From the NCBI RefSeq assembly GCF_024171725.1, contig NZ_JAMTCG010000002.1:1-64000 (forward strand): a DNA stretch of 64,000 nucleotides. The letters are read 5' to 3'. Position 1 is the first letter of the stretch; each line of letters starts with the position of its first letter. Positions 1-64,000 of this stretch are shown piece by piece. The notes beneath the pieces are model-generated. The model was not told the origin of the DNA and ran no database searches. It saw only the letters and a list, made by a program, of their open reading frames with translations. This DNA comes from Williamsia serinedens (GTDB lineage Bacteria > Actinomycetota > Actinomycetes > Mycobacteriales > Mycobacteriaceae). The position numbers were made by a program, and so were the translations under genes.

Positions 1-47
1 AGCTTCCCAAGCTGAATACGCGGGTTCGATTCCCGTCATCGGCTCCA
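1..47 (+). tRNA. tRNA-Gly(CCC), 3' part
   Basis: The window opens inside a tRNA. A 7-nt anticodon loop TTCCCAA (4-10) sits between AGC and GCT stem halves, giving anticodon CCC at 6-8. A T arm follows (stem 20-24 with 32-36, loop TTCGATT at 25-31), then the acceptor strand, discriminator T44 and an encoded CCA (45-47). A U discriminator is usual for bacterial tRNA-Gly and agrees with the CCC anticodon. The 5' half lies outside the window. Confidence 0.85.
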
Positions 48-138
48 CAACAGCCCGGCGCACGACGCCGCTCATCCGTTTGTCGGACACTCTCACAAAG
101 CGCAGGTGACCCACGCCACGCATCTGTACGAAGTCCCC

Positions 139-144
139 TATAGT
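139..144 (+). promoter_or_regulatory. -10 element of the lipase promoter
   Basis: TATAGT is a near-perfect -10 hexamer 41 nt before the GTG start of the lipase. I see no clear -35. A GGGGGA ribosome binding site at 171-176 lies downstream, so this would be a leadered transcript. Confidence 0.45.
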
Positions 145-185
145 TCCCGCGAGCAACGGACAACGACCGTGGGGGACACGACATC

Positions 186-1526
186 GTGGGTTTCGATCGA
201 TCAGTGATGCGACGGCTGCGCACAGTCGCCGTCGGGGTGGCGACAGCGACCGTGGTGGCGACGGCGACCGTCGGGACGGTGCACGCCGCACCGGCTCCGG
301 CTGCACCGACGCCTGCCGCGTCGGCCGTGAACGAGTCCTTCTACACACCGCCGAGCCCGCTCCCGGCGGGCAAGCCGGGTGACATCATCCGCTCGCAGCC
401 GCTGCCGACGGCCATCCAGATCCCGACGCCGACCGGTTCCATCCCGGCGAAGGCCACGCGGATCATGTACCTCTCGATCGACGCCAACGGCGCCCCGATC
501 GCGGTGACCGGCTACTACCTGCAGCCCACCAAGAAGTGGACCGGCCCCGGGCCCCGGCCCGTCGTCGCCTACGCCGGCGGCCTGCACGGCCAGGGCGACC
601 AGTGCGCGGCGTCGAAGCTGCTGCAGGAGGGCGTGACCCTCGACTTCCCCGGCGGGCCGATGGCCGAGATCGAGCAGATCGTCACGCTGAACCTCGTCAA
701 CCAGGGCTACGGCGTCGTGTCGAGTGACTACATGGGTGGTGGCACGCCGGGCACCCACACCTTCGGCATCCGCGTCGACCAGGGTCACGCCATCATCGAC
801 GCCGCCCGCGCGGCGCTGAAGCTCCCCGAGGTGTCGCCGGACGCCAAGGTCGCGATCACCGGCTACTCGCAGGGTGGTGGCGCCGCCGCGGCCGCCGCCG
901 AACTCGTCGGCACCTACGCGCCGGAACTGCCGGTCGTCGGCGTCTACGCCGGCGGTGTCCCCGCCGACCTGCTGCGCGAGATGAACTACCTCGACGGCAA
1001 CCGTCTCGGCGGCGTCATCGGGTACGCCCTGAACGGTGCGACCTACCGATTCCCCGAGTTCAAGGCGCGCATCGCGAACGTCCTGAACCCCTACGGCAAG
1101 CAGACCATGGCGCAGTTGTCGGGCGAGTGCATCGTCCTGACGTCGGCCCGCGGCAAGCCGAGCACCCGCGACTGGACGGTGTCGCACAAGTCGTTCGGCG
1201 AGCTCGTCGTCGCCGACCCGGTGCTGAGCAAGTACGTCCACGACCAGGATCTGGGCAACATCAAGCCCACCGTCCCGGTGCTGCTGACCTCGAACCCGGA
1301 CGACCCGACGGTGCCCGTCTTCCAGGGTCGCGAGCTGTACTCGAAGTGGTGCGAGAAGGGGCCGGCCTCCCTGCAGTACGCGGAGATCCCGTTCCCCATC
1401 CGACCGATCAGCTCGTCGACGTTCGGTCACGTCGCCGGCGGCATCAGCGGGTTCCAGCGGGCGTTCGACTGGCTCGCCGACCGCTTCGCCGGCAAGCCCC
1501 CGGTGCAGGGGTGCTCGTTCTCCTGA
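186..1526 (+). CDS. secreted lipase (secretory lipase / LIP family)
   Basis: A secreted alpha/beta-hydrolase that probably hydrolyses triacylglycerols or other acyl esters outside the cell. The N-terminus is a signal peptide (basic MRRLR, then an Ala/Val/Thr-rich core, cleavage near residues 34-36 after HAA). The nucleophile elbow is GYSQGG with Ser228; the Asp of NPDDPTVP and the His of GHVAGG near the C-terminus complete the likely triad. Architecture and 446-aa length fit the secretory lipase family found in mycobacteria and fungi. The GTG start is preferred because GGGGGA lies 9 nt upstream; an ATG seven codons later is the alternative. It stands alone and is followed by a hairpin. Confidence 0.85.
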   Translation: MGFDRSVMRRLRTVAVGVATATVVATATVGTVHAAPAPAAPTPAASAVNESFYTPPSPLPAGKPGDIIRSQPLPTAIQIPTPTGSIPAKATRIMYLSIDANGAPIAVTGYYLQPTKKWTGPGPRPVVAYAGGLHGQGDQCAASKLLQEGVTLDFPGGPMAEIEQIVTLNLVNQGYGVVSSDYMGGGTPGTHTFGIRVDQGHAIIDAARAALKLPEVSPDAKVAITGYSQGGGAAAAAAELVGTYAPELPVVGVYAGGVPADLLREMNYLDGNRLGGVIGYALNGATYRFPEFKARIANVLNPYGKQTMAQLSGECIVLTSARGKPSTRDWTVSHKSFGELVVADPVLSKYVHDQDLGNIKPTVPVLLTSNPDDPTVPVFQGRELYSKWCEKGPASLQYAEIPFPIRPISSSTFGHVAGGISGFQRAFDWLADRFAGKPPVQGCSFS

Positions 1527-1544
1527 GCCGACACCGCATCTGAC

Positions 1545-1581
1545 CCACTGCCCCGGCGCGACCTCCGCGTCGGGGCAGTGG
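1545..1581. terminator. bidirectional hairpin terminator
   Basis: CCACTGCCCCG (1545-1555) pairs perfectly with 1571-1581 around a 15-nt loop, between the convergent lipase and response-regulator genes. There is no U-tract, which is common in actinobacteria. Confidence 0.6.
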
Positions 1582-1654
1582 TCTGTCGGAGGGAGAACAC
1601 CCCGCCCGCACGATCACCGAGGCGGCGAGAACGCGTGCGAACCCGGACGGACGA

Positions 1655-2362
1655 CTACCGGCGCGCCTTCCAGCTGTAGCGCACCTGGGGGCGACCGGTG
1701 CGGCCGTATTCGGTTGTCCGGGTGAGTAACCCGTCGTCGGCGAGGCGTTCGAGGTAGCGCCAGGCGGTGACACGCGAGATCCCGGCGGCGGTCGCCGCCT
1801 CCCCCGCTGTCAGGCCCTCGTCGCTGTCCTGCACGCGCCGGCCGATCTGTTCCGCGGTCGCGGCGGCGGTTCCCGTCGGCGCGGCGGCGCGCTCGTCGGC
1901 GCCACGGAGAACGGCCATGGCGCGGTCGACCTCGGCCTGGCCGACGGCGTCGGTCCCGGCGGGCAGCGCGGCCCGGTACTCGCGGTAGCGCTCGAGCTTG
2001 TCCCGGAACGCCGCGAAGGTGAACGGCTTCAACAGGTACAGCAGCACACCGTGGGCGACGGCGGACCGCACCACCGACAGGTCGCGTTCAGAGGTGATGG
2101 CGATGACGTCGGGCTCTGGTCGCTGTCCCGACAACGCCGACGCGAGCTCGATCCCGCTGGCGTCGGGCAGACCGATGTCGAGGAGGACGACGTCGACCGG
2201 GGCGTCGTCGGCCGCGCACCGGGCGACCGCCCGCAGTGCGGCCTGCGCGGTCCCGGCGGTGCCGACCACGACGAAACCGTCCAGCCGTTCGACGTAGGCC
2301 TCGTGGGTCTGCGCGATCAGCGGCTCGTCCTCGACGATGAGGACACGGATCGGATCGCTCAC
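1655..2362 (-). CDS. response regulator, CitB/DcuR family
   Basis: DNA-binding partner of the upstream sensor kinase, probably activating dctA in response to C4-dicarboxylates or citrate. The receiver domain (about residues 5-125) has acidic residues at EDE (11-13), the phospho-acceptor Asp62 in LLDIGLPDASG and the switch Lys in LLKPF. The C-terminal part (about 165-235) is a helix-turn-helix with TAGEAATAAGIS followed by TAWRYLERL, typical of the citrate/malate response regulators. The GTG start overlaps the stop of the kinase gene by 4 nt (GTGA), so the two are translationally coupled. The substrate is inferred from dctA, not from the regulator itself. Confidence 0.85.
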   Translation of the reverse strand: MSDPIRVLIVEDEPLIAQTHEAYVERLDGFVVVGTAGTAQAALRAVARCAADDAPVDVVLLDIGLPDASGIELASALSGQRPEPDVIAITSERDLSVVRSAVAHGVLLYLLKPFTFAAFRDKLERYREYRAALPAGTDAVGQAEVDRAMAVLRGADERAAAPTGTAAATAEQIGRRVQDSDEGLTAGEAATAAGISRVTAWRYLERLADDGLLTRTTEYGRTGRPQVRYSWKARR

Positions 2363-3963
2363 GCGCGCACCGCCTCCCTGCCCGATCGCGTCGGACGATC
2401 CGACCTCGACGGCACCACGACGGTCACCACCGAACCGTAGGTCACCTCGGCGGTGATGGTGCCGCCGTGACGGTCGACGATCTGCGAGATGAGCGCCAGC
2501 CCCAGCCCCCGACCGCCCGCCGGCGACCCGTCGGCGACCGGCTTCGTCGAGTAGCCCCGTGTCCGGGCACGGGCGAACTCGTCGGCGTCCATCCCCGGAC
2601 CGCTGTCGGCGACACGGATCATCAGGCCGCCCTGCTCCTCACGCACCGTCACCTCCACCCACGGGTCGTCCCGATCGCAGGCGTCGATGGCGTTGTCGAT
2701 GAGATTGCCGGCGACGGTGACCATCTCGTGGCCGGAGAGCGGCGCCTGCTCGGCGTCGTCGAGGCGGCTGTCCTCGGTCACCGTCAACGCGACACCCCGC
2801 TCGTCGGCCTGGGCGGCCTTGCCCAGCAGCAGCGCGACCAGCGCGGGTTCGGCGACCGCCGCGGTCAGACGGTCGACGAGATGTTGCGAGAGTTCGAGTT
2901 CGGTCGTCGCGAACCGCACCGCCTCCTCCGCCCGGCCGATCTCGATGAGTCCGATGACCGTGTGGAGGCGGTTGGCCGACTCGTGTGCGGCGGCTCGCAG
3001 CGACTCGGCGAACACGCGCATCGAGTCGAGTTCGCCCAACGCGCCCTGCAATTCGGTCCGGTCACGCAGGGTGACGACCGCGCTGCGCTCACCGTCGCGA
3101 TGCAGGACCCGCACCCGGTTGACGACGAGCACGCGGTCGCCGACGACGTGCACCTCGTCGCGGATCTCGCGGCGCTCGGTCACGAACGAGGGCAGGTCGG
3201 CGGGGACGTCGGCGCCGTCGCCCACCTGCAGCAGGCGGCGCGCCTCGTCGTTGAGCAGCACCGGCTCCCCCTTCTCGACCACGACCAGACCCTCACGGAC
3301 GGCGTGCAAGACGGCGTCGTGGTGGTCGTACATGACGCGCAGGTCGTCGGGTGCGAGGCCGTGGGTCTGGCGCAGCAACCGCCGGCGGACGGCCCACGTC
3401 CCCGCCACCGACACGACCAGCAGCACCAGGACGACCAACCCGATCAACGGCAGCTGCTCCACCCAGCGATCGGCCAACGTGGACAACGTGATCCCGGCGG
3501 AGACGAGCCCCACGATCCGGCCACCGGAGTCCCTGACGGGCGCGACCGCACGGATCGAGGGCCCGAGCGTCCCGGTGTAGGTCTCGGTGAACACACGACC
3601 GTCGAGCGCGGGTGCGATGGTCCCCACGAACGGCTTCCCGATCAGCGTCGGGTTGGTGTGGGTGAACCGGGTCCGGTCGGGCGCCATGACGGTGATGAAG
3701 GCCATGCCCGTCTCGGCGCGGACCTGCTCGGTGAGCGGTTGCAGGCGCGCGGTCGCCGCACCCGACGTGATCGCCTGGGCCGTCGAGGGCGCGTCGGCCA
3801 GGGACACCGCGACCGCGACCACCTCGTCCCGGGCCGACCGCTGCTCGTCGCGACGCGCGTCCCATGCCGCGAGCGACCCGGCCGCGACCACCAGCACGAC
3901 GATCGCCACGAACTGCAGGACGAACGCCTGACCTGCCAGCGAGCGCGGCACCAGACGTCTCAC
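2359..3963 (-). CDS. sensor histidine kinase, CitA/DcuS family
   Basis: Membrane sensor for an extracellular carboxylate. Order: short basic N-terminus, TM1 (about 10-33), extracytoplasmic Cache/PAS domain containing RAVAPVRDSGGRIVGLVSAG, TM2 (LPLIGLVVLVLLVVSVAG), cytoplasmic PAS, a phospho-acceptor helix RAAAHESANRLHTV with His327, then the ATPase with NLIDNAIDACD (N box), DSGPGMD and RGLGLALISQ (G boxes). A longer reading from GTG 4011 is possible, but AGGAGG sits 8 nt before the GTG at 3963, so the shorter start (534 aa) is chosen. It is divergent from dctA, the usual arrangement for a transporter controlled by its substrate. Confidence 0.88.
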   Translation of the reverse strand: MRRLVPRSLAGQAFVLQFVAIVVLVVAAGSLAAWDARRDEQRSARDEVVAVAVSLADAPSTAQAITSGAATARLQPLTEQVRAETGMAFITVMAPDRTRFTHTNPTLIGKPFVGTIAPALDGRVFTETYTGTLGPSIRAVAPVRDSGGRIVGLVSAGITLSTLADRWVEQLPLIGLVVLVLLVVSVAGTWAVRRRLLRQTHGLAPDDLRVMYDHHDAVLHAVREGLVVVEKGEPVLLNDEARRLLQVGDGADVPADLPSFVTERREIRDEVHVVGDRVLVVNRVRVLHRDGERSAVVTLRDRTELQGALGELDSMRVFAESLRAAAHESANRLHTVIGLIEIGRAEEAVRFATTELELSQHLVDRLTAAVAEPALVALLLGKAAQADERGVALTVTEDSRLDDAEQAPLSGHEMVTVAGNLIDNAIDACDRDDPWVEVTVREEQGGLMIRVADSGPGMDADEFARARTRGYSTKPVADGSPAGGRGLGLALISQIVDRHGGTITAEVTYGSVVTVVVPSRSDRPTRSGREAVRA

Positions 3964-3990
3964 CCGCTTCTCCCTCCTGAACGAAATGAA

Positions 3991-4039
3991 CACAACCGTG
4001 ACCCGAGTCACAGTCTCCCGACATCATTCTTCACAACCG
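3991..4039. promoter_or_regulatory. putative response-regulator sites between the sensor gene and dctA
   Basis: CACAACCG occurs at 3991-3998 and again at 4032-4039 in the same orientation, about four helical turns apart. Between them GTGAC and GTCAC form an inverted repeat (3998-4002 and 4007-4011). This lies in the short divergent region where a CitB/DcuR-type regulator would act. That it binds here is inference. Confidence 0.4.
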
Positions 4040-4065
4040 AAGTAGCAGGAGAACCGGAGGACACC

Positions 4066-5445
4066 ATGACCGCCACCGACGACCGGCCGCCCACCACGCC
4101 GGAACCGCCGCAGCCGCCGACGGCCGAGAAGCCCAAGCGCGACCGCACCCACTGGCTCTACATCGGCGTCATCATCGCCGTCGTCGCCGGCGTGGCCGTC
4201 GGCATCCTCGCCCCGGGCGTGGGCAAGGACCTGGGCGTGCTGGGCACGATGTTCGTCAGCCTGATCAAGATGATGATCGCGCCGGTCATCTTCTGCACGA
4301 TCGTGCTGGGCATCGGCTCGGTCCGGAAGGCCGCGACCGTCGGCAAGGTCGGCGGCATGGCCTTCGTCTACTTCCTCGCCATGTCGACGTTCGCGCTCGC
4401 GATCGGTCTGGTCGTCGGCAACCTCATCCAGCCGGGCACCGGCCTGAACATCTCCGGCGCCGCAGGTCAGGGCGAGAAGCTGGCCAGCAAGGCCCACGAG
4501 GCCGGCGGCACCATGGACTTCATCCAGGGCATCATCCCCGACACGCTGCTGTCGTCCCTCACCGCGGGCAGCGTCCTGCAGGCCCTGTTCGTCGCACTGC
4601 TCGTCGGCTTCGCCCTCCAGGCGATGGGGTCGACGGGTGAGCCCATCCTGCGGGGCATCGGGCACGTCCAGAAGCTGGTCTTCCGTGTCCTGTCGATGAT
4701 CCTGTGGATCGCCCCGATCGGCGCGTTCGGTGCCATCGCGAACGTCGTCGGTCAAACCGGCTGGAGCGCGGTGACCCACCTGCTCGCCCTGATGCTCGCG
4801 TTCTACCTGACCTGCGCGATCTTCGTGTTCGGTGTGCTGGGCGCCATGCTGCGGCTCACGGTCGGCGCGTCGATCTTCAAGCTCGTCCGCTACCTGGCCC
4901 GCGAGTACCTGCTGATCGTCGCGACGTCCTCGTCGGAGTCGGCCCTCCCCCGCCTCATCGCGAAGATGGAGCACGTGGGCGTCCAGCGCTCGACGGTCGG
5001 CGTCGTCGTCCCGACGGGCTACTCGTTCAACCTCGACGGCACCGCGATCTACCTGACCATGGCGTCGCTGTTCGTCGCCGAGGCGCTCGGTGACCCGCTG
5101 AGCATCGGCGAGCAGATCGGTCTGCTGGTCTTCATGATCGTGGCGTCGAAGGGCGCGGCCGGCGTGAGCGGCGCGGGCCTGGCGACCCTGGCCGGCGGCC
5201 TGCAGGCCCACCGCCCGGAGCTGCTCGACGGCGTCGGCCTCATCGTCGGCATCGACCGGTTCATGTCGGAGGCCCGTGCGGTCACCAACTTCTCGGGCAA
5301 CGCCGTCGCCACGCTGCTGGTCGGCTCCTGGACCCACACCATCGACAAGGCGAAGATGCACAACGTCCTCGCCGGGAACGACCCCTTCGACGAACTGACG
5401 ATGGTGGAGGACACCCACGAGCCGGCGGTGTCGGTCACGAAGTAG
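4066..5445 (+). CDS. dctA: C4-dicarboxylate/cation symporter DctA
   Basis: Inner-membrane symporter of the dicarboxylate/amino acid:cation family, importing succinate, fumarate or malate with protons. Family hallmarks are visible: SLIKMMIAPVIFCTIV in the third helix, the serine-rich reentrant motif SSSESALPRLI, NLDGTAIYLTMA, SKGAAGVSGAG and the substrate-binding GIDRFMSEARAVTNFSGNA near the C-terminus. The 459-aa length is normal. The ATG has GGAGG 5 nt upstream. The divergent two-component system probably controls it. Confidence 0.92.
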   Translation: MTATDDRPPTTPEPPQPPTAEKPKRDRTHWLYIGVIIAVVAGVAVGILAPGVGKDLGVLGTMFVSLIKMMIAPVIFCTIVLGIGSVRKAATVGKVGGMAFVYFLAMSTFALAIGLVVGNLIQPGTGLNISGAAGQGEKLASKAHEAGGTMDFIQGIIPDTLLSSLTAGSVLQALFVALLVGFALQAMGSTGEPILRGIGHVQKLVFRVLSMILWIAPIGAFGAIANVVGQTGWSAVTHLLALMLAFYLTCAIFVFGVLGAMLRLTVGASIFKLVRYLAREYLLIVATSSSESALPRLIAKMEHVGVQRSTVGVVVPTGYSFNLDGTAIYLTMASLFVAEALGDPLSIGEQIGLLVFMIVASKGAAGVSGAGLATLAGGLQAHRPELLDGVGLIVGIDRFMSEARAVTNFSGNAVATLLVGSWTHTIDKAKMHNVLAGNDPFDELTMVEDTHEPAVSVTK

Positions 5446-5464
5446 ACCGCACCGTCACACGACG

Positions 5465-5505
5465 ACGGCCGGTGTCGCGACCCTCGAGGTCACGGCACCG
5501 GCCGT
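5465..5505. terminator. terminator hairpin, copy 1
   Basis: ACGGCCGGTG (5465-5474) pairs with CACCGGCCGT (5496-5505); inner bases extend the stem with small mismatches. First of two near-identical hairpins between the convergent dctA and glycosidase genes. Confidence 0.65.
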
Positions 5506-5530
5506 TCTCCACTGTTCCTCGGACGACGAG

Positions 5531-5571
5531 ACGGCCGGTGCTGCGACCCCCGAAGTCGCGGCACCGGCCGT
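5531..5571. terminator. terminator hairpin, copy 2
   Basis: The same ten-base arms as copy 1 recur at 5531-5540 and 5562-5571. The two 41-nt elements are direct repeats 66 nt apart, suggesting a duplicated terminator, one perhaps serving each convergent gene. Confidence 0.6.
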
Positions 5572-5584
5572 TCCCCGTCTCCCC

Positions 5585-7258
5585 TCAGTGCGCCGCGGTC
5601 GTCGCCGGTGTCTGCTGGGTCGTCGGCGCCGACGAGGTGCTCGACGGTGCGGCGGTCGACGGGGTCGTGGAGGTGGCGACCGACGTCGTCGTCGCGACCG
5701 CGGTCGTCGACGAGGTCGCCGGGGCCGTGGTGGTCGTCGGTGCCGACGACGTCGTGGTCGGCGCCGAGGTCGTCGACGTCGCCGGCGGGGCCGAGGTCGT
5801 CGTCGGCGTCGCGGCGGACGTCGTCGCGGTCGACGTGGTGGTGGCCGGGGCCGACGTCGTCGTGGACGGGGCGACCAGCGCTGCCGCCACCGGCTCACCG
5901 GTGGTCGTCGGGGCGGAGCTGCTGGACGACGTGGTGGTCGGGGCCGACGACGAGGTCGTGGTCGTCGTCGCGGCCGCCGCCAGAGTCTGCGCGGTGGTCG
6001 CCTGCGGGGCCGGGGCGAACGCCGCGGCGATCGCGTCGGCGATCGACTTCAGCCAGGCCTGAATGGCCGCCTGTACCGCCTGGGCCCAGGCGTCCAACGG
6101 GTTCGTCGGCGGGGTGGGGGGCGGCGTCGGGGACCCACCGGTCTGCGGGTGCGCGGCGATGAAGTCCTTCACCACCTGGGCGGCGGCCTTCGCCACCCAC
6201 GAGTCGGTGAACAGACCGAACGTGGCCTCCGGGTCCCAGGTGTTCGAGCTGTCCCGGTCGACCAGCGTGTAGAGGAACGTCGGACCGGCGTAGGACAGGT
6301 TGCTCCACGTCGTGAGGAAGTCGTTGATCATGGAGGCCTGGTTGCCGACGTTGGGGACGCCGGTCGGGACGCCGTACTCCGAGCTCCAGATCTTCTTGGT
6401 CCCGTCACCGTTGGCCTGCATCAGCTGGTAGATGCGGTTCGCCTGGTCGAGCGGCGAGTTCGGGACGAGCGCACCCGAGGAGAACGGCAGCGTCCACTGG
6501 TACGGGTGGAACGACAGGGCGTCGAAGTAGCCCTTCGCACCGGCGGCGTACATCTGCTGGACGAAGTCGACGGGGTTGAGCGTCCACGATCCCCAGCTCA
6601 CGGTGGCGCCGACGACGGCCCCGATCACCTGCGCCTGGGGGTCGGCACTCTTGATCGCGGTGTACGCCGACTTCAGCAGGGCGGTGTAGCCGGCCGGGTC
6701 CGGGCCCGGCTGGTACGCGAACGCCGCGTTCGGCTCGTTCCACACCTCGTAGGCGGAGACCTTCCCGGAGTACCGGGCGGCGAGTGCTCCGGCGAACGCA
6801 CCGAAGTTCGCGGGGTCGTCCGGCGGGGCGTAGACGTTCGTGTAGGTGCCACGAGCCCAGGTGGGCGTCGTGTTGATGACACCGAGGACCCCGATCCCGC
6901 GCGCGGCGGCCGCGTTGACCATGTTGTCGATCGGCGTCCAGTCGAACTGGCCCTGCGCCGGCTCGACCGTCGCCCACGGGATCGCCAGGCGGATGTTCTT
7001 CACCCCGAGCGACTGCATCTCGTCGAGGCGCTTGGCGATCTCCGCGGGGTCCGTCGACTCGAAGTACATGTCGTTGTCGGAGATGCCCACCGTCGTCGAC
7101 GAGTCGCTGATGGATGCGGTGTCCACGATCGCGATCGCCGCGCGGGAGTTCGGCAGCAGCGCGGCACCGGCGACCGCACAGAACATGAGAAGCGCGAACA
7201 CCGCCGCGGCCAGAGCCGTCGGCGATGTGTGCGAGAGGGAAGGCACGAGACGTCGCAT
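5585..7258 (-). CDS. secreted clan GH-A glycoside hydrolase with Thr/Ser/Pro-rich tail
   Basis: An exported retaining glycosidase. After a hydrophobic export signal (about residues 12-35) comes a (beta/alpha)8 barrel (about 50-365) with the two clan GH-A catalytic signatures: acid/base Glu175 in WNEPN and nucleophile Glu294 in SSEYG, plus FDWTPID and SFHPYQW, which resemble GH5/GH39-type enzymes. A Pro/Thr linker follows (SPTPPPTPPT), then a helical segment, then about 150 residues almost entirely Thr, Ala, Ser, Pro and Val, probably a cell-wall spacer or O-mannosylated stalk. The substrate cannot be told. The tail's codon repetition (GTCGTCG on the plus strand) creates a long Arg-rich antisense frame that is not a gene. 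Confidence 0.8.
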   Translation of the reverse strand: MRRLVPSLSHTSPTALAAAVFALLMFCAVAGAALLPNSRAAIAIVDTASISDSSTTVGISDNDMYFESTDPAEIAKRLDEMQSLGVKNIRLAIPWATVEPAQGQFDWTPIDNMVNAAAARGIGVLGVINTTPTWARGTYTNVYAPPDDPANFGAFAGALAARYSGKVSAYEVWNEPNAAFAYQPGPDPAGYTALLKSAYTAIKSADPQAQVIGAVVGATVSWGSWTLNPVDFVQQMYAAGAKGYFDALSFHPYQWTLPFSSGALVPNSPLDQANRIYQLMQANGDGTKKIWSSEYGVPTGVPNVGNQASMINDFLTTWSNLSYAGPTFLYTLVDRDSSNTWDPEATFGLFTDSWVAKAAAQVVKDFIAAHPQTGGSPTPPPTPPTNPLDAWAQAVQAAIQAWLKSIADAIAAAFAPAPQATTAQTLAAAATTTTTSSSAPTTTSSSSSAPTTTGEPVAAALVAPSTTTSAPATTTSTATTSAATPTTTSAPPATSTTSAPTTTSSAPTTTTAPATSSTTAVATTTSVATSTTPSTAAPSSTSSAPTTQQTPATTAAH

Positions 7259-7671
7259 TGGTGGTACCCCGTTCTCCGAGCCCCCCTGGCGGAGTAATTA
7301 GAGCATGAGACCAGACTTTATGGGAGATAAAGTTTGGCAATTAACGGCCGGCTGACGAGGAAGTTTTCTCGCGCGTAACATCCGTCCCACCGGCGCGGAC
7401 GTTCTCGAATTCCGTTACACGTGGCACGAATTCGCTCACGCCACCGCGAGATGACGGGACGGTGCGACGCGTTCACGCGTGCGGTCGTCGATGTGTCAGA
7501 GTATTTCGCCGAGCGAATTTTCTGGGTTAAATATCGCTCGAACGACCGAATGATCACCGTTGTCGCATCCCGCGACCGGACGCCGCGGGCGGTCGGGCCG
7601 CAGTGGCGAGGGCCACACGGCTCCGCCGTCTCCGCTACAGTTCGCCCCTGAAACGCAGAGGGGGGGTTCTC
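7259..7671. other. AT-rich gene-free stretch between divergent secreted-protein genes
   Basis: This gap of about 410 nt is clearly richer in A+T than its neighbours (runs such as GGAGTAATTAGAG and GGGTTAAATATC). It holds the palindrome at 7311-7337 and a second hairpin (7510-7521 with 7529-7540, arms beginning CGAGCGA and TCGCTCG, two internal mismatches). It should carry promoters for both flanking genes. I see no convincing coding frame in it. Confidence 0.5.
7311..7337. promoter_or_regulatory. AT-rich palindrome upstream of the glycosidase
   Basis: CCAGACTTTAT (7311-7321) and ATAAAGTTTGG (7327-7337) form an 11-bp inverted repeat with one G-T pair around GGGAG. It lies 53 nt before the glycosidase start. 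Low GC and position suggest an operator for a dimeric regulator rather than a terminator. Confidence 0.45.
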
Positions 7672-8703
7672 GTGTTCCGTCGTGTCTTCGATCGCGCCGC
7701 AGGGTCGCCGCGCCGCGGCCGCTCCGCGATCGCCCGGGTGGTCGTCGTGGGACTCGTCGCCGTGTCGACGCTGGGCACCTTCGCCGGGGTCGCCGCGGCA
7801 CGGCCCGCGCCCGACCCGGCACCGACCGCGACGCTGCTGACGCGGACCGCGCTGGGCCCGCAGCACGACATCATCACCGTCCGCGACCCGGACACCCGCC
7901 AGACCGTCCGCCTCGAGGTCCTTCATCCCCGCGGTACCGCGCCCCGCCCGACCCTCTATCTGCTGGACGGCATCGACGCCGGCGTCTACACCGGTTTCCA
8001 GCGCAGCGGCTGGACCGTCCAGACCGGCATCGAGCGGTTCATGGCCGACAAGGACGTGACGGTCGTCCTGCCGATCGGTGGCACCGCCAGCTACTACACC
8101 GACTGGCGACGCCCGGATCCCGTTCTCGGGGTGGACAAGTGGGAGACCTTCCTGACCCGTGACCTCCCGCCCCTGATCGAGAGGGAGTACGCGGGCAACG
8201 GCCGGTCGGCGATCGGTGGGCTGTCGATGGGCGCGACGTCGGCGATGGTGCTCGCGGCCAAGCACCCCGACCTCTACCGCGGCGTCATGGCCCTCAGCGG
8301 GTGCTTCGACTTCGGGCCGCCGGCGTATCGGCAGGCCGTCGCCGGCACCGTCGCCACGCGCGGCGGGAACTTCGAGAACATGTGGGGACCGCTCGACGGC
8401 GGCGACTGGGCGGCGAACGATCCGACGCGTCGTCTGGCCGCACTGAAGGACACCGACATCTTCATCGCCAGCGGCAACGGCCTGCCCGACCCGCGTCTCG
8501 GGCTGCGGGGACTGGCGTCCCCCGTCGGCGGTTTCCTCGAGGGCGTCGTCCTGTCCTGCACACGGTCGTTCCAGGAGAAGGCCACCCGTGCGGGGATCAA
8601 GGCCACCTACGAGTACCGGCCGGGTCTGCACTCCTGGGGCTACTGGGCCGAGGACCTGCCGCGGGCGTGGCCGACCATAGCCCGGTCGCTCGACATCTCC
8701 TGA
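7672..8703 (+). CDS. secreted esterase, antigen 85/mycolyltransferase-like
   Basis: Exported alpha/beta-hydrolase of the esterase family that includes the antigen 85 mycolyltransferases. A signal peptide covers about residues 1-42 (VVVVGLVAVSTLGTFAGVAAA). The nucleophile elbow is GGLSMGATSAM with Ser185; His320 in GLHSWGYW is the probable catalytic His. LYLLDGID and VLPIGGTASYYTDW match conserved strand motifs of the family. In a mycolic-acid organism it could transfer mycolates to trehalose or arabinogalactan, but plain esterase activity is equally compatible. GTG 7672 is chosen because a G-rich Shine-Dalgarno (7657-7666) precedes it and the signal peptide then begins properly. Confidence 0.78.
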   Translation: MFRRVFDRAAGSPRRGRSAIARVVVVGLVAVSTLGTFAGVAAARPAPDPAPTATLLTRTALGPQHDIITVRDPDTRQTVRLEVLHPRGTAPRPTLYLLDGIDAGVYTGFQRSGWTVQTGIERFMADKDVTVVLPIGGTASYYTDWRRPDPVLGVDKWETFLTRDLPPLIEREYAGNGRSAIGGLSMGATSAMVLAAKHPDLYRGVMALSGCFDFGPPAYRQAVAGTVATRGGNFENMWGPLDGGDWAANDPTRRLAALKDTDIFIASGNGLPDPRLGLRGLASPVGGFLEGVVLSCTRSFQEKATRAGIKATYEYRPGLHSWGYWAEDLPRAWPTIARSLDIS

Positions 8704-8707
8704 GCGG

Positions 8708-9037
8708 TCACCGCGGGGCGTACATGATGACGCCGACGCCGATCAGACAGATCAGCGCGCCGATCACGTCGAACCGGTCGGGACGGAACCCGTCGACGAC
8801 CATGCCCCACATCAGCGAGCCGGCGACGAACACCCCGCCGTAGGCGGCGAGGATGCGACCGAACTGCGCGTCCGGCTGCAGCGTCGCGACCACGCCGTAG
8901 AGGCCGAGCGCCACCACGCCGGCCCCGATCCACAGCCACCCGCGGTGGTCGCGGATGCCCTGCCAGACCAGCCACGCGCCGCCGATCTCGAGGACTGCGG
9001 CGGCGACGAAGAGCGGGATCGACCGCGCGAGATCCAC
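8708..9037 (-). CDS. YnfA/UPF0060 family small membrane protein
   Basis: A 109-aa protein with four hydrophobic helices and the family motifs [21 protein letters not shown] and [19 protein letters not shown]. The family is related to small multidrug resistance proteins; the function is not established. It starts 7 nt after the stop of the DUF308 gene, so the two probably share a transcript. Confidence 0.85.
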
Positions 9038-9044
9038 CGGTGGG

Positions 9045-9602
9045 TCAGACGCGACGCGGGATGGTGATCAGGTTGATCACGCTCACGACGATGAGCAGGA
9101 TCGCGCCGACCACGAGGAAGGTGCTGATCGCGAGACCGGGGAGCGCGATCACGACGACACCCGCGAGGATCGAGACGACAGCCGACGCGATCATCAGCCA
9201 GTGCGGGACGCCGTGGGTGTCGACACGACGGGAGACCAGGTCGTGCACGCCCTGCACGATCCAGCTGACGCCGATCACGATCGCCAGCAGCACCAGGGAC
9301 TCCGCGGGATCGGCCAGACACAGCACACCCGCGACGAGGATGACGAGCCCGAGGACCCCGAACACCGCACGCACCCCCGCCGACAGACCGGGCGCGAGAA
9401 ACGCCACCGAGAGCCGGTACGCGCCCGTCACGACGAGCGAGATGCCGAACAGGACGGCCACGACGAGCAGGGTCGGGCCCGGCCAGACGAGCGCGATGAG
9501 CCCGACGACGACACCGAGGACGGCGGTGGCGACGAGCAGGCCGCGCAGTCGCGCACGGGCGGCGGCGAGGCGCTCGGAACGATCGGAACCGGTGGTGGTC
9601 AT
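9045..9602 (-). CDS. HdeD/DUF308 family membrane protein
   Basis: A 185-aa protein with six predicted helices in three pairs, including [20 protein letters not shown] and the repeat-like [20 protein letters not shown] and [20 protein letters not shown]. The repeated (D/W)P-containing hairpin is typical of DUF308 (HdeD) proteins, linked to acid stress in enterobacteria but unassigned in actinobacteria. TAGCCT lies 7 nt upstream of the ATG, suggesting a leaderless transcript that begins at the stop codon of the gene before it. Confidence 0.78.
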
Positions 9603-9609
9603 GCCGGTC

Positions 9610-9615
9610 AGGCTA
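9610..9615 (-). promoter_or_regulatory. -10 TAGCCT, leaderless promoter of the DUF308 gene
   Basis: TANNNT hexamer on the minus strand 7 nt before ATG 9602. It overlaps the TAG stop of the upstream SRPBCC gene. Confidence 0.5.
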
Positions 9616-10149
9616 GGCCGACCCGCACTCCCGGGCCAGCAGGTCGAGGTTCGCGGTCATCGCCGCGCGCCACGCGTCGAGCCGCCTCGCGATGATCCGA
9701 CCCTCCAGGTCGGGGTGGCCGGCGATCGCCGCGCTGATGCCCGACGGCCCGGGGCCCATCCGCGCGAACTGGCGGACGACGCAGCCGCTGCGGGCCGGAT
9801 CGACCTCGAACCCCCACCAGGACATCGGATCAGCGCTCGGAGCCGGGCTCGTCGGCGACGGGTCCGGTTCGTCCCACATGCCGAAGACCGCCCACACCCA
9901 GCGCCGTCCGGGCTCGAGGTCGACGACCTCGCAGCTCGTCGTCCACTCGCCGAGATCGTCGCTGCTGTTGTGGCCGCGGAACCGGGCGCCCGGCACGACG
10001 GCGTCGTGTCCGACGTCCCAGGACGCCGACTGCAGCTCGCCCGCCGCCCGCGTCGGCAGCGTGATGTCGGTGACGAGGTCCCACGCACGGTCGGCCTCGA
10101 GGGCCAGTCGGGCGCTGACCTCGACGGTCGGCTGGTCGCGGAGACGCAC
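9613..10149 (-). CDS. SRPBCC (polyketide cyclase/START-like) family protein
   Basis: A 178-aa cytosolic protein with the START-like hydrophobic-pocket fold. It begins with VEVSARLALEADRAWDLVTDITLPTRAAGELQSASW, the usual opening of actinobacterial SRPBCC proteins, and ends with the long C-terminal helix (EGRIIARRLDAWRAAMTANLDLL). The ligand is unknown. Its GTG start overlaps the TAG stop of the aldo/keto reductase gene by one base (TAGTG), so translation is coupled and the two probably form an operon. Confidence 0.72.
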   Translation of the reverse strand: MRLRDQPTVEVSARLALEADRAWDLVTDITLPTRAAGELQSASWDVGHDAVVPGARFRGHNSSDDLGEWTTSCEVVDLEPGRRWVWAVFGMWDEPDPSPTSPAPSADPMSWWGFEVDPARSGCVVRQFARMGPGPSGISAAIAGHPDLEGRIIARRLDAWRAAMTANLDLLARECGSA

Positions 10150-11042
10150 TACTCGTCGTCGGCAGGGGCGCCGACGTTCATCTCGTCGGGGTGTGCGCCC
10201 ACGCGGCGGTTGTTCGACAGGCGCGCGATGTCGAGCATGTCGGTGTCGTCGAGCGAGAAGTCGAAGACGTCGATGTTCTGCGAGATCCGTTCCGGTGTCA
10301 CCGATTTCGGGATCACGACCAGCCCGCCCTGCAGGTGCCAGCGGATGATGACCTGCGCGATCGACTTGCCATGCTTCTCGGCGATGTCACCCAGCGTCGC
10401 GTCCTTCAGCAGGGTGTTGTCCTTCGACGCCTTGCCCCATCCGGAGTTCGGGGTGCCACCGAGCGGGCTCCACGACTCGACCGCGATCCCGCCGTCGTGG
10501 GCGAAGGCGCGCAGGTCGTTCTGCGGCAGGTTCGGGTGGCACTCGACCTGATCGACGGCCGGGACGATCTCGCCGTGCCCGATGATCACCTGGAGGTGGT
10601 GGGGCTCGAAGTTGCAGACGCCGATCGCCTTGGCCTTGCCGGACTCGGCGATCTCCTGCATCGCCTCCCATGTCCGCTTCATCCGGTCGCTGTCGAGCAG
10701 CGGCCAGTGGACGAGGTAGAGATCGACCTGGTCGAGGCCGAGCTTCGACAGGCTCGTGTCGCACGCGGCGAGCACGGCGTCGCGCCCACGCTGGTCGGCG
10801 TTCCACAGCTTGGTGGTGACGAAGATGTCGTCGCGGTCGACCGACGCCGCCGCGATGGCACGACCGACGGCCTCCTCGTTGCCGTAGGCGGCGGCCGTGT
10901 CGATGTGCGTGTAGCCGGCCTCGTCGAGTGCGTGGGTGACGGCGCGCTCGGTCTCGTCGTCGTCGGCCTGCCACACCCCCAGCCCGAGTTGGGGGATGGA
11001 CGTCCCCGAGTTGAGGTCGATCCGTGGCAGGTCGGATGTCAT
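10149..11042 (-). CDS. aldo/keto reductase (2,5-diketo-D-gluconate reductase-like)
   Basis: NADPH-dependent carbonyl reductase with an AKR barrel. The catalytic tetrad is visible: Asp in GYTHIDTAAAYGNEE, Tyr in AAAYGNE, Lys in FVTTKLWN and His in YLVHWPL. GVCNFEPHHLQ and the C-terminal IPKSVTPERISQN (cofactor 2'-phosphate binding) are also present. 297 aa is slightly longer than the 275-280 usual for DkgA-type enzymes because of a C-terminal extension. The natural substrate cannot be told. A TAGCCT -10 lies 6 nt before the ATG (leaderless). Confidence 0.88.
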   Translation of the reverse strand: MTSDLPRIDLNSGTSIPQLGLGVWQADDDETERAVTHALDEAGYTHIDTAAAYGNEEAVGRAIAAASVDRDDIFVTTKLWNADQRGRDAVLAACDTSLSKLGLDQVDLYLVHWPLLDSDRMKRTWEAMQEIAESGKAKAIGVCNFEPHHLQVIIGHGEIVPAVDQVECHPNLPQNDLRAFAHDGGIAVESWSPLGGTPNSGWGKASKDNTLLKDATLGDIAEKHGKSIAQVIIRWHLQGGLVVIPKSVTPERISQNIDVFDFSLDDTDMLDIARLSNNRRVGAHPDEMNVGAPADDE

Positions 11043-11048
11043 GGGACC

Positions 11049-11054
11049 AGGCTA
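11049..11054 (-). promoter_or_regulatory. -10 TAGCCT, leaderless promoter of the aldo/keto reductase
   Basis: TANNNT hexamer on the minus strand 6 nt before ATG 11042; no ribosome binding site is needed or visible. Confidence 0.5.
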
Positions 11055-11084
11055 ATCGGTCAGGGACGGGGGTACGTTGGGGAA

Positions 11085-11288
11085 ATGGCAATCTCGAAGG
11101 GCGACACCGTCAGTTGGAACACCTCGCAGGGGAAGACCGAGGGCACGGCGAAGGAGAAGCGCACGAAGGAGTTCGAGTTCGAGGGCCAGAAGTTCAAGGC
11201 CTCCGACGACGAGCCCTACTGGATCGTCGAGTCGGACAAGACCGGGTCGAAGGCGGCCCACAAGGAATCCACGCTCGAGAAGAAGTGA
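11085..11288 (+). CDS. DUF2945 (hypervirulence-associated TUDOR domain) small protein
   Basis: A 67-aa basic, beta-rich protein: GDTVSWNTSQGKTEG opening, then a Lys/Glu-rich middle and YWIVESDKTGSKAAHKESTL. This matches the DUF2945/TUDOR-like family whose role is unknown. ATG 11085 has TACGTT ending 6 nt upstream and also GGGGA directly before it, so it may be leaderless. Its stop overlaps a possible GTG start of the PPOX gene, so the two may be coupled. Confidence 0.8.
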   Translation: MAISKGDTVSWNTSQGKTEGTAKEKRTKEFEFEGQKFKASDDEPYWIVESDKTGSKAAHKESTLEKK

Positions 11289-11299
11289 CGCCGGCGGCC

Positions 11300-11716
11300 A
11301 TGCCTGATCCGGAAAGGTCCCGTCGCGCGCTCGGTGATATCGCGACCGCCAAGTACGTCGAGCTGACGACCTACACGAGAGACGGTCGGCCCAAGCCGGT
11401 CCCGATCTGGGCGGCCTTCGTCGACTCCGGCCCGGAGGCCGGCGAGCTGGTCATGTGGACCCAGGCGTCGTCGTGGAAGGTCAAGCGCATCCGCAACACC
11501 TCCCGCGTCTCGCTCGCCACGTGCGATCGCGTCGGCAAGAACGTCGGTGAGCACGTCGAGGGCACGGCACGCGTGCTCGACGACGCGGGCACGGCACGTG
11601 TGCGCCAGGCGATCAACGCCAAGTACGGCCTCGTGGGCCGCTTCGCGACGACGGCCAGCTCGCTGTTCAAGGGCAAGTCCTCCACCATCGGCATCGCCGC
11701 CGCGCCGAACATCTGA
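11300..11716 (+). CDS. PPOX-class F420-dependent oxidoreductase-like protein
   Basis: Split beta-barrel flavin/deazaflavin-binding protein of 138 aa. It carries AKYVELTTYTRDGRPKPVPIW, WKVKRIRNTSRVSLATCDRVG and a C-terminal KYG segment, matching the PPOX/F420 subfamily of actinobacteria. Most members are uncharacterised; F420 or heme/flavin cofactors are possible. The start is uncertain: ATG 11300, or GTG 11285 five codons earlier, which overlaps the preceding stop by 4 nt. Confidence 0.8.
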   Translation: MPDPERSRRALGDIATAKYVELTTYTRDGRPKPVPIWAAFVDSGPEAGELVMWTQASSWKVKRIRNTSRVSLATCDRVGKNVGEHVEGTARVLDDAGTARVRQAINAKYGLVGRFATTASSLFKGKSSTIGIAAAPNI

Positions 11717-11733
11717 CACCCCGCGTCGTGCGC

Positions 11734-11784
11734 GCGTTCCCGCGCCGTGCCCGACGCGGATCTACCAGAACGGCGCGGAAACGC
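11734..11784. terminator. hairpin terminator between convergent genes
   Basis: A 15-nt arm (11734-11748) pairs with 11770-11784 with one mismatch. It lies between the convergent PPOX and YibE/F genes. Confidence 0.5.
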
Positions 11785-11795
11785 CTCACCCGGCG

Positions 11796-13211
11796 TCAAT
11801 CGGCGCGGGAATGGCGGCCGCCGGGACGCGCACCGGGGCTTCGGCCGGGAGCGGAGCGGGCGGGGGCGCGGTGGTTGTCGGGCACCTCGTGCTTGTGGAC
11901 GAGGGCGACCGCGATCGCCGTCGTGAGCGGGACCGAGAGCGCGATCGCGATCCCTCCGACGAACGACCGGGCCAGCTCGACGGCGACGGTGTCCGTCGTC
12001 GCGAGCGACGAGAACGACTGTCCCGCAACGGAGAACAGCAACAGCAGCGGGAGCGCGCTGCCGGCGTAGGCGAACACCAGGGTGTAGACGGTGCTGGCGA
12101 TGTGGTCCCGACCGACGCGCATCGCCGCGGCGAACGTGGCGCGCCTGCTCCGACCGCCCGCGGCGAGTTCGAAGACGGCCGACGCCTGCGTGATCGTCAC
12201 GTCGTTGAGGACGCCGAGAGCGCCGATGATGAAGCCCGCCAACAGGATCCCGTTGGTGGAGATGCCGTTCTGGTAGACCTGCAGGTTCGTCGTCTGCTCC
12301 GCTGAGAGCCCGGTGATGTTCATCGTGAGGACCGACAGATAGGACAGCACCGCCGCCACCGCCAGCGACGACAGCGTGCCCAACAGAGCGGCGCTGGTGC
12401 GCAGGCTGACCCCGTGGGCGAGGTAGATGACGATCAGGAGGATCGCCGCCGACGACACGATCGCCACGGCGACCGGCGACTTCCCGTCGAGGATCGCGGG
12501 CAGCGTGAACCCGAGCAGCACCCCGAAGGCGATCACCAAGCCGAGGACCGACCGCAGTCCCCGCCACGCCGCGACGAGGGCGATCGCCAGGACGAACACG
12601 ATCGCCCAGATGATCGTCGACGTGCCGCGGCTGTAGTCGTAGAAGGAGTAGGCAGACGTCCCCTGGCCGCTCGGTGACAGCACCAACCGGATGTGGTCGC
12701 CGACCTTCAGGTCGGGCTGCCCGGGCTGTGGTTTGTCGAGCTGGTCCGCGGGCGGCCGGGACCGCGTCACCCCGGGCTGCTCGCCGGACTGCGCGCGGTT
12801 GGTCGGCACCTCGATGAGCGTGTTCGCGTCGGCGTCCTTGCCGGAGGTGATCCTCACCGTGCTCTCGATGCACGGCCCGTCGGCCTCCGCCGTGACGGGG
12901 GCGTCGCCGCCGAACACCGTCCCGGCCGCGCGGTTGAGGCACTCCGAGCGCGCCTGGGCGATGACCGTGCCGGTCTGGGTGACCAACTTGCCGTCGGGTG
13001 CGGCCGTCTGGAACTGCAGCGGGACCGAGTGCGGGCGCTCCCCCGGCCACAGGACCACCGCCCCGACCGCCACCGCGATCGCGCACACGACCAGCACGCC
13101 GACGACGATCCGGGCGGCCATCGGTCGCAGGTGCACGGCGATCGCCGACGGGCTGTGGCTGTGCCCGCGCTCCGGGCCCGAGGGGTGCACGCCGCAACTG
13201 TAGGGGGTCAC
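11796..13211 (-). CDS. YibE/F family polytopic membrane protein
   Basis: A 471-aa membrane protein: short hydrophilic N-terminus, TM1 (IVVGVLVVCAIAVAVGAVVLW), an extracytoplasmic domain of about 160 residues with two Cys (SECLNRAAG, DGPCIES), then about seven TM helices with the YibE/F motif NGISTNGILLAGFIIGALG followed by LNDVTITQ. The family is widespread in Gram-positives; transport has been suggested but not shown. An upstream in-frame extension rich in Arg is unlikely to be translated; GTG 13211 is my choice although no good ribosome binding site is visible. Confidence 0.75.
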   Translation of the reverse strand: MTPYSCGVHPSGPERGHSHSPSAIAVHLRPMAARIVVGVLVVCAIAVAVGAVVLWPGERPHSVPLQFQTAAPDGKLVTQTGTVIAQARSECLNRAAGTVFGGDAPVTAEADGPCIESTVRITSGKDADANTLIEVPTNRAQSGEQPGVTRSRPPADQLDKPQPGQPDLKVGDHIRLVLSPSGQGTSAYSFYDYSRGTSTIIWAIVFVLAIALVAAWRGLRSVLGLVIAFGVLLGFTLPAILDGKSPVAVAIVSSAAILLIVIYLAHGVSLRTSAALLGTLSSLAVAAVLSYLSVLTMNITGLSAEQTTNLQVYQNGISTNGILLAGFIIGALGVLNDVTITQASAVFELAAGGRSRRATFAAAMRVGRDHIASTVYTLVFAYAGSALPLLLLFSVAGQSFSSLATTDTVAVELARSFVGGIAIALSVPLTTAIAVALVHKHEVPDNHRAPARSAPGRSPGARPGGRHSRAD

Positions 13212-13285
13212 CCCGCGCGGGGGCCCGACGCGACGTCCGGCCCGCACCGGAGAACACGGCGATTCCGCAGGTGGGACGGGCCTGC

Positions 13286-13831
13286 ATGCGCGATCATGAG
13301 GCGATGATCGACGAGCTGCAGCACGAGGCCGACGCCTTGTTGGCCGCCGGCGACTACGCGCACGCACTGCCCGAGTTCTGCGTCCTGCGCGAGATCCGTG
13401 CCCGCCAGGACGGCCCGTACTCGCGCAAGTACCTCGCGAACCTCGACGACGCGGTGCGCTGCATGTGCCACCTGCAGCGGTGGTCGGACACGGAACCCCT
13501 CGCGAAGGAGCTCTACGGCAAGTACGTGCGCACCGACGGCCCCGGCGGACCGAAGACCGTCGACGCGGCGAAGCGGTACGCGTGGGCGCTGGTGCAGCTC
13601 GACAAGACCGACCCGGCGATCACCGTCTACCTCGCCGTCGCCGACGCCCTGTGGGGCCGCGGCGACGAGGACCAGGCTCTGGCGATGCTCGGGGCCGCCG
13701 TCGCCCGTCGTCAGGACCTCTGCCTCGACACCCTCCGCAACGCCGTCGACCTCACCCGGGCGGCGCAGCGCGTGCACCTGCCCGTCCCGGTCGGCTGCCT
13801 GACCATCGACGGGTATCGGGCGCCCGCCTGA
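13286..13831 (+). CDS. TPR-like helical protein of unknown function
   Basis: A 181-aa, all-helical soluble protein. Segments such as ADALLAAGDYAHALPEFCVLREI, DAVRCMCHLQRWSDTEPLAKELYGK and DEDQALAMLGAAVARRQD have tetratricopeptide-like spacing, suggesting a protein-binding scaffold. No catalytic motif is seen. It is divergent from YibE/F and convergent with the GNAT gene. I do not recognise a specific family. ATG 13304 is an alternative start six codons later. Confidence 0.6.
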   Translation: MRDHEAMIDELQHEADALLAAGDYAHALPEFCVLREIRARQDGPYSRKYLANLDDAVRCMCHLQRWSDTEPLAKELYGKYVRTDGPGGPKTVDAAKRYAWALVQLDKTDPAITVYLAVADALWGRGDEDQALAMLGAAVARRQDLCLDTLRNAVDLTRAAQRVHLPVPVGCLTIDGYRAPA

Positions 13832-13837
13832 CCGGTC

Positions 13838-14275
13838 TCAGCGACCCGGCCCGGGATCCCCACGACGGATCGCCGTCTGCACCATCCCCGCCGAGTAGGT
13901 GGTCTCGAAACCGAGCGACTCGTAGAGCCGCCGGCCCGGCGGGTCGGCCATGAGGGTGATGTAGGGGTTCGGCGGTGCGGCGTCGACGATGACGGCGAGC
14001 AGGCGTTCGACGACGGCGCGACCCAGCCCGCGCTGCTGATGGGCGGGGTCGGTCGCGATGTCGGTGATGTGGAAGTACCAGCCGCCGTCGCCCAGGATCC
14101 GGCCCATCGCGACGACGGCGCCGTCCTCGGCGACGACGTGGCAGCCGCCCCACGCGTTCGCGACCGCCGGCGCTCCCTGTTCCTCGCTGACGGGGGTCAG
14201 GCCCGACACCTCGCGGAGGCGGCGGTAGTCGCCGAGGGGTGGGACGCGGTCGACGAGCCGGTAGCGGGAGTCCAT
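13838..14275 (-). CDS. GNAT family N-acetyltransferase
   Basis: A 145-aa acetyl-CoA-dependent acyltransferase. Motif A is ITDIATDPAHQQRGLGRAVVERLL (Q/R-x-x-G-x-G/A loop) and motif B includes YITLMADPPGRRLYESLGFE. The substrate is unknown. A TAGCCT -10 lies 6 nt before the ATG, so the mRNA is probably leaderless. Confidence 0.82.
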   Translation of the reverse strand: MDSRYRLVDRVPPLGDYRRLREVSGLTPVSEEQGAPAVANAWGGCHVVAEDGAVVAMGRILGDGGWYFHITDIATDPAHQQRGLGRAVVERLLAVIVDAAPPNPYITLMADPPGRRLYESLGFETTYSAGMVQTAIRRGDPGPGR

Positions 14276-14281
14276 GGCCGC

Positions 14282-14287
14282 AGGCTA
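14282..14287 (-). promoter_or_regulatory. -10 TAGCCT, leaderless promoter of the GNAT gene
   Basis: The same TAGCCT hexamer as upstream of the DUF308 and aldo/keto reductase genes, 6 nt before ATG 14275. Confidence 0.5.
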
Positions 14288-14334
14288 GCGACCCTCGCGG
14301 ACGTCCGCCCGACCCGTGGTGAGCACGATCACCC

Positions 14335-15621
14335 GTGTTGGATGGAGCCGTGCGTGCTGACCGAACCGACGCCCCCGACCGCCGCGCGTGGTGGGGTGTG
14401 GCCGCCGCGATGGCCGCCATCGCCTGGGGTGGCAACGAGTTCACGCCGCTGCTCGTGATGTACGAGTCGGTGCACGGACTGCCCGGCACCGTCGTCGACG
14501 CGCTCCTCTTCGCCTACGTGCTCGGCATCGTGCCGGCGCTGCTGATCGGTGGTCCGCTCTCCGACCGCTTCGGGCGCGTGCGCCTGATGCGACCCGCGCC
14601 GCTCGTCGCCGCGCTCGGGTCGGTGATCCTGGCCGTCGGCGCCGACCACGTGTGGCTGCTCGTCGTCGGCCGTGTGCTCAGCGGTGTCGGTCTGGGCCTG
14701 GCGATGGCGGTCGGCAGCAGCTGGGTGAAGGAGCTGTCGGGGGCGCCGTGGACCCCGGACGCGTCCCCGACCCTCGGCGCGCGACGTGCCGCGATGAGCC
14801 TGACCTTCGGACTCGGCGTCGGTGCCGCCGTCGCGGGGGTGCTCGCCCAGTGGGCGCCGCTGCAGGACTCCCTCGCCTACCTGGTGAACGTCGTGCTCTG
14901 TCTGGCCGCCGCGGTGTGGGTGTGGTCGGCGCCGGAGACGATCGAGCCGGGTCGAGCGCCGCGTCGAATCGTCGACGACCTGAGGATCCGCGCCGTCGCG
15001 CACCGACGGTTCCTCCGCGTGGTGGTCCCCGTGGCGCCCTGGGTCTTCGGCTCCGCGGCCGCCGCCTACGCGGTCCTGCCGACCCTGATGTCCGACCGCG
15101 TCGCCGACGTGCGGATCGCCTACGCCGCCGCGGTCACCCTCGTCACCCTGGCCTCCGGGTTCGCGGTGCAGTCGGTGGCACGTCGCATCGACGTGCCCGA
15201 CCGTGCGCGAGGCTCGGCGGTGGCCACGGTCCTGCTGATGGCCGGGATGGCCGTCGGGGGCGTCGCCGCCCACGTGCTCGACCCGTGGCTGACGCTGGTG
15301 GCGGGCGCCGTCCTCGGCGCCGGGTACGGCATGGCGTTGGTCGCGGGCCTCGCGGAGGTCGGTCGCATCGCCGAGCCGTCGGAGCTCGCCGGACTGACCG
15401 CGGTCTTCTACTCGCTGACGTACCTGGGCTTCGGTGCCCCGGTGGTGCTCTCGATCATCCACGGGGCGGTGCCCGCGATCACGTATCCCATCCTGTTCGC
15501 CGCCGGCGTCGTGCTGGCGGTCGTGAGCCTCGTCGCGGTGCTGTCCGACTACCGTGACCCGGATGCGGTCGTCGACGACGCCCGCGGCGAGACCACCCCG
15601 AGCAGCAGGATCCCCCGATGA
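14335..15621 (+). CDS. MFS transporter
   Basis: Twelve-helix major facilitator, about 428 aa, probably an exporter. The A-motif between helices 2 and 3 is GGPLSDRFGRVRLMR; helix 1 has AAIAWGGNEFTPLLVMYES and helix 4-5 GRVLSGVGLGLAMAVGSSW. The start is uncertain: GTG 14335, TTG 14338 or GTG 14350 (GGAG just upstream). The stop overlaps the thioesterase start (ATGA), so a three-gene coupled operon runs to 17251. Substrate unknown. Confidence 0.82.
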   Translation: MLDGAVRADRTDAPDRRAWWGVAAAMAAIAWGGNEFTPLLVMYESVHGLPGTVVDALLFAYVLGIVPALLIGGPLSDRFGRVRLMRPAPLVAALGSVILAVGADHVWLLVVGRVLSGVGLGLAMAVGSSWVKELSGAPWTPDASPTLGARRAAMSLTFGLGVGAAVAGVLAQWAPLQDSLAYLVNVVLCLAAAVWVWSAPETIEPGRAPRRIVDDLRIRAVAHRRFLRVVVPVAPWVFGSAAAAYAVLPTLMSDRVADVRIAYAAAVTLVTLASGFAVQSVARRIDVPDRARGSAVATVLLMAGMAVGGVAAHVLDPWLTLVAGAVLGAGYGMALVAGLAEVGRIAEPSELAGLTAVFYSLTYLGFGAPVVLSIIHGAVPAITYPILFAAGVVLAVVSLVAVLSDYRDPDAVVDDARGETTPSSRIPR

Positions 15622-16409
15622 CCGACGTCCACATGTTCACGCTCACCGACGACGGTTACGTCCCGGCGAAGTACGCGTTCGGGCGGTGGGGTCCGGACAT
15701 GCTGAACGGGCCGGCGATCTGCGCCGCCGCCGCCCATGCGCTCGAGAAGGACCACGGCCACGCCGATTTCGTCCCCGTGCGCACGACGATCGACCTGTTC
15801 AAGGCGGCCCGGGGCGTCCCGTTGGTGCCGACGACCCGTCTCGTCCGCAGTGGGCGCCGGATCCACGTCGCCGAGGTCGACCTGCACCAGGATGACGCCC
15901 TGGTGGCACGCGCGACGATGGTCGCGCTGCACCGCTCGAGCCCTCCGCCCGGCGACGAGTGGCATTCGACGCATCCCTTCGACCCGCCGGCCCCCGACGA
16001 GCACCGCCGGTGGTTCGGCAGCGACGAGCACGGATGGACGACGACGATGTCCGAGCACCAGAACGGCAGCCGGAAACGTCTGTGGTCCACGGTGATCCCC
16101 GTCGTCGCCGGCGAGGAGCCGAGCCCGTACGTCCGGGTCGTGATGGCCGCGGAGAGCACGAGTCTGGTGACGAACTGGGGCTCGGAGGGCATCGGGTACA
16201 TCAACTGCGATCTCACCGTGGCGATCTCGCGGCTGCCCGGGGGCGATCGCATCGGACTGCAGGCCGACACCCACATCACCGCCGACGGCCTGTCGGTCGG
16301 CACCGCCACCCTCTTCGACGCCGACGGTCCGATCGGGACCGGCATGGTCACCGCGGTCTCGAACGCGGCCGCGCAGATCGACTTCTCCCAGGGGGTCCCC
16401 CGCCGATGA
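15618..16409 (+). CDS. acyl-CoA thioesterase-like double-hotdog protein
   Basis: A 263-aa protein with two hotdog halves: residues 1-105 (WGPDMLNGPAICAAAAHALEKD, then RTTIDLFKAARG and an AEVDLHQDDALVARATMVAL strand) and 150-255 (TNWGSEGIGYINCDLTVAISRLPGGDRIGLQAD, then VGTATLFDADGPIGTG). This matches the TesB-like/4HBT_3 thioesterase superfamily of actinobacteria. It probably hydrolyses an acyl-CoA. Start and stop both overlap neighbouring genes by ATGA, so it sits in a tightly coupled operon with the MFS transporter and a hydrolase. Confidence 0.72.
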   Translation: MTDVHMFTLTDDGYVPAKYAFGRWGPDMLNGPAICAAAAHALEKDHGHADFVPVRTTIDLFKAARGVPLVPTTRLVRSGRRIHVAEVDLHQDDALVARATMVALHRSSPPPGDEWHSTHPFDPPAPDEHRRWFGSDEHGWTTTMSEHQNGSRKRLWSTVIPVVAGEEPSPYVRVVMAAESTSLVTNWGSEGIGYINCDLTVAISRLPGGDRIGLQADTHITADGLSVGTATLFDADGPIGTGMVTAVSNAAAQIDFSQGVPRR

Positions 16410-17251
16410 GCACCGACGTGTCCCAGATCGACATCCGCGACGGGGTGCGTGTGGAGGTGCACCGCTCCGGCGACGGGCCCACGGTGCTGCTGAACGGTGG
16501 TCTCGGACAACCGGCCCCGGTCTGGGAGTACACCGGTGTCGTCTCCGCCCTGACCGCCGCCGGGTTCTCGACCGTCGCGCACAGCGCCCGCGGGGTCGCC
16601 CCGTCGTCGGCACCGCCCGGGCCCTACCGCGCCGCCGATCTCGCCGACGACGCCGCCGCACTGCTCGACGCGCTGGAGCTGGACGACGTGATCGTCGTCG
16701 CGTACTCGATGGGCTGCTACGTCACCCAGGAACTGATCCGTCGACACCCAGGGCGCGTCCGTGCGACGGCACTCGTCGCCGGCCTGCAGCCGTCACCGAT
16801 CGGCGAGCTCGTCGGTCGCATGGAGATCGGGCTGCTGGACACCTACGGCACAATCCCGAGCGACGTGATGACCTTCGAACAGCTCGTCACCACGCTGCAC
16901 CCCGCCCTGCTCCAGGACCCGGCGTCGGTGCGTGGGTGGTCGGAGATCTTCGCCTCGTCGGGTCAGGTCTGGACCGACGACACCGGCCTGCGCGGCAACC
17001 TGATGGCGTCGTATGAGTGGATCACCGCCGGTGAGCCGACGCCGGATCGCCTGGCAGCGATCGACGTCCCGACGCTGGCACTCGCGTTCGAGCACGACCT
17101 GTTCTTCCCGCCGGAGGGGTGCCGGGCGGCCGCGGAGCAGATCCCCGGCGCACGGTTCTCGGTCGTCGACGGCGTCGGCCACGGCGGGTTCTTCACCGGT
17201 CAGACCGACGTGGTCGCCCGCGTCGTCGACTTCTGTCGCGAGCAGGTCTGA
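16406..17251 (+). CDS. alpha/beta fold hydrolase
   Basis: A 281-aa cytosolic alpha/beta hydrolase: oxyanion region LLNGGLGQPAPVWEY, nucleophile elbow VAYSMGCYV (Ser), acid probably in FEHDLFFPP and catalytic His in GVGHGGFF. Substrate unknown. The TGA stop lies inside the small palindrome CTGAGCG-ACC-CGCTCAG that opens the downstream repeat array. Confidence 0.8.
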   Translation: MSTDVSQIDIRDGVRVEVHRSGDGPTVLLNGGLGQPAPVWEYTGVVSALTAAGFSTVAHSARGVAPSSAPPGPYRAADLADDAAALLDALELDDVIVVAYSMGCYVTQELIRRHPGRVRATALVAGLQPSPIGELVGRMEIGLLDTYGTIPSDVMTFEQLVTTLHPALLQDPASVRGWSEIFASSGQVWTDDTGLRGNLMASYEWITAGEPTPDRLAAIDVPTLALAFEHDLFFPPEGCRAAAEQIPGARFSVVDGVGHGGFFTGQTDVVARVVDFCREQV

Positions 17252-17480
17252 GCGACCCGCTCAGCTCCGGTTCCGGGGTTCCCGCTCCGGTCATAGGGTT
17301 CCCGCTCCAGTTACTCGAGGACGCTCCGGATGTATCCGGAGCGTCCTCGAACAGGTGGAGCGCCTCGGCCGGGGGCACCCTGTACGTGGAGCGAGAACAC
17401 CACAGGTGGAGCGTCAGCACAGAAGTCGAGCGTCGGCACAGAAGTCGAGCGTCAGTACAGAAGTCGAGCGACCCGCTCAG
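17250..17480. repeat. mirrored periodic repeat array between convergent genes
   Basis: The motif GCTCC occurs at 17264, 17284, 17304 and 17323 (spacing 20, 20, 19). After a central perfect palindrome (17315-17350) its reverse complement GGAGC, later CGAGC, recurs at 17338, 17357, 17388, 17408, 17427, 17446 and 17465 (spacing 19, 31, 20, 19, 19, 19). Three right-hand units are near-identical 19-mers (CACAGAAGTCGAGCGTCRG) at 17418, 17437 and 17456. The 15-mer GAGCGACCCGCTCAG occurs at both ends (17250-17264 and 17466-17480), each spanning the stop codon of a flanking gene. No spacers and no cas genes are present, so it is not a CRISPR array. Confidence 0.75.
17315..17350. terminator. 16-bp perfect hairpin at the array centre
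   Basis: Arms 17315-17330 and 17335-17350 are perfectly complementary around the tetraloop TGTA. It lies between convergent genes and would act as a strong bidirectional terminator. Confidence 0.7.
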
Positions 17481-18649
17481 CCCGAGATCGGGATGCCGTC
17501 CCACTCGTGGTCGTGCATGAACGCCTCGGCGAGACCGACCTTGTACTTGAAGCACATCCGGGCGATGTCGATGTAGGCGATCGGCATCATCACCGCGGGC
17601 AGCGGGTCGTGACGGTTGGTGATCACGTCGTCGGTGGCGCGGAAGTCCCGGAGGAAGCCGCGGAAGGTGTTGCCCTCCAACGACGACTTCTTCCAGCCGT
17701 AGAGCCCCATCCCGAAGCCGATCATCTTGCGGGACCCCAGCTCCGGCGTGATCACCTCGTCGGTGTCGCCGAAGAAGGCGCGGTCGACGCGGTGGTGCGG
17801 CTCGAACATCATGATGCCGCTGGTGCCGCGCGGGTTGCACTCGATGGTGAACAGCGCGCCGTCGTCACCGACGATGAAGTCGAACCCGACCTGACCGGTG
17901 AAGCCGACGCGACCGACGAAGTCTTCCACCCACGCGGTGATCGCCGGGTGGTCGATGGCCTCGAACGCGATGCACGAGTTGCCGTCGATCGCGTACCAGA
18001 CCGGATAGACCGTGTGTGCCAGCACCTTCCCGTCCCGACACACCGAGTAGGTGCAGAACTTCTCGCCCTTGAACCACTCCTGCGCGATGTAGGGGTTGGT
18101 CGGCGAGAACTCGATGTCGTCGGGGATCTGCCCCGGGATCACCTTGCGGACCTTCTGCGATCCGCGGGAGTAGCACTCCTTCAACGCGAACGGGGTGTCG
18201 AAGTCGAGCGCGCGCAGGTCCTCCGCCGACCGCACCTGGGCGAACTTCAGTGTGGGGATGCCCATCTCGGTGAGCACACGCTGGAACTCGTACTTGTTGT
18301 GCAGGTTGTTCTCGGTCTCGAAGTCGGACAGGAACAGTTCGCAGGTGTCGGGGAACTCCTCCCGCATCTGCGCGATGATGTCGGTCTCCTCGTGCACCGG
18401 GATCACCATGTCGATCGCACGCTCGCGCACGATGCGGGCCAGCTCCCGGCAGTACTCCCGTGGCGCGAACGTCGGGGCGGGGACACGCAGGTAGGCGTCG
18501 ACGGCGTTGGAGAAGCGCGAGACGGGCAGCGTGATGCTGTCGACGACGGTGACGCTGTGGCCGCCGGCGGCCATCAGCCGCGCGATGTCGAGGGTCAGGA
18601 ACGACCGGGCGAACGTGATGAGGACACGCTTGCGCGTGGGGGATGCCAT
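17477..18649 (-). CDS. ATP-grasp domain ligase of unknown substrate
   Basis: A 390-aa ATP-grasp enzyme: Rossmann-like N-terminal domain (KRVLITFARSFLTLDIARLMAAGGHSVTVVDS), central ATP-grasp with FALKECYSRGSQKV (ATP Lys) and YIAQEWFKGEKFC, and Mg-binding LFTIECNPRGTSG. Such enzymes join a carboxylate to an amine or thiol, often making peptides or osmolytes; the substrate cannot be told. GGAG lies 5 nt before the ATG. The upstream region shared with a divergent DMT-type membrane protein has an IdeR-like box, hinting at iron-linked expression. Confidence 0.8.
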   Translation of the reverse strand: MASPTRKRVLITFARSFLTLDIARLMAAGGHSVTVVDSITLPVSRFSNAVDAYLRVPAPTFAPREYCRELARIVRERAIDMVIPVHEETDIIAQMREEFPDTCELFLSDFETENNLHNKYEFQRVLTEMGIPTLKFAQVRSAEDLRALDFDTPFALKECYSRGSQKVRKVIPGQIPDDIEFSPTNPYIAQEWFKGEKFCTYSVCRDGKVLAHTVYPVWYAIDGNSCIAFEAIDHPAITAWVEDFVGRVGFTGQVGFDFIVGDDGALFTIECNPRGTSGIMMFEPHHRVDRAFFGDTDEVITPELGSRKMIGFGMGLYGWKKSSLEGNTFRGFLRDFRATDDVITNRHDPLPAVMMPIAYIDIARMCFKYKVGLAEAFMHDHEWDGIPISG

Positions 18650-18692
18650 GGATCTCCGTAGGTAGCACCGCGAGACGGGGTCTGATCAGCGA

Positions 18693-18711
18693 ACATGCTA
18701 GCCTAACCAAC
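18693..18711. promoter_or_regulatory. IdeR/DtxR-like iron box
   Basis: Against TTAGGTTAGSCTAACCTAA this site matches 13 of 19, with one near-perfect half (TAGCCTAACC). It lies between the divergent ATP-grasp and DMT genes. It is a weaker match than the boxes at the siderophore locus. Confidence 0.45.
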
Positions 18712-18786
18712 GGTCCGCCAGATCGGCCGCGCAGCGCCCAGACCAGGCAGTTCGGCCAATTTTCCTGCGGGTGGAGGTGCAGCGGC

Positions 18787-19815
18787 ATGTTCGTGATCGG
18801 CATCCTCTTCGCCTCGCTCGCCGCGATCGGCTACGGCCTCTCCTCGGTTCTCCGGGCACTCGGTGCACGTCGTGCGGCCGTCGCCGCCCGCGAGAAGGAG
18901 GGCTCACGCTCGACCACCGCCGCGGGCGGTCCCTCGATGCAGTCCACGGCGGAGACCCTGCGCGACCCCGCGTTCCTCGTCGGCACCGCGATGGTCGTCC
19001 TCGGCTTCGGCGGTGGCGCCATCGCCGCCCGGCTGCTGCCCCTGTTCCTGTCGCAGACGATCGTCTCGGCGAACCTCATCGTCACCGCCCTGTTGGGCAC
19101 CGTGGTCCTCGGCGTCCGCCTGCACGCCCGCGACTGGATCGCGATCGTCGCCGTCATCGCCTCGCTGTGCATGCTCGGCGTCGCGTCCGGCCGACACGCG
19201 ACGGAGACCGCGGAGTCGTTCACCTTTCACTGGGGGCTGCTCGCGGCGACCCTCGTCGTCTGCGCGATCGCCGTCCTGGTGATCTACCGGCTCGGCGCGC
19301 GGGGCTCGATCCTCGCCGGCGCGGCCGCCGGCCTGCTCTTCGGCGTCATCGCGATCGCCGTGCGCATCCTGCGCGGCTTCGACCCCTTCTCGCCGCTGAC
19401 CATCCTCAGCGATCCCGCCGCCTGGACGATCGCGATCGCCGGCGCCGTCGGCTTCTACGTGCACACCGTGGCTCTCCAGCTCGGTGCGGTCAACGGCGTC
19501 ACCGCGGTCCTCGTCGTCGGTGAGACCGCCGCCCCGGGGATCATCGGCGTGGTCTTCCTCGGCGACAAGGCCGAGCCGGGTCTGGAGTGGCTCGCCGTCG
19601 TCGGGTTCATCGGTGCCGTCGTCGGGGCGGTCCTCGTCGCCTACTACAGCTCCGACGACGCCGACCACTTCGGCGAGGCACCACCGACCGAGGGCGGGTG
19701 GCGACGTCGCTCGCACACCCGGCGCAAGGCCGACGCACAGGCCACATCGGACGAACGCGACCGTCCGGACACCGCCCGGGACGCCACCTCCCGCGAGGGC
19801 ATCGACCACTGTTGA
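18787..19815 (+). CDS. DMT/EamA-like polytopic membrane protein
   Basis: A 342-aa protein with about nine or ten hydrophobic helices, beginning FVIGILFASLAAIGYGLSSVLRALGARR and containing the paired-helix pattern of drug/metabolite transporters (LFLSQTIVSANLIVTALLGTVVLG; ALQLGAVNGVTAVLVVGETAAPGIIGV). The C-terminal 50 residues are hydrophilic and highly charged, presumably cytoplasmic. Possible exporter for a product of the divergent ATP-grasp enzyme (inference from context only). GGAGG lies about 10 nt upstream of the ATG. Confidence 0.72.
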   Translation: MFVIGILFASLAAIGYGLSSVLRALGARRAAVAAREKEGSRSTTAAGGPSMQSTAETLRDPAFLVGTAMVVLGFGGGAIAARLLPLFLSQTIVSANLIVTALLGTVVLGVRLHARDWIAIVAVIASLCMLGVASGRHATETAESFTFHWGLLAATLVVCAIAVLVIYRLGARGSILAGAAAGLLFGVIAIAVRILRGFDPFSPLTILSDPAAWTIAIAGAVGFYVHTVALQLGAVNGVTAVLVVGETAAPGIIGVVFLGDKAEPGLEWLAVVGFIGAVVGAVLVAYYSSDDADHFGEAPPTEGGWRRRSHTRRKADAQATSDERDRPDTARDATSREGIDHC

Positions 19816-19920
19816 TCGACGTTCCGCGATCGTTTGTGCAGGCTCACAAGATGCCCTCCCGCGGTATGTGAGCTGCGCTTTTACTCGCTCGGGACCCTCA
19901 TTCACCGGCCGTTCACCTGT

Positions 19921-19926
19921 TAGCTT
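19921..19926 (+). promoter_or_regulatory. -10 TAGCTT, leaderless promoter of the DUF4185 gene
   Basis: TANNNT hexamer 6 nt before GTG 19933. It supports this start over ATG 19969; no Shine-Dalgarno is present for the GTG. Confidence 0.45.
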
Positions 19927-19932
19927 CGCCGC

Positions 19933-21048
19933 GTGTTCTGGGGGGAATCAGTTCGACGTGTCGGGACGATGACGGCGGCGGTGGCGATGACCGTCGTGGG
20001 GGCGACGCTGACGGGGGTCGGCGCCGCGGGGGCGGCACCGCCGATGCCGTCCGTCGTCTCGATCGGTCTGCCGCGGTCGACCGGGCTCGCACAGCCGGTC
20101 GCGCAAGAGACCGGCGTCGGCGACATCAACGACACCGTCCACCGGTTCGGCATCGTCGGCACCGACCTCGGGGTGACGTGGGACGACGGATGCGGCGGGG
20201 TGCTCACCGCGTTCGGCGACACCGCGAACTTCGACGGCCGGTCGCTGCTGCGGGGCGAGCTCTACGGCTTCCGATCCAACGTGCTGCTGCGCAGCACGAC
20301 ACGGGACCTCTCCCGCGGGATGTACTTCGACAGCGGCGTCATGGCTGCGCCCGGTCTCGCCAAGCAGGTCCTCGTCCCCGACTACCGGCGGGAGATCACG
20401 GTCCTGCCGACCGGCGGGATCGCCGCGAACGGACGGCAGTACATGACCTACATGGCCGTGAAGCGCTGGGGCGGACCGGGCGAATGGGTCACCGACCGTG
20501 CGGGCGTGGCCTACTCCGACGACGACGGCCAGAACTGGGTGCGCCCGCCCGAGGCGATCCGACCGAACCTCGGGGGCAACAGCGACTTCCAGATGAGTGC
20601 GCTGCTGAAGGTCGGCGACACGATCTACGTCTACGGCACCCCGTCGGGGCGGTTCGGGGCGGTCAGGCTCGCCCGGGTCGCGTCGTCGAAGCTGACCGAT
20701 CTCGGCGCCTACGAGTACTTCTCGAACGGCACGTGGGTGCGCGGGGACGTGAACGCCGCGACGCCGATCATCGGTGCGCCCACCGGCGAGATGTCCGTGG
20801 CCTACAACGCCTACCTCGGGAAGTACGTCTCGCTGGCGACGACCAACACCATCGTCGCCCGCACCGCGCCGTCACCGGAGGGTCCGTGGAGCCCGCCTCG
20901 GGCGTTGATCGACCCAGCCGAGATCACCAGCGCCTACGCGCCGTACATCCACCCGTTCTCCACCGGCAAGGACCTCTACTTCACCGCGTCGCTGTTCCAG
21001 ATCTACAACGTGCTGCTCTGGAAGGTCCCGCTCGACGCGCTGCGCTGA
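19933..21048 (+). CDS. secreted DUF4185 protein, candidate endo-D-arabinanase (GH183-like)
   Basis: A 371-aa exported five-bladed beta-propeller-like protein. The signal peptide spans about residues 8-36 (TMTAAVAMTVVGATLTGVGAAGAA). DUF4185 features include GTDLGVTWDDGCGGVLTAFGDT near the N-terminus, AGVAYSDDDGQNW, and PYIHPFSTGKDLYFTAS at the end. Family knowledge: DUF4185 proteins of mycobacteria and their phages have been described as endo-D-arabinanases acting on cell-wall arabinan (family GH183), so a role in remodelling arabinogalactan is likely. Its last 46 nt overlap the opposite-strand PAP2 gene. Confidence 0.75.
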   Translation: MFWGESVRRVGTMTAAVAMTVVGATLTGVGAAGAAPPMPSVVSIGLPRSTGLAQPVAQETGVGDINDTVHRFGIVGTDLGVTWDDGCGGVLTAFGDTANFDGRSLLRGELYGFRSNVLLRSTTRDLSRGMYFDSGVMAAPGLAKQVLVPDYRREITVLPTGGIAANGRQYMTYMAVKRWGGPGEWVTDRAGVAYSDDDGQNWVRPPEAIRPNLGGNSDFQMSALLKVGDTIYVYGTPSGRFGAVRLARVASSKLTDLGAYEYFSNGTWVRGDVNAATPIIGAPTGEMSVAYNAYLGKYVSLATTNTIVARTAPSPEGPWSPPRALIDPAEITSAYAPYIHPFSTGKDLYFTASLFQIYNVLLWKVPLDALR

Positions 21049-22136
21049 GCGGCCCTGCGCCGCGCCCGGCGACGCACCACCCACGCCTGGACGGCGATGA
21101 CCGAGGCCGCGAGTCCCCAGCCGAGCAGGATGTCGAAGACGTAGTGCTCGCCGGTGTAGACGAGGGTGAACGCCATCGTCAGTGCGTAGCCCAGGAACAG
21201 CGTCCGTCCGAGCGCGCGCACCCGCGGCCACATGAACAGCGCGAGCAGCATGGTGAGCCCGGCGTGCAGCGAGGGGATGGCGGCCACCAGGTTGGCCTTC
21301 GACTGGCCGACGGTGAGCAGCGCCGACGCCGCCTTGATGTTCAGCACGTCCCACCCGCGGGCCGAGATGCGCTCGACGTACGGGGCCGCGGACGCGTCGT
21401 CGGGGCGGACCGGACCGAGCAGACCACCCGACGCCGGAGGTACCTCCGACGCCATGCACGGCGGGTCCCGCGGGTTGTCGACGACCTGCTCGGCGGTGCA
21501 TCGGGCCGCCGCCCACGGCGGCGCGGCCGGCAGCAGCGTGTACCCGACGAGGGCGAGGAAGGTCGTCGCGACGAACGCGACCGCGTATCGCCGCCACGCC
21601 TGCCGGTCCCGCAGCCACAGCACACCGGCCACGGCGTAGGGCACGACGAAGTAGGAGACGTAGACGACGCTGGTGATCATCTCCCACCACGGTGGCTGTG
21701 CGTCCTTGATGTGCGACTGCAGCCAGACGGTCGGGTTCACGCCGAAGATCCAGTGGTCGACGTCGGGGGCGAGGTGCCACTGCGTCGGCATGTCCATCCA
21801 CTGCGCGACGTTGCGGGTCAGGTCGTAGAGGAACAGGACGGCCGCGAACGGCAGCCAGTCGACGATCACGGTGGTGATGCGGCGTCGACCGATGCTCGCC
21901 GCGGCGAGGCCCAGGCACATCCACAGGATCAGCCGGGTGCGGTCGAACGCGAGGCCGTGCACGGCGAACTGCCAGACCATCACGGCCAGCCACAGCGTGA
22001 CGGCGACACCACGCCACGTCCGAGCGGTACGCCACCACGGCCGGATGACGGGGATGTCGACGGTCTGGGCGACCTCGGCGTCGGCCGGGGGGACGATCGC
22101 GGCGTCGGTGGTCTTCCGCTCGCCGGAGATCGTCAC
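21003..22136 (-). CDS. PAP2 superfamily membrane phosphatase/transferase
   Basis: A 377-aa membrane protein with about seven TM helices and a luminal PAP2/AUR1-type active site: AIPSLHAGLTMLLAL (first catalytic His) and YTGEHYVFDILLGW (second His and Asp). This arrangement is that of inositol-phosphorylceramide-synthase-like/PAP2_3 proteins, which act on lipid phosphates at the outer membrane face; in mycobacteria related proteins act on polyprenyl or inositol lipids. The loop with WAAARCTAEQVVDNPRDPPC has two Cys that could form a disulfide. It is convergent with and overlaps the DUF4185 gene. Confidence 0.8.
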   Translation of the reverse strand: MTISGERKTTDAAIVPPADAEVAQTVDIPVIRPWWRTARTWRGVAVTLWLAVMVWQFAVHGLAFDRTRLILWMCLGLAAASIGRRRITTVIVDWLPFAAVLFLYDLTRNVAQWMDMPTQWHLAPDVDHWIFGVNPTVWLQSHIKDAQPPWWEMITSVVYVSYFVVPYAVAGVLWLRDRQAWRRYAVAFVATTFLALVGYTLLPAAPPWAAARCTAEQVVDNPRDPPCMASEVPPASGGLLGPVRPDDASAAPYVERISARGWDVLNIKAASALLTVGQSKANLVAAIPSLHAGLTMLLALFMWPRVRALGRTLFLGYALTMAFTLVYTGEHYVFDILLGWGLAASVIAVQAWVVRRRARRRAAQRSASSGTFQSSTL

Positions 22137-22248
22137 ACGCGCACCCTTCGTCGGCGATTCGCCCTCTGTTCACCTGTCGGTCACCCCATCTTGTCCGATG
22201 GCGCCGCCCGCGTCATGTCCGCCACGCGTCCGGCGGGCAGGGCGTCGC

Positions 22249-22254
22249 TACCAT
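22249..22254 (+). promoter_or_regulatory. -10 TACCAT, leaderless promoter
   Basis: TANNNT hexamer 7 nt before ATG 22262 of the alpha/beta hydrolase. Confidence 0.5.
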
Positions 22255-22261
22255 CGGACCG

Positions 22262-23200
22262 ATGGCGCTGACGCTGGTCGATCGCATCGCGGCCCGGATC
22301 GGGCGGCGGTTCGCGACGTATCCCACCGCCGACGTCCCCGCCGGAGCGGTCGTGGAGCTGCCCGGACGCGGGGGCTCCACGTTCGTCACCGACAGCGGCC
22401 CCGACGACCCCGACGCCGTCCCCGTGATGCTGCTGCACTCGGTGATGACCACCGGCCTGCTCACCTGGTACCCCACCCTCCCCGACCTCACGCGTCGGTT
22501 CCGCGCGATCACCATGGACCAGCGGTGGCACGGGCGCGGCATCTCGTCGGAGACGTTCTTCCTCGACGACTGCGCCGACGACGTCGTCGCCCTCGCCGAC
22601 GTGCTCGGCATCGACCGCTTCGTCGCCGCGGGCTTCTCGATGGGCGGGGGCATCGCGCAACTCGTCGCGCACCGTCATCCGGACCGCGTGCGCGGACTGG
22701 TCCTCGCGGCCACCGGCCCGTACTTCGGCACCCGCAACAGCGGACACCGCGCGCTCGACGGCGTCACCACCCTCGTCACGCGACACCTCGTGCACCGACT
22801 GCCCGGCCTGCCCACCGAGGCACTCGACGAGCGGGGTCTCGCCGACGGCGCGTGGGCGCTGCGGCAGGTCCGCGCCGGACGGTTGTCGCGGATGGACGAG
22901 ATCGGCGACGGCCTCGGCGCCTTCGACTCACGGGAGTGGTTGTCCGACATCGCCGTCCCCACCGCCGTCTGCCTCACCACCGCCGACCGCGTCGTGCCCC
23001 CGGCCCGCCAGCAGCTCCTGCTCGACGGGATCCCGGGTGCGGTACGTGTCGACGTCCCCGCCGGCCACGCCTGCTGCGTCCTCGAGCCCGACGCGTTCGT
23101 GGGACCGTTCGTCCGTGCGTGCGAGCACGCCGCGGGCCTCACGCCGATCCCGCCCGGCGGCATCGGCGATTCGACGCCCGACGAGGTCTCGTCGCCCTAG
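22262..23200 (+). CDS. alpha/beta fold hydrolase
   Basis: A 312-aa hydrolase with VMLLHSVMTTGLLTWYPTLPDL at the oxyanion region, the general-family DQRWHGRG motif, nucleophile elbow AGFSMGGGIAQL (Ser), acid in TTADRVVPPARQ and His in PAGHACC. Its N-terminal segment (LTLVDRIAARIGRRF) resembles mycobacterial epoxide-hydrolase/lipase-like hydrolases. Substrate unknown. Probably leaderless. Confidence 0.8.
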   Translation: MALTLVDRIAARIGRRFATYPTADVPAGAVVELPGRGGSTFVTDSGPDDPDAVPVMLLHSVMTTGLLTWYPTLPDLTRRFRAITMDQRWHGRGISSETFFLDDCADDVVALADVLGIDRFVAAGFSMGGGIAQLVAHRHPDRVRGLVLAATGPYFGTRNSGHRALDGVTTLVTRHLVHRLPGLPTEALDERGLADGAWALRQVRAGRLSRMDEIGDGLGAFDSREWLSDIAVPTAVCLTTADRVVPPARQQLLLDGIPGAVRVDVPAGHACCVLEPDAFVGPFVRACEHAAGLTPIPPGGIGDSTPDEVSSP

Positions 23201-23203
23201 TCT
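23198..23203 (+). promoter_or_regulatory. -10 TAGTCT, leaderless promoter of the GMC gene
   Basis: TANNNT hexamer overlapping the TAG stop of the hydrolase gene, 7 nt before ATG 23211. Confidence 0.5.
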
Positions 23204-23210
23204 CGGGGTC

Positions 23211-24821
23211 ATGAGCACCGCGGAGACCACAGCGCCCACAACCGATGTCATCGTCGTCGGAGCGGGATCGGCCGGCGCCGTGATCGCGGCGCGTCTCACC
23301 GAGGACGCGGGCACCCACGTCACGCTCCTCGAGGCGGGCGGCCCCGACAAGGACAAGTTCATCCACATCCCGGCCGCATTCGCGCAGCTGTTCCGCACCG
23401 ACGTCGACTGGGACTACTTCACCGTCGAGCAACCCGAGCTCAAACAGCGCGGCATCTACTGGCCGCGCGGCAAGACGCTCGGCGGGTCGAGCTCGCTGAA
23501 CGCGATGATGTGGGTGCGCGGTTTCCAGGCCGACTACGACGCGTGGGCCGCGCAGGCAGGCGGGCAGTGGTCGTACGACGAGGCCGTCGAGTACTACCGC
23601 CGCATCGAGAACGCGCCGTGGTCGACCGACCCCGATCACGGTCACGGGGGTCCGATGGAGATCTCCCAGCAGCGCAGCCCGAGCCCACTCGACGACCTGT
23701 TCCTCGCCGCGGTCGACAGCCTCGGCTACCCCACCGTGCCGCCGAACACCGCGGTGCCGCACGGGTTCTCACGCACCACGGTCACGCAGAAGCGGGGAGC
23801 CCGGTGGAGCACCGCAGACGCCTACCTGAAGACCGCCACCAAGCGCGACAACCTCGACCTGCACACGAACGCCCACGTGACCCGCATCCTGTTCGACGGG
23901 AACCGTGCGGTCGGTGTCGAGGTCGTCGAGAACGGCGCCCGACGGCAGATCCACGCACGCCGCGAGGTCGTCCTGTGCGGCGGCGCGGTCAACAGCCCGC
24001 AGGTGCTCATGAACTCGGGCATCGGCGACGCCGACCACCTGCGCGGGTTCGGCATCGACGTGGTGGCCGACCGCCCCGACGTCGGGTCGCACATGCGCGA
24101 CCACCTCGCCGCGGGCATCACGAAGAACACCGACGAGACCACCCTGTTCCACGCCACCAAGCTGCCGTCGCTGGCGAACTACCTGCTGCGTCGTCGCGGC
24201 CTGCTCACGTCGAACGTGGCCGAGGTGTACGGGTTCGTGCAGAGCGGACTCGCGGCCGACAGCGATCTCGCCGACGTCGAGATCCTGTTCGTCCCGGCGT
24301 CGTTCCTCGGCGAGGGCCTCGTGGAGGTGGCCGAGGACGGCATCACCATCGCCGCCGTGCTGCAGCAGCCCCGCAGCACGGGGACGGTGCGGTTGACCGG
24401 AGCCGACCCCCTCGCCAAGCCGGCCATCGACCCGCGTTACCTGTCGGATCCCGACGGGCTCGACCGCGCGACGCTCAACGCGGGTGTCGAGCTGTGCATC
24501 CGGATCTCCGAGACCGCGCCGTTGTCGGACGTGATGGGCGACCGGTGGCTCCGGCCCGCCCTCGACGGGTCACCGTCGCTCGGCGAGGTCGTCGACGCCG
24601 CGGTCAACAGCGACACCCAGACGCTGTATCACCCGGTGGGGACGTGCCGCATGGGCACCGACGACGACTCCGTCGTCGACCCGGAGCTCCGGGTCCGCGG
24701 CGTGACCGGTCTGCGCGTCGCCGACGCGTCGGTGATGCCGGTCATCGTCCGCGGCCACACCAACGCCCCGGCGATCATGATCGGCGAGAAGGCCGCCGAC
24801 CTCATCCGCGCCTCGGCCTGA
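23211..24821 (+). CDS. GMC family FAD-dependent oxidoreductase (choline dehydrogenase-like)
   Basis: A 536-aa flavoprotein alcohol dehydrogenase/oxidase. FAD-binding DVIVVGAGSAGAVIAARL at the N-terminus, GMC signature 1 around PRGKTLGGSSSLNAMMWVRG, signature 2 around GGAVNSPQVLMNSGIGD, and the active-site pair His474 (YHPVGTCRMG) with His516 and Asn518 (GHTNAPAIMIGEKAADLI). Similarity is to alcohol/choline dehydrogenases; in oil-degrading actinobacteria such enzymes often oxidise long-chain alcohols, which would fit the CYP153-type hydroxylase just downstream. The substrate is inferred. Confidence 0.85.
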   Translation: MSTAETTAPTTDVIVVGAGSAGAVIAARLTEDAGTHVTLLEAGGPDKDKFIHIPAAFAQLFRTDVDWDYFTVEQPELKQRGIYWPRGKTLGGSSSLNAMMWVRGFQADYDAWAAQAGGQWSYDEAVEYYRRIENAPWSTDPDHGHGGPMEISQQRSPSPLDDLFLAAVDSLGYPTVPPNTAVPHGFSRTTVTQKRGARWSTADAYLKTATKRDNLDLHTNAHVTRILFDGNRAVGVEVVENGARRQIHARREVVLCGGAVNSPQVLMNSGIGDADHLRGFGIDVVADRPDVGSHMRDHLAAGITKNTDETTLFHATKLPSLANYLLRRRGLLTSNVAEVYGFVQSGLAADSDLADVEILFVPASFLGEGLVEVAEDGITIAAVLQQPRSTGTVRLTGADPLAKPAIDPRYLSDPDGLDRATLNAGVELCIRISETAPLSDVMGDRWLRPALDGSPSLGEVVDAAVNSDTQTLYHPVGTCRMGTDDDSVVDPELRVRGVTGLRVADASVMPVIVRGHTNAPAIMIGEKAADLIRASA

Positions 24822-24865
24822 ACCGGCGCCGCCCGCGTGACGCGGGTGCCGTGGTCGAGGTGTCC

Positions 24866-24871
24866 TAAGCT
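24866..24871 (+). promoter_or_regulatory. -10 TAAGCT, leaderless promoter of the TetR gene
   Basis: TANNNT hexamer 8 nt before ATG 24880. Confidence 0.45.
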
Positions 24872-24879
24872 CGTGACCC

Positions 24880-25437
24880 ATGAGCGCGCCCGATTTCTAC
24901 GCGGAGATGCGCGCCCTGCGTCTGGAGCGGGTGCTCGACGCGTCGGTGGAGATCATCACCGAGCAGGGGTGGGACGGCCTCAGCATGACCGCTGTCGCCA
25001 AGCGCTCCGGCGTCCCGAGGCAGAGCCTGTACAAGGAGGTCGGCACGCGGGAAGAGCTCGGCAGCGCGGTGGTGCACCGCGAGGTGGAGCGCTTCCTGGA
25101 GCGGGTGCGCACCGGCCTGGCGGAGCACCCCGACGACTTCGAGAACGGTGTGTCCGCGGCGGTGCGGAACGTCCTGGAGCACGGGCGGTCGAACGCGGCG
25201 CTCGCAGCCGTCCTCCGGCCGGGTCACGACTCGGGTCTCCTCGCCCTGGTGACGGTGACCCCCGATGCCGTCCTGGGTCAGGCGACCAGCGCCCTCGAGT
25301 CACTCCTCGACGGCGCGGTGTCCGAGGCGCTCGTCGACACCGTGGTCAGGCTGACCCTGAGCCATCTCGTGCAGCCGACGGTCGACGTGGACGAGGCGGT
25401 CCGTCGCATCGATCGTGTCGTGCGCGGGTTCGACTGA
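24880..25437 (+). CDS. TetR family transcriptional regulator
   Basis: A 185-aa regulator with the TetR helix-turn-helix at residues about 12-60 (RVLDASVEIITEQGWDGLSM, then AVAKRSGVPRQSLYKEVGTREEL) and a divergent all-helical ligand domain. It sits between the GMC oxidoreductase and the convergent P450 fusion gene and is the obvious candidate regulator for one or both. Its ligand is unknown. Confidence 0.85.
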   Translation: MSAPDFYAEMRALRLERVLDASVEIITEQGWDGLSMTAVAKRSGVPRQSLYKEVGTREELGSAVVHREVERFLERVRTGLAEHPDDFENGVSAAVRNVLEHGRSNAALAAVLRPGHDSGLLALVTVTPDAVLGQATSALESLLDGAVSEALVDTVVRLTLSHLVQPTVDVDEAVRRIDRVVRGFD

Positions 25438-25454
25438 CCTCGGTGCCGGTCTCG

Positions 25455-27902
25455 CTACAGGTCCAGCGTCAGCTTCTGCGAGAGCGACCGGGACACGCAC
25501 AGCATGACCGTGTCGCCGCGCTCGCGTTCCGCCCGCGTCAGCACGGAGTCCCGGTGATCGGGTGTGCCGCCGAGGACGTCGGCCTGGCAGGTGCCGCAGA
25601 TGCCCTCCATGCACGACCCCATGACGTCGACACCGGCCTCCTCGACGGCCTCGAACATCGAGGTGCCCTCGGACACCGTGACCGTCACTCCCGATTCGAC
25701 GCACTCCACCTCGAAGGAGTCCAGTGCGCCCGCGGGTGCGTCGATCGTCTTGGCCACGAACCGCTCGAGGTGCAGACTCCCGTCGGGCCACGCCGCACAC
25801 TTCTCCTCGACGGCGTCGAGGAAGCCGACCGGGCCGCAGGAGTAGACGAGGGTGTCGGGCCGGGGTTCGCCGAGGACGGCGTCGAGGTCGAGACGGTCGC
25901 CGCGCTCGTCCTTCGCCCAGACCGTCACACGGTCGTCGTCGGCGAACTCGTCGAGGAACGCCATCGTCGCGCGGGATCGCCCGCAGTACACCAGTTCCCA
26001 CTCCGCACCGTCGGCCTCGGCAGCCGCGATCATGGCGCGGATCGGGGTGATCCCGATCCCACCGGCGACGAACAGGTACCGCGGCGACGGGACGAGCGCG
26101 AAGTGGTTGCGCGGGTGCGTCACCTGGAGCGTCGCACCCTCCGACAGCTCGTCGTGCACGAACGCCGATCCGCCGCGCCCGTCCTGTTCCCGCAGCACCG
26201 CCACCGTCCACGACGACCGGTCGGCCGGATCGCCGCACAGTGAGTAGTGCCGCGTCAGCCCGGGGCGGAGGATGAGTTCGGCGTGCGCGCCGGGACCCCA
26301 CTCGGGCAACGGATCCCCGCTGGGGGCGGTGAGGGTCAGCTCGACGACACCGTCGGCGACGGTCCGTCGTCGGGCGACCGTCACGTCGAGTGTCGAGTCC
26401 GGCGTGCGTCGCCGACGCTGCGGCGGCGCCGGTGTGGCCGGGGTGGTGGCCGCCCGCGCGGCCTCCTTCGCCCGGCGTCGCTCCCGCTGCTCCGCCCGGT
26501 AGGTCCCGTGCGCGCGGCGTTCGCCGCCCTTCGGGGTGACCGTCACCATCATCGAGCTGTAGCCCCGGACGAAGTTCGACTGCACGCGTTCGGGTTCGGC
26601 GAGGACCTCGATGTCGTCGAACCGCTCCAGCAGCTCCTCCCAGAGGATGCGCAGCTGCAGCTCGGCGAGTCGACTGCCCATGCAGCGATGTGTCCCGATG
26701 CCGAACGCCAAGTGGTGCCGCGCGTTACGACGGTCGATGACGAACGCGTCGGGATCGTCGAACGTCCGCTCGTCACGGTTCGCCGAGGCGTACCACATCA
26801 CGACCTTGTCGCCCTTGCGGATGAACTGCCCGTTCAGGACGGTGTCGCGGGTGGCGACCCGGCGCATGTACGCGAGCGGCGTCTGCCACCGCAGGATCTC
26901 GTGGACCATCTTCGGCACCAGTCCGGGATCCTCACGGAGACGGTCGAACTGGTCGGGGAACTGGTTGAGGGCCAGCAGCCCACCGGTCATGGAGTTGCGG
27001 GTGGTGTCGTTGCCGCCGATGACGAGCAGGACGATGTTGCCCAGGAACTCCATGGGGCGATCGATCAGATCCTTGGTGTCCTCGGACATCTGCATCAGCG
27101 TGATGAGGTCGTATCCGGGCTTCTCCCCGGCCGCGAGGCGGGCCGCCTTGTCGTGCCACAAAGCGCTGAAGCTCCGGGCGGCCTCGGCCGCCGCCCGGTA
27201 CGCGGCGTCGGTGTCGGTGGACCCGCCGGTCGCCGACGCGCTGGCGGCCACCAGATCGGTCCACTCCACGAGCTTGCGACGCTCGTCGTAGGGGAAGTCC
27301 AGCAGCGTCGCGAGCATCCGCGAGGTCAACTCGATGCTGACCCGGTCGACCCAGTCGAACGGCTCCCCCACCGGCAGTTCGTCGAGGACCTCCTGCACCC
27401 GCTCCCGGATCAGGGCCTCCATCTCCTCGAGGTTCTGCGGGGAGACGACACCCTGCACCGCCCCGCGCTGCTGGTCGTGGCGCGGGGGGTCCATGGCGAT
27501 GAACATCTCGATGTCGAGACCCTCGGGCGGCGCACCGATGATGATCTGCGGCTCGGCGGAGAAGGTCTCGAAGTCCTTGTCCACCGTGACGATGTCGTCG
27601 TAGCGCGTCACCGACCAGAACGGACCGAACGCGCTGTCGGACCGGAAGTGCACCGGCGCCTCGTCGCGCAGGCGTCGGAAGTACGCCTCCCACCGCCCCT
27701 GACGCCAGAGGAACGGGTCGCTGACGTCGATCGCGGTCAGGTCGAGATCGGACACGTCCGGGATGTCGGACTCGGAGAAGTGCGGCTGACGGTCGCCGAC
27801 GACCAGCTTCTTGGCCCGCTGGAACAGGTGCAGCGCCTGGATCTGACGCTCCATGGGAACCGTCGCCTGGGCCTTGTTGATGACCTGATCACGAACGCTC
27901 AT
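25455..27902 (-). CDS. CYP153-like cytochrome P450 fused to FMN/[2Fe-2S] reductase
   Basis: A self-sufficient monooxygenase of 815 aa. The P450 half (about 1-455) closely follows CYP153 alkane/fatty-acid terminal hydroxylases: WEAYFRRLRDEAPVHF, FIAMDPPRHD, EFLGNIVLLVIGGNDTTRNS (I helix), EILRWQTPLAYMRR (ExxR) and heme loop FGIGTHRCMG with Cys407. An Arg/Ala/Pro-rich linker (about 465-510) leads to a phthalate-dioxygenase-reductase-like part: FMN motif RHYSLCGDP, NAD-binding GGIGITPIRAM and YSCGPVGF, then a C-terminal plant-type [2Fe-2S] domain with Cys764, Cys769, Cys772 and Cys802. ATG 27902 is preferred over an in-frame start 51 nt upstream. Alkane or fatty-acid omega-hydroxylation is the inferred role. 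Confidence 0.87.
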   Translation of the reverse strand: MSVRDQVINKAQATVPMERQIQALHLFQRAKKLVVGDRQPHFSESDIPDVSDLDLTAIDVSDPFLWRQGRWEAYFRRLRDEAPVHFRSDSAFGPFWSVTRYDDIVTVDKDFETFSAEPQIIIGAPPEGLDIEMFIAMDPPRHDQQRGAVQGVVSPQNLEEMEALIRERVQEVLDELPVGEPFDWVDRVSIELTSRMLATLLDFPYDERRKLVEWTDLVAASASATGGSTDTDAAYRAAAEAARSFSALWHDKAARLAAGEKPGYDLITLMQMSEDTKDLIDRPMEFLGNIVLLVIGGNDTTRNSMTGGLLALNQFPDQFDRLREDPGLVPKMVHEILRWQTPLAYMRRVATRDTVLNGQFIRKGDKVVMWYASANRDERTFDDPDAFVIDRRNARHHLAFGIGTHRCMGSRLAELQLRILWEELLERFDDIEVLAEPERVQSNFVRGYSSMMVTVTPKGGERRAHGTYRAEQRERRRAKEAARAATTPATPAPPQRRRRTPDSTLDVTVARRRTVADGVVELTLTAPSGDPLPEWGPGAHAELILRPGLTRHYSLCGDPADRSSWTVAVLREQDGRGGSAFVHDELSEGATLQVTHPRNHFALVPSPRYLFVAGGIGITPIRAMIAAAEADGAEWELVYCGRSRATMAFLDEFADDDRVTVWAKDERGDRLDLDAVLGEPRPDTLVYSCGPVGFLDAVEEKCAAWPDGSLHLERFVAKTIDAPAGALDSFEVECVESGVTVTVSEGTSMFEAVEEAGVDVMGSCMEGICGTCQADVLGGTPDHRDSVLTRAERERGDTVMLCVSRSLSQKLTLDL

Positions 27903-28001
27903 CACGGACACCACTTTCTGTCGAGCTGGTCGGGTGCGACACAACTCAAGCATAAGTCGCCACCGACGACAATGTCTGCGTTTTTGTCGCAGGCGTCCGG
28001 C

Positions 28002-29408
28002 TCAGCCGGCGCACTCGGCGAGGAGCGCCTTCACCTCGTCCTCGATCGCACGCATGAAGGGCCACGCATCGGGCATCTGCTCCTTGCAGGCGATCGCCCC
28101 GAAGTTCATCTGCCCGTCGCAGGACATGACGGTGAGGTTGAGCCCCATCCCGTCGGCGATCGGGCCGAGGGGGAACAGCGCCCGGATCCGTGCCCCGAGG
28201 AAGTACAGCGGGAACGACGGCCCCGGGACGTTCGAGATGATCACGTTCACCGCGGCCGGGTGACGGTCCGCCAGGTGGTAATTCGAGTAGAGACGCACGA
28301 GCGCCCCGATGGTCATCGGCGGGATGAGCTGGGCCCACCCCCGCAGCAGCGTCGCGTCGAGAGCCTTGTGGTGCGACTTGGCCTTCGCCGACGACTCCCG
28401 CATCGCCTCGATGCGCGCGACGGGGTCGGCGACGTCGGTCGGCAGCGTCATCATCATCGCGGTCACCTTGTTGGTGCCCGCGACCACGAGTCGGTCGTCG
28501 TCGCCCTCGTCGTGCGTCGACACGGGCACGGCGGCGACGAGCGGCTTGTCGGGGAGGTCGTCGGTCTCCTCGAGGTAGTGCCGCAGGCCACCCGCGCACA
28601 CCGCCATCACCACGTCGTTGACCGTGGCGTCGAAGTGGTTCTTGATCGTCTTGATGTCGTCGAGCGAGATCTGCGTGAAGGCGATCGACCGGTGCGGGGT
28701 GATGGTCCCGTTGAACGCGACCCGCGGTGCGCTGAACGGCGCCGGCATCGCCTCGTCGTGCCGTGACCGGCTGATCCACTGGAAGGGCACCCGGGCGGTC
28801 TGCGGCAGCATGCGCGCGATCGAGATGGGCCGACGGACGGCGAAGTTCACCAGCCCGTCGGCCACCAACGCCGGCAGCGACGCGGTCCCGGCCGACGCGC
28901 CGACCTTGTCGTCGTCGAGATCGGGGTCGTCGGGGGTGAGCGAACACAGCTGCGCGAGCAGGTCCGCCGCGGAGACACCGTCGACGCTCGCGTGGTGCAT
29001 CCGCAGCATGATCGAGACGGTGCCGTGGGGGCGTCCCTCGATGACCCACATCTCCCACAGCGGCTTGCTGCGATCGAGCGGGACACCCGCGATGTGGGCG
29101 CAGAAGTCGGCGAGTTCGACGTCGCCGCCCGGATCGGGCAGGGCGACGCGGTGCACGTGCCGCTCGATGTCGAACGCCTTGTCCTCGATCCACACGGGGT
29201 GGTCGAGGTTGAACAACGAATCGTGCAGTCTGCGTCGGAACGTGGGCATCGCGGTGATGCGCCGGTCCATCTCTCGCAACATGCGGTCGAACGACCAGCC
29301 GCCGGGCACCGTGGACGGATCGATCTCGATCATCCCGACCACCTGCATGAGCATCGAGCGCGTCTCCAGGTAGAGGAATGACGCGTCCAGTCCACTCAGT
29401 CGCTCCAC
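28002..29408 (-). CDS. wax ester synthase/diacylglycerol acyltransferase (WS/DGAT)
   Basis: A 468-aa acyltransferase that esterifies acyl-CoA to diacylglycerol or fatty alcohol for storage lipids. It opens with MERLSGLDASFLYLET, has the catalytic MHHASVDGVS (HHxxxDG), PLDRSKPLWEMWVIEG, and late motifs NDVVMAVCAGGLRHYL and NVIISNVPGPSFPLYFLGA, all characteristic of the family (length usually 450-480). Wax or triacylglycerol storage fits hydrocarbon-using actinobacteria and the adjacent hydroxylase. The start GTG has only a weak purine-rich upstream region. Confidence 0.92.
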   Translation of the reverse strand: MERLSGLDASFLYLETRSMLMQVVGMIEIDPSTVPGGWSFDRMLREMDRRITAMPTFRRRLHDSLFNLDHPVWIEDKAFDIERHVHRVALPDPGGDVELADFCAHIAGVPLDRSKPLWEMWVIEGRPHGTVSIMLRMHHASVDGVSAADLLAQLCSLTPDDPDLDDDKVGASAGTASLPALVADGLVNFAVRRPISIARMLPQTARVPFQWISRSRHDEAMPAPFSAPRVAFNGTITPHRSIAFTQISLDDIKTIKNHFDATVNDVVMAVCAGGLRHYLEETDDLPDKPLVAAVPVSTHDEGDDDRLVVAGTNKVTAMMMTLPTDVADPVARIEAMRESSAKAKSHHKALDATLLRGWAQLIPPMTIGALVRLYSNYHLADRHPAAVNVIISNVPGPSFPLYFLGARIRALFPLGPIADGMGLNLTVMSCDGQMNFGAIACKEQMPDAWPFMRAIEDEVKALLAECAG

Positions 29409-29510
29409 AGCCCGCCCCTGTCCTCGAGACCAGATCCCACCCTCATGGGTACTCCCTCACTGTCCTCCGCCGCAGGCCAACCGTCAGCCGTTCGGACGCC
29501 GCGATCCGAC

Positions 29511-29516
29511 TACTGT
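29511..29516 (+). promoter_or_regulatory. -10 TACTGT, leaderless promoter of nfo
   Basis: TANNNT hexamer 7 nt before ATG 29524. Confidence 0.5.
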
Positions 29517-29523
29517 CGGGTCC

Positions 29524-30300
29524 ATGCGACTGGGAGCGCACGTGCGCAGCGACAGCGATCCGATCGGGGCCGCCGAGGAGCTCGGCGCCGACCTCCTGCA
29601 GATGTTCGTCGTGGACCCGCAGGACCGGAAGATGCCCGCCCCGCAGGACCGTCCCGACGCCGACCGGATCCGGTCGTCACCGATCGACGTGGTGGTGCAC
29701 TCCTCGTACATCATCAACGTGGCGAGCCTGAACAACCGACTGCGGATGCCGTCGCGCAAGGCCGTCGAGCAGCAGGCGAAGGCCGCCGCCGACCTCGGCG
29801 CGATCGGTCTCGTGGTCCACGGCGGACACCTCCGGGACGGCGAGGACGCCGGCGAGGGGTTCCTCAACTGGCGCAAGCTCTTCGAGCGCCAGGCCGACAA
29901 GGGCGGGTTCGCCGTGCCGATCTTCATCGAGAACACCGCCGGTGGGGACAACGCGATGGCCCGGCACCTCGACGCGATCGAGCGCCTGTGGGAGCAGGTG
30001 GGCGACTTCGACGACGCCGGGTTCTGCCTCGACACGTGCCACGCCTGGGCCGGTGGCGAGGACCTGGTCGGGATCGTCGAGCGGGTCAGAGACATCACCG
30101 GCCGCATCGACCTGGTGCACCTGAACAACTCCCGCGACGAGTTCGACTCGGCCCGCGACCGGCACGCCAACCTCGCCGACGGGCAGATCGACAACGACCT
30201 GCTCGTCGAGGTGGTCCGGACCGCGGGTGCCCCGGTGATCCTCGAGACCCCCGGCGAGGGGATGGCCGACGACCTGGCATACCTCCGCGAAGCGGTCTGA
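29524..30300 (+). CDS. nfo: endonuclease IV (deoxyribonuclease IV)
   Basis: A 258-aa zinc-dependent AP endonuclease that incises DNA at abasic sites in base excision repair. TIM-barrel metal-binding motifs are present in order: GAHV, VVVHSSYIINVAS, VHGGH, FIENTAGG, CLDTCHAWA, HLNNSRDEFDSARDRHANL and VILETPG. These match mycobacterial End/Nfo, which is shorter than the E. coli enzyme (about 285 aa). Confidence 0.9.
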   Translation: MRLGAHVRSDSDPIGAAEELGADLLQMFVVDPQDRKMPAPQDRPDADRIRSSPIDVVVHSSYIINVASLNNRLRMPSRKAVEQQAKAAADLGAIGLVVHGGHLRDGEDAGEGFLNWRKLFERQADKGGFAVPIFIENTAGGDNAMARHLDAIERLWEQVGDFDDAGFCLDTCHAWAGGEDLVGIVERVRDITGRIDLVHLNNSRDEFDSARDRHANLADGQIDNDLLVEVVRTAGAPVILETPGEGMADDLAYLREAV

Positions 30301-30339
30301 CCACGCGAATCGGACGTAGCCAGACCCGCGAGGTTGTGG

Positions 30340-30358
30340 TTATCCTCGCCTTACCAAG
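30340..30358 (+). promoter_or_regulatory. IdeR-like iron box upstream of feoA
   Basis: Matches 12 of 19 to the IdeR consensus, including CCTTACC. It lies 42 nt before feoA. It is flanked by a CCTCGCCTT-ACC-AAGGTGAGG inverted repeat (30344-30364) that could be a second recognition geometry or an mRNA hairpin. Confidence 0.5.
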
Positions 30359-30399
30359 GTGAGGCAGGGCTGACCTGCCGTGCGGGCGAGGAGAAGTGC

Positions 30400-30690
30400 A
30401 TGTCGGTGATGACCGAGCGGCTGGGGTCGCGCGTCGTCGGCACCGCGCCGCCCGCACAGCGCGAGGTGTGCCTCGCCGACCTGCGCCCCGGTTCCCGGGT
30501 GGTGGTCGCGCGGCTCTGCGAAGAGGCCGACGCCGCCACCGCACGCCGCTACTTCGACCTCGGCTTCGTGCCCGGTTCCGAGGTCCTCGTCGTCCGTCGT
30601 GCCCCGATGCGCGGACCGGTCGTCGTCCGCGTCGCGGGCTACGAGATCGCGCTGCGCCGCGACCAGGCCCGCTGCATCAAGGTCGCCTGA
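30400..30690 (+). CDS. feoA: ferrous iron transport protein A (FeoA)
   Basis: A 96-aa SH3-like cytosolic protein that assists FeoB-mediated Fe(II) uptake. LADLRPGSRVVVARL, RRYFDLGFVPGSEVLVVRRAPM and VVVRVAGYEIALRRDQARCIKV follow the FeoA domain end to end after a roughly 20-residue N-terminal extension. GAGGAGAAG precedes the ATG. Unusually, feoB is not next: an opposite-strand metallophosphoesterase separates them. Confidence 0.88.
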   Translation: MSVMTERLGSRVVGTAPPAQREVCLADLRPGSRVVVARLCEEADAATARRYFDLGFVPGSEVLVVRRAPMRGPVVVRVAGYEIALRRDQARCIKVA

Positions 30691-30699
30691 CCGACCCGG

Positions 30700-31770
30700 T
30701 CAGCCCGCCTGGACGGTGTACGGCACCCGCTGCCAGGTGAGCACCTCCGGCGACTTCGGTCGCGCGATCGTCACCCGCAGGTAGTCCTTGTTGTTCGACG
30801 ACCCGTCGACGGTGACGCGCTTCAGGTTGTCGGCACTCTGCGCGACCCCGTAGAACGCGAGCCACTTCGACCCGGCGGCGAGCGGGTTGTCGGCGTTGTA
30901 CACGTGGCTGTCGCCGTTGAAGAGGTACACCGGCTTGCCGAACGCCCGCGACTCCTGCGCCAGCGTCCGGACCAGCGGGGTGAACGCCGAGTCGTCGGCC
31001 TGGGTCACGTCGTAGGTGGGGTCGAACATGTCGGCCTGGGTGTAGAAGGCGACCGCGCGCTGGTTCCGCAGACGCGCCTGTGCGAACGTCGACCGGACGA
31101 GCGCGATCGCGGCACCGATCCGCTGCTTCTCCTCCGCGATCTGCTCGGGGGTCGCCGCAGTCTTCCCGATGCCGGTCCACGGCTTGAGGTCGTCGTTGCT
31201 GCCGACGACGTGCAACGTCGCCATGGCGACGCCGTCGCGGGTCAGGGAGACGTTCTCGGGGATGCCGACGCCGGCCTGCGAGGCGACCGGGATCGACTGC
31301 TGCCCGAGCGTCCGGCCCGGGCGGTCGAAGAACACCTGCCGCACCTTCCCGAGGCGCTCCACCGGGTTGTAGGCGCCGTTGTCGGGGCGGTGGCAGTCGG
31401 TCCACTCGTTGTCGCCGGGGGTGTAGATGAACGGCTTCCGGAAGCGGTCGAACTGGGAACGGATCTGGCCGAAGTAGGCGTCGCTGCACACCGACGACCC
31501 GTTCTTGATGTCGCCGAGGTGGAACGTGAACGACACCGCCGGGTCGGCGTTGATCTGGTCGATCCACTTCGGGAAGGTCGCGATCTGCGCTGCGCCGTAG
31601 GGGACGTCGCCGATCACCGCGTACGTCGTCCCGCCGACACCGGACGAACTGCCCAGACCGGGCAGGTCGAACGTCGGTGCGGCACCGGCGGTTCCGACCC
31701 CGGCGATCGTGGCGACCGCCGCCGATGCGAGGCAGGCGGATCGGAGCAGGTGGGAACGCAGGCGGGACAT
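30700..31770 (-). CDS. secreted calcineurin-like metallophosphoesterase
   Basis: An exported phosphoesterase of 356 aa. The signal peptide covers about residues 1-31 (LASAAVATIAGVGTAGA). Metal-binding motifs occur in order: VIGDVPYG, FHLGDIKNG, PGDNEWTDCHR and LFNGDSHVYN. The VPYG-type first motif and sparse C-terminal His resemble a subgroup of extracellular metallophosphatases with unknown substrates. ATG 31770 has GGAGG 6 nt upstream, so the longer in-frame ATG (31794) is not used. Its placement between feoA and feoB suggests a link with iron limitation, but no iron box precedes it. Confidence 0.8.
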   Translation of the reverse strand: MSRLRSHLLRSACLASAAVATIAGVGTAGAAPTFDLPGLGSSSGVGGTTYAVIGDVPYGAAQIATFPKWIDQINADPAVSFTFHLGDIKNGSSVCSDAYFGQIRSQFDRFRKPFIYTPGDNEWTDCHRPDNGAYNPVERLGKVRQVFFDRPGRTLGQQSIPVASQAGVGIPENVSLTRDGVAMATLHVVGSNDDLKPWTGIGKTAATPEQIAEEKQRIGAAIALVRSTFAQARLRNQRAVAFYTQADMFDPTYDVTQADDSAFTPLVRTLAQESRAFGKPVYLFNGDSHVYNADNPLAAGSKWLAFYGVAQSADNLKRVTVDGSSNNKDYLRVTIARPKSPEVLTWQRVPYTVQAG

Positions 31771-31886
31771 CGAGGACCTCCGGGCGTGGGACACGAGACG
31801 GACCCCGACACCCTGCCGCGCGGTGATGAACGGTCGTCGGCCTGGGCGTGAAGCCTCGGTGTCGACACCGTCGGGTCACGAAAGAG

Positions 31887-31905
31887 TATGGTGTGCCTTA
31901 CCTAT
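31887..31905 (+). promoter_or_regulatory. IdeR-like iron box upstream of feoB
   Basis: Matches 13 of 19 to the IdeR consensus (right half CTTACCTAT). It covers the in-frame ATG at 31888, arguing that this ATG is not the feoB start. Confidence 0.55.
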
Positions 31906-31938
31906 CGCCCATCCAGGAAAGACGACGTCGAGGCACCA

Positions 31939-33903
31939 GTGAGCTGCGGTCCCCACGGCGGCCCCGCGACAGCGGGCGCACCGCCGGACACCCGGAGACT
32001 CGCACTGGTCGGCAGTCCCAACTCGGGCAAAACGACACTCTTCAACGCACTGACCGGCCTGCGGGCGAAGACCGGCAACTATCCCGGTGTCACCGTCGCT
32101 CGCTACGAGGGACGCGTCGCGCTCGACGGCGTGCCGGGTGCCGACACCGACGGCGTCGTCCTCGAGGACCTGCCGGGCACCTACAGCCTCGACGCGATCA
32201 GCCCCGACGAACAGATCGTCGCCGACGTCCTCGACCACGACCACACCGAGTTCGAGACCCCGGATGCGCTGGTCGTCACCCTCGACGCCACGACGCTGCG
32301 TCGGTCGCTGGCGATGTTCGCGCAGGTCGTCGGGGCGGGTCTGCCGACCTGCGTGGTCCTGACCTTCACCGACGAACTGATCCGACGTCAGGGCGGCCTC
32401 GACATCGGCGCCTTCTCGCGCGCGCTCGGCGTCCCCGTCGTCGCGGTCACCGGTGGTCGACGGTCGCAGCTGGGTCCCCTGCGGGAGCTCCTCGCCGACC
32501 CGTCCTCGTGGTCGGCACCGGTCGTGGACCCGCCGACCGCGGTCGACGAGGTCGGAGGGTGGATCGAATCGGTTCTCACGAGCGCGTCGTACCGGATGCC
32601 CGAACTCGACCGCCGGACGCAGCGGATCGATGCCGTCCTGCTGCACCCCGTGTGGGGCACACTCGTCTTCTTCGTGACGATGTTCGCGTTCTTCCAGATC
32701 ATCTTCACCGTCGCGACCCCGCTGCAGGACCAGGTCCAGGCGTTCTTCACGTTCCTCGGTGACCAGGTGCAGCAGCACGTCACCGTCGGGTGGTTGTCGA
32801 GCTTCCTGTCCGACGCGGTGCTCGGCGGCGTCGGCTCGGTGCTGGTGTTCCTGCCGCAGATCGCGTTGCTGTTCATCCTCATCGCCCTGCTCGAGGGCGT
32901 CGGCTACATGGCGCGCGCCGCGTTCCTCATGGACAAGGTGATGTCGACGGCCGGTCTCGAGGGGCGCGCGTTCGTCGCGTTGCTGTCGTCCCTGGCGTGC
33001 GCGATCCCCGGGATCATGGCCACCCGCACGCTGCCGTCGATGCGCGACCGCATCGCCACCATGATGTCGGCGCCGTTGATGACGTGTTCGGCCCGACTGA
33101 CCGTGTACGTGCTCCTGGTCGGACTGCTCGTGAGCCGCGACGCCAGGGTCGGCCCGTTCGGCGCGCAGGGCGTGGTGATGTTCGCCCTGTACCTCGGCGG
33201 CGCGGTGTCGGCCATGGTGAGTGCCTGGCTGTTCAGCCGGTTCCGCCGCGGTTCGGGACCGCTCCTGCCCTTCTACATGGAAATGCCGCCCTACCGGTTG
33301 CCGTCGGTGCGATCGGTGCTGCTCAGCGTCTACGACGCCTGCAAGGGCTTCGTGCGCAAGGTGTTCGTGATCATCTTCCTGACCACGGTCGCGCTGTGGT
33401 TGCTGCTCAACCTGCCGACGCGGTCGGACGCGGACTTCCGCGCCGCCGGGATCGACCCGAACGACAACACCGCGACGTCGGCGTACGTCATCGACCACAG
33501 TGCGGCGGCCGACGTCGGACGGTTCATCGAGCCGGTCTTCGAGCCGCTCGGGTTCGACTGGCGGATCAACGTCGGGGTGCTGGCGTCGTTGTCGGCGCGG
33601 GAGACGTTCGTCGCGACGCTCGGCCAGGTCGCGGCGGCCACCGATCCCGACGACCCGGCGCAGGCGCTGCAGTCGCTGAAGGTCTCCGACGGTCCGCGGG
33701 AGGGTCAACCGCTCTTCACCGCACCGACCATCACCGCGCTGCTGGTGTTCTTCCTCTACGCCCTGCAGTGCATGTCGACCATCGCGGTGCTCCGCCGCGA
33801 GTCGGGGTCGTGGAGGTGGCCGGCGCTCGCGTTCGGCTACCTGTTCGTGATCGCCTGGGGCATGGCGTTCCTCGCCCGGACCATCGTCGCCGCGGTGGTC
33901 TGA
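31939..33903 (+). CDS. feoB: ferrous iron transporter FeoB
   Basis: Fe(II) transporter of the inner membrane. N-terminal G domain: G1 GSPNSGKTTLFNALTG (from residue 25), G2 GNYPGVTVARYEGR, G3 DLPGTYSLDAI. It is followed by two gate domains with about eight TM helices (SSLACAIPGIMATRTL, with the conserved Cys; LSARETFVATLGQ; YALQCMSTIAVLRRESGSWRWP). 654 aa is slightly shorter than the E. coli protein. GTG 31939 has GAGG 5 nt upstream. Between feoB and the following NifU-domain gene there are only 2 nt. Confidence 0.92.
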   Translation: MSCGPHGGPATAGAPPDTRRLALVGSPNSGKTTLFNALTGLRAKTGNYPGVTVARYEGRVALDGVPGADTDGVVLEDLPGTYSLDAISPDEQIVADVLDHDHTEFETPDALVVTLDATTLRRSLAMFAQVVGAGLPTCVVLTFTDELIRRQGGLDIGAFSRALGVPVVAVTGGRRSQLGPLRELLADPSSWSAPVVDPPTAVDEVGGWIESVLTSASYRMPELDRRTQRIDAVLLHPVWGTLVFFVTMFAFFQIIFTVATPLQDQVQAFFTFLGDQVQQHVTVGWLSSFLSDAVLGGVGSVLVFLPQIALLFILIALLEGVGYMARAAFLMDKVMSTAGLEGRAFVALLSSLACAIPGIMATRTLPSMRDRIATMMSAPLMTCSARLTVYVLLVGLLVSRDARVGPFGAQGVVMFALYLGGAVSAMVSAWLFSRFRRGSGPLLPFYMEMPPYRLPSVRSVLLSVYDACKGFVRKVFVIIFLTTVALWLLLNLPTRSDADFRAAGIDPNDNTATSAYVIDHSAAADVGRFIEPVFEPLGFDWRINVGVLASLSARETFVATLGQVAAATDPDDPAQALQSLKVSDGPREGQPLFTAPTITALLVFFLYALQCMSTIAVLRRESGSWRWPALAFGYLFVIAWGMAFLARTIVAAVV

Positions 33904-33905
33904 CG

Positions 33906-34481
33906 ATGTCTGCCGTCCCCCTCCACCCCGAACCTGTCGCCAACGATCCGGCCACCGTCCGCTGGGTGGTCCCCGCGGGGCTGCTCTCCGTCGTCGGTGT
34001 GCCCGCCGCGCTGCCGCCGGCGCTGGCCGACCTCGCCCGCGACGGCGTCGTCGAGTCCGTGACCGTCGAGTCGTCGGCGGTGCTGGTGACGCTGACACCC
34101 GGCCACACCTGGCGTGCTGTCGGGACACGGGTGCGCGCCGCGCTCAGCGCCGATCTCGAGGACCCGTCGGCGTGGTCGGCCGCCGCGCCGACCACCGACG
34201 ACGACGTCCTGCGCGCCGCCGCGCACGAGGTGCTCGACGGCGACGTCGGGGCCTTCGTCGCCTCGCACGGTGGCGCACTGCGCGTGGTCGACGTGACCGA
34301 CGGCGTCATCACCGTCGACCTGGCCGGCGCCTGCTCCCACTGCCCCGCCGCCGACGTCACCCTCACCGATCGTTTCGCCGACGCCGTGCGGGCACGCGCG
34401 CCGCAGCTCCGCACCGTGCGGACCGCCGAACGGTCCGTCGAGCGCGGACCGCTGCGACGCCTCCTCCCGCTCATCCCCTGA
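33906..34481 (+). CDS. NifU C-terminal-like Fe-S domain protein
   Basis: A 191-aa protein. Residues about 1-90 form an uncharacterised alpha/beta region that repeats NifU-like features (VESVTVESSAVLVTLTPGHTW); residues about 95-175 match the NifU C-terminal domain with the CxxC motif in DLAGACSHCPAADVTLTDRF, which carries a labile Fe-S cluster. Directly downstream of feoB, it probably uses or senses the incoming iron, perhaps in place of FeoC. That role is inference. Confidence 0.72.
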   Translation: MSAVPLHPEPVANDPATVRWVVPAGLLSVVGVPAALPPALADLARDGVVESVTVESSAVLVTLTPGHTWRAVGTRVRAALSADLEDPSAWSAAAPTTDDDVLRAAAHEVLDGDVGAFVASHGGALRVVDVTDGVITVDLAGACSHCPAADVTLTDRFADAVRARAPQLRTVRTAERSVERGPLRRLLPLIP

Positions 34482-34549
34482 CGCGTCTCGCCAGGTCACG
34501 CCACACCGGAGCCGCGGTGCGGCGCAGGTCACACCGCGAGAACGCGTGC

Positions 34550-34579
34550 TTGTTCGTGTAGCCGACGGCGAGGTATATT
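34550..34579 (+). promoter_or_regulatory. fadE5 promoter
   Basis: TTGTTC (34550-34555) and TATATT (34574-34579) are separated by 18 nt, one of the best -35/-10 pairs in the window. Transcription would start about 34586, leaving a leader of about 97 nt. Confidence 0.55.
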
Positions 34580-34586
34580 CGTCTTA

Positions 34587-34600
34587 TTACTGGTGAGTAA
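34587..34600. promoter_or_regulatory. operator-like palindrome at the fadE5 transcription start
   Basis: TTACTGGTGAGTAA is an inverted repeat (TTACT-N4-AGTAA) placed at the predicted +1, ideal for repression. The size and form fit a TetR/FadR-type regulator, unidentified here. Confidence 0.5.
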
Positions 34601-34682
34601 CTTACCGGGCGGCCAAGTTCACGGGTCGACGGCAGGCCTCGCCCCCGCTCGACACCACCCCGGCGACAAAGGAAATCCAGTC

Positions 34683-36515
34683 ATGGGCCATTACAAGAGC
34701 AACCTGCGCGACCTGCAGTTCAACCTCCTCGAGCTGTTCAAGCTCGACGAGGTGTTGGCCAGCGGCGACTTCGGCGACCTCGACGTCGAGACCGCGCAGG
34801 ACATGCTGCGTGAGGTCAAGTCCCTCGCCGAGGGTCCGATCGCGGAATCGTTCGCCGACGCCGACCGCAACCCGCCCGTGTTCGACCCGAACGAGCACAG
34901 CGTCACCATCCCCGAGTCGTTCAAGAAGTCCTACAACGCCCTCATCGAGGCCGGGTGGGACAAGGTCGGCATCGCCGAGGAGTTGGGCGGCATGCCCGCC
35001 CCGCGCACCCTGTACTGGGCCATCGGTGAGCTGATCCTCGGTGCCAACCCCGCCGCGTTCATGTACGCCGCCGGCGCGGGCTTCGCGCAGATCTTCTACG
35101 ACAACGCCACCGACGAGCAGAAGAAGTGGGCTCAGATCTGCGCCGAGCGCAACTGGGGCGCCACCATGGTCCTCACCGAGCCCGACGCCGGTTCGGACGT
35201 CGGCGCCGCCCGCACCAAGGCGGTCCAGCAGGACGACGGCACCTGGCACATCGACGGGGTGAAGCGCTTCATCACCTCCGCCGACCAGGACATGACCGAG
35301 AACATCTTCCACCTGGTGCTGGCCCGCCCTGAGGGCGCGCGTCCCGGCACCAAGGGTCTGTCGCTGTTCTTCGTGCCGAAGTTCCACTTCGACCACGAGA
35401 CCGGCGAGCTCGGCGAGCGCAACGGCGTCTTCGTCACCAACGTCGAGCACAAGATGGGCCTGAAGGTCTCGGCCACCTGTGAGGTCACCTTCGGCCAGCA
35501 CGGCATCCCGGCCAAGGGCTGGCTCGTCGGCGAGGTGCACGACGGCATCGCGCAGATGTTCGACGTCATCGAGCACGCGCGGATGATGGTGGGCACCAAG
35601 GCCATCGCGACGCTGTCGGCCGGCTACCTCACCGCTCTGGACTACGCGAAGCAGCGCGTCCAGGGTGCCGACATGACGCAGATGACGGACAAGACCGCCC
35701 CGCGCGTCACCATCACCCACCACCCCGACGTCCGTCGCGCCCTGCTCACGCAGAAGGCGTACGCCGAGGGCCTGCGCGCGGTGTACATGTACACCGCGTC
35801 GCACCAGGACGAGGCCGCGGCGAAGATCGTCTCCGGCGCCGACGCCGAGATGGCCTTCAAGGTCAACGACCTGCTGCTCCCGATCGTCAAGGGCGTCGGC
35901 TCCGAGCGCGCCTACGGCACGCTGACCGAATCGCTGCAGACCCTCGGTGGCTCCGGCTTCCTGCAGGACTACCCGATCGAGCAGTACATCCGCGACGCGA
36001 AGATCGACACCCTGTACGAGGGCACCACGGCCATCCAGGCCCAGGACTTCTTCTTCCGGAAGATCATCCGCGACAAGGGTCAGGCGCTCGCACACGTGGC
36101 CGGCCAGATCAGCTCGTTCATCGAGTCGGAGGCGGGCAACGGCCGGCTGAAGACCGAGCGCCAGCTGCTCAAGACCGCCCTCGACGACGTCCAGGGCATG
36201 GCGGCCACGCTGACCGGCTACCTCATGGGTGCGCAGGAGAACTCCACCGAGCTCTACAAGGTGGGCCTCGGCTCGGTCCGCTTCCTGCTCTCGGTCGGCG
36301 ACCTGCTCATCGGCTGGCTGCTCCTGCGCCAGGCCGAGATCGCGATCGCCGCGCTCGACGCCGGTACGTCCGACGCCGACAAGGCGTTCTACGAGGGCAA
36401 GATCGGCGTCGCGTCGTTCTTCGCGAAGAACATGCTGCCGGTCCTCACCTCGACCCGCGCCATCCTCGAGAACATCGACAACGATCCCATGGAGCTCGAC
36501 GAAGCCGCCTTCTGA
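34683..36515 (+). CDS. fadE5: acyl-CoA dehydrogenase FadE5
   Basis: FAD-dependent acyl-CoA dehydrogenase for the first step of beta-oxidation. The 610-aa length, N-terminal [18 protein letters not shown] and C-terminal [11 protein letters not shown] are the marks of mycobacterial FadE5, a broad-range member longer than the usual 380-400 aa enzymes because of N- and C-terminal extensions. Core motifs: [59 protein letters not shown] and [26 protein letters not shown] lies 9 nt before the ATG. Expression is probably controlled by the palindrome at its transcription start. Confidence 0.93.
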
Positions 36516-36530
36516 TCCATCCGATCCACC

Positions 36531-36570
36531 CACTCAGCCCGGTCGCCCGCGAGGTCGGCCGGGCTGGGTG
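36531..36570 (+). terminator. fadE5 terminator
   Basis: A 12-bp stem (36531-36542 with 36559-36570, one G-T pair) follows the stop by 15 nt and is followed by CTTTCC. Confidence 0.65.
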
Positions 36571-36682
36571 CTTTCCGGGGCAGAACGCGCCAGAGCCCGA
36601 TCGCCGGTAGCGTCGAGGACACAGCCCTTGGCGACACAACACATCGTCGCACCGGGATCTCCCACCAGAAGGGTCGTGCGCC

Positions 36683-37474
36683 ATGTCAGGCGTGTCACTC
36701 AATTTCGACCGCCGCGGTAGCGGCACCCCACTGCTCCTGGTCCACGGCCTGGGCGCGAGCTGGGCGTCGTGGTCGCCGATCCTCGATCAGCTCGCGCAGC
36801 ACCGCGATGTGATCAGCATCGATCTCCCCGGATTCGGCGACAGTGCGCCCCTGCCGGGCGAGGTGACGATCGCCTCGCTCACCGATGCGGTCTCGGATTT
36901 CATCGCCACCCACGACCTGGCGGGCATCGACACCGTCGGCAGTTCGATGGGCGCACGCATGGTTCTCGAGCTGGCGCGCCGCGGGGTCGGTGGCGACACC
37001 GTCGCGTTGGATCCCGGTGGCTTCTGGAGTCCCGGTGAACTCCGCTTCTTCAGCACCGCCCTCAAGGCGTCGTTGCCGCTGGTCCTCGGGTTGCAGCCGG
37101 TGATGCCGGCGCTCACCGGCAACCCCGTCGGACGCACGGCGTTGCTCACGCAGTTCTCGGCGGCGCCGTGGAAACTGCCCTCGTCGGTGGCGTTGCACGA
37201 GATGCGCAGCTTCAAGAAGGCGACGTCGCTGCGCCAGGCTCTCGACGCGCTGGTGGACGGTCCGCTGCAGGAGGGCGCACCGGAGGGGACGACACCCGGT
37301 CGGGTCACCATCGGCTGGGGTCGGCAGGACCGTGTCACGCTGCCGAAACAGGCTGAGCGGGCGCACGCGGCGTTCCCCGGCTCCGAGCTGCACTGGTTCG
37401 ACAAGTGCGGACACTTCCCGATGTGGGATCAGCCGGCGCAGACGGTGGATCTCATCCTCGGCCGCACCGCCTGA
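36683..37474 (+). CDS. alpha/beta fold hydrolase
   Basis: A 263-aa hydrolase: oxyanion LLLVHGLGASWASWSP, DLPGFGDSAP, nucleophile elbow VGSSMGARM (Ser), acid in GRQDRVTLP, and catalytic His in KCGHFPMWDQP. It resembles C-C or epoxide hydrolase/perhydrolase-like family members. AGAAGGG precedes the ATG. Substrate unknown. Confidence 0.82.
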   Translation: MSGVSLNFDRRGSGTPLLLVHGLGASWASWSPILDQLAQHRDVISIDLPGFGDSAPLPGEVTIASLTDAVSDFIATHDLAGIDTVGSSMGARMVLELARRGVGGDTVALDPGGFWSPGELRFFSTALKASLPLVLGLQPVMPALTGNPVGRTALLTQFSAAPWKLPSSVALHEMRSFKKATSLRQALDALVDGPLQEGAPEGTTPGRVTIGWGRQDRVTLPKQAERAHAAFPGSELHWFDKCGHFPMWDQPAQTVDLILGRTA

Positions 37475-37524
37475 CTTTCGTCCCCGCTTGACCTCGAGTG
37501 CGCTTGACATCCGAGGCTGGGCGC

Positions 37525-37914
37525 ATGACTTTCACAGCAAGCGAACTCGCCTACCTGCGCAGCCAACGCCTCGGCCGGATGGCGACGGTGCAACCCTCGG
37601 GCACACTGCAGGTGAGTCCGGTGGGTTTCCGCGTCGAGGACGACGACACCATCGTGATCGTCGGGTACAACCTGGAGACGAGCCAGAAGTTCCGCAACAT
37701 CCGTGACAACGGCAAGGTCGCATTCGTCGTCGACGACGTCGCCTCGGTCACGCCGAGGCGGGTGCGCTGCGTCGAGATCCGGGGCACCGCCGAGGCGGTC
37801 GACGGCCCGACGCCGGTGATCCGCATCCACCCGCGCAGGGTCATCAGCTTCGGCATCGACCAGCCGGACACCGAGGCGCACGATCTGACGGTGTCCTCGC
37901 GCACCGTCGGCTGA
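37525..37914 (+). CDS. PPOX-class F420-dependent oxidoreductase-like protein
   Basis: A 129-aa split beta-barrel protein: LAYLRSQRLGRMATVQPSGTLQVSPVGF, then QKFRNIRDNGKVAFVVDDVAS, VEIRGTAEAVDG, and RIHPRRVISFGID near the C-terminus. This matches the small PPOX/F420 family (Rv1155-like). It is a different subfamily from the PPOX protein at 11300. Cofactor and substrate are not determinable here. Confidence 0.8.
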   Translation: MTFTASELAYLRSQRLGRMATVQPSGTLQVSPVGFRVEDDDTIVIVGYNLETSQKFRNIRDNGKVAFVVDDVASVTPRRVRCVEIRGTAEAVDGPTPVIRIHPRRVISFGIDQPDTEAHDLTVSSRTVG

Positions 37915-37939
37915 CGCGACCGAAATCGCGGGCCGACGG
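37904..37939. terminator. nested hairpin terminator overlapping a stop codon
   Basis: CCGTCGGC (37904-37911) pairs with GCCGACGG (37932-37939), enclosing CGCGA/TCGCG (37915-37919 with 37926-37930). It covers the PPOX stop and lies before the convergent DUF1330 gene. Confidence 0.6.
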
Positions 37940-37948
37940 CGTCGTCGG

Positions 37949-38323
37949 TCAGGAGACCGGCGTCCACTCCGTGGTCGGCTGCAGCACGGCCTCGACGAGC
38001 GCGTCCGTGCGCCACGCGGTCACCTCGTGGTAGCCGGGGTCGGCGACCATGTCACAGAACGCCTGCCGTGACGGGTAGCGCACCAACAGCACCGTGTCCC
38101 ACGCCTGCCCGTCCTCGGCCACCAGCGCCGATCCCCCGTCGCCGACGTAGAGGACCTCACCGCCGTAGCGGGGCAGAAAGCTGTCGCGCAGCGCCTCGGC
38201 GTAGCGCTCGTAGAGTTCGCGACCACCCTCGGCGAAGCGGAGGAGGTTGAGCATGACGACCGGACCACCGGGATCCTCCGCCAGGAAGCGTTTCAGATCG
38301 GCACCGCGCGGGTCGACAGCCAT
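37949..38323 (-). CDS. DUF1330 family protein
   Basis: A 124-aa dimeric alpha/beta-barrel (ferredoxin-like) protein: GPVVMLNLLRFAEGGRELYERYAEAL, RYGGEVLYVGDG, WDTVLLVRYPSRQAFCDMVADPGYHEVTAWRT. This is the DUF1330 pattern; function unknown. ATG 38323 is preferred over an upstream in-frame start. Confidence 0.75.
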   Translation of the reverse strand: MAVDPRGADLKRFLAEDPGGPVVMLNLLRFAEGGRELYERYAEALRDSFLPRYGGEVLYVGDGGSALVAEDGQAWDTVLLVRYPSRQAFCDMVADPGYHEVTAWRTDALVEAVLQPTTEWTPVS

Positions 38324-38359
38324 GACCCCAGCCTCGCACACCCGTCGATCCGTCTGAGC

Positions 38360-38427
38360 CTCCCGCGACCGAAACCGCCTCTCGCGACCGGAGTGACGGT
38401 CGCGGGAGACGGGTTCGGTCGCGGGAG
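38360..38427. repeat. 30-bp inverted repeat built from CGCGACC motifs
   Basis: Arms 38360-38389 and 38398-38427 are complementary at 27 of 30 positions around an 8-nt loop. Each arm holds two copies of a ~14-nt unit (CTCCCGCGACCGAA or its variant), so four units occur in mirrored order. It lies just downstream of the SDR gene and could be its terminator. Confidence 0.65.
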
Positions 38428-38437
38428 CGGGTGTCGA

Positions 38438-39214
38438 CTACTTCGGCGGCATCCGGATGCCGCCGTCGACGCGGACGACCTCGGCGTTCATGTAGGAGTT
38501 GGTGACCAGCTCGATGACCATCGACGCGAGCTCGTCGGGCTGTCCGAGGCGGTTCGGGAAGAGCACGGACTGGCCGAGGTGCGCCTTGAACTTCTCGGCG
38601 TCCTCGCCCTCGCCGTAGATCGGGGTGTCGATGAGGCCCGGCGCGACGGTGTTGACGCGGATCTTCGCGGCCGCGAGGTCGCGCGCGACCGGCAGCGTCA
38701 TGCCGACGACGCCGCCCTTGGACGACGAGTACGCGACCTGACCGATCTGACCGTCGAACGCCGCGACGCTCGCCATGTTGACGATCGCGCCCTTCTCTCC
38801 GGTGTCGGTCTCCTCGCCGCGGCTCATCGCGGTCGCGGCCAGGCGGATCGCGTCGAAGGTGCCGATCAGGTTGATCGCGATGACCTTCTTGTACACGTCG
38901 AGGTTGAACGCCGAGTCGTAGGAGCCGTCGCGCCCGATGGTGCGCTGCGCCGAGCCGATGCCGGCGGAGTTCACCAGCACGCGCAGCGGTCCGAGCTCCA
39001 GGGCCTTGTCGACCGCGGCGGTGATCTGCGCGGTGTCGGTGACGTCGACCTTGACGAACGCGCCGCCGATCTCGGTCGCGAGCTCGGTCCCCTTGTCCTC
39101 CTGCAGGTCCGCGACGACGACCTTGGCGCCCTTGGCGGCCAGCTGACGGGCGACGGCGGCGCCGATGCCCGACGCGGCCCCCGTGACGATTGCACTTGCT
39201 CCGGTGATGTCCAC
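38438..39214 (-). CDS. SDR oxidoreductase (3-hydroxyacyl-CoA dehydrogenase type 2-like)
   Basis: A 258-aa NAD(H)-dependent short-chain dehydrogenase. Cofactor motif TGAASGIGAAVARQL, Asp-containing VVVADLQ (NAD preference), NSAG, catalytic Ser in NMASVAAFDGQIGQ and YSSSKGG (Tyr and Lys). The segment AFDGQIGQVAYSSSK and the RVNTVAPGLIDTPIY ending are typical of type-2 3-hydroxyacyl-CoA dehydrogenases, so a beta-oxidation role is likely. TAGGCT ends 7 nt before the GTG start (leaderless). Confidence 0.85.
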   Translation of the reverse strand: MDITGASAIVTGAASGIGAAVARQLAAKGAKVVVADLQEDKGTELATEIGGAFVKVDVTDTAQITAAVDKALELGPLRVLVNSAGIGSAQRTIGRDGSYDSAFNLDVYKKVIAINLIGTFDAIRLAATAMSRGEETDTGEKGAIVNMASVAAFDGQIGQVAYSSSKGGVVGMTLPVARDLAAAKIRVNTVAPGLIDTPIYGEGEDAEKFKAHLGQSVLFPNRLGQPDELASMVIELVTNSYMNAEVVRVDGGIRMPPK

Positions 39215-39221
39215 GACTCGC

Positions 39222-39227
39222 AGCCTA
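39222..39227 (-). promoter_or_regulatory. -10 TAGGCT, leaderless promoter of the SDR gene
   Basis: TANNNT hexamer on the minus strand, 7 nt before GTG 39214. Confidence 0.5.
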
Positions 39228-39280
39228 ACAACCCACCGAGTGAGCGTTCGGTAGACCGTGATGCCGACCGCGGACCCGGG

Positions 39281-39970
39281 TCAGCGGCGGTGCAGCTCGA
39301 GCAGGTGGCGACCGGAGATGACGTGCGCGGTGCCCACCTCGAGGCCCGTCTGATCGGCGATCTCACGGGCGGCGCCCACGCCGGCCCGGGCCCAGGGGAA
39401 CCACGGCCCGATGACAGCGCGCGACTCGACGCGCACCGACCCCGCCCACACTCCGTGCAAGCCGGACTCCAGCTCCACGACGACCGTGCCACCGGGCGCG
39501 ACCAGCCGCGCGGCCCGCGCGACCGTCGCGAACGGGTCACCGCCGATCCCGACGTTGCCGTCGATGAGAAGGGCGTGGTCCCACTGCCCCTCGGCGGGCA
39601 GCTCGTCGAAGATGCTGCGTCGCAGCGCGATACCGCCCCGTCGCCGGGTCATGTCGACCGCGTGGGCGCTGCGGTCGACGCCGAGTGCGCAGACGCCGTG
39701 GTCGATGAGTTCGCTGACCAGCCGACCGGGTCCGCACCCGAGATCGACGGTGGGTCCGCTGCACAGTGTCGCGACGTGACGGTCGAACGCCGCGTCGTCG
39801 GTCTCCCCGCTGGTGCCCATCCACCGCGTGACCGGCAGTCGTGTCCGTGTCCCGTCCGCGAGTCGCAACCAGCTGTTCTGGCCGCGCAGGGCGTCGAGGA
39901 ACGCCTCGTCGAAGTGCGTCCCGTCGTCGGCGAGATCGGTGTCGGACCCGACGCCCTCGGGGGCACTCAT
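39281..39970 (-). CDS. class I SAM-dependent methyltransferase
   Basis: A 229-aa methyltransferase with SAM motif TVDLGCGPGRLVSELIDHG, acidic loop LGVDRSAHAVDMTRRRG and post-motif VAPGGTVVVELESG. It is the last gene of a coupled minus-strand operon with DUF2064 and GT2 genes: its ATG overlaps the DUF2064 stop (ATGA). The acceptor is unknown. Confidence 0.8.
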   Translation of the reverse strand: MSAPEGVGSDTDLADDGTHFDEAFLDALRGQNSWLRLADGTRTRLPVTRWMGTSGETDDAAFDRHVATLCSGPTVDLGCGPGRLVSELIDHGVCALGVDRSAHAVDMTRRRGGIALRRSIFDELPAEGQWDHALLIDGNVGIGGDPFATVARAARLVAPGGTVVVELESGLHGVWAGSVRVESRAVIGPWFPWARAGVGAAREIADQTGLEVGTAHVISGRHLLELHRR

Positions 39971-40647
39971 GAGACCGCCGGGACGAGTCGGGCGGCGAGG
40001 CGCGCGAAGGCACTCGACGGGGCGCACAGAGCCGCAGCGGCGGGGACGTCCTCGGGATGATCGACGTCGGAGAGGTCCGGCAGACGGTGCACGGTCAGGC
40101 CGGCATCGCGCAGGGCCTGTTCCGTGCGCGCGCCGGTGTCCTCGCGGGACATCGGGACGCCCGGCAGGGTGTCCGAGCCCCGTGCGCCGCGCAGCGCGAG
40201 ACCCCACCAGCCGCCGTCGGCCGCGGGTCCCAGTGCGGCCCCACCGTCGGCGGTGACGGCGTCGATCCCCGCCTGCAGGTGCTCGACGGTCACATGGGGC
40301 GTGTCCATCCCGACCTGCATCACCACGGCGTCGTCGCCGATCGTCGCGACGGCATCCCGGTGGGCACTGTCGAGCCGGTCGCCGAGTGTGTCCCCGTGTT
40401 GCTCCATCACCGTGGTTCGGGACAGACGCTCGCGCAGATCGTCGGCCCCGACGGCGTCGTCGATCACACCGGCGAGCGAGACGACGACCGACGCGCCCGG
40501 CACCGACAGCGCCGTGTCGAGGGTGTCGAGGAGGGCCGCCGACGCGAGCGCGGCCGCGTCCTCGGCCGAGAACCGGGTCATCAGGCGAGTCTTGACCAGC
40601 CCCGGTACCGGCGCCTTGGCCACGACGAGCACACCGGTGCGGCTCAT
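39967..40647 (-). CDS. DUF2064 / TIGR04282-type nucleotidyl- or glycosyltransferase-like protein
   Basis: A 226-aa GT-A-fold protein: VLVVAKAPVPGLVKTRLMTRFSAEDAA (the KAP-x-x-G-x-x-KTRL signature), VMQVGMDTPHVTVEHLQAGID and ALGPAADGGWWGLALRG. This is the family annotated DUF2064 or TIGR04282, related to CofC/nucleotidyltransferases, with no agreed function. It overlaps the GT2 gene upstream and the methyltransferase downstream by 4 nt each. Confidence 0.82.
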   Translation of the reverse strand: MSRTGVLVVAKAPVPGLVKTRLMTRFSAEDAAALASAALLDTLDTALSVPGASVVVSLAGVIDDAVGADDLRERLSRTTVMEQHGDTLGDRLDSAHRDAVATIGDDAVVMQVGMDTPHVTVEHLQAGIDAVTADGGAALGPAADGGWWGLALRGARGSDTLPGVPMSREDTGARTEQALRDAGLTVHRLPDLSDVDHPEDVPAAAALCAPSSAFARLAARLVPAVS

Positions 40648-41312
40648 CGCAGGGCCACCAGGAAGTCGCGGGTCGCGCGCACCGACCCCATCACCGATCC
40701 CGAGACCTTCGACTCCCCCGCGGCGCGGGGGTTGTAGACGACGTCGTGTTCGACGACGCGCCAGCCGGCCTGGCCGGCCCGGACGAGCAGCTCGACGGGA
40801 TAGCCGAAGCGCATGTCCTGGACCGGCAGTTCGAGCAGTCGCTCACGGCGGGCGGCGCGCATCGGACCGATGTCGTGGACGTCGACGCCGTGGAGTCGTC
40901 GGATGCGGCGGGCGATCAGTTCGCTGCCGACGCGCGCGTGCAGCGGCCACACCCCGCGACGCGACGGACGCCGACGTCCCACGGCGAGATCGGCTCCACG
41001 ACGGACCTCGTCGACGAGGGGGACGAGGTCGGACGGGTCCATGGACCCGTCGCCGTCGATGGTGCAGACGATCTCGTCGGACGCCGCACGGACACCCGCG
41101 TCGACGGCGCTGCCGTAACCGGGCACCGACTCCTCGACCACGGTCGCGCCGTGGGCACGCGCGACATCACCGGTGCCGTCGGTGCTGCCGTTGTCGACGA
41201 CGAGCGCTCGGAAGCCGTCGGGGATGCGGGCGAGCACTCCCGGGAGTGCCTGCGCCTCGTCGCGACACGGGATCACGACGGTGACCCCGATCGGCGGGGT
41301 GTCGTCAGCCAC
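40644..41312 (-). CDS. glycosyltransferase family 2 (polyprenyl-phosphate type)
   Basis: A 222-aa soluble GT2 enzyme: VTVVIPCRDEAQALPGVLARIP, VDNGSTDGTGDVARAHG, DGDGSMDPSDL (DXD metal site), GRRRPSRRG and a final VVYNPRAAGESKVSGS. The motif set is that of dolichol/polyprenyl-phosphate mannose or glucose synthases without TM helices. Likely makes a lipid-linked sugar used by a membrane glycosyltransferase; the divergent polytopic protein is a candidate partner. Confidence 0.85.
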   Translation of the reverse strand: MADDTPPIGVTVVIPCRDEAQALPGVLARIPDGFRALVVDNGSTDGTGDVARAHGATVVEESVPGYGSAVDAGVRAASDEIVCTIDGDGSMDPSDLVPLVDEVRRGADLAVGRRRPSRRGVWPLHARVGSELIARRIRRLHGVDVHDIGPMRAARRERLLELPVQDMRFGYPVELLVRAGQAGWRVVEHDVVYNPRAAGESKVSGSVMGSVRATRDFLVALR

Positions 41313-41432
41313 GGGCGGCGCCGAGTGCTCTCCCGCGCAGGCATGGCGTGATCCTCATGAGCGAAACCCTAGCCGGATCGTGGCCTGCGCAACGCCGGAG
41401 CGGGTCGACAACTCCCGTGGCGACGATGTGCC

Positions 41433-41438
41433 TACCGT
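41433..41438 (+). promoter_or_regulatory. -10 TACCGT, leaderless promoter
   Basis: TANNNT hexamer 7 nt before GTG 41446. It chooses among four in-frame GTG codons between 41428 and 41446. Confidence 0.45.
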
Positions 41439-41445
41439 GGTGCCC

Positions 41446-42840
41446 GTGACGGAGACGCAGACAGCGCCGGACCAGCAGTCGGACATCTCGGACGAGCCGG
41501 TCGCCGCGTCCCCACCGGGCGCCCCGCGGTGGTTCCGCGACACCGCCGCGATCCTCGTCGCGGCCGCGCTGCTGGTGACCGCGATCCTGGTGCCGTTCTA
41601 CGGCTCGCCGGAGCTGAAGCTGAACATCTTCGTGCTCGCACCCCCGCTGTTCGGGGACGTCGACCCGCACGGCAACTACAGCACCGCCGTCGCCGTCGCG
41701 ATCGGTCTGCTGGTGATCGCGATCGGACCGTGGGCGGCGCGCGCCCTGCGGTGGGGGCCTCTCGTCGTCGTCACCTGGGTCGTCGCGATGGCCTGGACGC
41801 TGAGCCTCGCCCTCATCGACGGCTGGACGCGCGGCATCTCGGTGCAGCTCGACCGTCCCGACGAGTACATGCCGACGGCGCGCGGTGTCTCCGACATCGG
41901 TCGGATGCTCCAGACGTTCGACTCGCGCATCCTCGACTTCCAGCCGAACTCGTGGCCGACGCACGTGTCCGGCCACCCTGCCGGTGCGCTGCTCAGCTTC
42001 GTCTTGCTCGACCGTGTCGGCCTGGGCACCGGCACCCGCGCCGGCGTGTTCTGCATCGTGGTCGGGACGAGCGCCGCGATGGCGATCCTCGTCGCGGTGG
42101 GACGCCTCGCCGGCCAGGACACCGCGCGACGGATCGCACCGTTCGCGGCGGTCACCCCGGCCGCGGTGTGGATCGGGGTCTCCGCCGACGGCTACTTCCT
42201 CGGTGTCGTCGCCTGGGGCATCGCGCTGCTCGCGATCTCGGCGACCACCGATGCCCCGAGGGTCCGCGCGATCGCCGGTGTCGGCGCCGGTGCGTTGCTC
42301 GCCTGGGGGATCTTCTGCAACTACGGGCTCACCCTCATGGGCGTCGTCGCGGTCGCCACCCTCGTCGTCGCCCGGAGATGGAAGCCGTTGCTGTGGGCGG
42401 TCCCCGCCGCGATCGTCGTGGTGGGCGCGTTCGCGCTCGCCGGCTTCTGGTGGCTCGACGGCTATCACCTCGTCTACGAGCGCTACTACCAGGGCATCGC
42501 GAGCAAGCGGCCCTACTCCTACTGGGTGTGGGCGAACTTCGCCGCGTCGATGTGCGCGGTCGGCCCGGCAGCCGTCGTCGGACTCGGGCGCACCCTCCGC
42601 TGGGGCGCCATCCGTCGGCGCGAGGCCGTCGTGATCCTGGGCCTCGCAGGCCTCGCAGCAATGGCTCTCGCCGACCTCTCGGGTCTGAGCAAGGCCGAGA
42701 CCGAACGCATCTGGCTGCCGTTCGGCGCATGGATCCTCACCACGACCGCGTTGCTCCCGCCGAAGCACGCGCGGTTCTGGCTCGCCGCCCAGGTCCTCAC
42801 CGCACTGCTGATCAACAGCATCGTGCGGACGCACTGGTAG
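41446..42840 (+). CDS. polytopic integral membrane protein, possible GT-C glycosyltransferase
   Basis: A 464-aa protein with about eleven TM helices and a hydrophilic 35-residue N-terminus. A large first extracytoplasmic region includes SDIGRMLQTFDSRILDFQPN, then WPTHVSGHPAGALLSFVLLDRV; WWLDGYHLVYERYYQGIASKRPYSYW is another conserved-looking loop. From memory, the order here (MTA phosphorylase, epimerase, membrane protein, GT2, DUF2064) resembles M. tuberculosis Rv0535 to Rv0541c, where the homologue is an unassigned integral membrane protein. A polyprenyl-sugar-using transferase is plausible but not shown. Confidence 0.7.
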   Translation: MTETQTAPDQQSDISDEPVAASPPGAPRWFRDTAAILVAAALLVTAILVPFYGSPELKLNIFVLAPPLFGDVDPHGNYSTAVAVAIGLLVIAIGPWAARALRWGPLVVVTWVVAMAWTLSLALIDGWTRGISVQLDRPDEYMPTARGVSDIGRMLQTFDSRILDFQPNSWPTHVSGHPAGALLSFVLLDRVGLGTGTRAGVFCIVVGTSAAMAILVAVGRLAGQDTARRIAPFAAVTPAAVWIGVSADGYFLGVVAWGIALLAISATTDAPRVRAIAGVGAGALLAWGIFCNYGLTLMGVVAVATLVVARRWKPLLWAVPAAIVVVGAFALAGFWWLDGYHLVYERYYQGIASKRPYSYWVWANFAASMCAVGPAAVVGLGRTLRWGAIRRREAVVILGLAGLAAMALADLSGLSKAETERIWLPFGAWILTTTALLPPKHARFWLAAQVLTALLINSIVRTHW

Positions 42841-42846
42841 GACGCG

Positions 42847-43872
42847 TCAGTCGCGCAGCGGCGCCGTCGCGAACTCGGCGAGACCCTCGGACGGCAGGAT
42901 CGTCGCCTCGAAGCCCAGGATCTCGCGGGCCCGCGCCGGGTCGGCGACGATGTGCCGGACGTCGCCCGGGCGGAACCGTCCGGTGACCACCGGGGCGTCG
43001 CCCCCCACCGTCCGACTCAGCGTCGCCGCGACCTCGCCGATCGAGATCGGTTGTCCCGAGCACACGTTCAGCGGGACGAAACCGGCCGGCGTGTCCTCGA
43101 TCGCCGCCACGTTGGCGCGGGCGATGTCGTCGACGTGGACGAAGTCCCGCATCTGGCCACCGTCCTCGAAGACGGTCGGCGCGGTGCCTGCCTCGAGTTG
43201 GGATCGGAAGATCGCCGCGACACCGGCATACGGGGTGTCCTTCGGCATGTTCGGGCCGTAGACGTTGTGGTAGCGCAGCGCGGTCACCGACCCGCCGGTC
43301 TCCAGGACCCACGCCTTCGCGAAACCTTCCTGGGCGGCCTTGCTCGCCGCGTAGTAGCTGCGCGGTGCGAGGGCCGCCTCCTCCGGGGTCAGTGTCCAGC
43401 GGGCGACCGCACCGTCGGCCAGGTATCGCTCGAACCGGCCCGCCTCCAGCGCTTCTCGGGTCCGCTCGGGCGGATCGACGACGGTCCCGCTGACGTCGAC
43501 GTAGGTGCCGTCGCCGTAGACCACCATCGACGACGCGAACACCAATCGGGTGACCCCGCGCCGGTACATCGCGGCGAGCAGGCGCGCGCTCACGAGGTCG
43601 TTGTCGGCGGCGTAGTCCGGCGCGTCGTTGGCGTCGACACCGGCACCCACCCGAGCCGCCTGATGGCACACGACGTCGACACCGTCGAGCAGGGCGTCGA
43701 TGTCGGTGTCGCGCAACTGCTCCACGAGAACACCCTCGGGCGCCACCGCACCGGGGCCGTGCGCGGCGGGGATCATGCCGTCGACGCAGACGACGTCGTG
43801 GTCCCGCTCGACGAGCTGTCGGCGGATCGCGGTGCCGATGAACCCGGCTGCGCCGGTGAGCAGGACGCGCAT
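42847..43872 (-). CDS. NAD-dependent epimerase/dehydratase (extended SDR)
   Basis: A 341-aa GalE-like enzyme: MRVLLTGAAGFIGTAIRRQL (TGxxGxxG), FASSMVVYGDGTY, SYYAASKAAQEGFAKAW (YxxxK), RYHNVYGPNMPKDTPYAGV and RDFVHVDDIARA. It probably acts on a nucleotide sugar; which one cannot be told. An atypical insertion around 120-165 replaces the usual EDTP segment. Its ATG overlaps the mtnP stop by one base (TGATG). Confidence 0.85.
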   Translation of the reverse strand: MRVLLTGAAGFIGTAIRRQLVERDHDVVCVDGMIPAAHGPGAVAPEGVLVEQLRDTDIDALLDGVDVVCHQAARVGAGVDANDAPDYAADNDLVSARLLAAMYRRGVTRLVFASSMVVYGDGTYVDVSGTVVDPPERTREALEAGRFERYLADGAVARWTLTPEEAALAPRSYYAASKAAQEGFAKAWVLETGGSVTALRYHNVYGPNMPKDTPYAGVAAIFRSQLEAGTAPTVFEDGGQMRDFVHVDDIARANVAAIEDTPAGFVPLNVCSGQPISIGEVAATLSRTVGGDAPVVTGRFRPGDVRHIVADPARAREILGFEATILPSEGLAEFATAPLRD

Positions 43873-44702
43873 CAGCGGGCCATCAGCGCGTCGAGATCAT
43901 GACCGCCGGCAGCGCAATCACACTCGGCCGCCGCAGGATCGGTGTCGACGAGCGCAACGGCGTGCGACAGCAAGCCTTTGAGCATCTGCAGGCTGCGTTC
44001 GAAGACCGCATACACCTCGGTCTCCGACACACCCTCGCCCTCGGCCACACCGGCGTCCAGATCGGTCACCAGGGCCACTGCCGCGTAACACATCTGCAGC
44101 TCGCGGGCGAGCACCGCCTCGGGGTGGCCGGTCATGTTGACCAGCGTCCACCCCTGCGCGGCGAACCAGCGACTCTCCGCGCGGGTGGAGAACCGCGGAC
44201 CCTCGACGACGACCATCGTGCCGCCGTCGACGACGGGCGGCTGCGCGGGCGCCGACCGCGCGGCCTGCGAGGCGTGGCCGCGCAGCGTCGGACAGTAGGG
44301 GTCGGCGAAGCTCACGTGGACTGCGCTGGTGTCGAAGACGGTGTGCTCGCGGCCCGAGGTGCGGTCGACGAGTTGGTCGGGGATGACGACGGCACCCGGA
44401 CCGATGTCGGGTGTGAGGCTCCCGACGGCGCACGGTGCCAGCACACGTCGCACCCCGAGCGACCGCAGCGCCCACATCGTCGCCCGGTACGGGACGCGGT
44501 GCGGCGGGTACTCGTGGCTGCGTCCGTGCCTCGGCACGAACGCCACCCGCACGCCGTTCACCGTCCCGACCGAGATCGGAGCGCTCGGCGCCCCGAACGG
44601 GGTGTCGACGACGACGTCGCGCGCCTCGTCGTCGAAGAAGGAGTAGAAGCCGGTGCCGCCGATGACCCCGATCGTCGGGGCGTCGTCCAGGGGTGCGCTC
44701 AC
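43872..44702 (-). CDS. mtnP: S-methyl-5'-thioadenosine phosphorylase
   Basis: A 276-aa trimeric PNP-family enzyme that phosphorolyses methylthioadenosine from polyamine or SAM metabolism. Motifs: IGVIGGTGFYSFF, VPRHGRSHEYPPHRVPYRA, MWALRSLGVRRVLAPCAVGSL, VVEGPRFSTRAESRWF, NMTGHPEAVLARELQMCYA and LVTDLDAG (Asp in place of Asn is typical of adenine-specific members). A TACTGT -10 ends 7 nt before GTG 44702, deciding the start against an upstream in-frame ATG. Coupled with the epimerase gene. Confidence 0.9.
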   Translation of the reverse strand: MSAPLDDAPTIGVIGGTGFYSFFDDEARDVVVDTPFGAPSAPISVGTVNGVRVAFVPRHGRSHEYPPHRVPYRATMWALRSLGVRRVLAPCAVGSLTPDIGPGAVVIPDQLVDRTSGREHTVFDTSAVHVSFADPYCPTLRGHASQAARSAPAQPPVVDGGTMVVVEGPRFSTRAESRWFAAQGWTLVNMTGHPEAVLARELQMCYAAVALVTDLDAGVAEGEGVSETEVYAVFERSLQMLKGLLSHAVALVDTDPAAAECDCAAGGHDLDALMAR

Positions 44703-44709
44703 CGGGCCA

Positions 44710-44715
44710 ACAGTA
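44710..44715 (-). promoter_or_regulatory. -10 TACTGT, leaderless promoter of mtnP
   Basis: TANNNT hexamer on the minus strand, 7 nt before GTG 44702. Confidence 0.5.
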
Positions 44716-44764
44716 GGTGGTCCGCGCCTGCGCCCGACCCTTGCCACGACCGTTGCTCCGGCGA

Positions 44765-44992
44765 ATGATCGACGGTGTGGAGCGCACGATCGTGCGGTGC
44801 CAGTCCGGCGCCCTGTACTCGACCATCTGGATCCCGATGGCCTCGTTCAAGGCGGTCCGGCTCGGGGACACCCGTCTGCAGCGCTGCCCGGTGCACCGGA
44901 AGTGGGAGCGCGCGCGGCGTGTCGATCCCGCGACCCTCAGCGCCGCGGTCCGCGCCGCCGCGGAGCAGGTGCAGGACATCGGCATCCCGTGA
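44765..44992 (+). CDS. small conserved protein with a possible Cys pair
   Basis: A 75-aa basic protein. ERTIVRCQSGALYSTIWIPMASFKAVRLG, then TRLQRCPVHRKWERARRV, resembles a family of small actinobacterial proteins in which two Cys (one followed by PVHRKW) look like half of a zinc-ribbon. GTG 44777 is an alternative start four codons later. Divergent from mtnP, convergent with the deacetylase gene. Function unknown. Confidence 0.6.
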   Translation: MIDGVERTIVRCQSGALYSTIWIPMASFKAVRLGDTRLQRCPVHRKWERARRVDPATLSAAVRAAAEQVQDIGIP

Positions 44993-44999
44993 CCGTGGG

Positions 45000-45884
45000 T
45001 CAGGGCGCCGGCACCACCGACGCGTAGTGATCGGCGATCTCGCCGGGCGTGGTGAACCAGACGCCGTCGGCGTGCGACGTCATGTGCTCGAGTGCGGCGC
45101 GCACCTGCCGCAGCCGGTAGGGCTGGCCGGCGAGGAACGTGTGCAGCGAGACCGACAACACCACCGGCTGGCGTTCGGCGTTCTCGCGCAGCTCGTCGAA
45201 CGAGTCGGTGATCATGCGCGCGAACGTCTCCGCCGTGTGGTGGTGGTGTACGAAGACCGGCAGGTCGTTGACCTCGTGCGGGTAGGGCACCGACAGCAGC
45301 GGTCCGCTGCGCGTCGTGAGCCAGACCGGCTGGTCGTCGATCGGCCAGTCGAGGGTGTAGGTGAACCCCTGCTCGGCCAGCAGGTCCTCGGTGATGCGAC
45401 TGGGGGCCGCACCCGGGCTCATCCACCCACGCGGGGGTGCCCCCTCGCCGTCGGTGATGGCACGGCGGACGAGGTCGATCGTCTCCCGTTCGGCCTCACC
45501 AGTCAGCGAGTTCGGTGTCGCCGAGTTGGTCCGTCCGTGCGCCACGAACTCCGCCCCGAGCGCACGGAACGCGGCCGGGACAGCCGGGGCGTGCTCGTAG
45601 ATCTCGGAGTTGACCAGCGCGGTCGGTCGGATGCCCACCCGTTCCAGGGTCTCGGCGACGCGGAACGCCCCGACACGGTTGCCGTACTCACGCCAGCCGT
45701 AGTTGTACGAGTCCGGTTGGCTCATGCCCGGCGTGAACCCGAGGTCGGTCGAGCCGTCGTCGTAGGCGAAGTGTTCGCAGTTCACGGCGACGTAGACCGC
45801 CAGCCGGGCTCCCCCGGGCCAGTCGAAACCGGGGCGGTCGGTGATGGCGGAGTGATCGAACCTGCCGTGCGTGGGGAGGGCCAT
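45000..45884 (-). CDS. polysaccharide deacetylase family protein (PuuE/allantoinase-like)
   Basis: A 294-aa NodB-homology protein without signal peptide: RLAVYVAVNCEHFAYDDG, SQPDSYNYGWREYGNRVGAFRV, FVAHGRTNS, GWMSPGAAPSRITEDLLAEQGF and SLHTFLAGQPYRL. The motif pattern is that of cytosolic members such as PuuE allantoinase rather than cell-wall deacetylases. Substrate unknown. ATG 45884 is taken because the longer frame overlaps the divergent glfT2 gene and codes for an unlikely Arg-rich N-terminus. Confidence 0.78.
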   Translation of the reverse strand: MALPTHGRFDHSAITDRPGFDWPGGARLAVYVAVNCEHFAYDDGSTDLGFTPGMSQPDSYNYGWREYGNRVGAFRVAETLERVGIRPTALVNSEIYEHAPAVPAAFRALGAEFVAHGRTNSATPNSLTGEAERETIDLVRRAITDGEGAPPRGWMSPGAAPSRITEDLLAEQGFTYTLDWPIDDQPVWLTTRSGPLLSVPYPHEVNDLPVFVHHHHTAETFARMITDSFDELRENAERQPVVLSVSLHTFLAGQPYRLRQVRAALEHMTSHADGVWFTTPGEIADHYASVVPAP

Positions 45885-45926
45885 CTCCCCATCATGCGTG
45901 GCGCAGGTGGCCGCACGTCGGCGCGA

Positions 45927-45932
45927 TACCCT
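45927..45932 (+). promoter_or_regulatory. -10 TACCCT, leaderless promoter of glfT2
   Basis: TANNNT hexamer 7 nt before GTG 45940. Confidence 0.5.
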
Positions 45933-45939
45933 CACCACC

Positions 45940-47814
45940 GTGACTTCCGCTGACACGGCCACGACCGCGGGGCCGGACCGGGGCGACGGATCGACCGCCG
46001 GTCGGCGCGTCGTCGCCCGCGGCCTGTTCACGGGCACCTCACCCGTCGCGAACGAGGCGCTCTACGCCGTCATGGAGAAGGGCAGCGCGAGCCGCACCCG
46101 GACCGGGCTGCACCTCGAGCGCGGCGCCCACGCGGACATGAACACCTTCTTCGGGCGGTTTCCCGCGAGCTACTGGCAGCGATGGACCACCGCGTCGTCG
46201 GTGACGGTCACCGTCACGGTCGCGACGTCGGCACACCTGCGTCTCGTGCTGTGGGCCTCCGACATCGGCAGCCACCGCCGCATCGTCGACGCGACCGAGG
46301 TGGTCGGCGACGAGACCGTCGAGATGACCGCGCCCCTGACGGCCTTCGCCGACGGCGGGGCGATGTGGTTGTCGTTCCAGGCCATCGACGGGACGGCGCG
46401 GATCACCGACATCGCGTGGTCGGTGGAGACCGCCGAGGCCCCGCGGCCGGTGTCGATCGCCATCTGCACCCACAACCGCGTCCGGCACTGTGCCGAGACC
46501 GTCGCCGCGCTCGCGTCGGATCCCGACGCGTTGTCCGTCGTCGACGCGATCTGGGTGGTCGACCAGGGCGACACCCCGGTGGAGGAGCACCCGCTCTTCG
46601 ACCGCGTCCGCGGGGAGCTCGGCGACACGCTGCACTACCTCCGACAGGCCAATCTCGGTGGTGCGGGCGGGTTCAGCCGCGGCATGTACGAGGCGGCCCA
46701 GCGCACTCCGCACGGCGACGTCGTCCTCATGGACGACGACATCCTGTGCGAGCCCGAGACCGTCCTGCGTCTGGCCGCGTTCGCGGCGATGACGTCCGGC
46801 CCGTCGATCGTCGGCGCGCAGATGTTGTTCCTGCACAACCCGACCCATCTGTTGGCGACCGCCGAGAAGGTCGACCTGGTGAGCCTGCGGCGGGGCGTCA
46901 CCGACGACAGGTACGTGCAGCAGAACAAGAACATGCTGAAGAAGATCTCCGACCGTCGGGCGGAGGCGCAGTACAACGGCTGGTGGACGTGCCTCATCCC
47001 GGCCGAGGTGATCACCACCATCGGCATGCCGCTGCCGGTGTTCTTCCAGTGGGACGACGTCGAATACGGCCTCCGTGCCGCCCGCGCGGGGATTCCGACG
47101 GTCACCCTCCCGGGCGCCGGCGTGTGGCACGCCGACTTCTACTGGAAGGACGTCGACGGGTTCGGCCACTACTTCGCCACCCGGAACGGGTTGATCACCG
47201 CCGCACTGGAACCGGGATTCGCGCCCGACGCCGTCGCGAAGGAGATGGGGCGGGCGATCGCCCGGTCGATCGTCAGCCTGCAGTACGGCCTGGCGCACAC
47301 GCAGTTGCGCGCCCTCGAGGACTTCCTCGCCGGGCCGTCGATCCTCGACGACGGTGGCGCGGCCGCGCTGCGGGAGATCAACGCCGAGCGGCGCGCCTAC
47401 GCCGACACGCAGGTGGTGCCCGTGTCGGCCATCGGGCCGTCGGTCCCGATCCGACGTGCGGCCCCACCGCCGAAGCCCGGCTGGGAGGACGCCGTCCTCG
47501 CCAAGCGCACCGTCGCCCACGCGCGCGGTCGGCTCATCCGCGGTCCCGTCGCGATCTCCTACGAGGACGCGCAGTGGTGGCACGTCGGTCAGTTCGACCA
47601 CGTCTTCGTCACCGACGCCTCGCAGCACGGATGCCGTGAACGCCGCTACGACCGCGACACCGCGCGCCAGCTGAGCGAGCGACTCGTCCGCATCAGCCTG
47701 CGTCTCCGGCGTGAGGCGCCGGGGGTGGCCGCCGCCTACCGCGATGCCATGCCGACGCTGACCAGCGTCGACAACTGGGCTCGGCTCTACGGGATCGACG
47801 CACCGGTCGACTGA
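45940..47814 (+). CDS. glfT2: galactofuranosyltransferase GlfT2
   Basis: Processive UDP-galactofuranose transferase that polymerises the galactan of arabinogalactan on the inner membrane face. The N-terminal beta-sandwich (GSASRTRTGLHLERGAHADMNTFFGRFPASYWQRWT) precedes a GT-A domain: VSIAICTHNRVRHCAETVAAL, QANLGGAGGFSRGMYEA, LMDDDI with the metal-binding Asp265-Asp267, NGWWTCLIPAEVI, and FFQWDDVEYGLRAARAG, then WHADFYWKD and HYFATRNGLI. These match mycobacterial GlfT2 (about 637 aa). It is strong evidence for a mycolyl-arabinogalactan cell wall. Possibly essential. Confidence 0.95.
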   Translation: MTSADTATTAGPDRGDGSTAGRRVVARGLFTGTSPVANEALYAVMEKGSASRTRTGLHLERGAHADMNTFFGRFPASYWQRWTTASSVTVTVTVATSAHLRLVLWASDIGSHRRIVDATEVVGDETVEMTAPLTAFADGGAMWLSFQAIDGTARITDIAWSVETAEAPRPVSIAICTHNRVRHCAETVAALASDPDALSVVDAIWVVDQGDTPVEEHPLFDRVRGELGDTLHYLRQANLGGAGGFSRGMYEAAQRTPHGDVVLMDDDILCEPETVLRLAAFAAMTSGPSIVGAQMLFLHNPTHLLATAEKVDLVSLRRGVTDDRYVQQNKNMLKKISDRRAEAQYNGWWTCLIPAEVITTIGMPLPVFFQWDDVEYGLRAARAGIPTVTLPGAGVWHADFYWKDVDGFGHYFATRNGLITAALEPGFAPDAVAKEMGRAIARSIVSLQYGLAHTQLRALEDFLAGPSILDDGGAAALREINAERRAYADTQVVPVSAIGPSVPIRRAAPPPKPGWEDAVLAKRTVAHARGRLIRGPVAISYEDAQWWHVGQFDHVFVTDASQHGCRERRYDRDTARQLSERLVRISLRLRREAPGVAAAYRDAMPTLTSVDNWARLYGIDAPVD

Positions 47815-47901
47815 GCGTGCGGGCATCCGCCGCGGGACGGACCTGTCGGTGGACGGCTGTACGGTCGGGCCTCCCCGCCCGACTCGCCGAAGGAGCCCAC
47901 C

Positions 47902-48546
47902 ATGACCGATCCGAACCTGTCCCTGGTCGCCGCACTGCTCGACCGGTCGGGCTCCATGCAGTCGATCGTCGACGACACCTGCGGTGGCTTCGACGCGTTC
48001 ATCGCGACGGAGCGTTCCGCCGACGTGGAGACCGTCGTCTCGCTGGCGCAGTTCGACACCGAGTACGAGCAGGTCTACACCCACCGGCCGATCGTCGACG
48101 TGCCTCCGCTCGACCTCCAGCCGCGGGGCGGGACCGCCCTGCTCGACGCGATCGGGCGGTTCGTCACCGAGATCGGCACCGATCTCGCGGCCCGGCCCGA
48201 GGAGGAGCGTCCCGGCGCGGTGACCGTGCTGGTGATGACCGACGGGATGGAGAACTCCAGCCGCGAATGGACCGTCGACGCCGTCCGCGCACTGATCCGA
48301 CAGCAGGAGGAGCAGTACGCGTGGACGTTCGTGTTCCTCGGCGCGAACATGGACGCCGTCGACGTGGGCACCTCCATGGGCTTCTCGGCCGACCGGTCGC
48401 TGACCTACGCCGCCGCCCCGGACCAGGTGCGCAAGGCCTATCACGCGGTGTCGAACCTGCAAGCACGCGGCCGGGAGTCCCGCCGCGCGGGCCGACCGGT
48501 CGAGGGTTTCACCACGGGCGAGCGCGACAGCACCGCGCCCCGGTGA
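47902..48546 (+). CDS. VWA domain protein
   Basis: A 214-aa cytosolic protein that is essentially one von Willebrand A domain: MIDAS motif LLDRSGSMQSI, GGTALLDAIGRFV (Thr of MIDAS) and VLVMTDGMENSSREW. Related stand-alone VWA proteins in actinobacteria have unknown partners. AAGGAG lies 6 nt before the ATG. There is no MoxR ATPase next to it. Confidence 0.82.
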   Translation: MTDPNLSLVAALLDRSGSMQSIVDDTCGGFDAFIATERSADVETVVSLAQFDTEYEQVYTHRPIVDVPPLDLQPRGGTALLDAIGRFVTEIGTDLAARPEEERPGAVTVLVMTDGMENSSREWTVDAVRALIRQQEEQYAWTFVFLGANMDAVDVGTSMGFSADRSLTYAAAPDQVRKAYHAVSNLQARGRESRRAGRPVEGFTTGERDSTAPR

Positions 48547-48562
48547 CGCGCCGGCGACCGAC

Positions 48563-49891
48563 TCAGGCCCGGACGCCGACCTCCCGCACGATCGACTCGA
48601 CGATCTCTCCGCTCCGGATGGCGATGTTGCTGAGGAGCGACGAGGTCAACCCGTGGGTGTGCTCGGTGCCGCCCTGCAGGAACACCGGGCCGCTCAGCGG
48701 GCGTCGCGTCCGCAGCCGGTAGTCGCGCGACACCGACGGCTGATCGGACCCGGGCGCCTCGCGCAGGACGTCGTCCGACAGATCGCCGAGGATGTCGAGC
48801 GGCATCGGCGTGAACCCGGTGGCGTACACGACCGCGTCGCACGTCAACTCCTCGACCGTGCGCGTCGGGTGGTGTTCCACCGCGACCCGGACACCCCCGA
48901 CCCGGTCGTCACCGAACTCGACGGCCTCGCGCACGCTCGACGCCCCGCGGAAGAACAGTCGACGGTGCCCGGCGACCCGCTCGGCGTACTCGCGCGTGTA
49001 CAGCTCCTCGATGAGCGGCAGGTCCACGCAGGAGTAGTTGGTGCCGCGGTGGTAGTCGAGCAGCTGACGGCGGACGGTCGGCTCGGCGACGTAGAAGTCG
49101 TCGACGGCGGTCGGGTCGAACACCCGGTTCGCGTAGGGACTGTCGTCGGCGGGGCTGTACCCGTACTTGGCGAACACCCCGTGGACCTCGGCGTCCGGGT
49201 AGGTGCTGTGCAGATGGTCGGCCACCTCGGCCGCACTCTGCCCGGCACCCACCACGACGAACCGTTGCTGGGTCGGTGCGGGCAGCTGGGCCAGCCGGTC
49301 CAACAGACGGTGGTTGTGGAACTGACGCGACGACTCGACGACCCCGGCGGGCAACCGGGGGTGGAGCCCGCCGGCCAGGACCACGGAGCGTGCCCGCACC
49401 TGCGACCGACGCCCGCGCTGTTCTGTCTCGACGACGAGGTGGTCGTCCTCCTCGCGCACACCCACCGCGCGGGTGCCGTAGTCGACATGTGCCCGGACCG
49501 TCGACGCCGCCCACTCGAGGTAGTCGTGGAACTCGAGCCGTGTCGGGAAGAACGTCTGGTGGTTGATGAACTCGGTGAGACGTCCGCGCGCCGTCAGGTA
49601 GGCGAGGAAGCTGTAGCGGCTGCGGACGTTCCGCTGGGTCGCGAGGTCCTTGAGGAACGAGATCTGCATCGTCGTCCCGGGGATGAGCATGCCGGTGTGC
49701 CACCCGAAGCGCTCCTGCGCCTCGACGAAGGCGGCATCGATGCGCCCGGACGGGTCATGGACGGCGTTGTACTCCTCGATGGCGATCGCCAGACCCAGGT
49801 TGGACGGGCCGAAGCCGACGCCGACGACGTCGAGCACCGCCTCGTCGTCACCCATTGCGCGCGTGGTGATCTCGTCGTCCGTGAGGGTCAT
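48563..49891 (-). CDS. L-ornithine N5-monooxygenase (siderophore hydroxylase, SidA/PvdA/CchB type)
   Basis: FAD- and NADPH-dependent N-hydroxylase of 442 aa, making N5-hydroxyornithine for hydroxamate siderophores. FAD motif [20 protein letters not shown], the substrate-side signature [30 protein letters not shown] motif [17 protein letters not shown], and the ATGF motif (YATGFTPMP) appear in order. Lysine-specific relatives share these motifs, but the adjacent NRPS adenylation domain with an N5-hydroxyornithine code favours ornithine. The ATG overlaps the panD stop (ATGA), so it is coupled to panD under an iron box. Confidence 0.9.
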
Positions 49892-50334
49892 CGGACACCG
49901 ACCCGTCCGGACGTCGCGACCGCGTCCACGTCGGACCGCCACTGATCGTCGGCGCCGGGGACGGGTTCGGCGGGATCGTCGCCGAGCGCCACGATGCTGT
50001 TGTCCGCGTCGACGTGCACCACGCGGGCGCGGTGAGAGGCGAGTTCGGATTCCTCGACGTCCCGGAAGGACATGATGATGACCAGGTCTCCTGGCTCGAC
50101 GAGATGCGCTGCGGCGCCGTTGATCCCGATGACACCGGATCCCGCCGGCCCGGGGATCACATAGGTGGTGAGCCGGGCGCCGTTGGTGATGTCGACGACC
50201 TGCACCTGCTCGCCGTCGACGATGTCGGCGGCGACCATCAGGTCCGTGTCCACGGTGATCGATCCGACGTAGTGCAGGTCGGCCTGTGTCACCGTCGCCC
50301 GATGTATTTTGCCGCCCAACATGGTTCGGCGCAT
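49888..50334 (-). CDS. panD: aspartate 1-decarboxylase PanD, in a siderophore operon
   Basis: Pyruvoyl enzyme converting L-aspartate to beta-alanine. Signature [20 protein letters not shown], self-cleavage site Gly-Ser in YVGSITVD (pyruvoyl from the Ser), then [35 protein letters not shown] (conserved core). 148 aa is normal for actinobacteria. GAGGG precedes the ATG; a second ATG four codons later is possible. Normally panD sits with panC for pantothenate synthesis; here it is the first gene of an iron-box-controlled operon with the ornithine hydroxylase, suggesting dedicated beta-alanine supply for the siderophore. Confidence 0.92.
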
Positions 50335-50385
50335 GAAGCCCTCATTCCGTATTCGCGTGACGCCGCGGACGCGGACGTCCAGAAC

Positions 50386-50404
50386 TGAGCACAGGCTAAC
50401 CTAT
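50386..50404. promoter_or_regulatory. IdeR iron box (panD side)
   Basis: Matches 14 of 19 to TTAGGTTAGSCTAACCTAA, including GGCTAACCTAT. It lies 52 nt upstream of panD and 35 nt upstream of fecB-like. Confidence 0.7.
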
Positions 50405-50414
50405 ATAACGCGAA

Positions 50415-50433
50415 TTAGGTAATGATACCCTAA
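50415..50433. promoter_or_regulatory. IdeR iron box overlapping the fecB-like -10
   Basis: Matches 15 of 19 to the IdeR consensus (TTAGGT...CCCTAA), the best in the window. It covers TACCCT (50426-50431), an extended -10 (TGATACCCT) 7 nt before ATG 50439, so binding would block the promoter directly. Confidence 0.75.
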
Positions 50434-50438
50434 CCCGC

Positions 50439-51455
50439 ATGTCACACCCTCTGACCTCACCCCGGGCGGCGACTCGCCGCTCCCGCTCGACCCGGCTGCT
50501 GCGCCTCGGCGTCGTCGCCGCGGTTGCCGCCCTCGGGATCGGCCTCGTGGCCGCCTGTGGGTCCGACGCCGACAGCTCGTCGTCCGGCCCCACCGTCACC
50601 GTCGACCACAAGTTCGGCAGCACAAAGGTCCCCGCCGATCCGAAAAGGGTTGTGACGGTGGGCTACAACGATCAGGACTTCGTCCTGGCGCTGGGCGTGG
50701 TCCCGATCACCACCCGAGCCTGGTACGACTCGTACAACTCCATGCCGTGGGTCAAGGAGGCCACCGACGGCAAGGGGGTTGCGTCCATGCAGGGCGACAG
50801 CGCCGACTTCGAGGCCATCGCGGCTGCGAAGCCCGACCTCATCCTCGACATCTACGACACGGTCGACCGCAAGACCTACGACCGTCTCTCGCAGATCGCC
50901 CCCACCGTCGTCCAGCCCGGTCAGTACAAGGACGAGGAGACACCCTGGGACGCACAGCTCCTGCTGACCGGACAGGCACTGGGCAAGCAGGACCGGGCTC
51001 AGGCGTTGGTGACGGAGGTCCGCGGCAAGATCGACGCCGCGAAGGCGGCGCACCCGGAGTTCGCCGGCAAGACCCTCGTGGAGGACTTCGGTCCCGAGAA
51101 CGGCGGGCACTACCTCATCGGCGCCAACGACCCCCGCCGAACACTGTTCGACGCGTTGGGTTTCCGCGCGCAGGACACCGTCGGTGATCTCTCCGAGGAG
51201 AAGCTCTCCCTGCTCGACCGGGACATCCTCTTCGTCAACGGCGCGACGAAGCAGCAGATGTCGGCCTCGCCCGCCTTCAGCCGGCTGGCCGTGGTCCGCG
51301 AGGACCGCACGCTCTACACCACGTTCGACTCGCCCCTGTCGGGCGCACTGGCCTACAGCGGACCGAACGCACTGATGTACGCCCTCGACGTCCTCGTCCC
51401 GCAGCTGTCCAACGCACTGTCCGGCCGCCCCGTGGCCGACCTCGCGATGGCCTGA
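50439..51455 (+). CDS. siderophore-binding lipoprotein (FecB/FepB type)
   Basis: Solute-binding component for ferric-siderophore ABC uptake, 338 aa. A lipoprotein signal ends at lipobox LVAAC (Cys near residue 40). Type-III periplasmic-binding fold: VDHKFGSTKVPADPKRVVTVGYNDQDFVLALGVVP, AAKPDLILDIYD, YDRLSQIAPTVV and a final DVLVPQLSNAL. It is divergent from the panD/hydroxylase operon under the paired iron boxes and probably binds the siderophore made by the NRPS. Permease and ATPase genes are not in the window. Confidence 0.9.
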   Translation: MSHPLTSPRAATRRSRSTRLLRLGVVAAVAALGIGLVAACGSDADSSSSGPTVTVDHKFGSTKVPADPKRVVTVGYNDQDFVLALGVVPITTRAWYDSYNSMPWVKEATDGKGVASMQGDSADFEAIAAAKPDLILDIYDTVDRKTYDRLSQIAPTVVQPGQYKDEETPWDAQLLLTGQALGKQDRAQALVTEVRGKIDAAKAAHPEFAGKTLVEDFGPENGGHYLIGANDPRRTLFDALGFRAQDTVGDLSEEKLSLLDRDILFVNGATKQQMSASPAFSRLAVVREDRTLYTTFDSPLSGALAYSGPNALMYALDVLVPQLSNALSGRPVADLAMA

Positions 51456-51474
51456 GCCACCCCCCGTCACCCAC

Positions 51475-51516
51475 CGACGAAGGGCGGCCGATCCCCGGAT
51501 CGGCCGCCCTTCGTCG
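51475..51516. terminator. 19-bp perfect bidirectional terminator
   Basis: Arms 51475-51493 and 51498-51516 are perfectly complementary around CCCG, between the convergent fecB-like and NRPS genes. The strongest hairpin seen in the window. Confidence 0.8.
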
Positions 51517-51522
51517 TGTCCG

Positions 51523-54500
51523 TCACCGCAGGAGGTCCGCCAGGCGGCCGAGGGCGGCGCCGGTCAGCATCTGCGAATGCCCCTCCGGCACGACGGTGAC
51601 ACGCATCCGGGGGAACACCCCATGCCACCCCGACGCGCTGCTCGCGTCGAATCCCGGCTCCACCGAACCCGCCTCGAGGAAGTCGACCGGGACGTCGTCG
51701 ACGACCGGCAGCTGTGCCTGCGCGATCAGCCGGTCGCTGTCGAGGTAGGTGCGGATCACCGCGGCGATCGCGTCCGACCCCAGCGAGCGGAGCACGTCGT
51801 CGTGGCCGGCGAGCACCCGCGCCGCGTCGTCCGTCGACAGCGTGGTGTTTGTCGTCGCGGATTCGATCTCGGCCGGCGGCACCCCGAGCTCCCGGAGCAG
51901 CACCGCCAGGGGATCGGCGGCCACGGTCGTCGGGACCGGGGATCCCGGGGCGTGCGCGTCGAGGACGACGAGGCGCTCCACGACGCGACCACGCCGCACG
52001 CATTCCGCGACGACGGCCGGGGCGAGGACACCACCGAAGGACCACCCCACGACGACGACCGGACCGTCCCCCACGGAGTCGTCGAGGCGGTCGACCGTCT
52101 CCGCCACCACGTCCGCGAAGTCCCCGCCCAGCGCGGCCGGGTCGGTGAGACTCCTCGACTGCAGTCCGACGACCGGGGTGCCTGGTCCCAGTGACCGCGC
52201 CAACCCCGCGTATTCCCAGCACATCCCGCTCGCCGGTGGCAGGCACACCACGGGCGTCGCGGTCCCCGCCGTGTTCCATCGCACGACCGGTGCGAGGGCA
52301 TCCGCCGTCGCGCCGGACAGACCCTGTCGTGCCGCGTCGACGGCATCCGCGATGTCGGCGACCGACGGTGACGCCAGCAGGACCCGGACCCCGATGTCGA
52401 CACCGAGGACATCGCGCAGCTGGTCGTGGAGTCGCACGAGCGACAACGAGTGACCACCGAGCGCGAAGAAGTCGTCGGTGGGTGAGGAGGGCGTGACCCC
52501 CAGTACGCGGCCGATCACCTCGGCGACCTCCCGTCGCGTCCCGGACAGTGCGTCCGACGGGACCGCGTCGCCTGCGCCCTCGGGTTCCGGCAACGCGGCG
52601 CGGTCGGTCTTCCCGTTGGGGGTGAGTGGCAGTGCGTCGAGGACGGTGACCGTCGACGGGACCATGTAGGACGGGAGGACCTCGCCCAGATCCCCTCGGA
52701 CAGCGGCGGTGTCGATGTCGGAGCCGACCACGTAGGCGTCGAGACGCACCGAGCCGTCCGCGATGCGCGCGACGACGACCGCGTCGTCGACGCCGTCGAG
52801 ACGACGAAGCGCGGCCGTGACCTCATCGGGCTCGACCCGGTGCCCGCGGATCTTGACCTGGTGGTCGGAGCGACCGCGGTACTCGAGGAGCCCGTCTGTC
52901 CGCCGACGCACCACGTCACCCGTCCGGTACAGCCGCCCGCCGGGTCCGGCGAGCGGGTGGGCGACGAACCGCGCGGCCGTCAGGTCGGGACGGCGGTGGT
53001 AACCGTCGGCGAGCTGCGGACCGCCCAGGTAGAGCTCGCCGACGACACCGTCGGGGACGGGCCGGAGATCGTCGTCGAGCACGACGGCGGTGACCGTGTG
53101 CCACGCGGTGCCGATCGACGGTTCGCCTGTGCCGGTCTCGATCTCGGCGGAGGTGGCCCACACGGTCGCCTCGGTGGGCCCGTACATGTTGACCACCTGT
53201 GCCGCACGCCCCGCGAGCTCGCCGGCGAGGTCGGCGGGCAGGGCCTCACCTCCCACGGCCACCCGGATCCCCGCGAGATCGACGCCGCGGCCCTCTCGGT
53301 CGCGGAAGCGGGTGACCGACGACCACAGCGACGGTGTGGCCTGCGCGACGGTGACCTGGCCCCGGGCGATCACCCCGGCCAGCAGCTCGGGATCGACGAC
53401 CTCGTCGCGCCGGGCCATCACGACCGTCGCCCCGACCGACAGCGGCACCAGGATCTCCAGGACGGCGATGTCGAACGACACCGTGGTCGTCGCGAGCACG
53501 CGGTCGTCGGCACGGATCGGGAACCGGCGGGCAACACCGTCGCGGAACGCGTCGAGTGCCCGGTGCGAGATCACCACGCCCTTGGGCCGGCCGGTCGACC
53601 CGGAGGTGTAGATCAGATAGGCCGCGGTCCCGGCACCCCGGCGCGCCCGGTCGTCCGCGCGCGCCACCGGCGACCACTCCTGCTCGCCGAGCAGCCGGAC
53701 CGGCGCCGACGACCAGTCGACCTCCGCGTCGGCGAGCACCACCGCCGGCTGCGCGTCGTCGACGATGTGGCGCAGACGTTCGGCGGGGACCGCGGTGTCC
53801 AGCGGCAGATAGGCCGCACCCACACGGTTCACGGCCGCCAGGGCCACGACGAGACCGACGTCGCGACGGGCCGCGACGGCGACGACGTCTCCTGGCGCGA
53901 CCCCCAGACCGGTGAGCCGGTCGGCGAGTGCGCGGACCCGCGCGGCGAGGTCGCGGTAGGTGACGGCGTCGTCACCGACCGTCACCGCGACGGTTCCGGG
54001 GTGCGCGGCGGCGACGGCCTCCATGTCGCCCACCCACCCCCGTGACACCTCGACGCGCGGGATCCGCACCACGGGCGGGTCGACGGCGTCGAGCGTTGCG
54101 ATCGAGGCGTCCGGGGCGTCGGGCATGGCCGTCGCGACCCGTGTGATCGCCGATGCCAGCGACTCCATGAGTGACGGCGAGTAGCGGTCGGCGTCGTACT
54201 CGACGATCACGTCGATGTCCGCCCCGGCGCCGTGGTCGACGCAGGTGACGTTCACGTCGACCTTGACCTCACGGGGTCCGGCGTCGACGTCCGACACCGG
54301 GGACCCGAACAGCGTGTCCCCCGTGTCGCCGCCGCGATCCGACCGGAAGTACCCCAGCATGACCGAGAAGAGCGGTGTCCGGCCGGCGACGCGACCGGGG
54401 TTGACCGCGGCCACGACCTCGGCGAACGGAACGTCGGCGTGATCGTGGGCGGCGAGGTCGATGTCGCGCACACGGTCGATGAGTGCGCCGACCCGCGGCC

Positions 54501-57500
54501 GGTCCACGAGATCGACCCGGGTGACCAGGGTGGAGGCGAAGTACCCCACGACGTCGGTGAGGCGGTCGTCGGCGCGTCCCGATCGCGGTGTGCCGACGAC
54601 TATGTCGTCGCCCGCCCCGAACGCGCGCAGCACCACGGCGAGTGCAGCGTGCAGCGCCATCCCCGTGGTCGCCGACCGCTGCGCGGCCAGTGCGCGCACC
54701 GCGTCGGCCGCCCGGGCGTCGAGACGGGTGGTGACCGTCGCCGCGGGGCGGGAGGTCGCTTCGGGTCGGACCAGGTCGGGACTGACGGTCACCTCGTCGG
54801 GGACGCCAGCGAGATGGTCGCGCCACCAGGCGATCTGCGCGTCGGCGCGGGTGGCGCCGCCCACGGACCTCGCCAGCTCGCGCGTCGCCCAGTCGGCCCA
54901 GTCGCCGTAGGTGAGGGCGAGCGACCCCAGTTCCTCGCCGCGGTAGGCACGGTCGAGGTCACCGAGCAGCACCGCGTCCGACCACTCGTCGGCCACGATG
55001 TGGTGCATCGTCACCAGCAGGACGGACCCGGTGCCGCAGTCGATCTGGGTCACCCGAAGCGGCAGGTCACGGGTGAGGTCGAACGGTCGCGACAACTCTG
55101 TGTCGACGACGGACGCCACGTCCTCCGACTCGATCGTCCGGATCTCGACACGGGCCGCGGCGTCCACCGGGTCGAGGGGGACGGCCAGAGCCGTCCCGTC
55201 GCGGTCGGCGACGACGCTGCGCAGCGGCGCGTGGCGGGTCATCACCGCGACGACGGCGCGACGCAGGGCGTCATGATCGAGTCGGCGCTGCACCCGGACG
55301 GCGATCGGATAGAGGTAGGCGGTGTCCGCCGGGTCGAGTTGCCAGCTCAGCCACAGCTGACGCTGCGCGGGGGACAGCGGGTGCTCCTCGACGTCCGCCC
55401 GATGGACGAGAGCGGTCGGGCCGATGCCGACCTCGCCGCCGTCCGCGCCGGCGCCGAGCTCGGACACCCTGCGGGACAGCCGCTCCGGAGTCGGCGCGTC
55501 GAAGAGATCGCGCAGCCGCAACCGCACGCCGCACCGCTCCCCGACCAGTGCCAGCAGACGCGTCGCGAGGAGTGAGTGACCACCCAGCGCGAAGAAGTCG
55601 TCCTCGGGGCCCACCCGCTCGTCGGTGTCCTCGTCGTCCAATCCGAGTGCCGTCGCGAACACCGCGCACATCCGGCGCTCGGTCTCCGACGTCGCCGCTC
55701 GCGACGACCCCGACACCGGGCGCGGTTCCGGGAGCGCGCGGACGTCGAGCTTGCCGTTGACCGTCAGCGGAAGCGCGTCGACGACGGCGTAGACGGACGG
55801 CACGAGATGGCTCGGCAGCCGGTCGACGAGCGCCGAGCGGACCCGTGTGAGGAACTCTCCGCCCGTGTCCCCCACCGGGATGACGAACGCAGCCAGTCGC
55901 TTTCCCTGGCCGACGCTGTTTCCGTCGATCGCGACCACTGCACCACCGCGGACACCCGGGACATCGAGCAGCGCGGCGGTGACCTCGGCCGGTTCGACGC
56001 GGTGCCCGCGGATCTTCACCTGGTCGTCGGTGCGACCGAGGTAGTCGAGGACGCCGTCGGGCCGCTGTCGCACCAGGTCACCGGTGCGGTAGAGGCGGCC
56101 ACCGTCGATGTCGGCGACGAACGATGCGGCCGTGAGATCGGGGCGGCGGTGATACCCCCGGGCGAGGCCGACCCCACGGATGTACAGCTCGCCCGCGACG
56201 CCACGCGGCACAGGGCGCAGCCAGGCGTCGAGGACGACGCAGTCCGTGTTGGTGATCGGCAGCCCGACCGCTGCCCGGTCGGTGTCGTCGGTCCCGATCC
56301 CCAGGGTGTTGATCGTGTACTCGGTCGGGCCGTACAGGTTGTAGGCGAGCAGATCCGGCGTCGTGCGGAACTCCTCCCACAGGCGATCCGTCACGGCCTC
56401 ACCGCCGAGCAGGACCAACCGCGGGACGTGCGGTCCGCGCAGCAACCCCTCGTCGACGAGATGCGTCGCGTACGTGGGCGTGACGTTGATGACGTCGACC
56501 TCGTGCTCGGCGCAGTAGCGGACGAGCTCGGCCGCATCGCGGCGCAGGTCCTCGTCGCAGACGTGGACGTGATGTCCCTCGACGAGCCAGAGCAGTTCCT
56601 CCCAGCTCATGTCGAACGCGAACGAGACCGTGTGCGCCACGGTCACCGTCGCGTCCGGGCCGTGCTGCGCCCGCAGTCGTGCCACCACCGGCTCGAAGAT
56701 GGCGCGGCGGTGGTTGATCTGCATGTTCGTCAGGCCGCGGTACGGCGTCACCACGCCCTTGGGCCGCCCGGTCGAGCCCGACGTGTAGATCAGGTACGCC
56801 GGATGGTCGAGCGACCGCATCGGCCGGACGGACACGCCGTCGGCCACCGCGGGCACGTCGGACCCGAGGGTCACCACGGGAACGTCACAGGGCGCAAGGC
56901 GATCCCGGGAGGTGTCGTCGACGACGACCAGCGTGGGTTGCGCGTCGGCGACGATGTCGGCGATGCGGTCGTCGGGCGCGGTCAGGTCCAGCGGGAGATA
57001 GGCCGCCCCGGTGGTCAGCACCGCGAACAGCGCCACCACCATCTCGGTCGACCGGGGCAGCGCCAGTCCTACGACGCGTTCGGGTCCGGCCCCGGCAGCT
57101 GCGAGCTGGGCGGCGGCGTCGGAGATCCGTTGCGCCAGCTCGACATAGGTGACGGTGTCCCCGGCACAGGTGAGCGCAGGGCGGTCCGGCGTTCGGCGCG
57201 CCTGAGCGAACAGCAGGTCCGCGATGGTCTCGTCGCCGACGTCGACCCGGTCGCCGGCGATGCACGACGGGACCACCGCCGCACCCGCGGACGCGGCCAG
57301 CGGGCGTCGGGGTGCGGCCGCGACGGCCAGCAGGGTGGCGTGCAGATCCGCCAGGAGGGCACGCGCGGTCTCGGCGTCCACGACGTCGGGCCGGTACTCG
57401 AGCTTGCACCACAGACGACGTCCCGGCATCACGACCCACGTGAGGGGGTAGTGGGTCGCGTCGACGGCGTCGACCGCCGTGATCCCCTGCCGCGCCTCGA

Positions 57501-60500
57501 GATCGGCGAAGGTGTCGTCGTCGAGGAAGTTCTGCAGGACGTAGAGGCTGTCGAACAGAGGCCCCCGCCCGACCGCCCGCTGGATGTCACCGAGTCCGAG
57601 GTACTCGTGGTCCATGGTGGTGACACGGTCGTCGGTGACGGCCCGCATGATCTCGGCGGCGGTGGCCCCGGGGGCGAGCCGCACCCGCAGCGGCACGGTG
57701 TTGAGGAAGACGCCGACCACGTCGTCGAGGCCGTCGATGTCGGTCGGGCGTCCCGCCACGGTCGTCCCGAGGACGACGTCGTCGCGTCCGAGGCGACGAC
57801 CCAGCACCACGGCCAGCGCCGTGCTGACCAGTGCGTGCAGCGTGACACCGGCCGCCCGCGCGCCCCGGGTCAGCGCCGTGGTCTCGTCCTCGGTGAGTTC
57901 GACGTCGACGCGTCGCGCCAGGGCCGGGTCGGCCCCGCGGGCCTCGGGGAACAGCAGCGACGGTTCCTCGAGATCCTCCAACAGCCCGCGCCACACCGAC
58001 TCCGACGCCGCGGTGTCCTGGGCGGCCAGCCACCGCAGGTGGTCGGGCACGGTCGCCGTCGGCCGGGCGAGCTCGGGTGCATTGCCACCGATCCGCCGGG
58101 TGTAGGCGTCGAACAGGGCCGTGAGCACTAGTTCTCGCGACCACCCGTCCCACAGCAGCAGGTGATAGGTGAACAGCAACCGGTCGCGACCGCCGGGGAG
58201 GTGGACGAGGGTGAGCCGGATGAGGGGCGGCCGGTCGAGGTCGAAGGGCGTCGTGCGGTCGGCGTCGCCGAGTGCCCGCAGACGGTCGTCGAGTGCGGCC
58301 GGCGCGACGCCCGTCAGGTCGATCTCGGTCACCGGGACGGACCGGTCGACGACCACCGCGACCTGGCGGTCGGCGGACGGCAGCGTCACCACCCCGACCC
58401 GCATCGCCGGGTGCACGTCCATCACGTCACCCATCGCGGCGCCCAGCGCCGAGGCGTCGAGCCGCCGGTCGAGGTCGAACGCGTTCGCCGCGACGTACAC
58501 GTCGGCGCTGTTCGCCGTCGCCTGGAACCACAGGCCCTGTTGCAGGGGCGACAGGTCCCACACGTCGAGGAGGTCGTCGCCATGGGTCGCCACCAGTGCG
58601 TCGAGATCGGACCCCGACAGCTCCGCCTGCGTCCGCCGGGCGCCGGTCGTCGCGAGGCCGATGTCGTCGATCACCGCCGTCAGGGCGTCGTCGAAGCCCC
58701 CGATGACGTCGTCGACGTCGCCGCCCCGGACGGTGCCCGGCCGCGGGACGCGGATCGCGATGTGGAGACGGGTGCCCTCCGCGTGCGATCGGCACCACGC
58801 GTTGACCTCGAGCAGGTACGGCGTGCCGAGACCCGGGTCCGGCTCGGCGCGCACCGTCTCGTCGGTGGGCGCCCAGTCGCGGTCGACGCCCGCGTGGCCT
58901 CGTCCGAGATAGTTCACCATCACCTGCGGAGCCGATCCGCGGGCGAGCACACCGGCGGTGCGCGGGTTGCAGTACCGCAGCAACCCGTGTCCCAGGCCGT
59001 CGCCCGGCACCGCCCGGAGGACGTGGGCGATGTCGCGCACCGAGGAGTCGTCGCCAGCCGCGAGCGCCGCACCCGGCAGGCGCACCGGCGCGATGGACGT
59101 GCACCATCCCGCGGTCCTGCTGAGGTCGACTTCCTGGAGGTCTCGCCCGTGCCGCTCGACGTCGATCGACAGGTCGCCGGGGCCGCGGACCCGCGAGGCG
59201 GCGAGGGCGACGGAGGCGACCAGCAACTCGGTGGCGTCCACGTCGAAGGCGGCCGTGGCCGTGCTCAGGAAGCGGTCGGTCGTGGCCACGTCGAGCACGA
59301 CCTCGTGCTCGACGGTGTCGCCGAGGGTCAGCGCCACCGTCGCGGCGCCCGGGACGAGTTCCGCGCCCGGCGCGACCTGCGCCGACCAGTGGTCGAACTC
59401 GGCAAGACGTGCGGGGCTCGCCGACTGTTCGGTGAGCGCCGACGCGTAGCGCCGCAGCGACGTCGTCGCGGGCGGTGGTGTCACACCCGCCCAGGCGTCG
59501 ACGAGATCGTCGAGCAGGATCCGCCACGTCACGGCGTCGACCGCCAGGTGGTGGACGGCGAGCACGAGACGTCCCGGCAGGTCCCCGGCGTCGAGGAACG
59601 CCGCGGACACCATGACGCCCGCGTCGGGGTCCAGCCCGTCGGCCGCCGTGTCCGATGCCTGCGCCACCGCCGCCTCGCGCTCGTCATCGGTCGCGCCCCG
59701 GATCGATTCGACCGTCCACGGCAGCGTCGTGGCCGTCTCGTCGACGCCGCCGTGTGGCGTCACCTCGAGCGACCACAGGAAGGCGTTCGGCCGGTGGAGC
59801 CGCTGACGCAGCGCGTCGTGGCGCCGGATGAGGCCGGCGACGCACGCACGCACCCGCTCCGCGTCCGCACCGGCGGGGGTCTGCACCACCACCGCCTGAC
59901 AGAACCGACGGATGTCCCCGCCGAGCTCGGAGAGCCGGTGGACGATCGGGGTGAGGAGCACCTCCCCCGGATCCGACTCCCCCGACGCGTCGACCACGGG
60001 CTGTGCGGGCGCGACGGCGGTCCCGGTGTCCTTCGTCGCCGCGAGCGCACGCGCGGTGCGCAGACGGAAGACATCCTTGGGAGTGATGCTCAGTCCGAAC
60101 GCCTTCGCCCGGTTGACGAGGGAGATGGCGACGATGCTGTCCCCGCCGAGCGAGAAGAAGTCGTCGTCGGGACCGACGTCGCCACGTCCCACCAACTCGG
60201 ACACGACGGCGACCAGCCTCGAGACGGGGTCGACGTCGGCCGTCGGACCGTCCGGGACCGGTGGCTCTGCGGAGGAGTCGAGCACGGCGGTGTCGACCAC
60301 GGCGGTGTCGATCGCGGAGGCCAGTACGGCCGCCCGGTCGACCTTCCCGTTCCCGGTGAGGGGTATCGACTCCACCCGCGCATACCGGACCGGGATCATG
60401 TACCCGGGGACGAGAGGTTTTGCGGCGTCGCGGATCTCGTCGTCGGTCACCGCACGGTGGGTGACGACGGCGGCGACGAGCACGTCGCGACCCGTGGTGT

Positions 60501-63500
60501 CCGGGCCGACGGCCGCCGCCGCGTCGACGACACCGTCGACCGCGCAGAGCGCGTGGTCGACCTCGCCGAGTTCCACGCGGTACCCGCGCACCGAGACCTG
60601 CTGATCGGACCGGCCCACGTACACGAGGTCACCGGCGTGGTCGCGGTACGCGAGGTCGCCGCTGCGGTACATCCGCTCCCCCGCCGGGCCCGCGACGAAG
60701 CGGGTGGCGGTCAGGTCGGGCCGACCCGAGTACCCGATCGCCAGTTGGTCTCCCGAGACGTAGATCTCACCGATCACGCCGGCGGGGACGGGGCGCAGCA
60801 CATGGTCGAGGAGTGCGACGTCCAGACCCGCGAGCGGCCGACCGATCACGCCGACACCGGCGGTGGCCGCCGGGCCCGTCTGGTCGTCGGTGACGTGATG
60901 CGCCGTGACGTGCACGCAGGTCTCGGTGATGCCGTACATGTTGACCAGTCGGGTCCCGGGGAGAGCCGGCAGTCGGCGTGCGTCGAGCGCCTCGCCGCCG
61001 AAGACCACGGTCCGAACGGGAAGCGTTGCCACGTCCACGGTCCCGGCCAGGGCGTGGAACGCCGACGGTGTGTGGCTCAGCAGCGTGACGCCCTGCTCGC
61101 GGATCAGCGCGGCCAGCCTCTCCGGGTCACGGCGGTCGTCGCCGTCGACCACCACGAGCCGTCCGCGGTGCGCCAGCGCACCCCAGACCTCCCACACGGA
61201 GAAGTCGAACGCGATGCTGTGGAACAGGGTCCACACCTGTCCGTCGAGGTCGACGTGCTCCGCGGCGGAGGCGAACATCGCCGTCACCGACGCGTGCGCC
61301 ATCTCGACCGCCTTCGGCCTCCCGGTCGACCCCGAGGTGTAGATGAGGTACGCAGGCGAGTCCGGTAGCGGGCACACCGGTGCCGGCAGGCCGCCGGGAT
61401 CCGATGCACCGGACGACTCTGACACCCCTGCCCCCGCGACGTACACCGCCACACCGCCGGGAACCGGGACGCGCGACCGCGTGCCCTCGGTGACCACCAG
61501 GACGTCGGGTGCGGCGTCGGTGACGATGTACCGCAGGCGATCCGCCGGTGACTCGATGTCCAGGGGCACCGCCGCCGCGCCGCTGCGGGCGACGGCCACC
61601 ATGGCGACCACGAGATCGACACCGCGCGGCATCGCGACGGCGACGCGTCCACCCGGGCGTGCACCGACCGAACGCAGCGCGGACGCGAATGCCGCACTGC
61701 GACGGTCGAGGTCGCGGTAGGTCAATGACTCCGTACCGTCGGTGAGGGCAACGGTGTCGGGGACCGTGTTCACCGCCGACAGGAATGCGTCGACCACAGT
61801 CGACGGGGCACGCGTCGCCCGACCGCCGATCATCGACGCGTCGTCACGGGTGAGTGCGACGTCGGCGAGTCGCCTGTCCGGCATCGCGATCCAGTCGTCG
61901 ACGACCACGGTGACCGCGTCGGCGAGCGACCGCGCCGTCGTCTCCGACACGACGGCGGCGTCGTACTTGATCTCGTAGGTCGTCGACTCGCCGGGGAACA
62001 CGACCAGCGACACCGGGTAGTGCGGGGTGTCGACACCGGTGAAGCCCGTCACCGACAGCGCATCCGGATCGTCACCGCCTCCCGCAGGGTCCACGTCCGG
62101 GAAGTTCTCGACGACCACCATGGAGTCGAACAGAGACGTCTGACCGACGATCCGGCCGATGTCGGCCAGACCGATCTGCTGGGCGTCCATGACCTCGGTC
62201 TGGGTGTCGGCGACGGCACGGACCACGTCACCGAGTCGCGCCGACGCCGGCACCGCCACGGGCAGCGGGTTGGTGTTGATGAGCAGACCGACGACGCCGG
62301 TGACGTCGAGGGTCGTCCCCGCCCGCCCGGACACGGTCGAGCCGAACACGACGGTGTCCTGCCCGGTGAGGCGACCGAGCACGACGGCCCACGCGGCATG
62401 GACCACCGCGCCGAGTGTCACGCCACGACTGCGCGCCGCTGCGGTCAGCGCGGCCGACGGCGCCGTCGTCGAGACGCTCCGGAAGCCGTTCTCTCCGTGC
62501 GTCGTGCGCGGCAGGGCCGGCGCGAGGAGAGTCGGTGCGGCCTGCGGGCCGAGGACGTCGGTGAGGACCGTCCGCCATGTCTCGCGGGCGCTGTCCGGAT
62601 CGCCGGCCGCGACGGTCTCGACGTGATCGGGCCATCCGACGGCGGGCCGGGGCAACGCCTCGTCGAGGCGGTATGCCTCGACGAGGTCGGCGAAGACGAG
62701 CGGGTACGACCACCCGTCCGCGAGCGCGTGGTGCATCGTCTGGACGAGTCGGTGCTCGGTGTCGCTCAGCGACACGAGGGTGAACCGGACGGGCGGTCGG
62801 GCGGCGAGGTCGAGCGGGCGACGCAGCTCCGCCGCCGCGATCCTGTCGGCGGCAGTGGCAGGGGCGGTGTCATTGTCGGGGGTGCCGCGCAGGTCGTGGT
62901 GGTCGAGATCGACGGTGTCCGCCGGGTCCACGACCTGGACGACCGCCCCCCGTTCCGTCGCGACGAACCGGGTACGCAGCGCGTCGTGGCGTGCCACGAC
63001 CGCGGTGAGGGCGCGACGCAGACGGGCGACGTCCACCGCGCCGACGAGGTGCGCGGTCTGCTGCACGACGTACGGGTCGCCCGGCGTGGTGACCGTGTCG
63101 CCGTCGGCCAGCAGCATCGAGTGCGCGTACATGCCCGCCTGCAGCGGGAGCATCGGGAGCACGGCCACCGGCGCTCCGCCCTCGCCGGCGAGGGCGGAGA
63201 GGTCGCCGGCGCTGAGCGACACCAGCGGGAAGTCCGATGGCGTCGCGCCCCCGATGGGGGCACGGACGAGTGCCCGCAGCGCGGTCATCCACCGCTCGCC
63301 GAGATCGGCCATCGCCGCCTCGCCCTCGGCTGTGTCACCGTCCAGGATCCCGTCGGGCCACATCAGGTCGACGACGAGCCGGCCGTCCACCCCGATCTGG
63401 GCCGTGATCTCCAGCGCCGCCGAGGGATTCGACGGGTCGACACCCTCCCGCAGTGCGCCGATCCCGTCGACCGGTGCCCAGTCGCCACCGGTACCGGACG

Positions 63501-64000
63501 ACCCGTCGAGCCGTCCGAGGTAGTTCATGAGGATCTCCGGCGCCGGGCCCTGCAGTGCGGGGTGCCGATGAACGTGCCGCAGCATGCCGTACCCCAGGAC
63601 CCCGACGCCTCCGCCGGTGCCCGGGGTCGAGCGGATCTGTTCCTTCACCGACTTCACTGCGCGGTCGAGGGCCGCGTCGGCGTCGATCACCTCCGGCCAG
63701 TCGACGTCACCCGCGTCCACCGCGACGGGGTGGATCGCGGTGAACCAGCCGATCGTCTCGGCGAGATCGACACCCGTGCCGGTGTCACCCAGCGCCTCGG
63801 GGCGTCGCCCGTGCCCCTCGAGATTGACCAGCAGGCGGCCGTCGGTGTCACCGGTTCGCTGCGTGCGCCACGCCCGCACCGCCAGGGACAGGCCCGCCAG
63901 CAGCAGGTCGTCCACGGTGCCGTTGACGGCGGCGGGCACACGGCCGACGAGGTCGGCCGTTGCTGCGCTGTCGAGGCTGACCCGGACAGTCCGCGTCGTC
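51523..64000 (-). CDS. siderophore nonribosomal peptide synthetase, C-terminal part (start outside window)
   Basis: The frame is open to the window end; at least 4,150 aa are visible. Numbering from codon 63937: partial epimerase 1-245 ([22 protein letters not shown]); C ([10 protein letters not shown]); A with core near 866 and pocket code DFWSVGMVHK, close to the threonine code; PCP Ser1268 (LGGDS); epimerase ([11 protein letters not shown] near 1463); C with HLLLWDG near 1927; A near 2383 with code DMENLGLINK, the N5-hydroxyornithine code known from coelichelin synthetase; PCP Ser2789; C with [10 protein letters not shown] near 3445 with code DILQAGMVWK, glycine-like; PCP Ser3831; thioesterase with GWSFGG (Ser3967). 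Predicted end of product: D-X, D-allo-Thr, hydroxyOrn, Gly-like, released by the TE. Confidence 0.92.

Follow-up and report, generated by a model that had tools for sequence, protein, structure and literature searches.

A second panD in an exochelin-type siderophore locus of Williamsia serinedens, a probable dedicated and iron-controlled source of beta-alanine

In this study we analysed a window of 64,000 nucleotides, bases 1-64000 of contig C2 in the 4.6-Mb genome of Williamsia serinedens (G000), and in particular a panD gene that lies there in a siderophore locus (Table 1). The encoded protein scores 165.6 bits against PF02261 (Pfam cut-off 25) and 154.4 bits against TIGR00223 (NCBIfam cut-off 106), and its top match in the PDB is the aspartate 1-decarboxylase 2c45 (157.5 bits), which aligns without gaps across residues 1-123. 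The Gly24-Ser25 processing site and the active-site residues are present: K9, Y22, G24-S25, R54, T57 and Y58, which we take to be the catalytic and processing residues of PanD, are invariant in an alignment of 14 PanD sequences. The C-terminal tail of the cluster PanD differs from those of the other PanDs in the alignment. The initial annotation had described an ATGA overlap between panD and an ornithine N-hydroxylase gene, and a divergent promoter common to panD and a FecB-like lipoprotein gene. Both features were recovered. The ATGA lies at 49888-49891, with the hydroxylase read from the ATG at 49891, and the common promoter is 104 bp long (50335-50438). The divergent gene contains a lipobox-like LVAAC, and the hydroxylase has its top match, among the named organisms listed, in a Williamsia MAG (77% identity).

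Table 1. Features of the siderophore locus and the housekeeping panD in genome G000 (positions in contig C2 except where another contig is given).
Feature	Position	Strand	Basis or remark
L-ornithine N5-hydroxylase gene	48563..49891	-	PF13434, 322 bits; ATGA overlap with panD
Second panD, aspartate 1-decarboxylase, pyruvoyl type, siderophore-type with Gly8	49888..50334	-	PF02261/TIGR00223
IdeR-like box, 14/19	50386..50404	.	consensus scan
IdeR-like box, 15/19	50415..50433	.	consensus scan
FecB/FxuD-like siderophore-binding lipoprotein gene, divergent to panD	50439..51455	+	PF01497 (Peripla_BP_2), 86.8 bits
3' part of the six-module NRPS gene (7580 aa): modules 4-6 with TE and the end of module 3	51523..64000	-	
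A domain of module 6	52744..53600 (end approximate)	-	code DILQAGMVW, Gly-like
A domain of module 5	55909..56800 (end approximate)	-	code DMENLGLIN, hydroxyornithine-type
A domain of module 4	60466..61300 (end approximate)	-	code DFWSVGMVH, Thr-type
A domain of module 3	65122 (contig coordinate, beyond the window)		code DMENLGLIN
A domain of module 2	68353 (contig coordinate, beyond the window)		code IDTVISSGD, beta-Ala-type
A domain of module 1	72865 (contig coordinate, beyond the window)		code DINYWGGIG
Housekeeping panD	C5:183435-183776		gene order panC-panD-coaX

The two IdeR-like boxes previously noted in this promoter returned the same scores on rescanning. Sites were scored out of 19 against a consensus, TTAGGTTAGGCTAACCTAA, which we take to be that of IdeR. 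When 2000 Markov sequences were generated from the stretch between panD and the lipoprotein gene, 0.4% held a site of at least 14; a score of 15 arose in 0 of a further 2000, and five 100-kb Markov sequences held no site of at least 14/19; on these controls a chance origin of the boxes was set aside. Within 100 kb of the contig there are five sites of at least 14/19, all of them in the siderophore cluster: two before panD (50386 and 50415), two overlapping at the start of the NRPS gene (74265 and 74270, together covering 74265-74288) and one, at 78101, near the junction of the exporter and formyltransferase genes. The genome encodes two Fe_dep_repr_C regulators, either of which may be IdeR, so that candidate boxes and a putative IdeR-type regulator are both present. 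A site of at least 14/19 was also found upstream of panD in 17 of the 20 panD loci scanned; no site of 13 or more precedes panD in loci L101, L104 and L109, nor in L117.

The NRPS gene extends past the end of the window to contig position 74265 and is followed by genes for two ABC exporters (PF00664/PF00005) and a formyltransferase (PF00551/PF02911). By their codes, we take modules 1 to 6 to be specific for fhOrn, beta-Ala, hOrn, Thr, hOrn and Gly. The module 2 code agrees at 5 of 9 positions (D236, V278, I299, S301 and D331) with VDWVISLAD, presumably the beta-Ala code, and D235 is absent in both. Module 2 codes vary slightly among clusters (IDTVISSGD, IDTVTSFGD, VDTVISLGD). Eight condensation-type stretches (Pfam, 2+3+3) would be accounted for by five C domains together with three E domains, and E-like motifs are found in modules 1, 3 and 4, that of module 1 being atypical. 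Of the eight relatives of exochelin type whose cluster was read through to its end, six likewise have six A domains (G062, G107, G120, G031, G313 and G303), and G321 and G304 have seven. The predicted peptide would be N-formyl-N-hydroxy-D-Orn, beta-Ala, N-hydroxy-D-Orn, D-Thr, N-hydroxy-L-Orn, while the residue of the sixth, Gly-like module may or may not remain in the product. The calculated [M+H]+ is 609.320 for such a pentapeptide and 666.342 if Gly is retained.

PanD makes beta-alanine, usually for pantothenate and CoA. The initial annotation had proposed a search for a second panD next to panC, and such a gene was found, flanked by panC and coaX; a whole-genome search gave exactly two PF02261 genes, which rules out that the cluster panD is the only one in the genome. 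We consider it very probable that the cluster gene encodes a dedicated isozyme, which would supply the second module of the neighbouring exochelin-type NRPS with beta-alanine and be co-controlled by iron through an IdeR-type repressor. Under low iron the repressor would leave the boxes at three promoter regions (panD-hydroxylase/lipoprotein, NRPS, and exporter/formyltransferase), and the supply of both beta-alanine and hydroxyornithine would then be switched on jointly with the NRPS and export. Genes, gene order, the housekeeping panD, boxes, codes and E-like motifs are seen in the sequence itself; PanD activity, IdeR binding and the siderophore product are what we infer from it.

The cluster PanD belongs to a distinct group of PanD proteins. 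In a tree of 93 sequences, whose 118 columns give modest resolution, the 36 rows with glycine at position 8 fall on one side of a single branch (support 89/81; 92% of 200 bootstrap trees). This group is defined by residue 8, and its members were drawn from the surroundings of hydroxylase or NRPS genes. Serine occupies the position in 55 of the 57 other PanDs, and Gly8 occurs in none of the panDs found beside panC (42 Ser, one unread). The two W. serinedens PanDs are 67% identical across 129 residues. A recent local duplication was set aside, since the cluster PanD groups with other Gly8 PanDs and away from its own housekeeping PanD. The group includes G467, a 9.7-Mb genome of another family, in which panD lies directly before a beta-Ala-coded module and an 18/19 iron box is found 40 bases upstream. 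Could this PanD have a shifted substrate and feed module 2 with a different beta-amino acid or an amine? Gly8, the different C-terminal tail and the slight variation of the module 2 code could be taken that way. We think it very unlikely, given the invariant catalytic residues and the gap-free alignment with 2c45. Furthermore, threonine, beta-alanine and ornithine spin systems were reported by NMR for exochelin MS (PMC5343307, available in part), and its source organism has the same gene arrangement.

A comparison of the locus across Mycobacteriales, which had also been proposed, shows that panD and the beta-Ala code co-occur. Among the matches listed, 80 hydroxylase loci have a named source, and in 23 of them the flanks fetched (up to 9 kb) contain panD; these panD-positive loci come from Williamsia, Mycobacterium/Mycolicibacterium, Rhodococcus/Rhodococcoides and Gordonia malaquae; M. 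smegmatis is not among the 80 listed. When the beta-Ala A domain of this NRPS was used to search 151 genomes of the family (E <= 1e-80), only 10 were found, because this domain diverges fast, and codes were therefore taken from fetched clusters. The beta-Ala code is present in 18 of 19 clusters that have panD on the same contig as the NRPS, against 3 of 11 clusters without panD (Fisher P = 0.0002), a P value that is descriptive only, as the clusters are related and were hand-picked from panD and hydroxylase matches and the counts (18/1 and 3/8) were tallied by hand. An IDT/VDT-type code accompanies panD in G000, G044, G094, G062, G107, G120, G313, G321, G303, G304, G031, G139, G308, G312, G010, G190, G068 and G467, the last two having no hydroxylase in the stretch read. 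The exception is the W. limnetica-like G059, with no beta-Ala code in five full A-domain matches, where the contig stops. Neither panD nor the code was found in G309, G340 (copy 1), G306, G324, G320, G316, G016 and G019; several panD-negative clusters are partly covered, with three A domains in G309 and G324.

The counts leave out M. neoaurum G302 and Gordonia malaquae G317, where panD and the NRPS with the beta-Ala module are on separate contigs, as well as G150 and G305 (partial), G328 (no full A domain found) and the remaining hydroxylase loci, which were read at 9-kb flanks only. Among these loci outside the counts are three from Williamsia (L076, L117 and L118) that have both panD and the beta-Ala code. 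A-domain-like matches on stand-alone neighbour genes (e.g. AMPSRGSTT) were ignored, and a genus-collapsed Fisher test (7/0 against 1/6), which uses hand-made groups and is rough, is not relied on.

The neatest control is Pseudonocardia G306, with a hydroxylase 69% identical and the module series fhOrn, DARQIGVID, hOrn, Thr, hOrn, X. It keeps the same order with another module 2 code, and no panD lies within the 60 kb fetched; its single panD is more than 6 Mb off in coordinates. The three panD-negative clusters with a beta-Ala code are all from Gordonia (G330, G332 and G336) and lack panD on the contig that carries the cluster; a beta-Ala module therefore does not depend on a panD beside it. 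Judging by the codes, panD accompanies beta-Ala modules, and Gordonia shows such modules without a clustered panD. The Gordonia clusters could suggest that panD is a passenger gene that contributes nothing to the siderophore. This is the least probable explanation, and we give it hardly any weight: at least five genera of the family, and G467 from another family, have retained the gene next to the hydroxylase or the NRPS, iron boxes accompany it in most cases, and the copies share a single branch of the PanD tree.

An extra PanD might also lift pantothenate and CoA for phosphopantetheine charging of the many NRPS carrier domains in iron starvation, as the usual PanD product feeds CoA and the NRPS, with its 7580 residues, is very large. 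However, panD follows the beta-Ala code and not NRPS size, as seen from panD-negative clusters with 4-6 A domains (G340 copy 1, G306, G320 and G019), and a family-model scan of 14 neighbouring proteins revealed no PanB, PanC or PanE. We regard this explanation as very unlikely, although it can also draw on five mycobacterial genomes in which the cluster panD is the only one found and would need to cover any PanD demand.

These five genomes, four isolates and one MAG, each have one PF02261 gene, the exochelin panD: Mycobacterium sp. Root135 (G304), Mycolicibacterium sp. P1-18 (G305), Mycobacterium sp. AT1 (G727), Mycolicibacterium sp. 018/SC-01/001 (G730) and a Mycolicibacterium MAG (G729). In all of them coaX follows panC, with panD absent between and no N runs, and the remaining panD is preceded by iron-box-like sites of 13-15/19. 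Of the 13 mycobacterial genomes that have a panD in the cluster, the other eight carry two copies; in the two-copy MAG G726 there is no panD between panC and coaX and the second copy is on another contig. The apparent panD losses sit in two branches of the PanD tree. It is possible, though we put it forward tentatively and do not favour it, that the siderophore PanD lineage was born once, spread among actinobacterial siderophore clusters and replaced the housekeeping PanD in at least two mycobacterial lineages. Beta-alanine for CoA would then come from a gene behind an IdeR-like box, tying pantothenate supply to iron status. PanD is a drug target in mycobacteria, and in the species that seem to have the cluster copy alone an iron-CoA link becomes directly testable.

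Among known systems, the PanD 2c45 shares with the cluster PanD the PF02261/TIGR00223 families, the G24-S25 processing site and the catalytic residues; the cluster PanD differs in having Gly8 instead of Ser8, another C-terminal tail, iron boxes and an NRPS neighbourhood. The coelichelin-type hydroxamate NRPS CchH presumably has like codes (DINYWGGIG for fhOrn, DMENLGLIN for hOrn, and the Thr type) but, as we take it, no beta-Ala module, unlike the NRPS described here. Exochelin MS has the stereochemistry D, achiral, D, D, L, and the beta-Ala-type module 2 is at what we take to be the position holding beta-alanine. The module order fhOrn, beta-Ala, hOrn, Thr, hOrn agrees with the exochelin MS type by the predicted substrates, and the E-like motifs in modules 1, 3 and 4 agree with its D/L pattern, the module 1 motif being atypical. 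The sixth, Gly-like module has no counterpart in the exochelin MS pentapeptide.

Kasichelins are beta-alanine-containing siderophores of Streptomyces but, unlike the exochelin type, are of the phenolate-oxazoline/hydroxamate type (PMC12305651); the main text of that paper does not mention decarboxylase, panD, aspartate or exochelin. For the exochelin locus of M. smegmatis we relied on published gene lists, from sources available in part. FxbA is MSMEG_0014, ExiT MSMEG_0017/0018, FxbB/FxbC MSMEG_0019 and FxuD MSMEG_0020 (PMC8371482, PMC4617892), and MSMEG_0021 is tabulated as an aspartate alpha-decarboxylase adjoining MSMEG_0022, L-ornithine 5-monooxygenase (PMC4617892). MSMEG_0021, MSMEG_0022 and MSMEG_0019 move alike under nitrogen limitation (0.18, 0.18 and 0.21) in the same excerpt, which treats panD as a CoA-synthesis gene (PMC4617892). 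The range MSMEG_0018-MSMEG_0022 is among the iron-starvation genes more than 2-fold up in citrate, 0021 not being singled out in the part available (PMC10597346), and among the genomes of PMC5550956, as far as that source was available, the exochelin cluster is in M. smegmatis only.

The remark of the initial annotation that the arrangement was not, as far as it knew, a described one is not supported in view of these reports, while its reading of panD as an iron-controlled beta-alanine source for a beta-alanine-containing hydroxamate siderophore is well supported by the sequence, that is, by the second panD, the boxes, the beta-Ala-type A domain and the co-occurrence across genera. In the open-access literature, partly available, we found no text tying the exochelin-cluster panD to exochelin's beta-alanine, and neither the dedicated PanD lineage nor the mycobacteria with a single panD seem to have been reported before. 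Our results offer a possible answer to the source of beta-alanine in exochelin-type siderophores and suggest that MSMEG_0021 is more than a panD for CoA. The signature of a Gly8 panD beside an N-hydroxylase or NRPS gene, together with an IDT-type A domain, would predict beta-alanine siderophores in uncharacterised actinobacteria. The cluster described here is another exochelin-type cluster, and its panD arrangement is itself not new: as in M. smegmatis, where they carry consecutive locus numbers, genes for the NRPS, an FxuD, an aspartate decarboxylase and an ornithine monooxygenase are found together, likewise with a formyltransferase and two ExiT entries.

In five mycobacterial genomes (four isolates and one MAG) the interval between panC and coaX contains no panD (panC loci L306, L305, L311, L313 and L315), and no PF02261 gene turned up in these genomes other than the panD of the exochelin cluster (loci L092, L093, L094, L114 and L111). 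Siderophore-type PanDs differ from the aligned housekeeping PanDs in their C-terminal tail and at position 8, which is Gly in the former and Ser in the latter. G467, a genome from another family, also has a second panD, and this one is of the Gly8 type (end of locus L292, about 19855-20000, and start of L293); it carries an 18/19 iron box and immediately precedes an NRPS whose first module is of the beta-Ala type.

Features of the predicted siderophore locus in the window
Feature	Position	Remark
GlfT2-like galactofuranosyltransferase gene	45871-47814	borders siderophore cluster
PanD C-terminal tail	49888-49960	
PanD position 8	50311-50313	
Sixth NRPS module	52744	Gly-like

The GlfT2-like gene also adjoins the cluster in L067, L069, L070 and L071.

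Gordonia polyisoprenivorans, G. effusa and Gordonia sp. ABSL1-1 (L244-L249) have a beta-Ala-type NRPS module close to a hydroxylase gene, on contigs without panD. Mycolicibacterium neoaurum (L089, L237-L238) has panD, hydroxylase and exporters on one contig and an NRPS with a beta-Ala code on another. The exochelin-like line of Pseudonocardia dioxanivorans CB1190 (L229-L230) lacks panD, has the module 2 code DARQIGVID in place of beta-Ala and probably makes a different siderophore.

Compared with the five-residue exochelin MS, several assembly lines carry modules without a counterpart: the sixth module in the window, a sixth with code DTWDTGLVD in Mycolicibacterium loci L103, L105, L106 and L116, and a seventh in Mycobacterium sp. 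Root135 (G304) and in genome G321.
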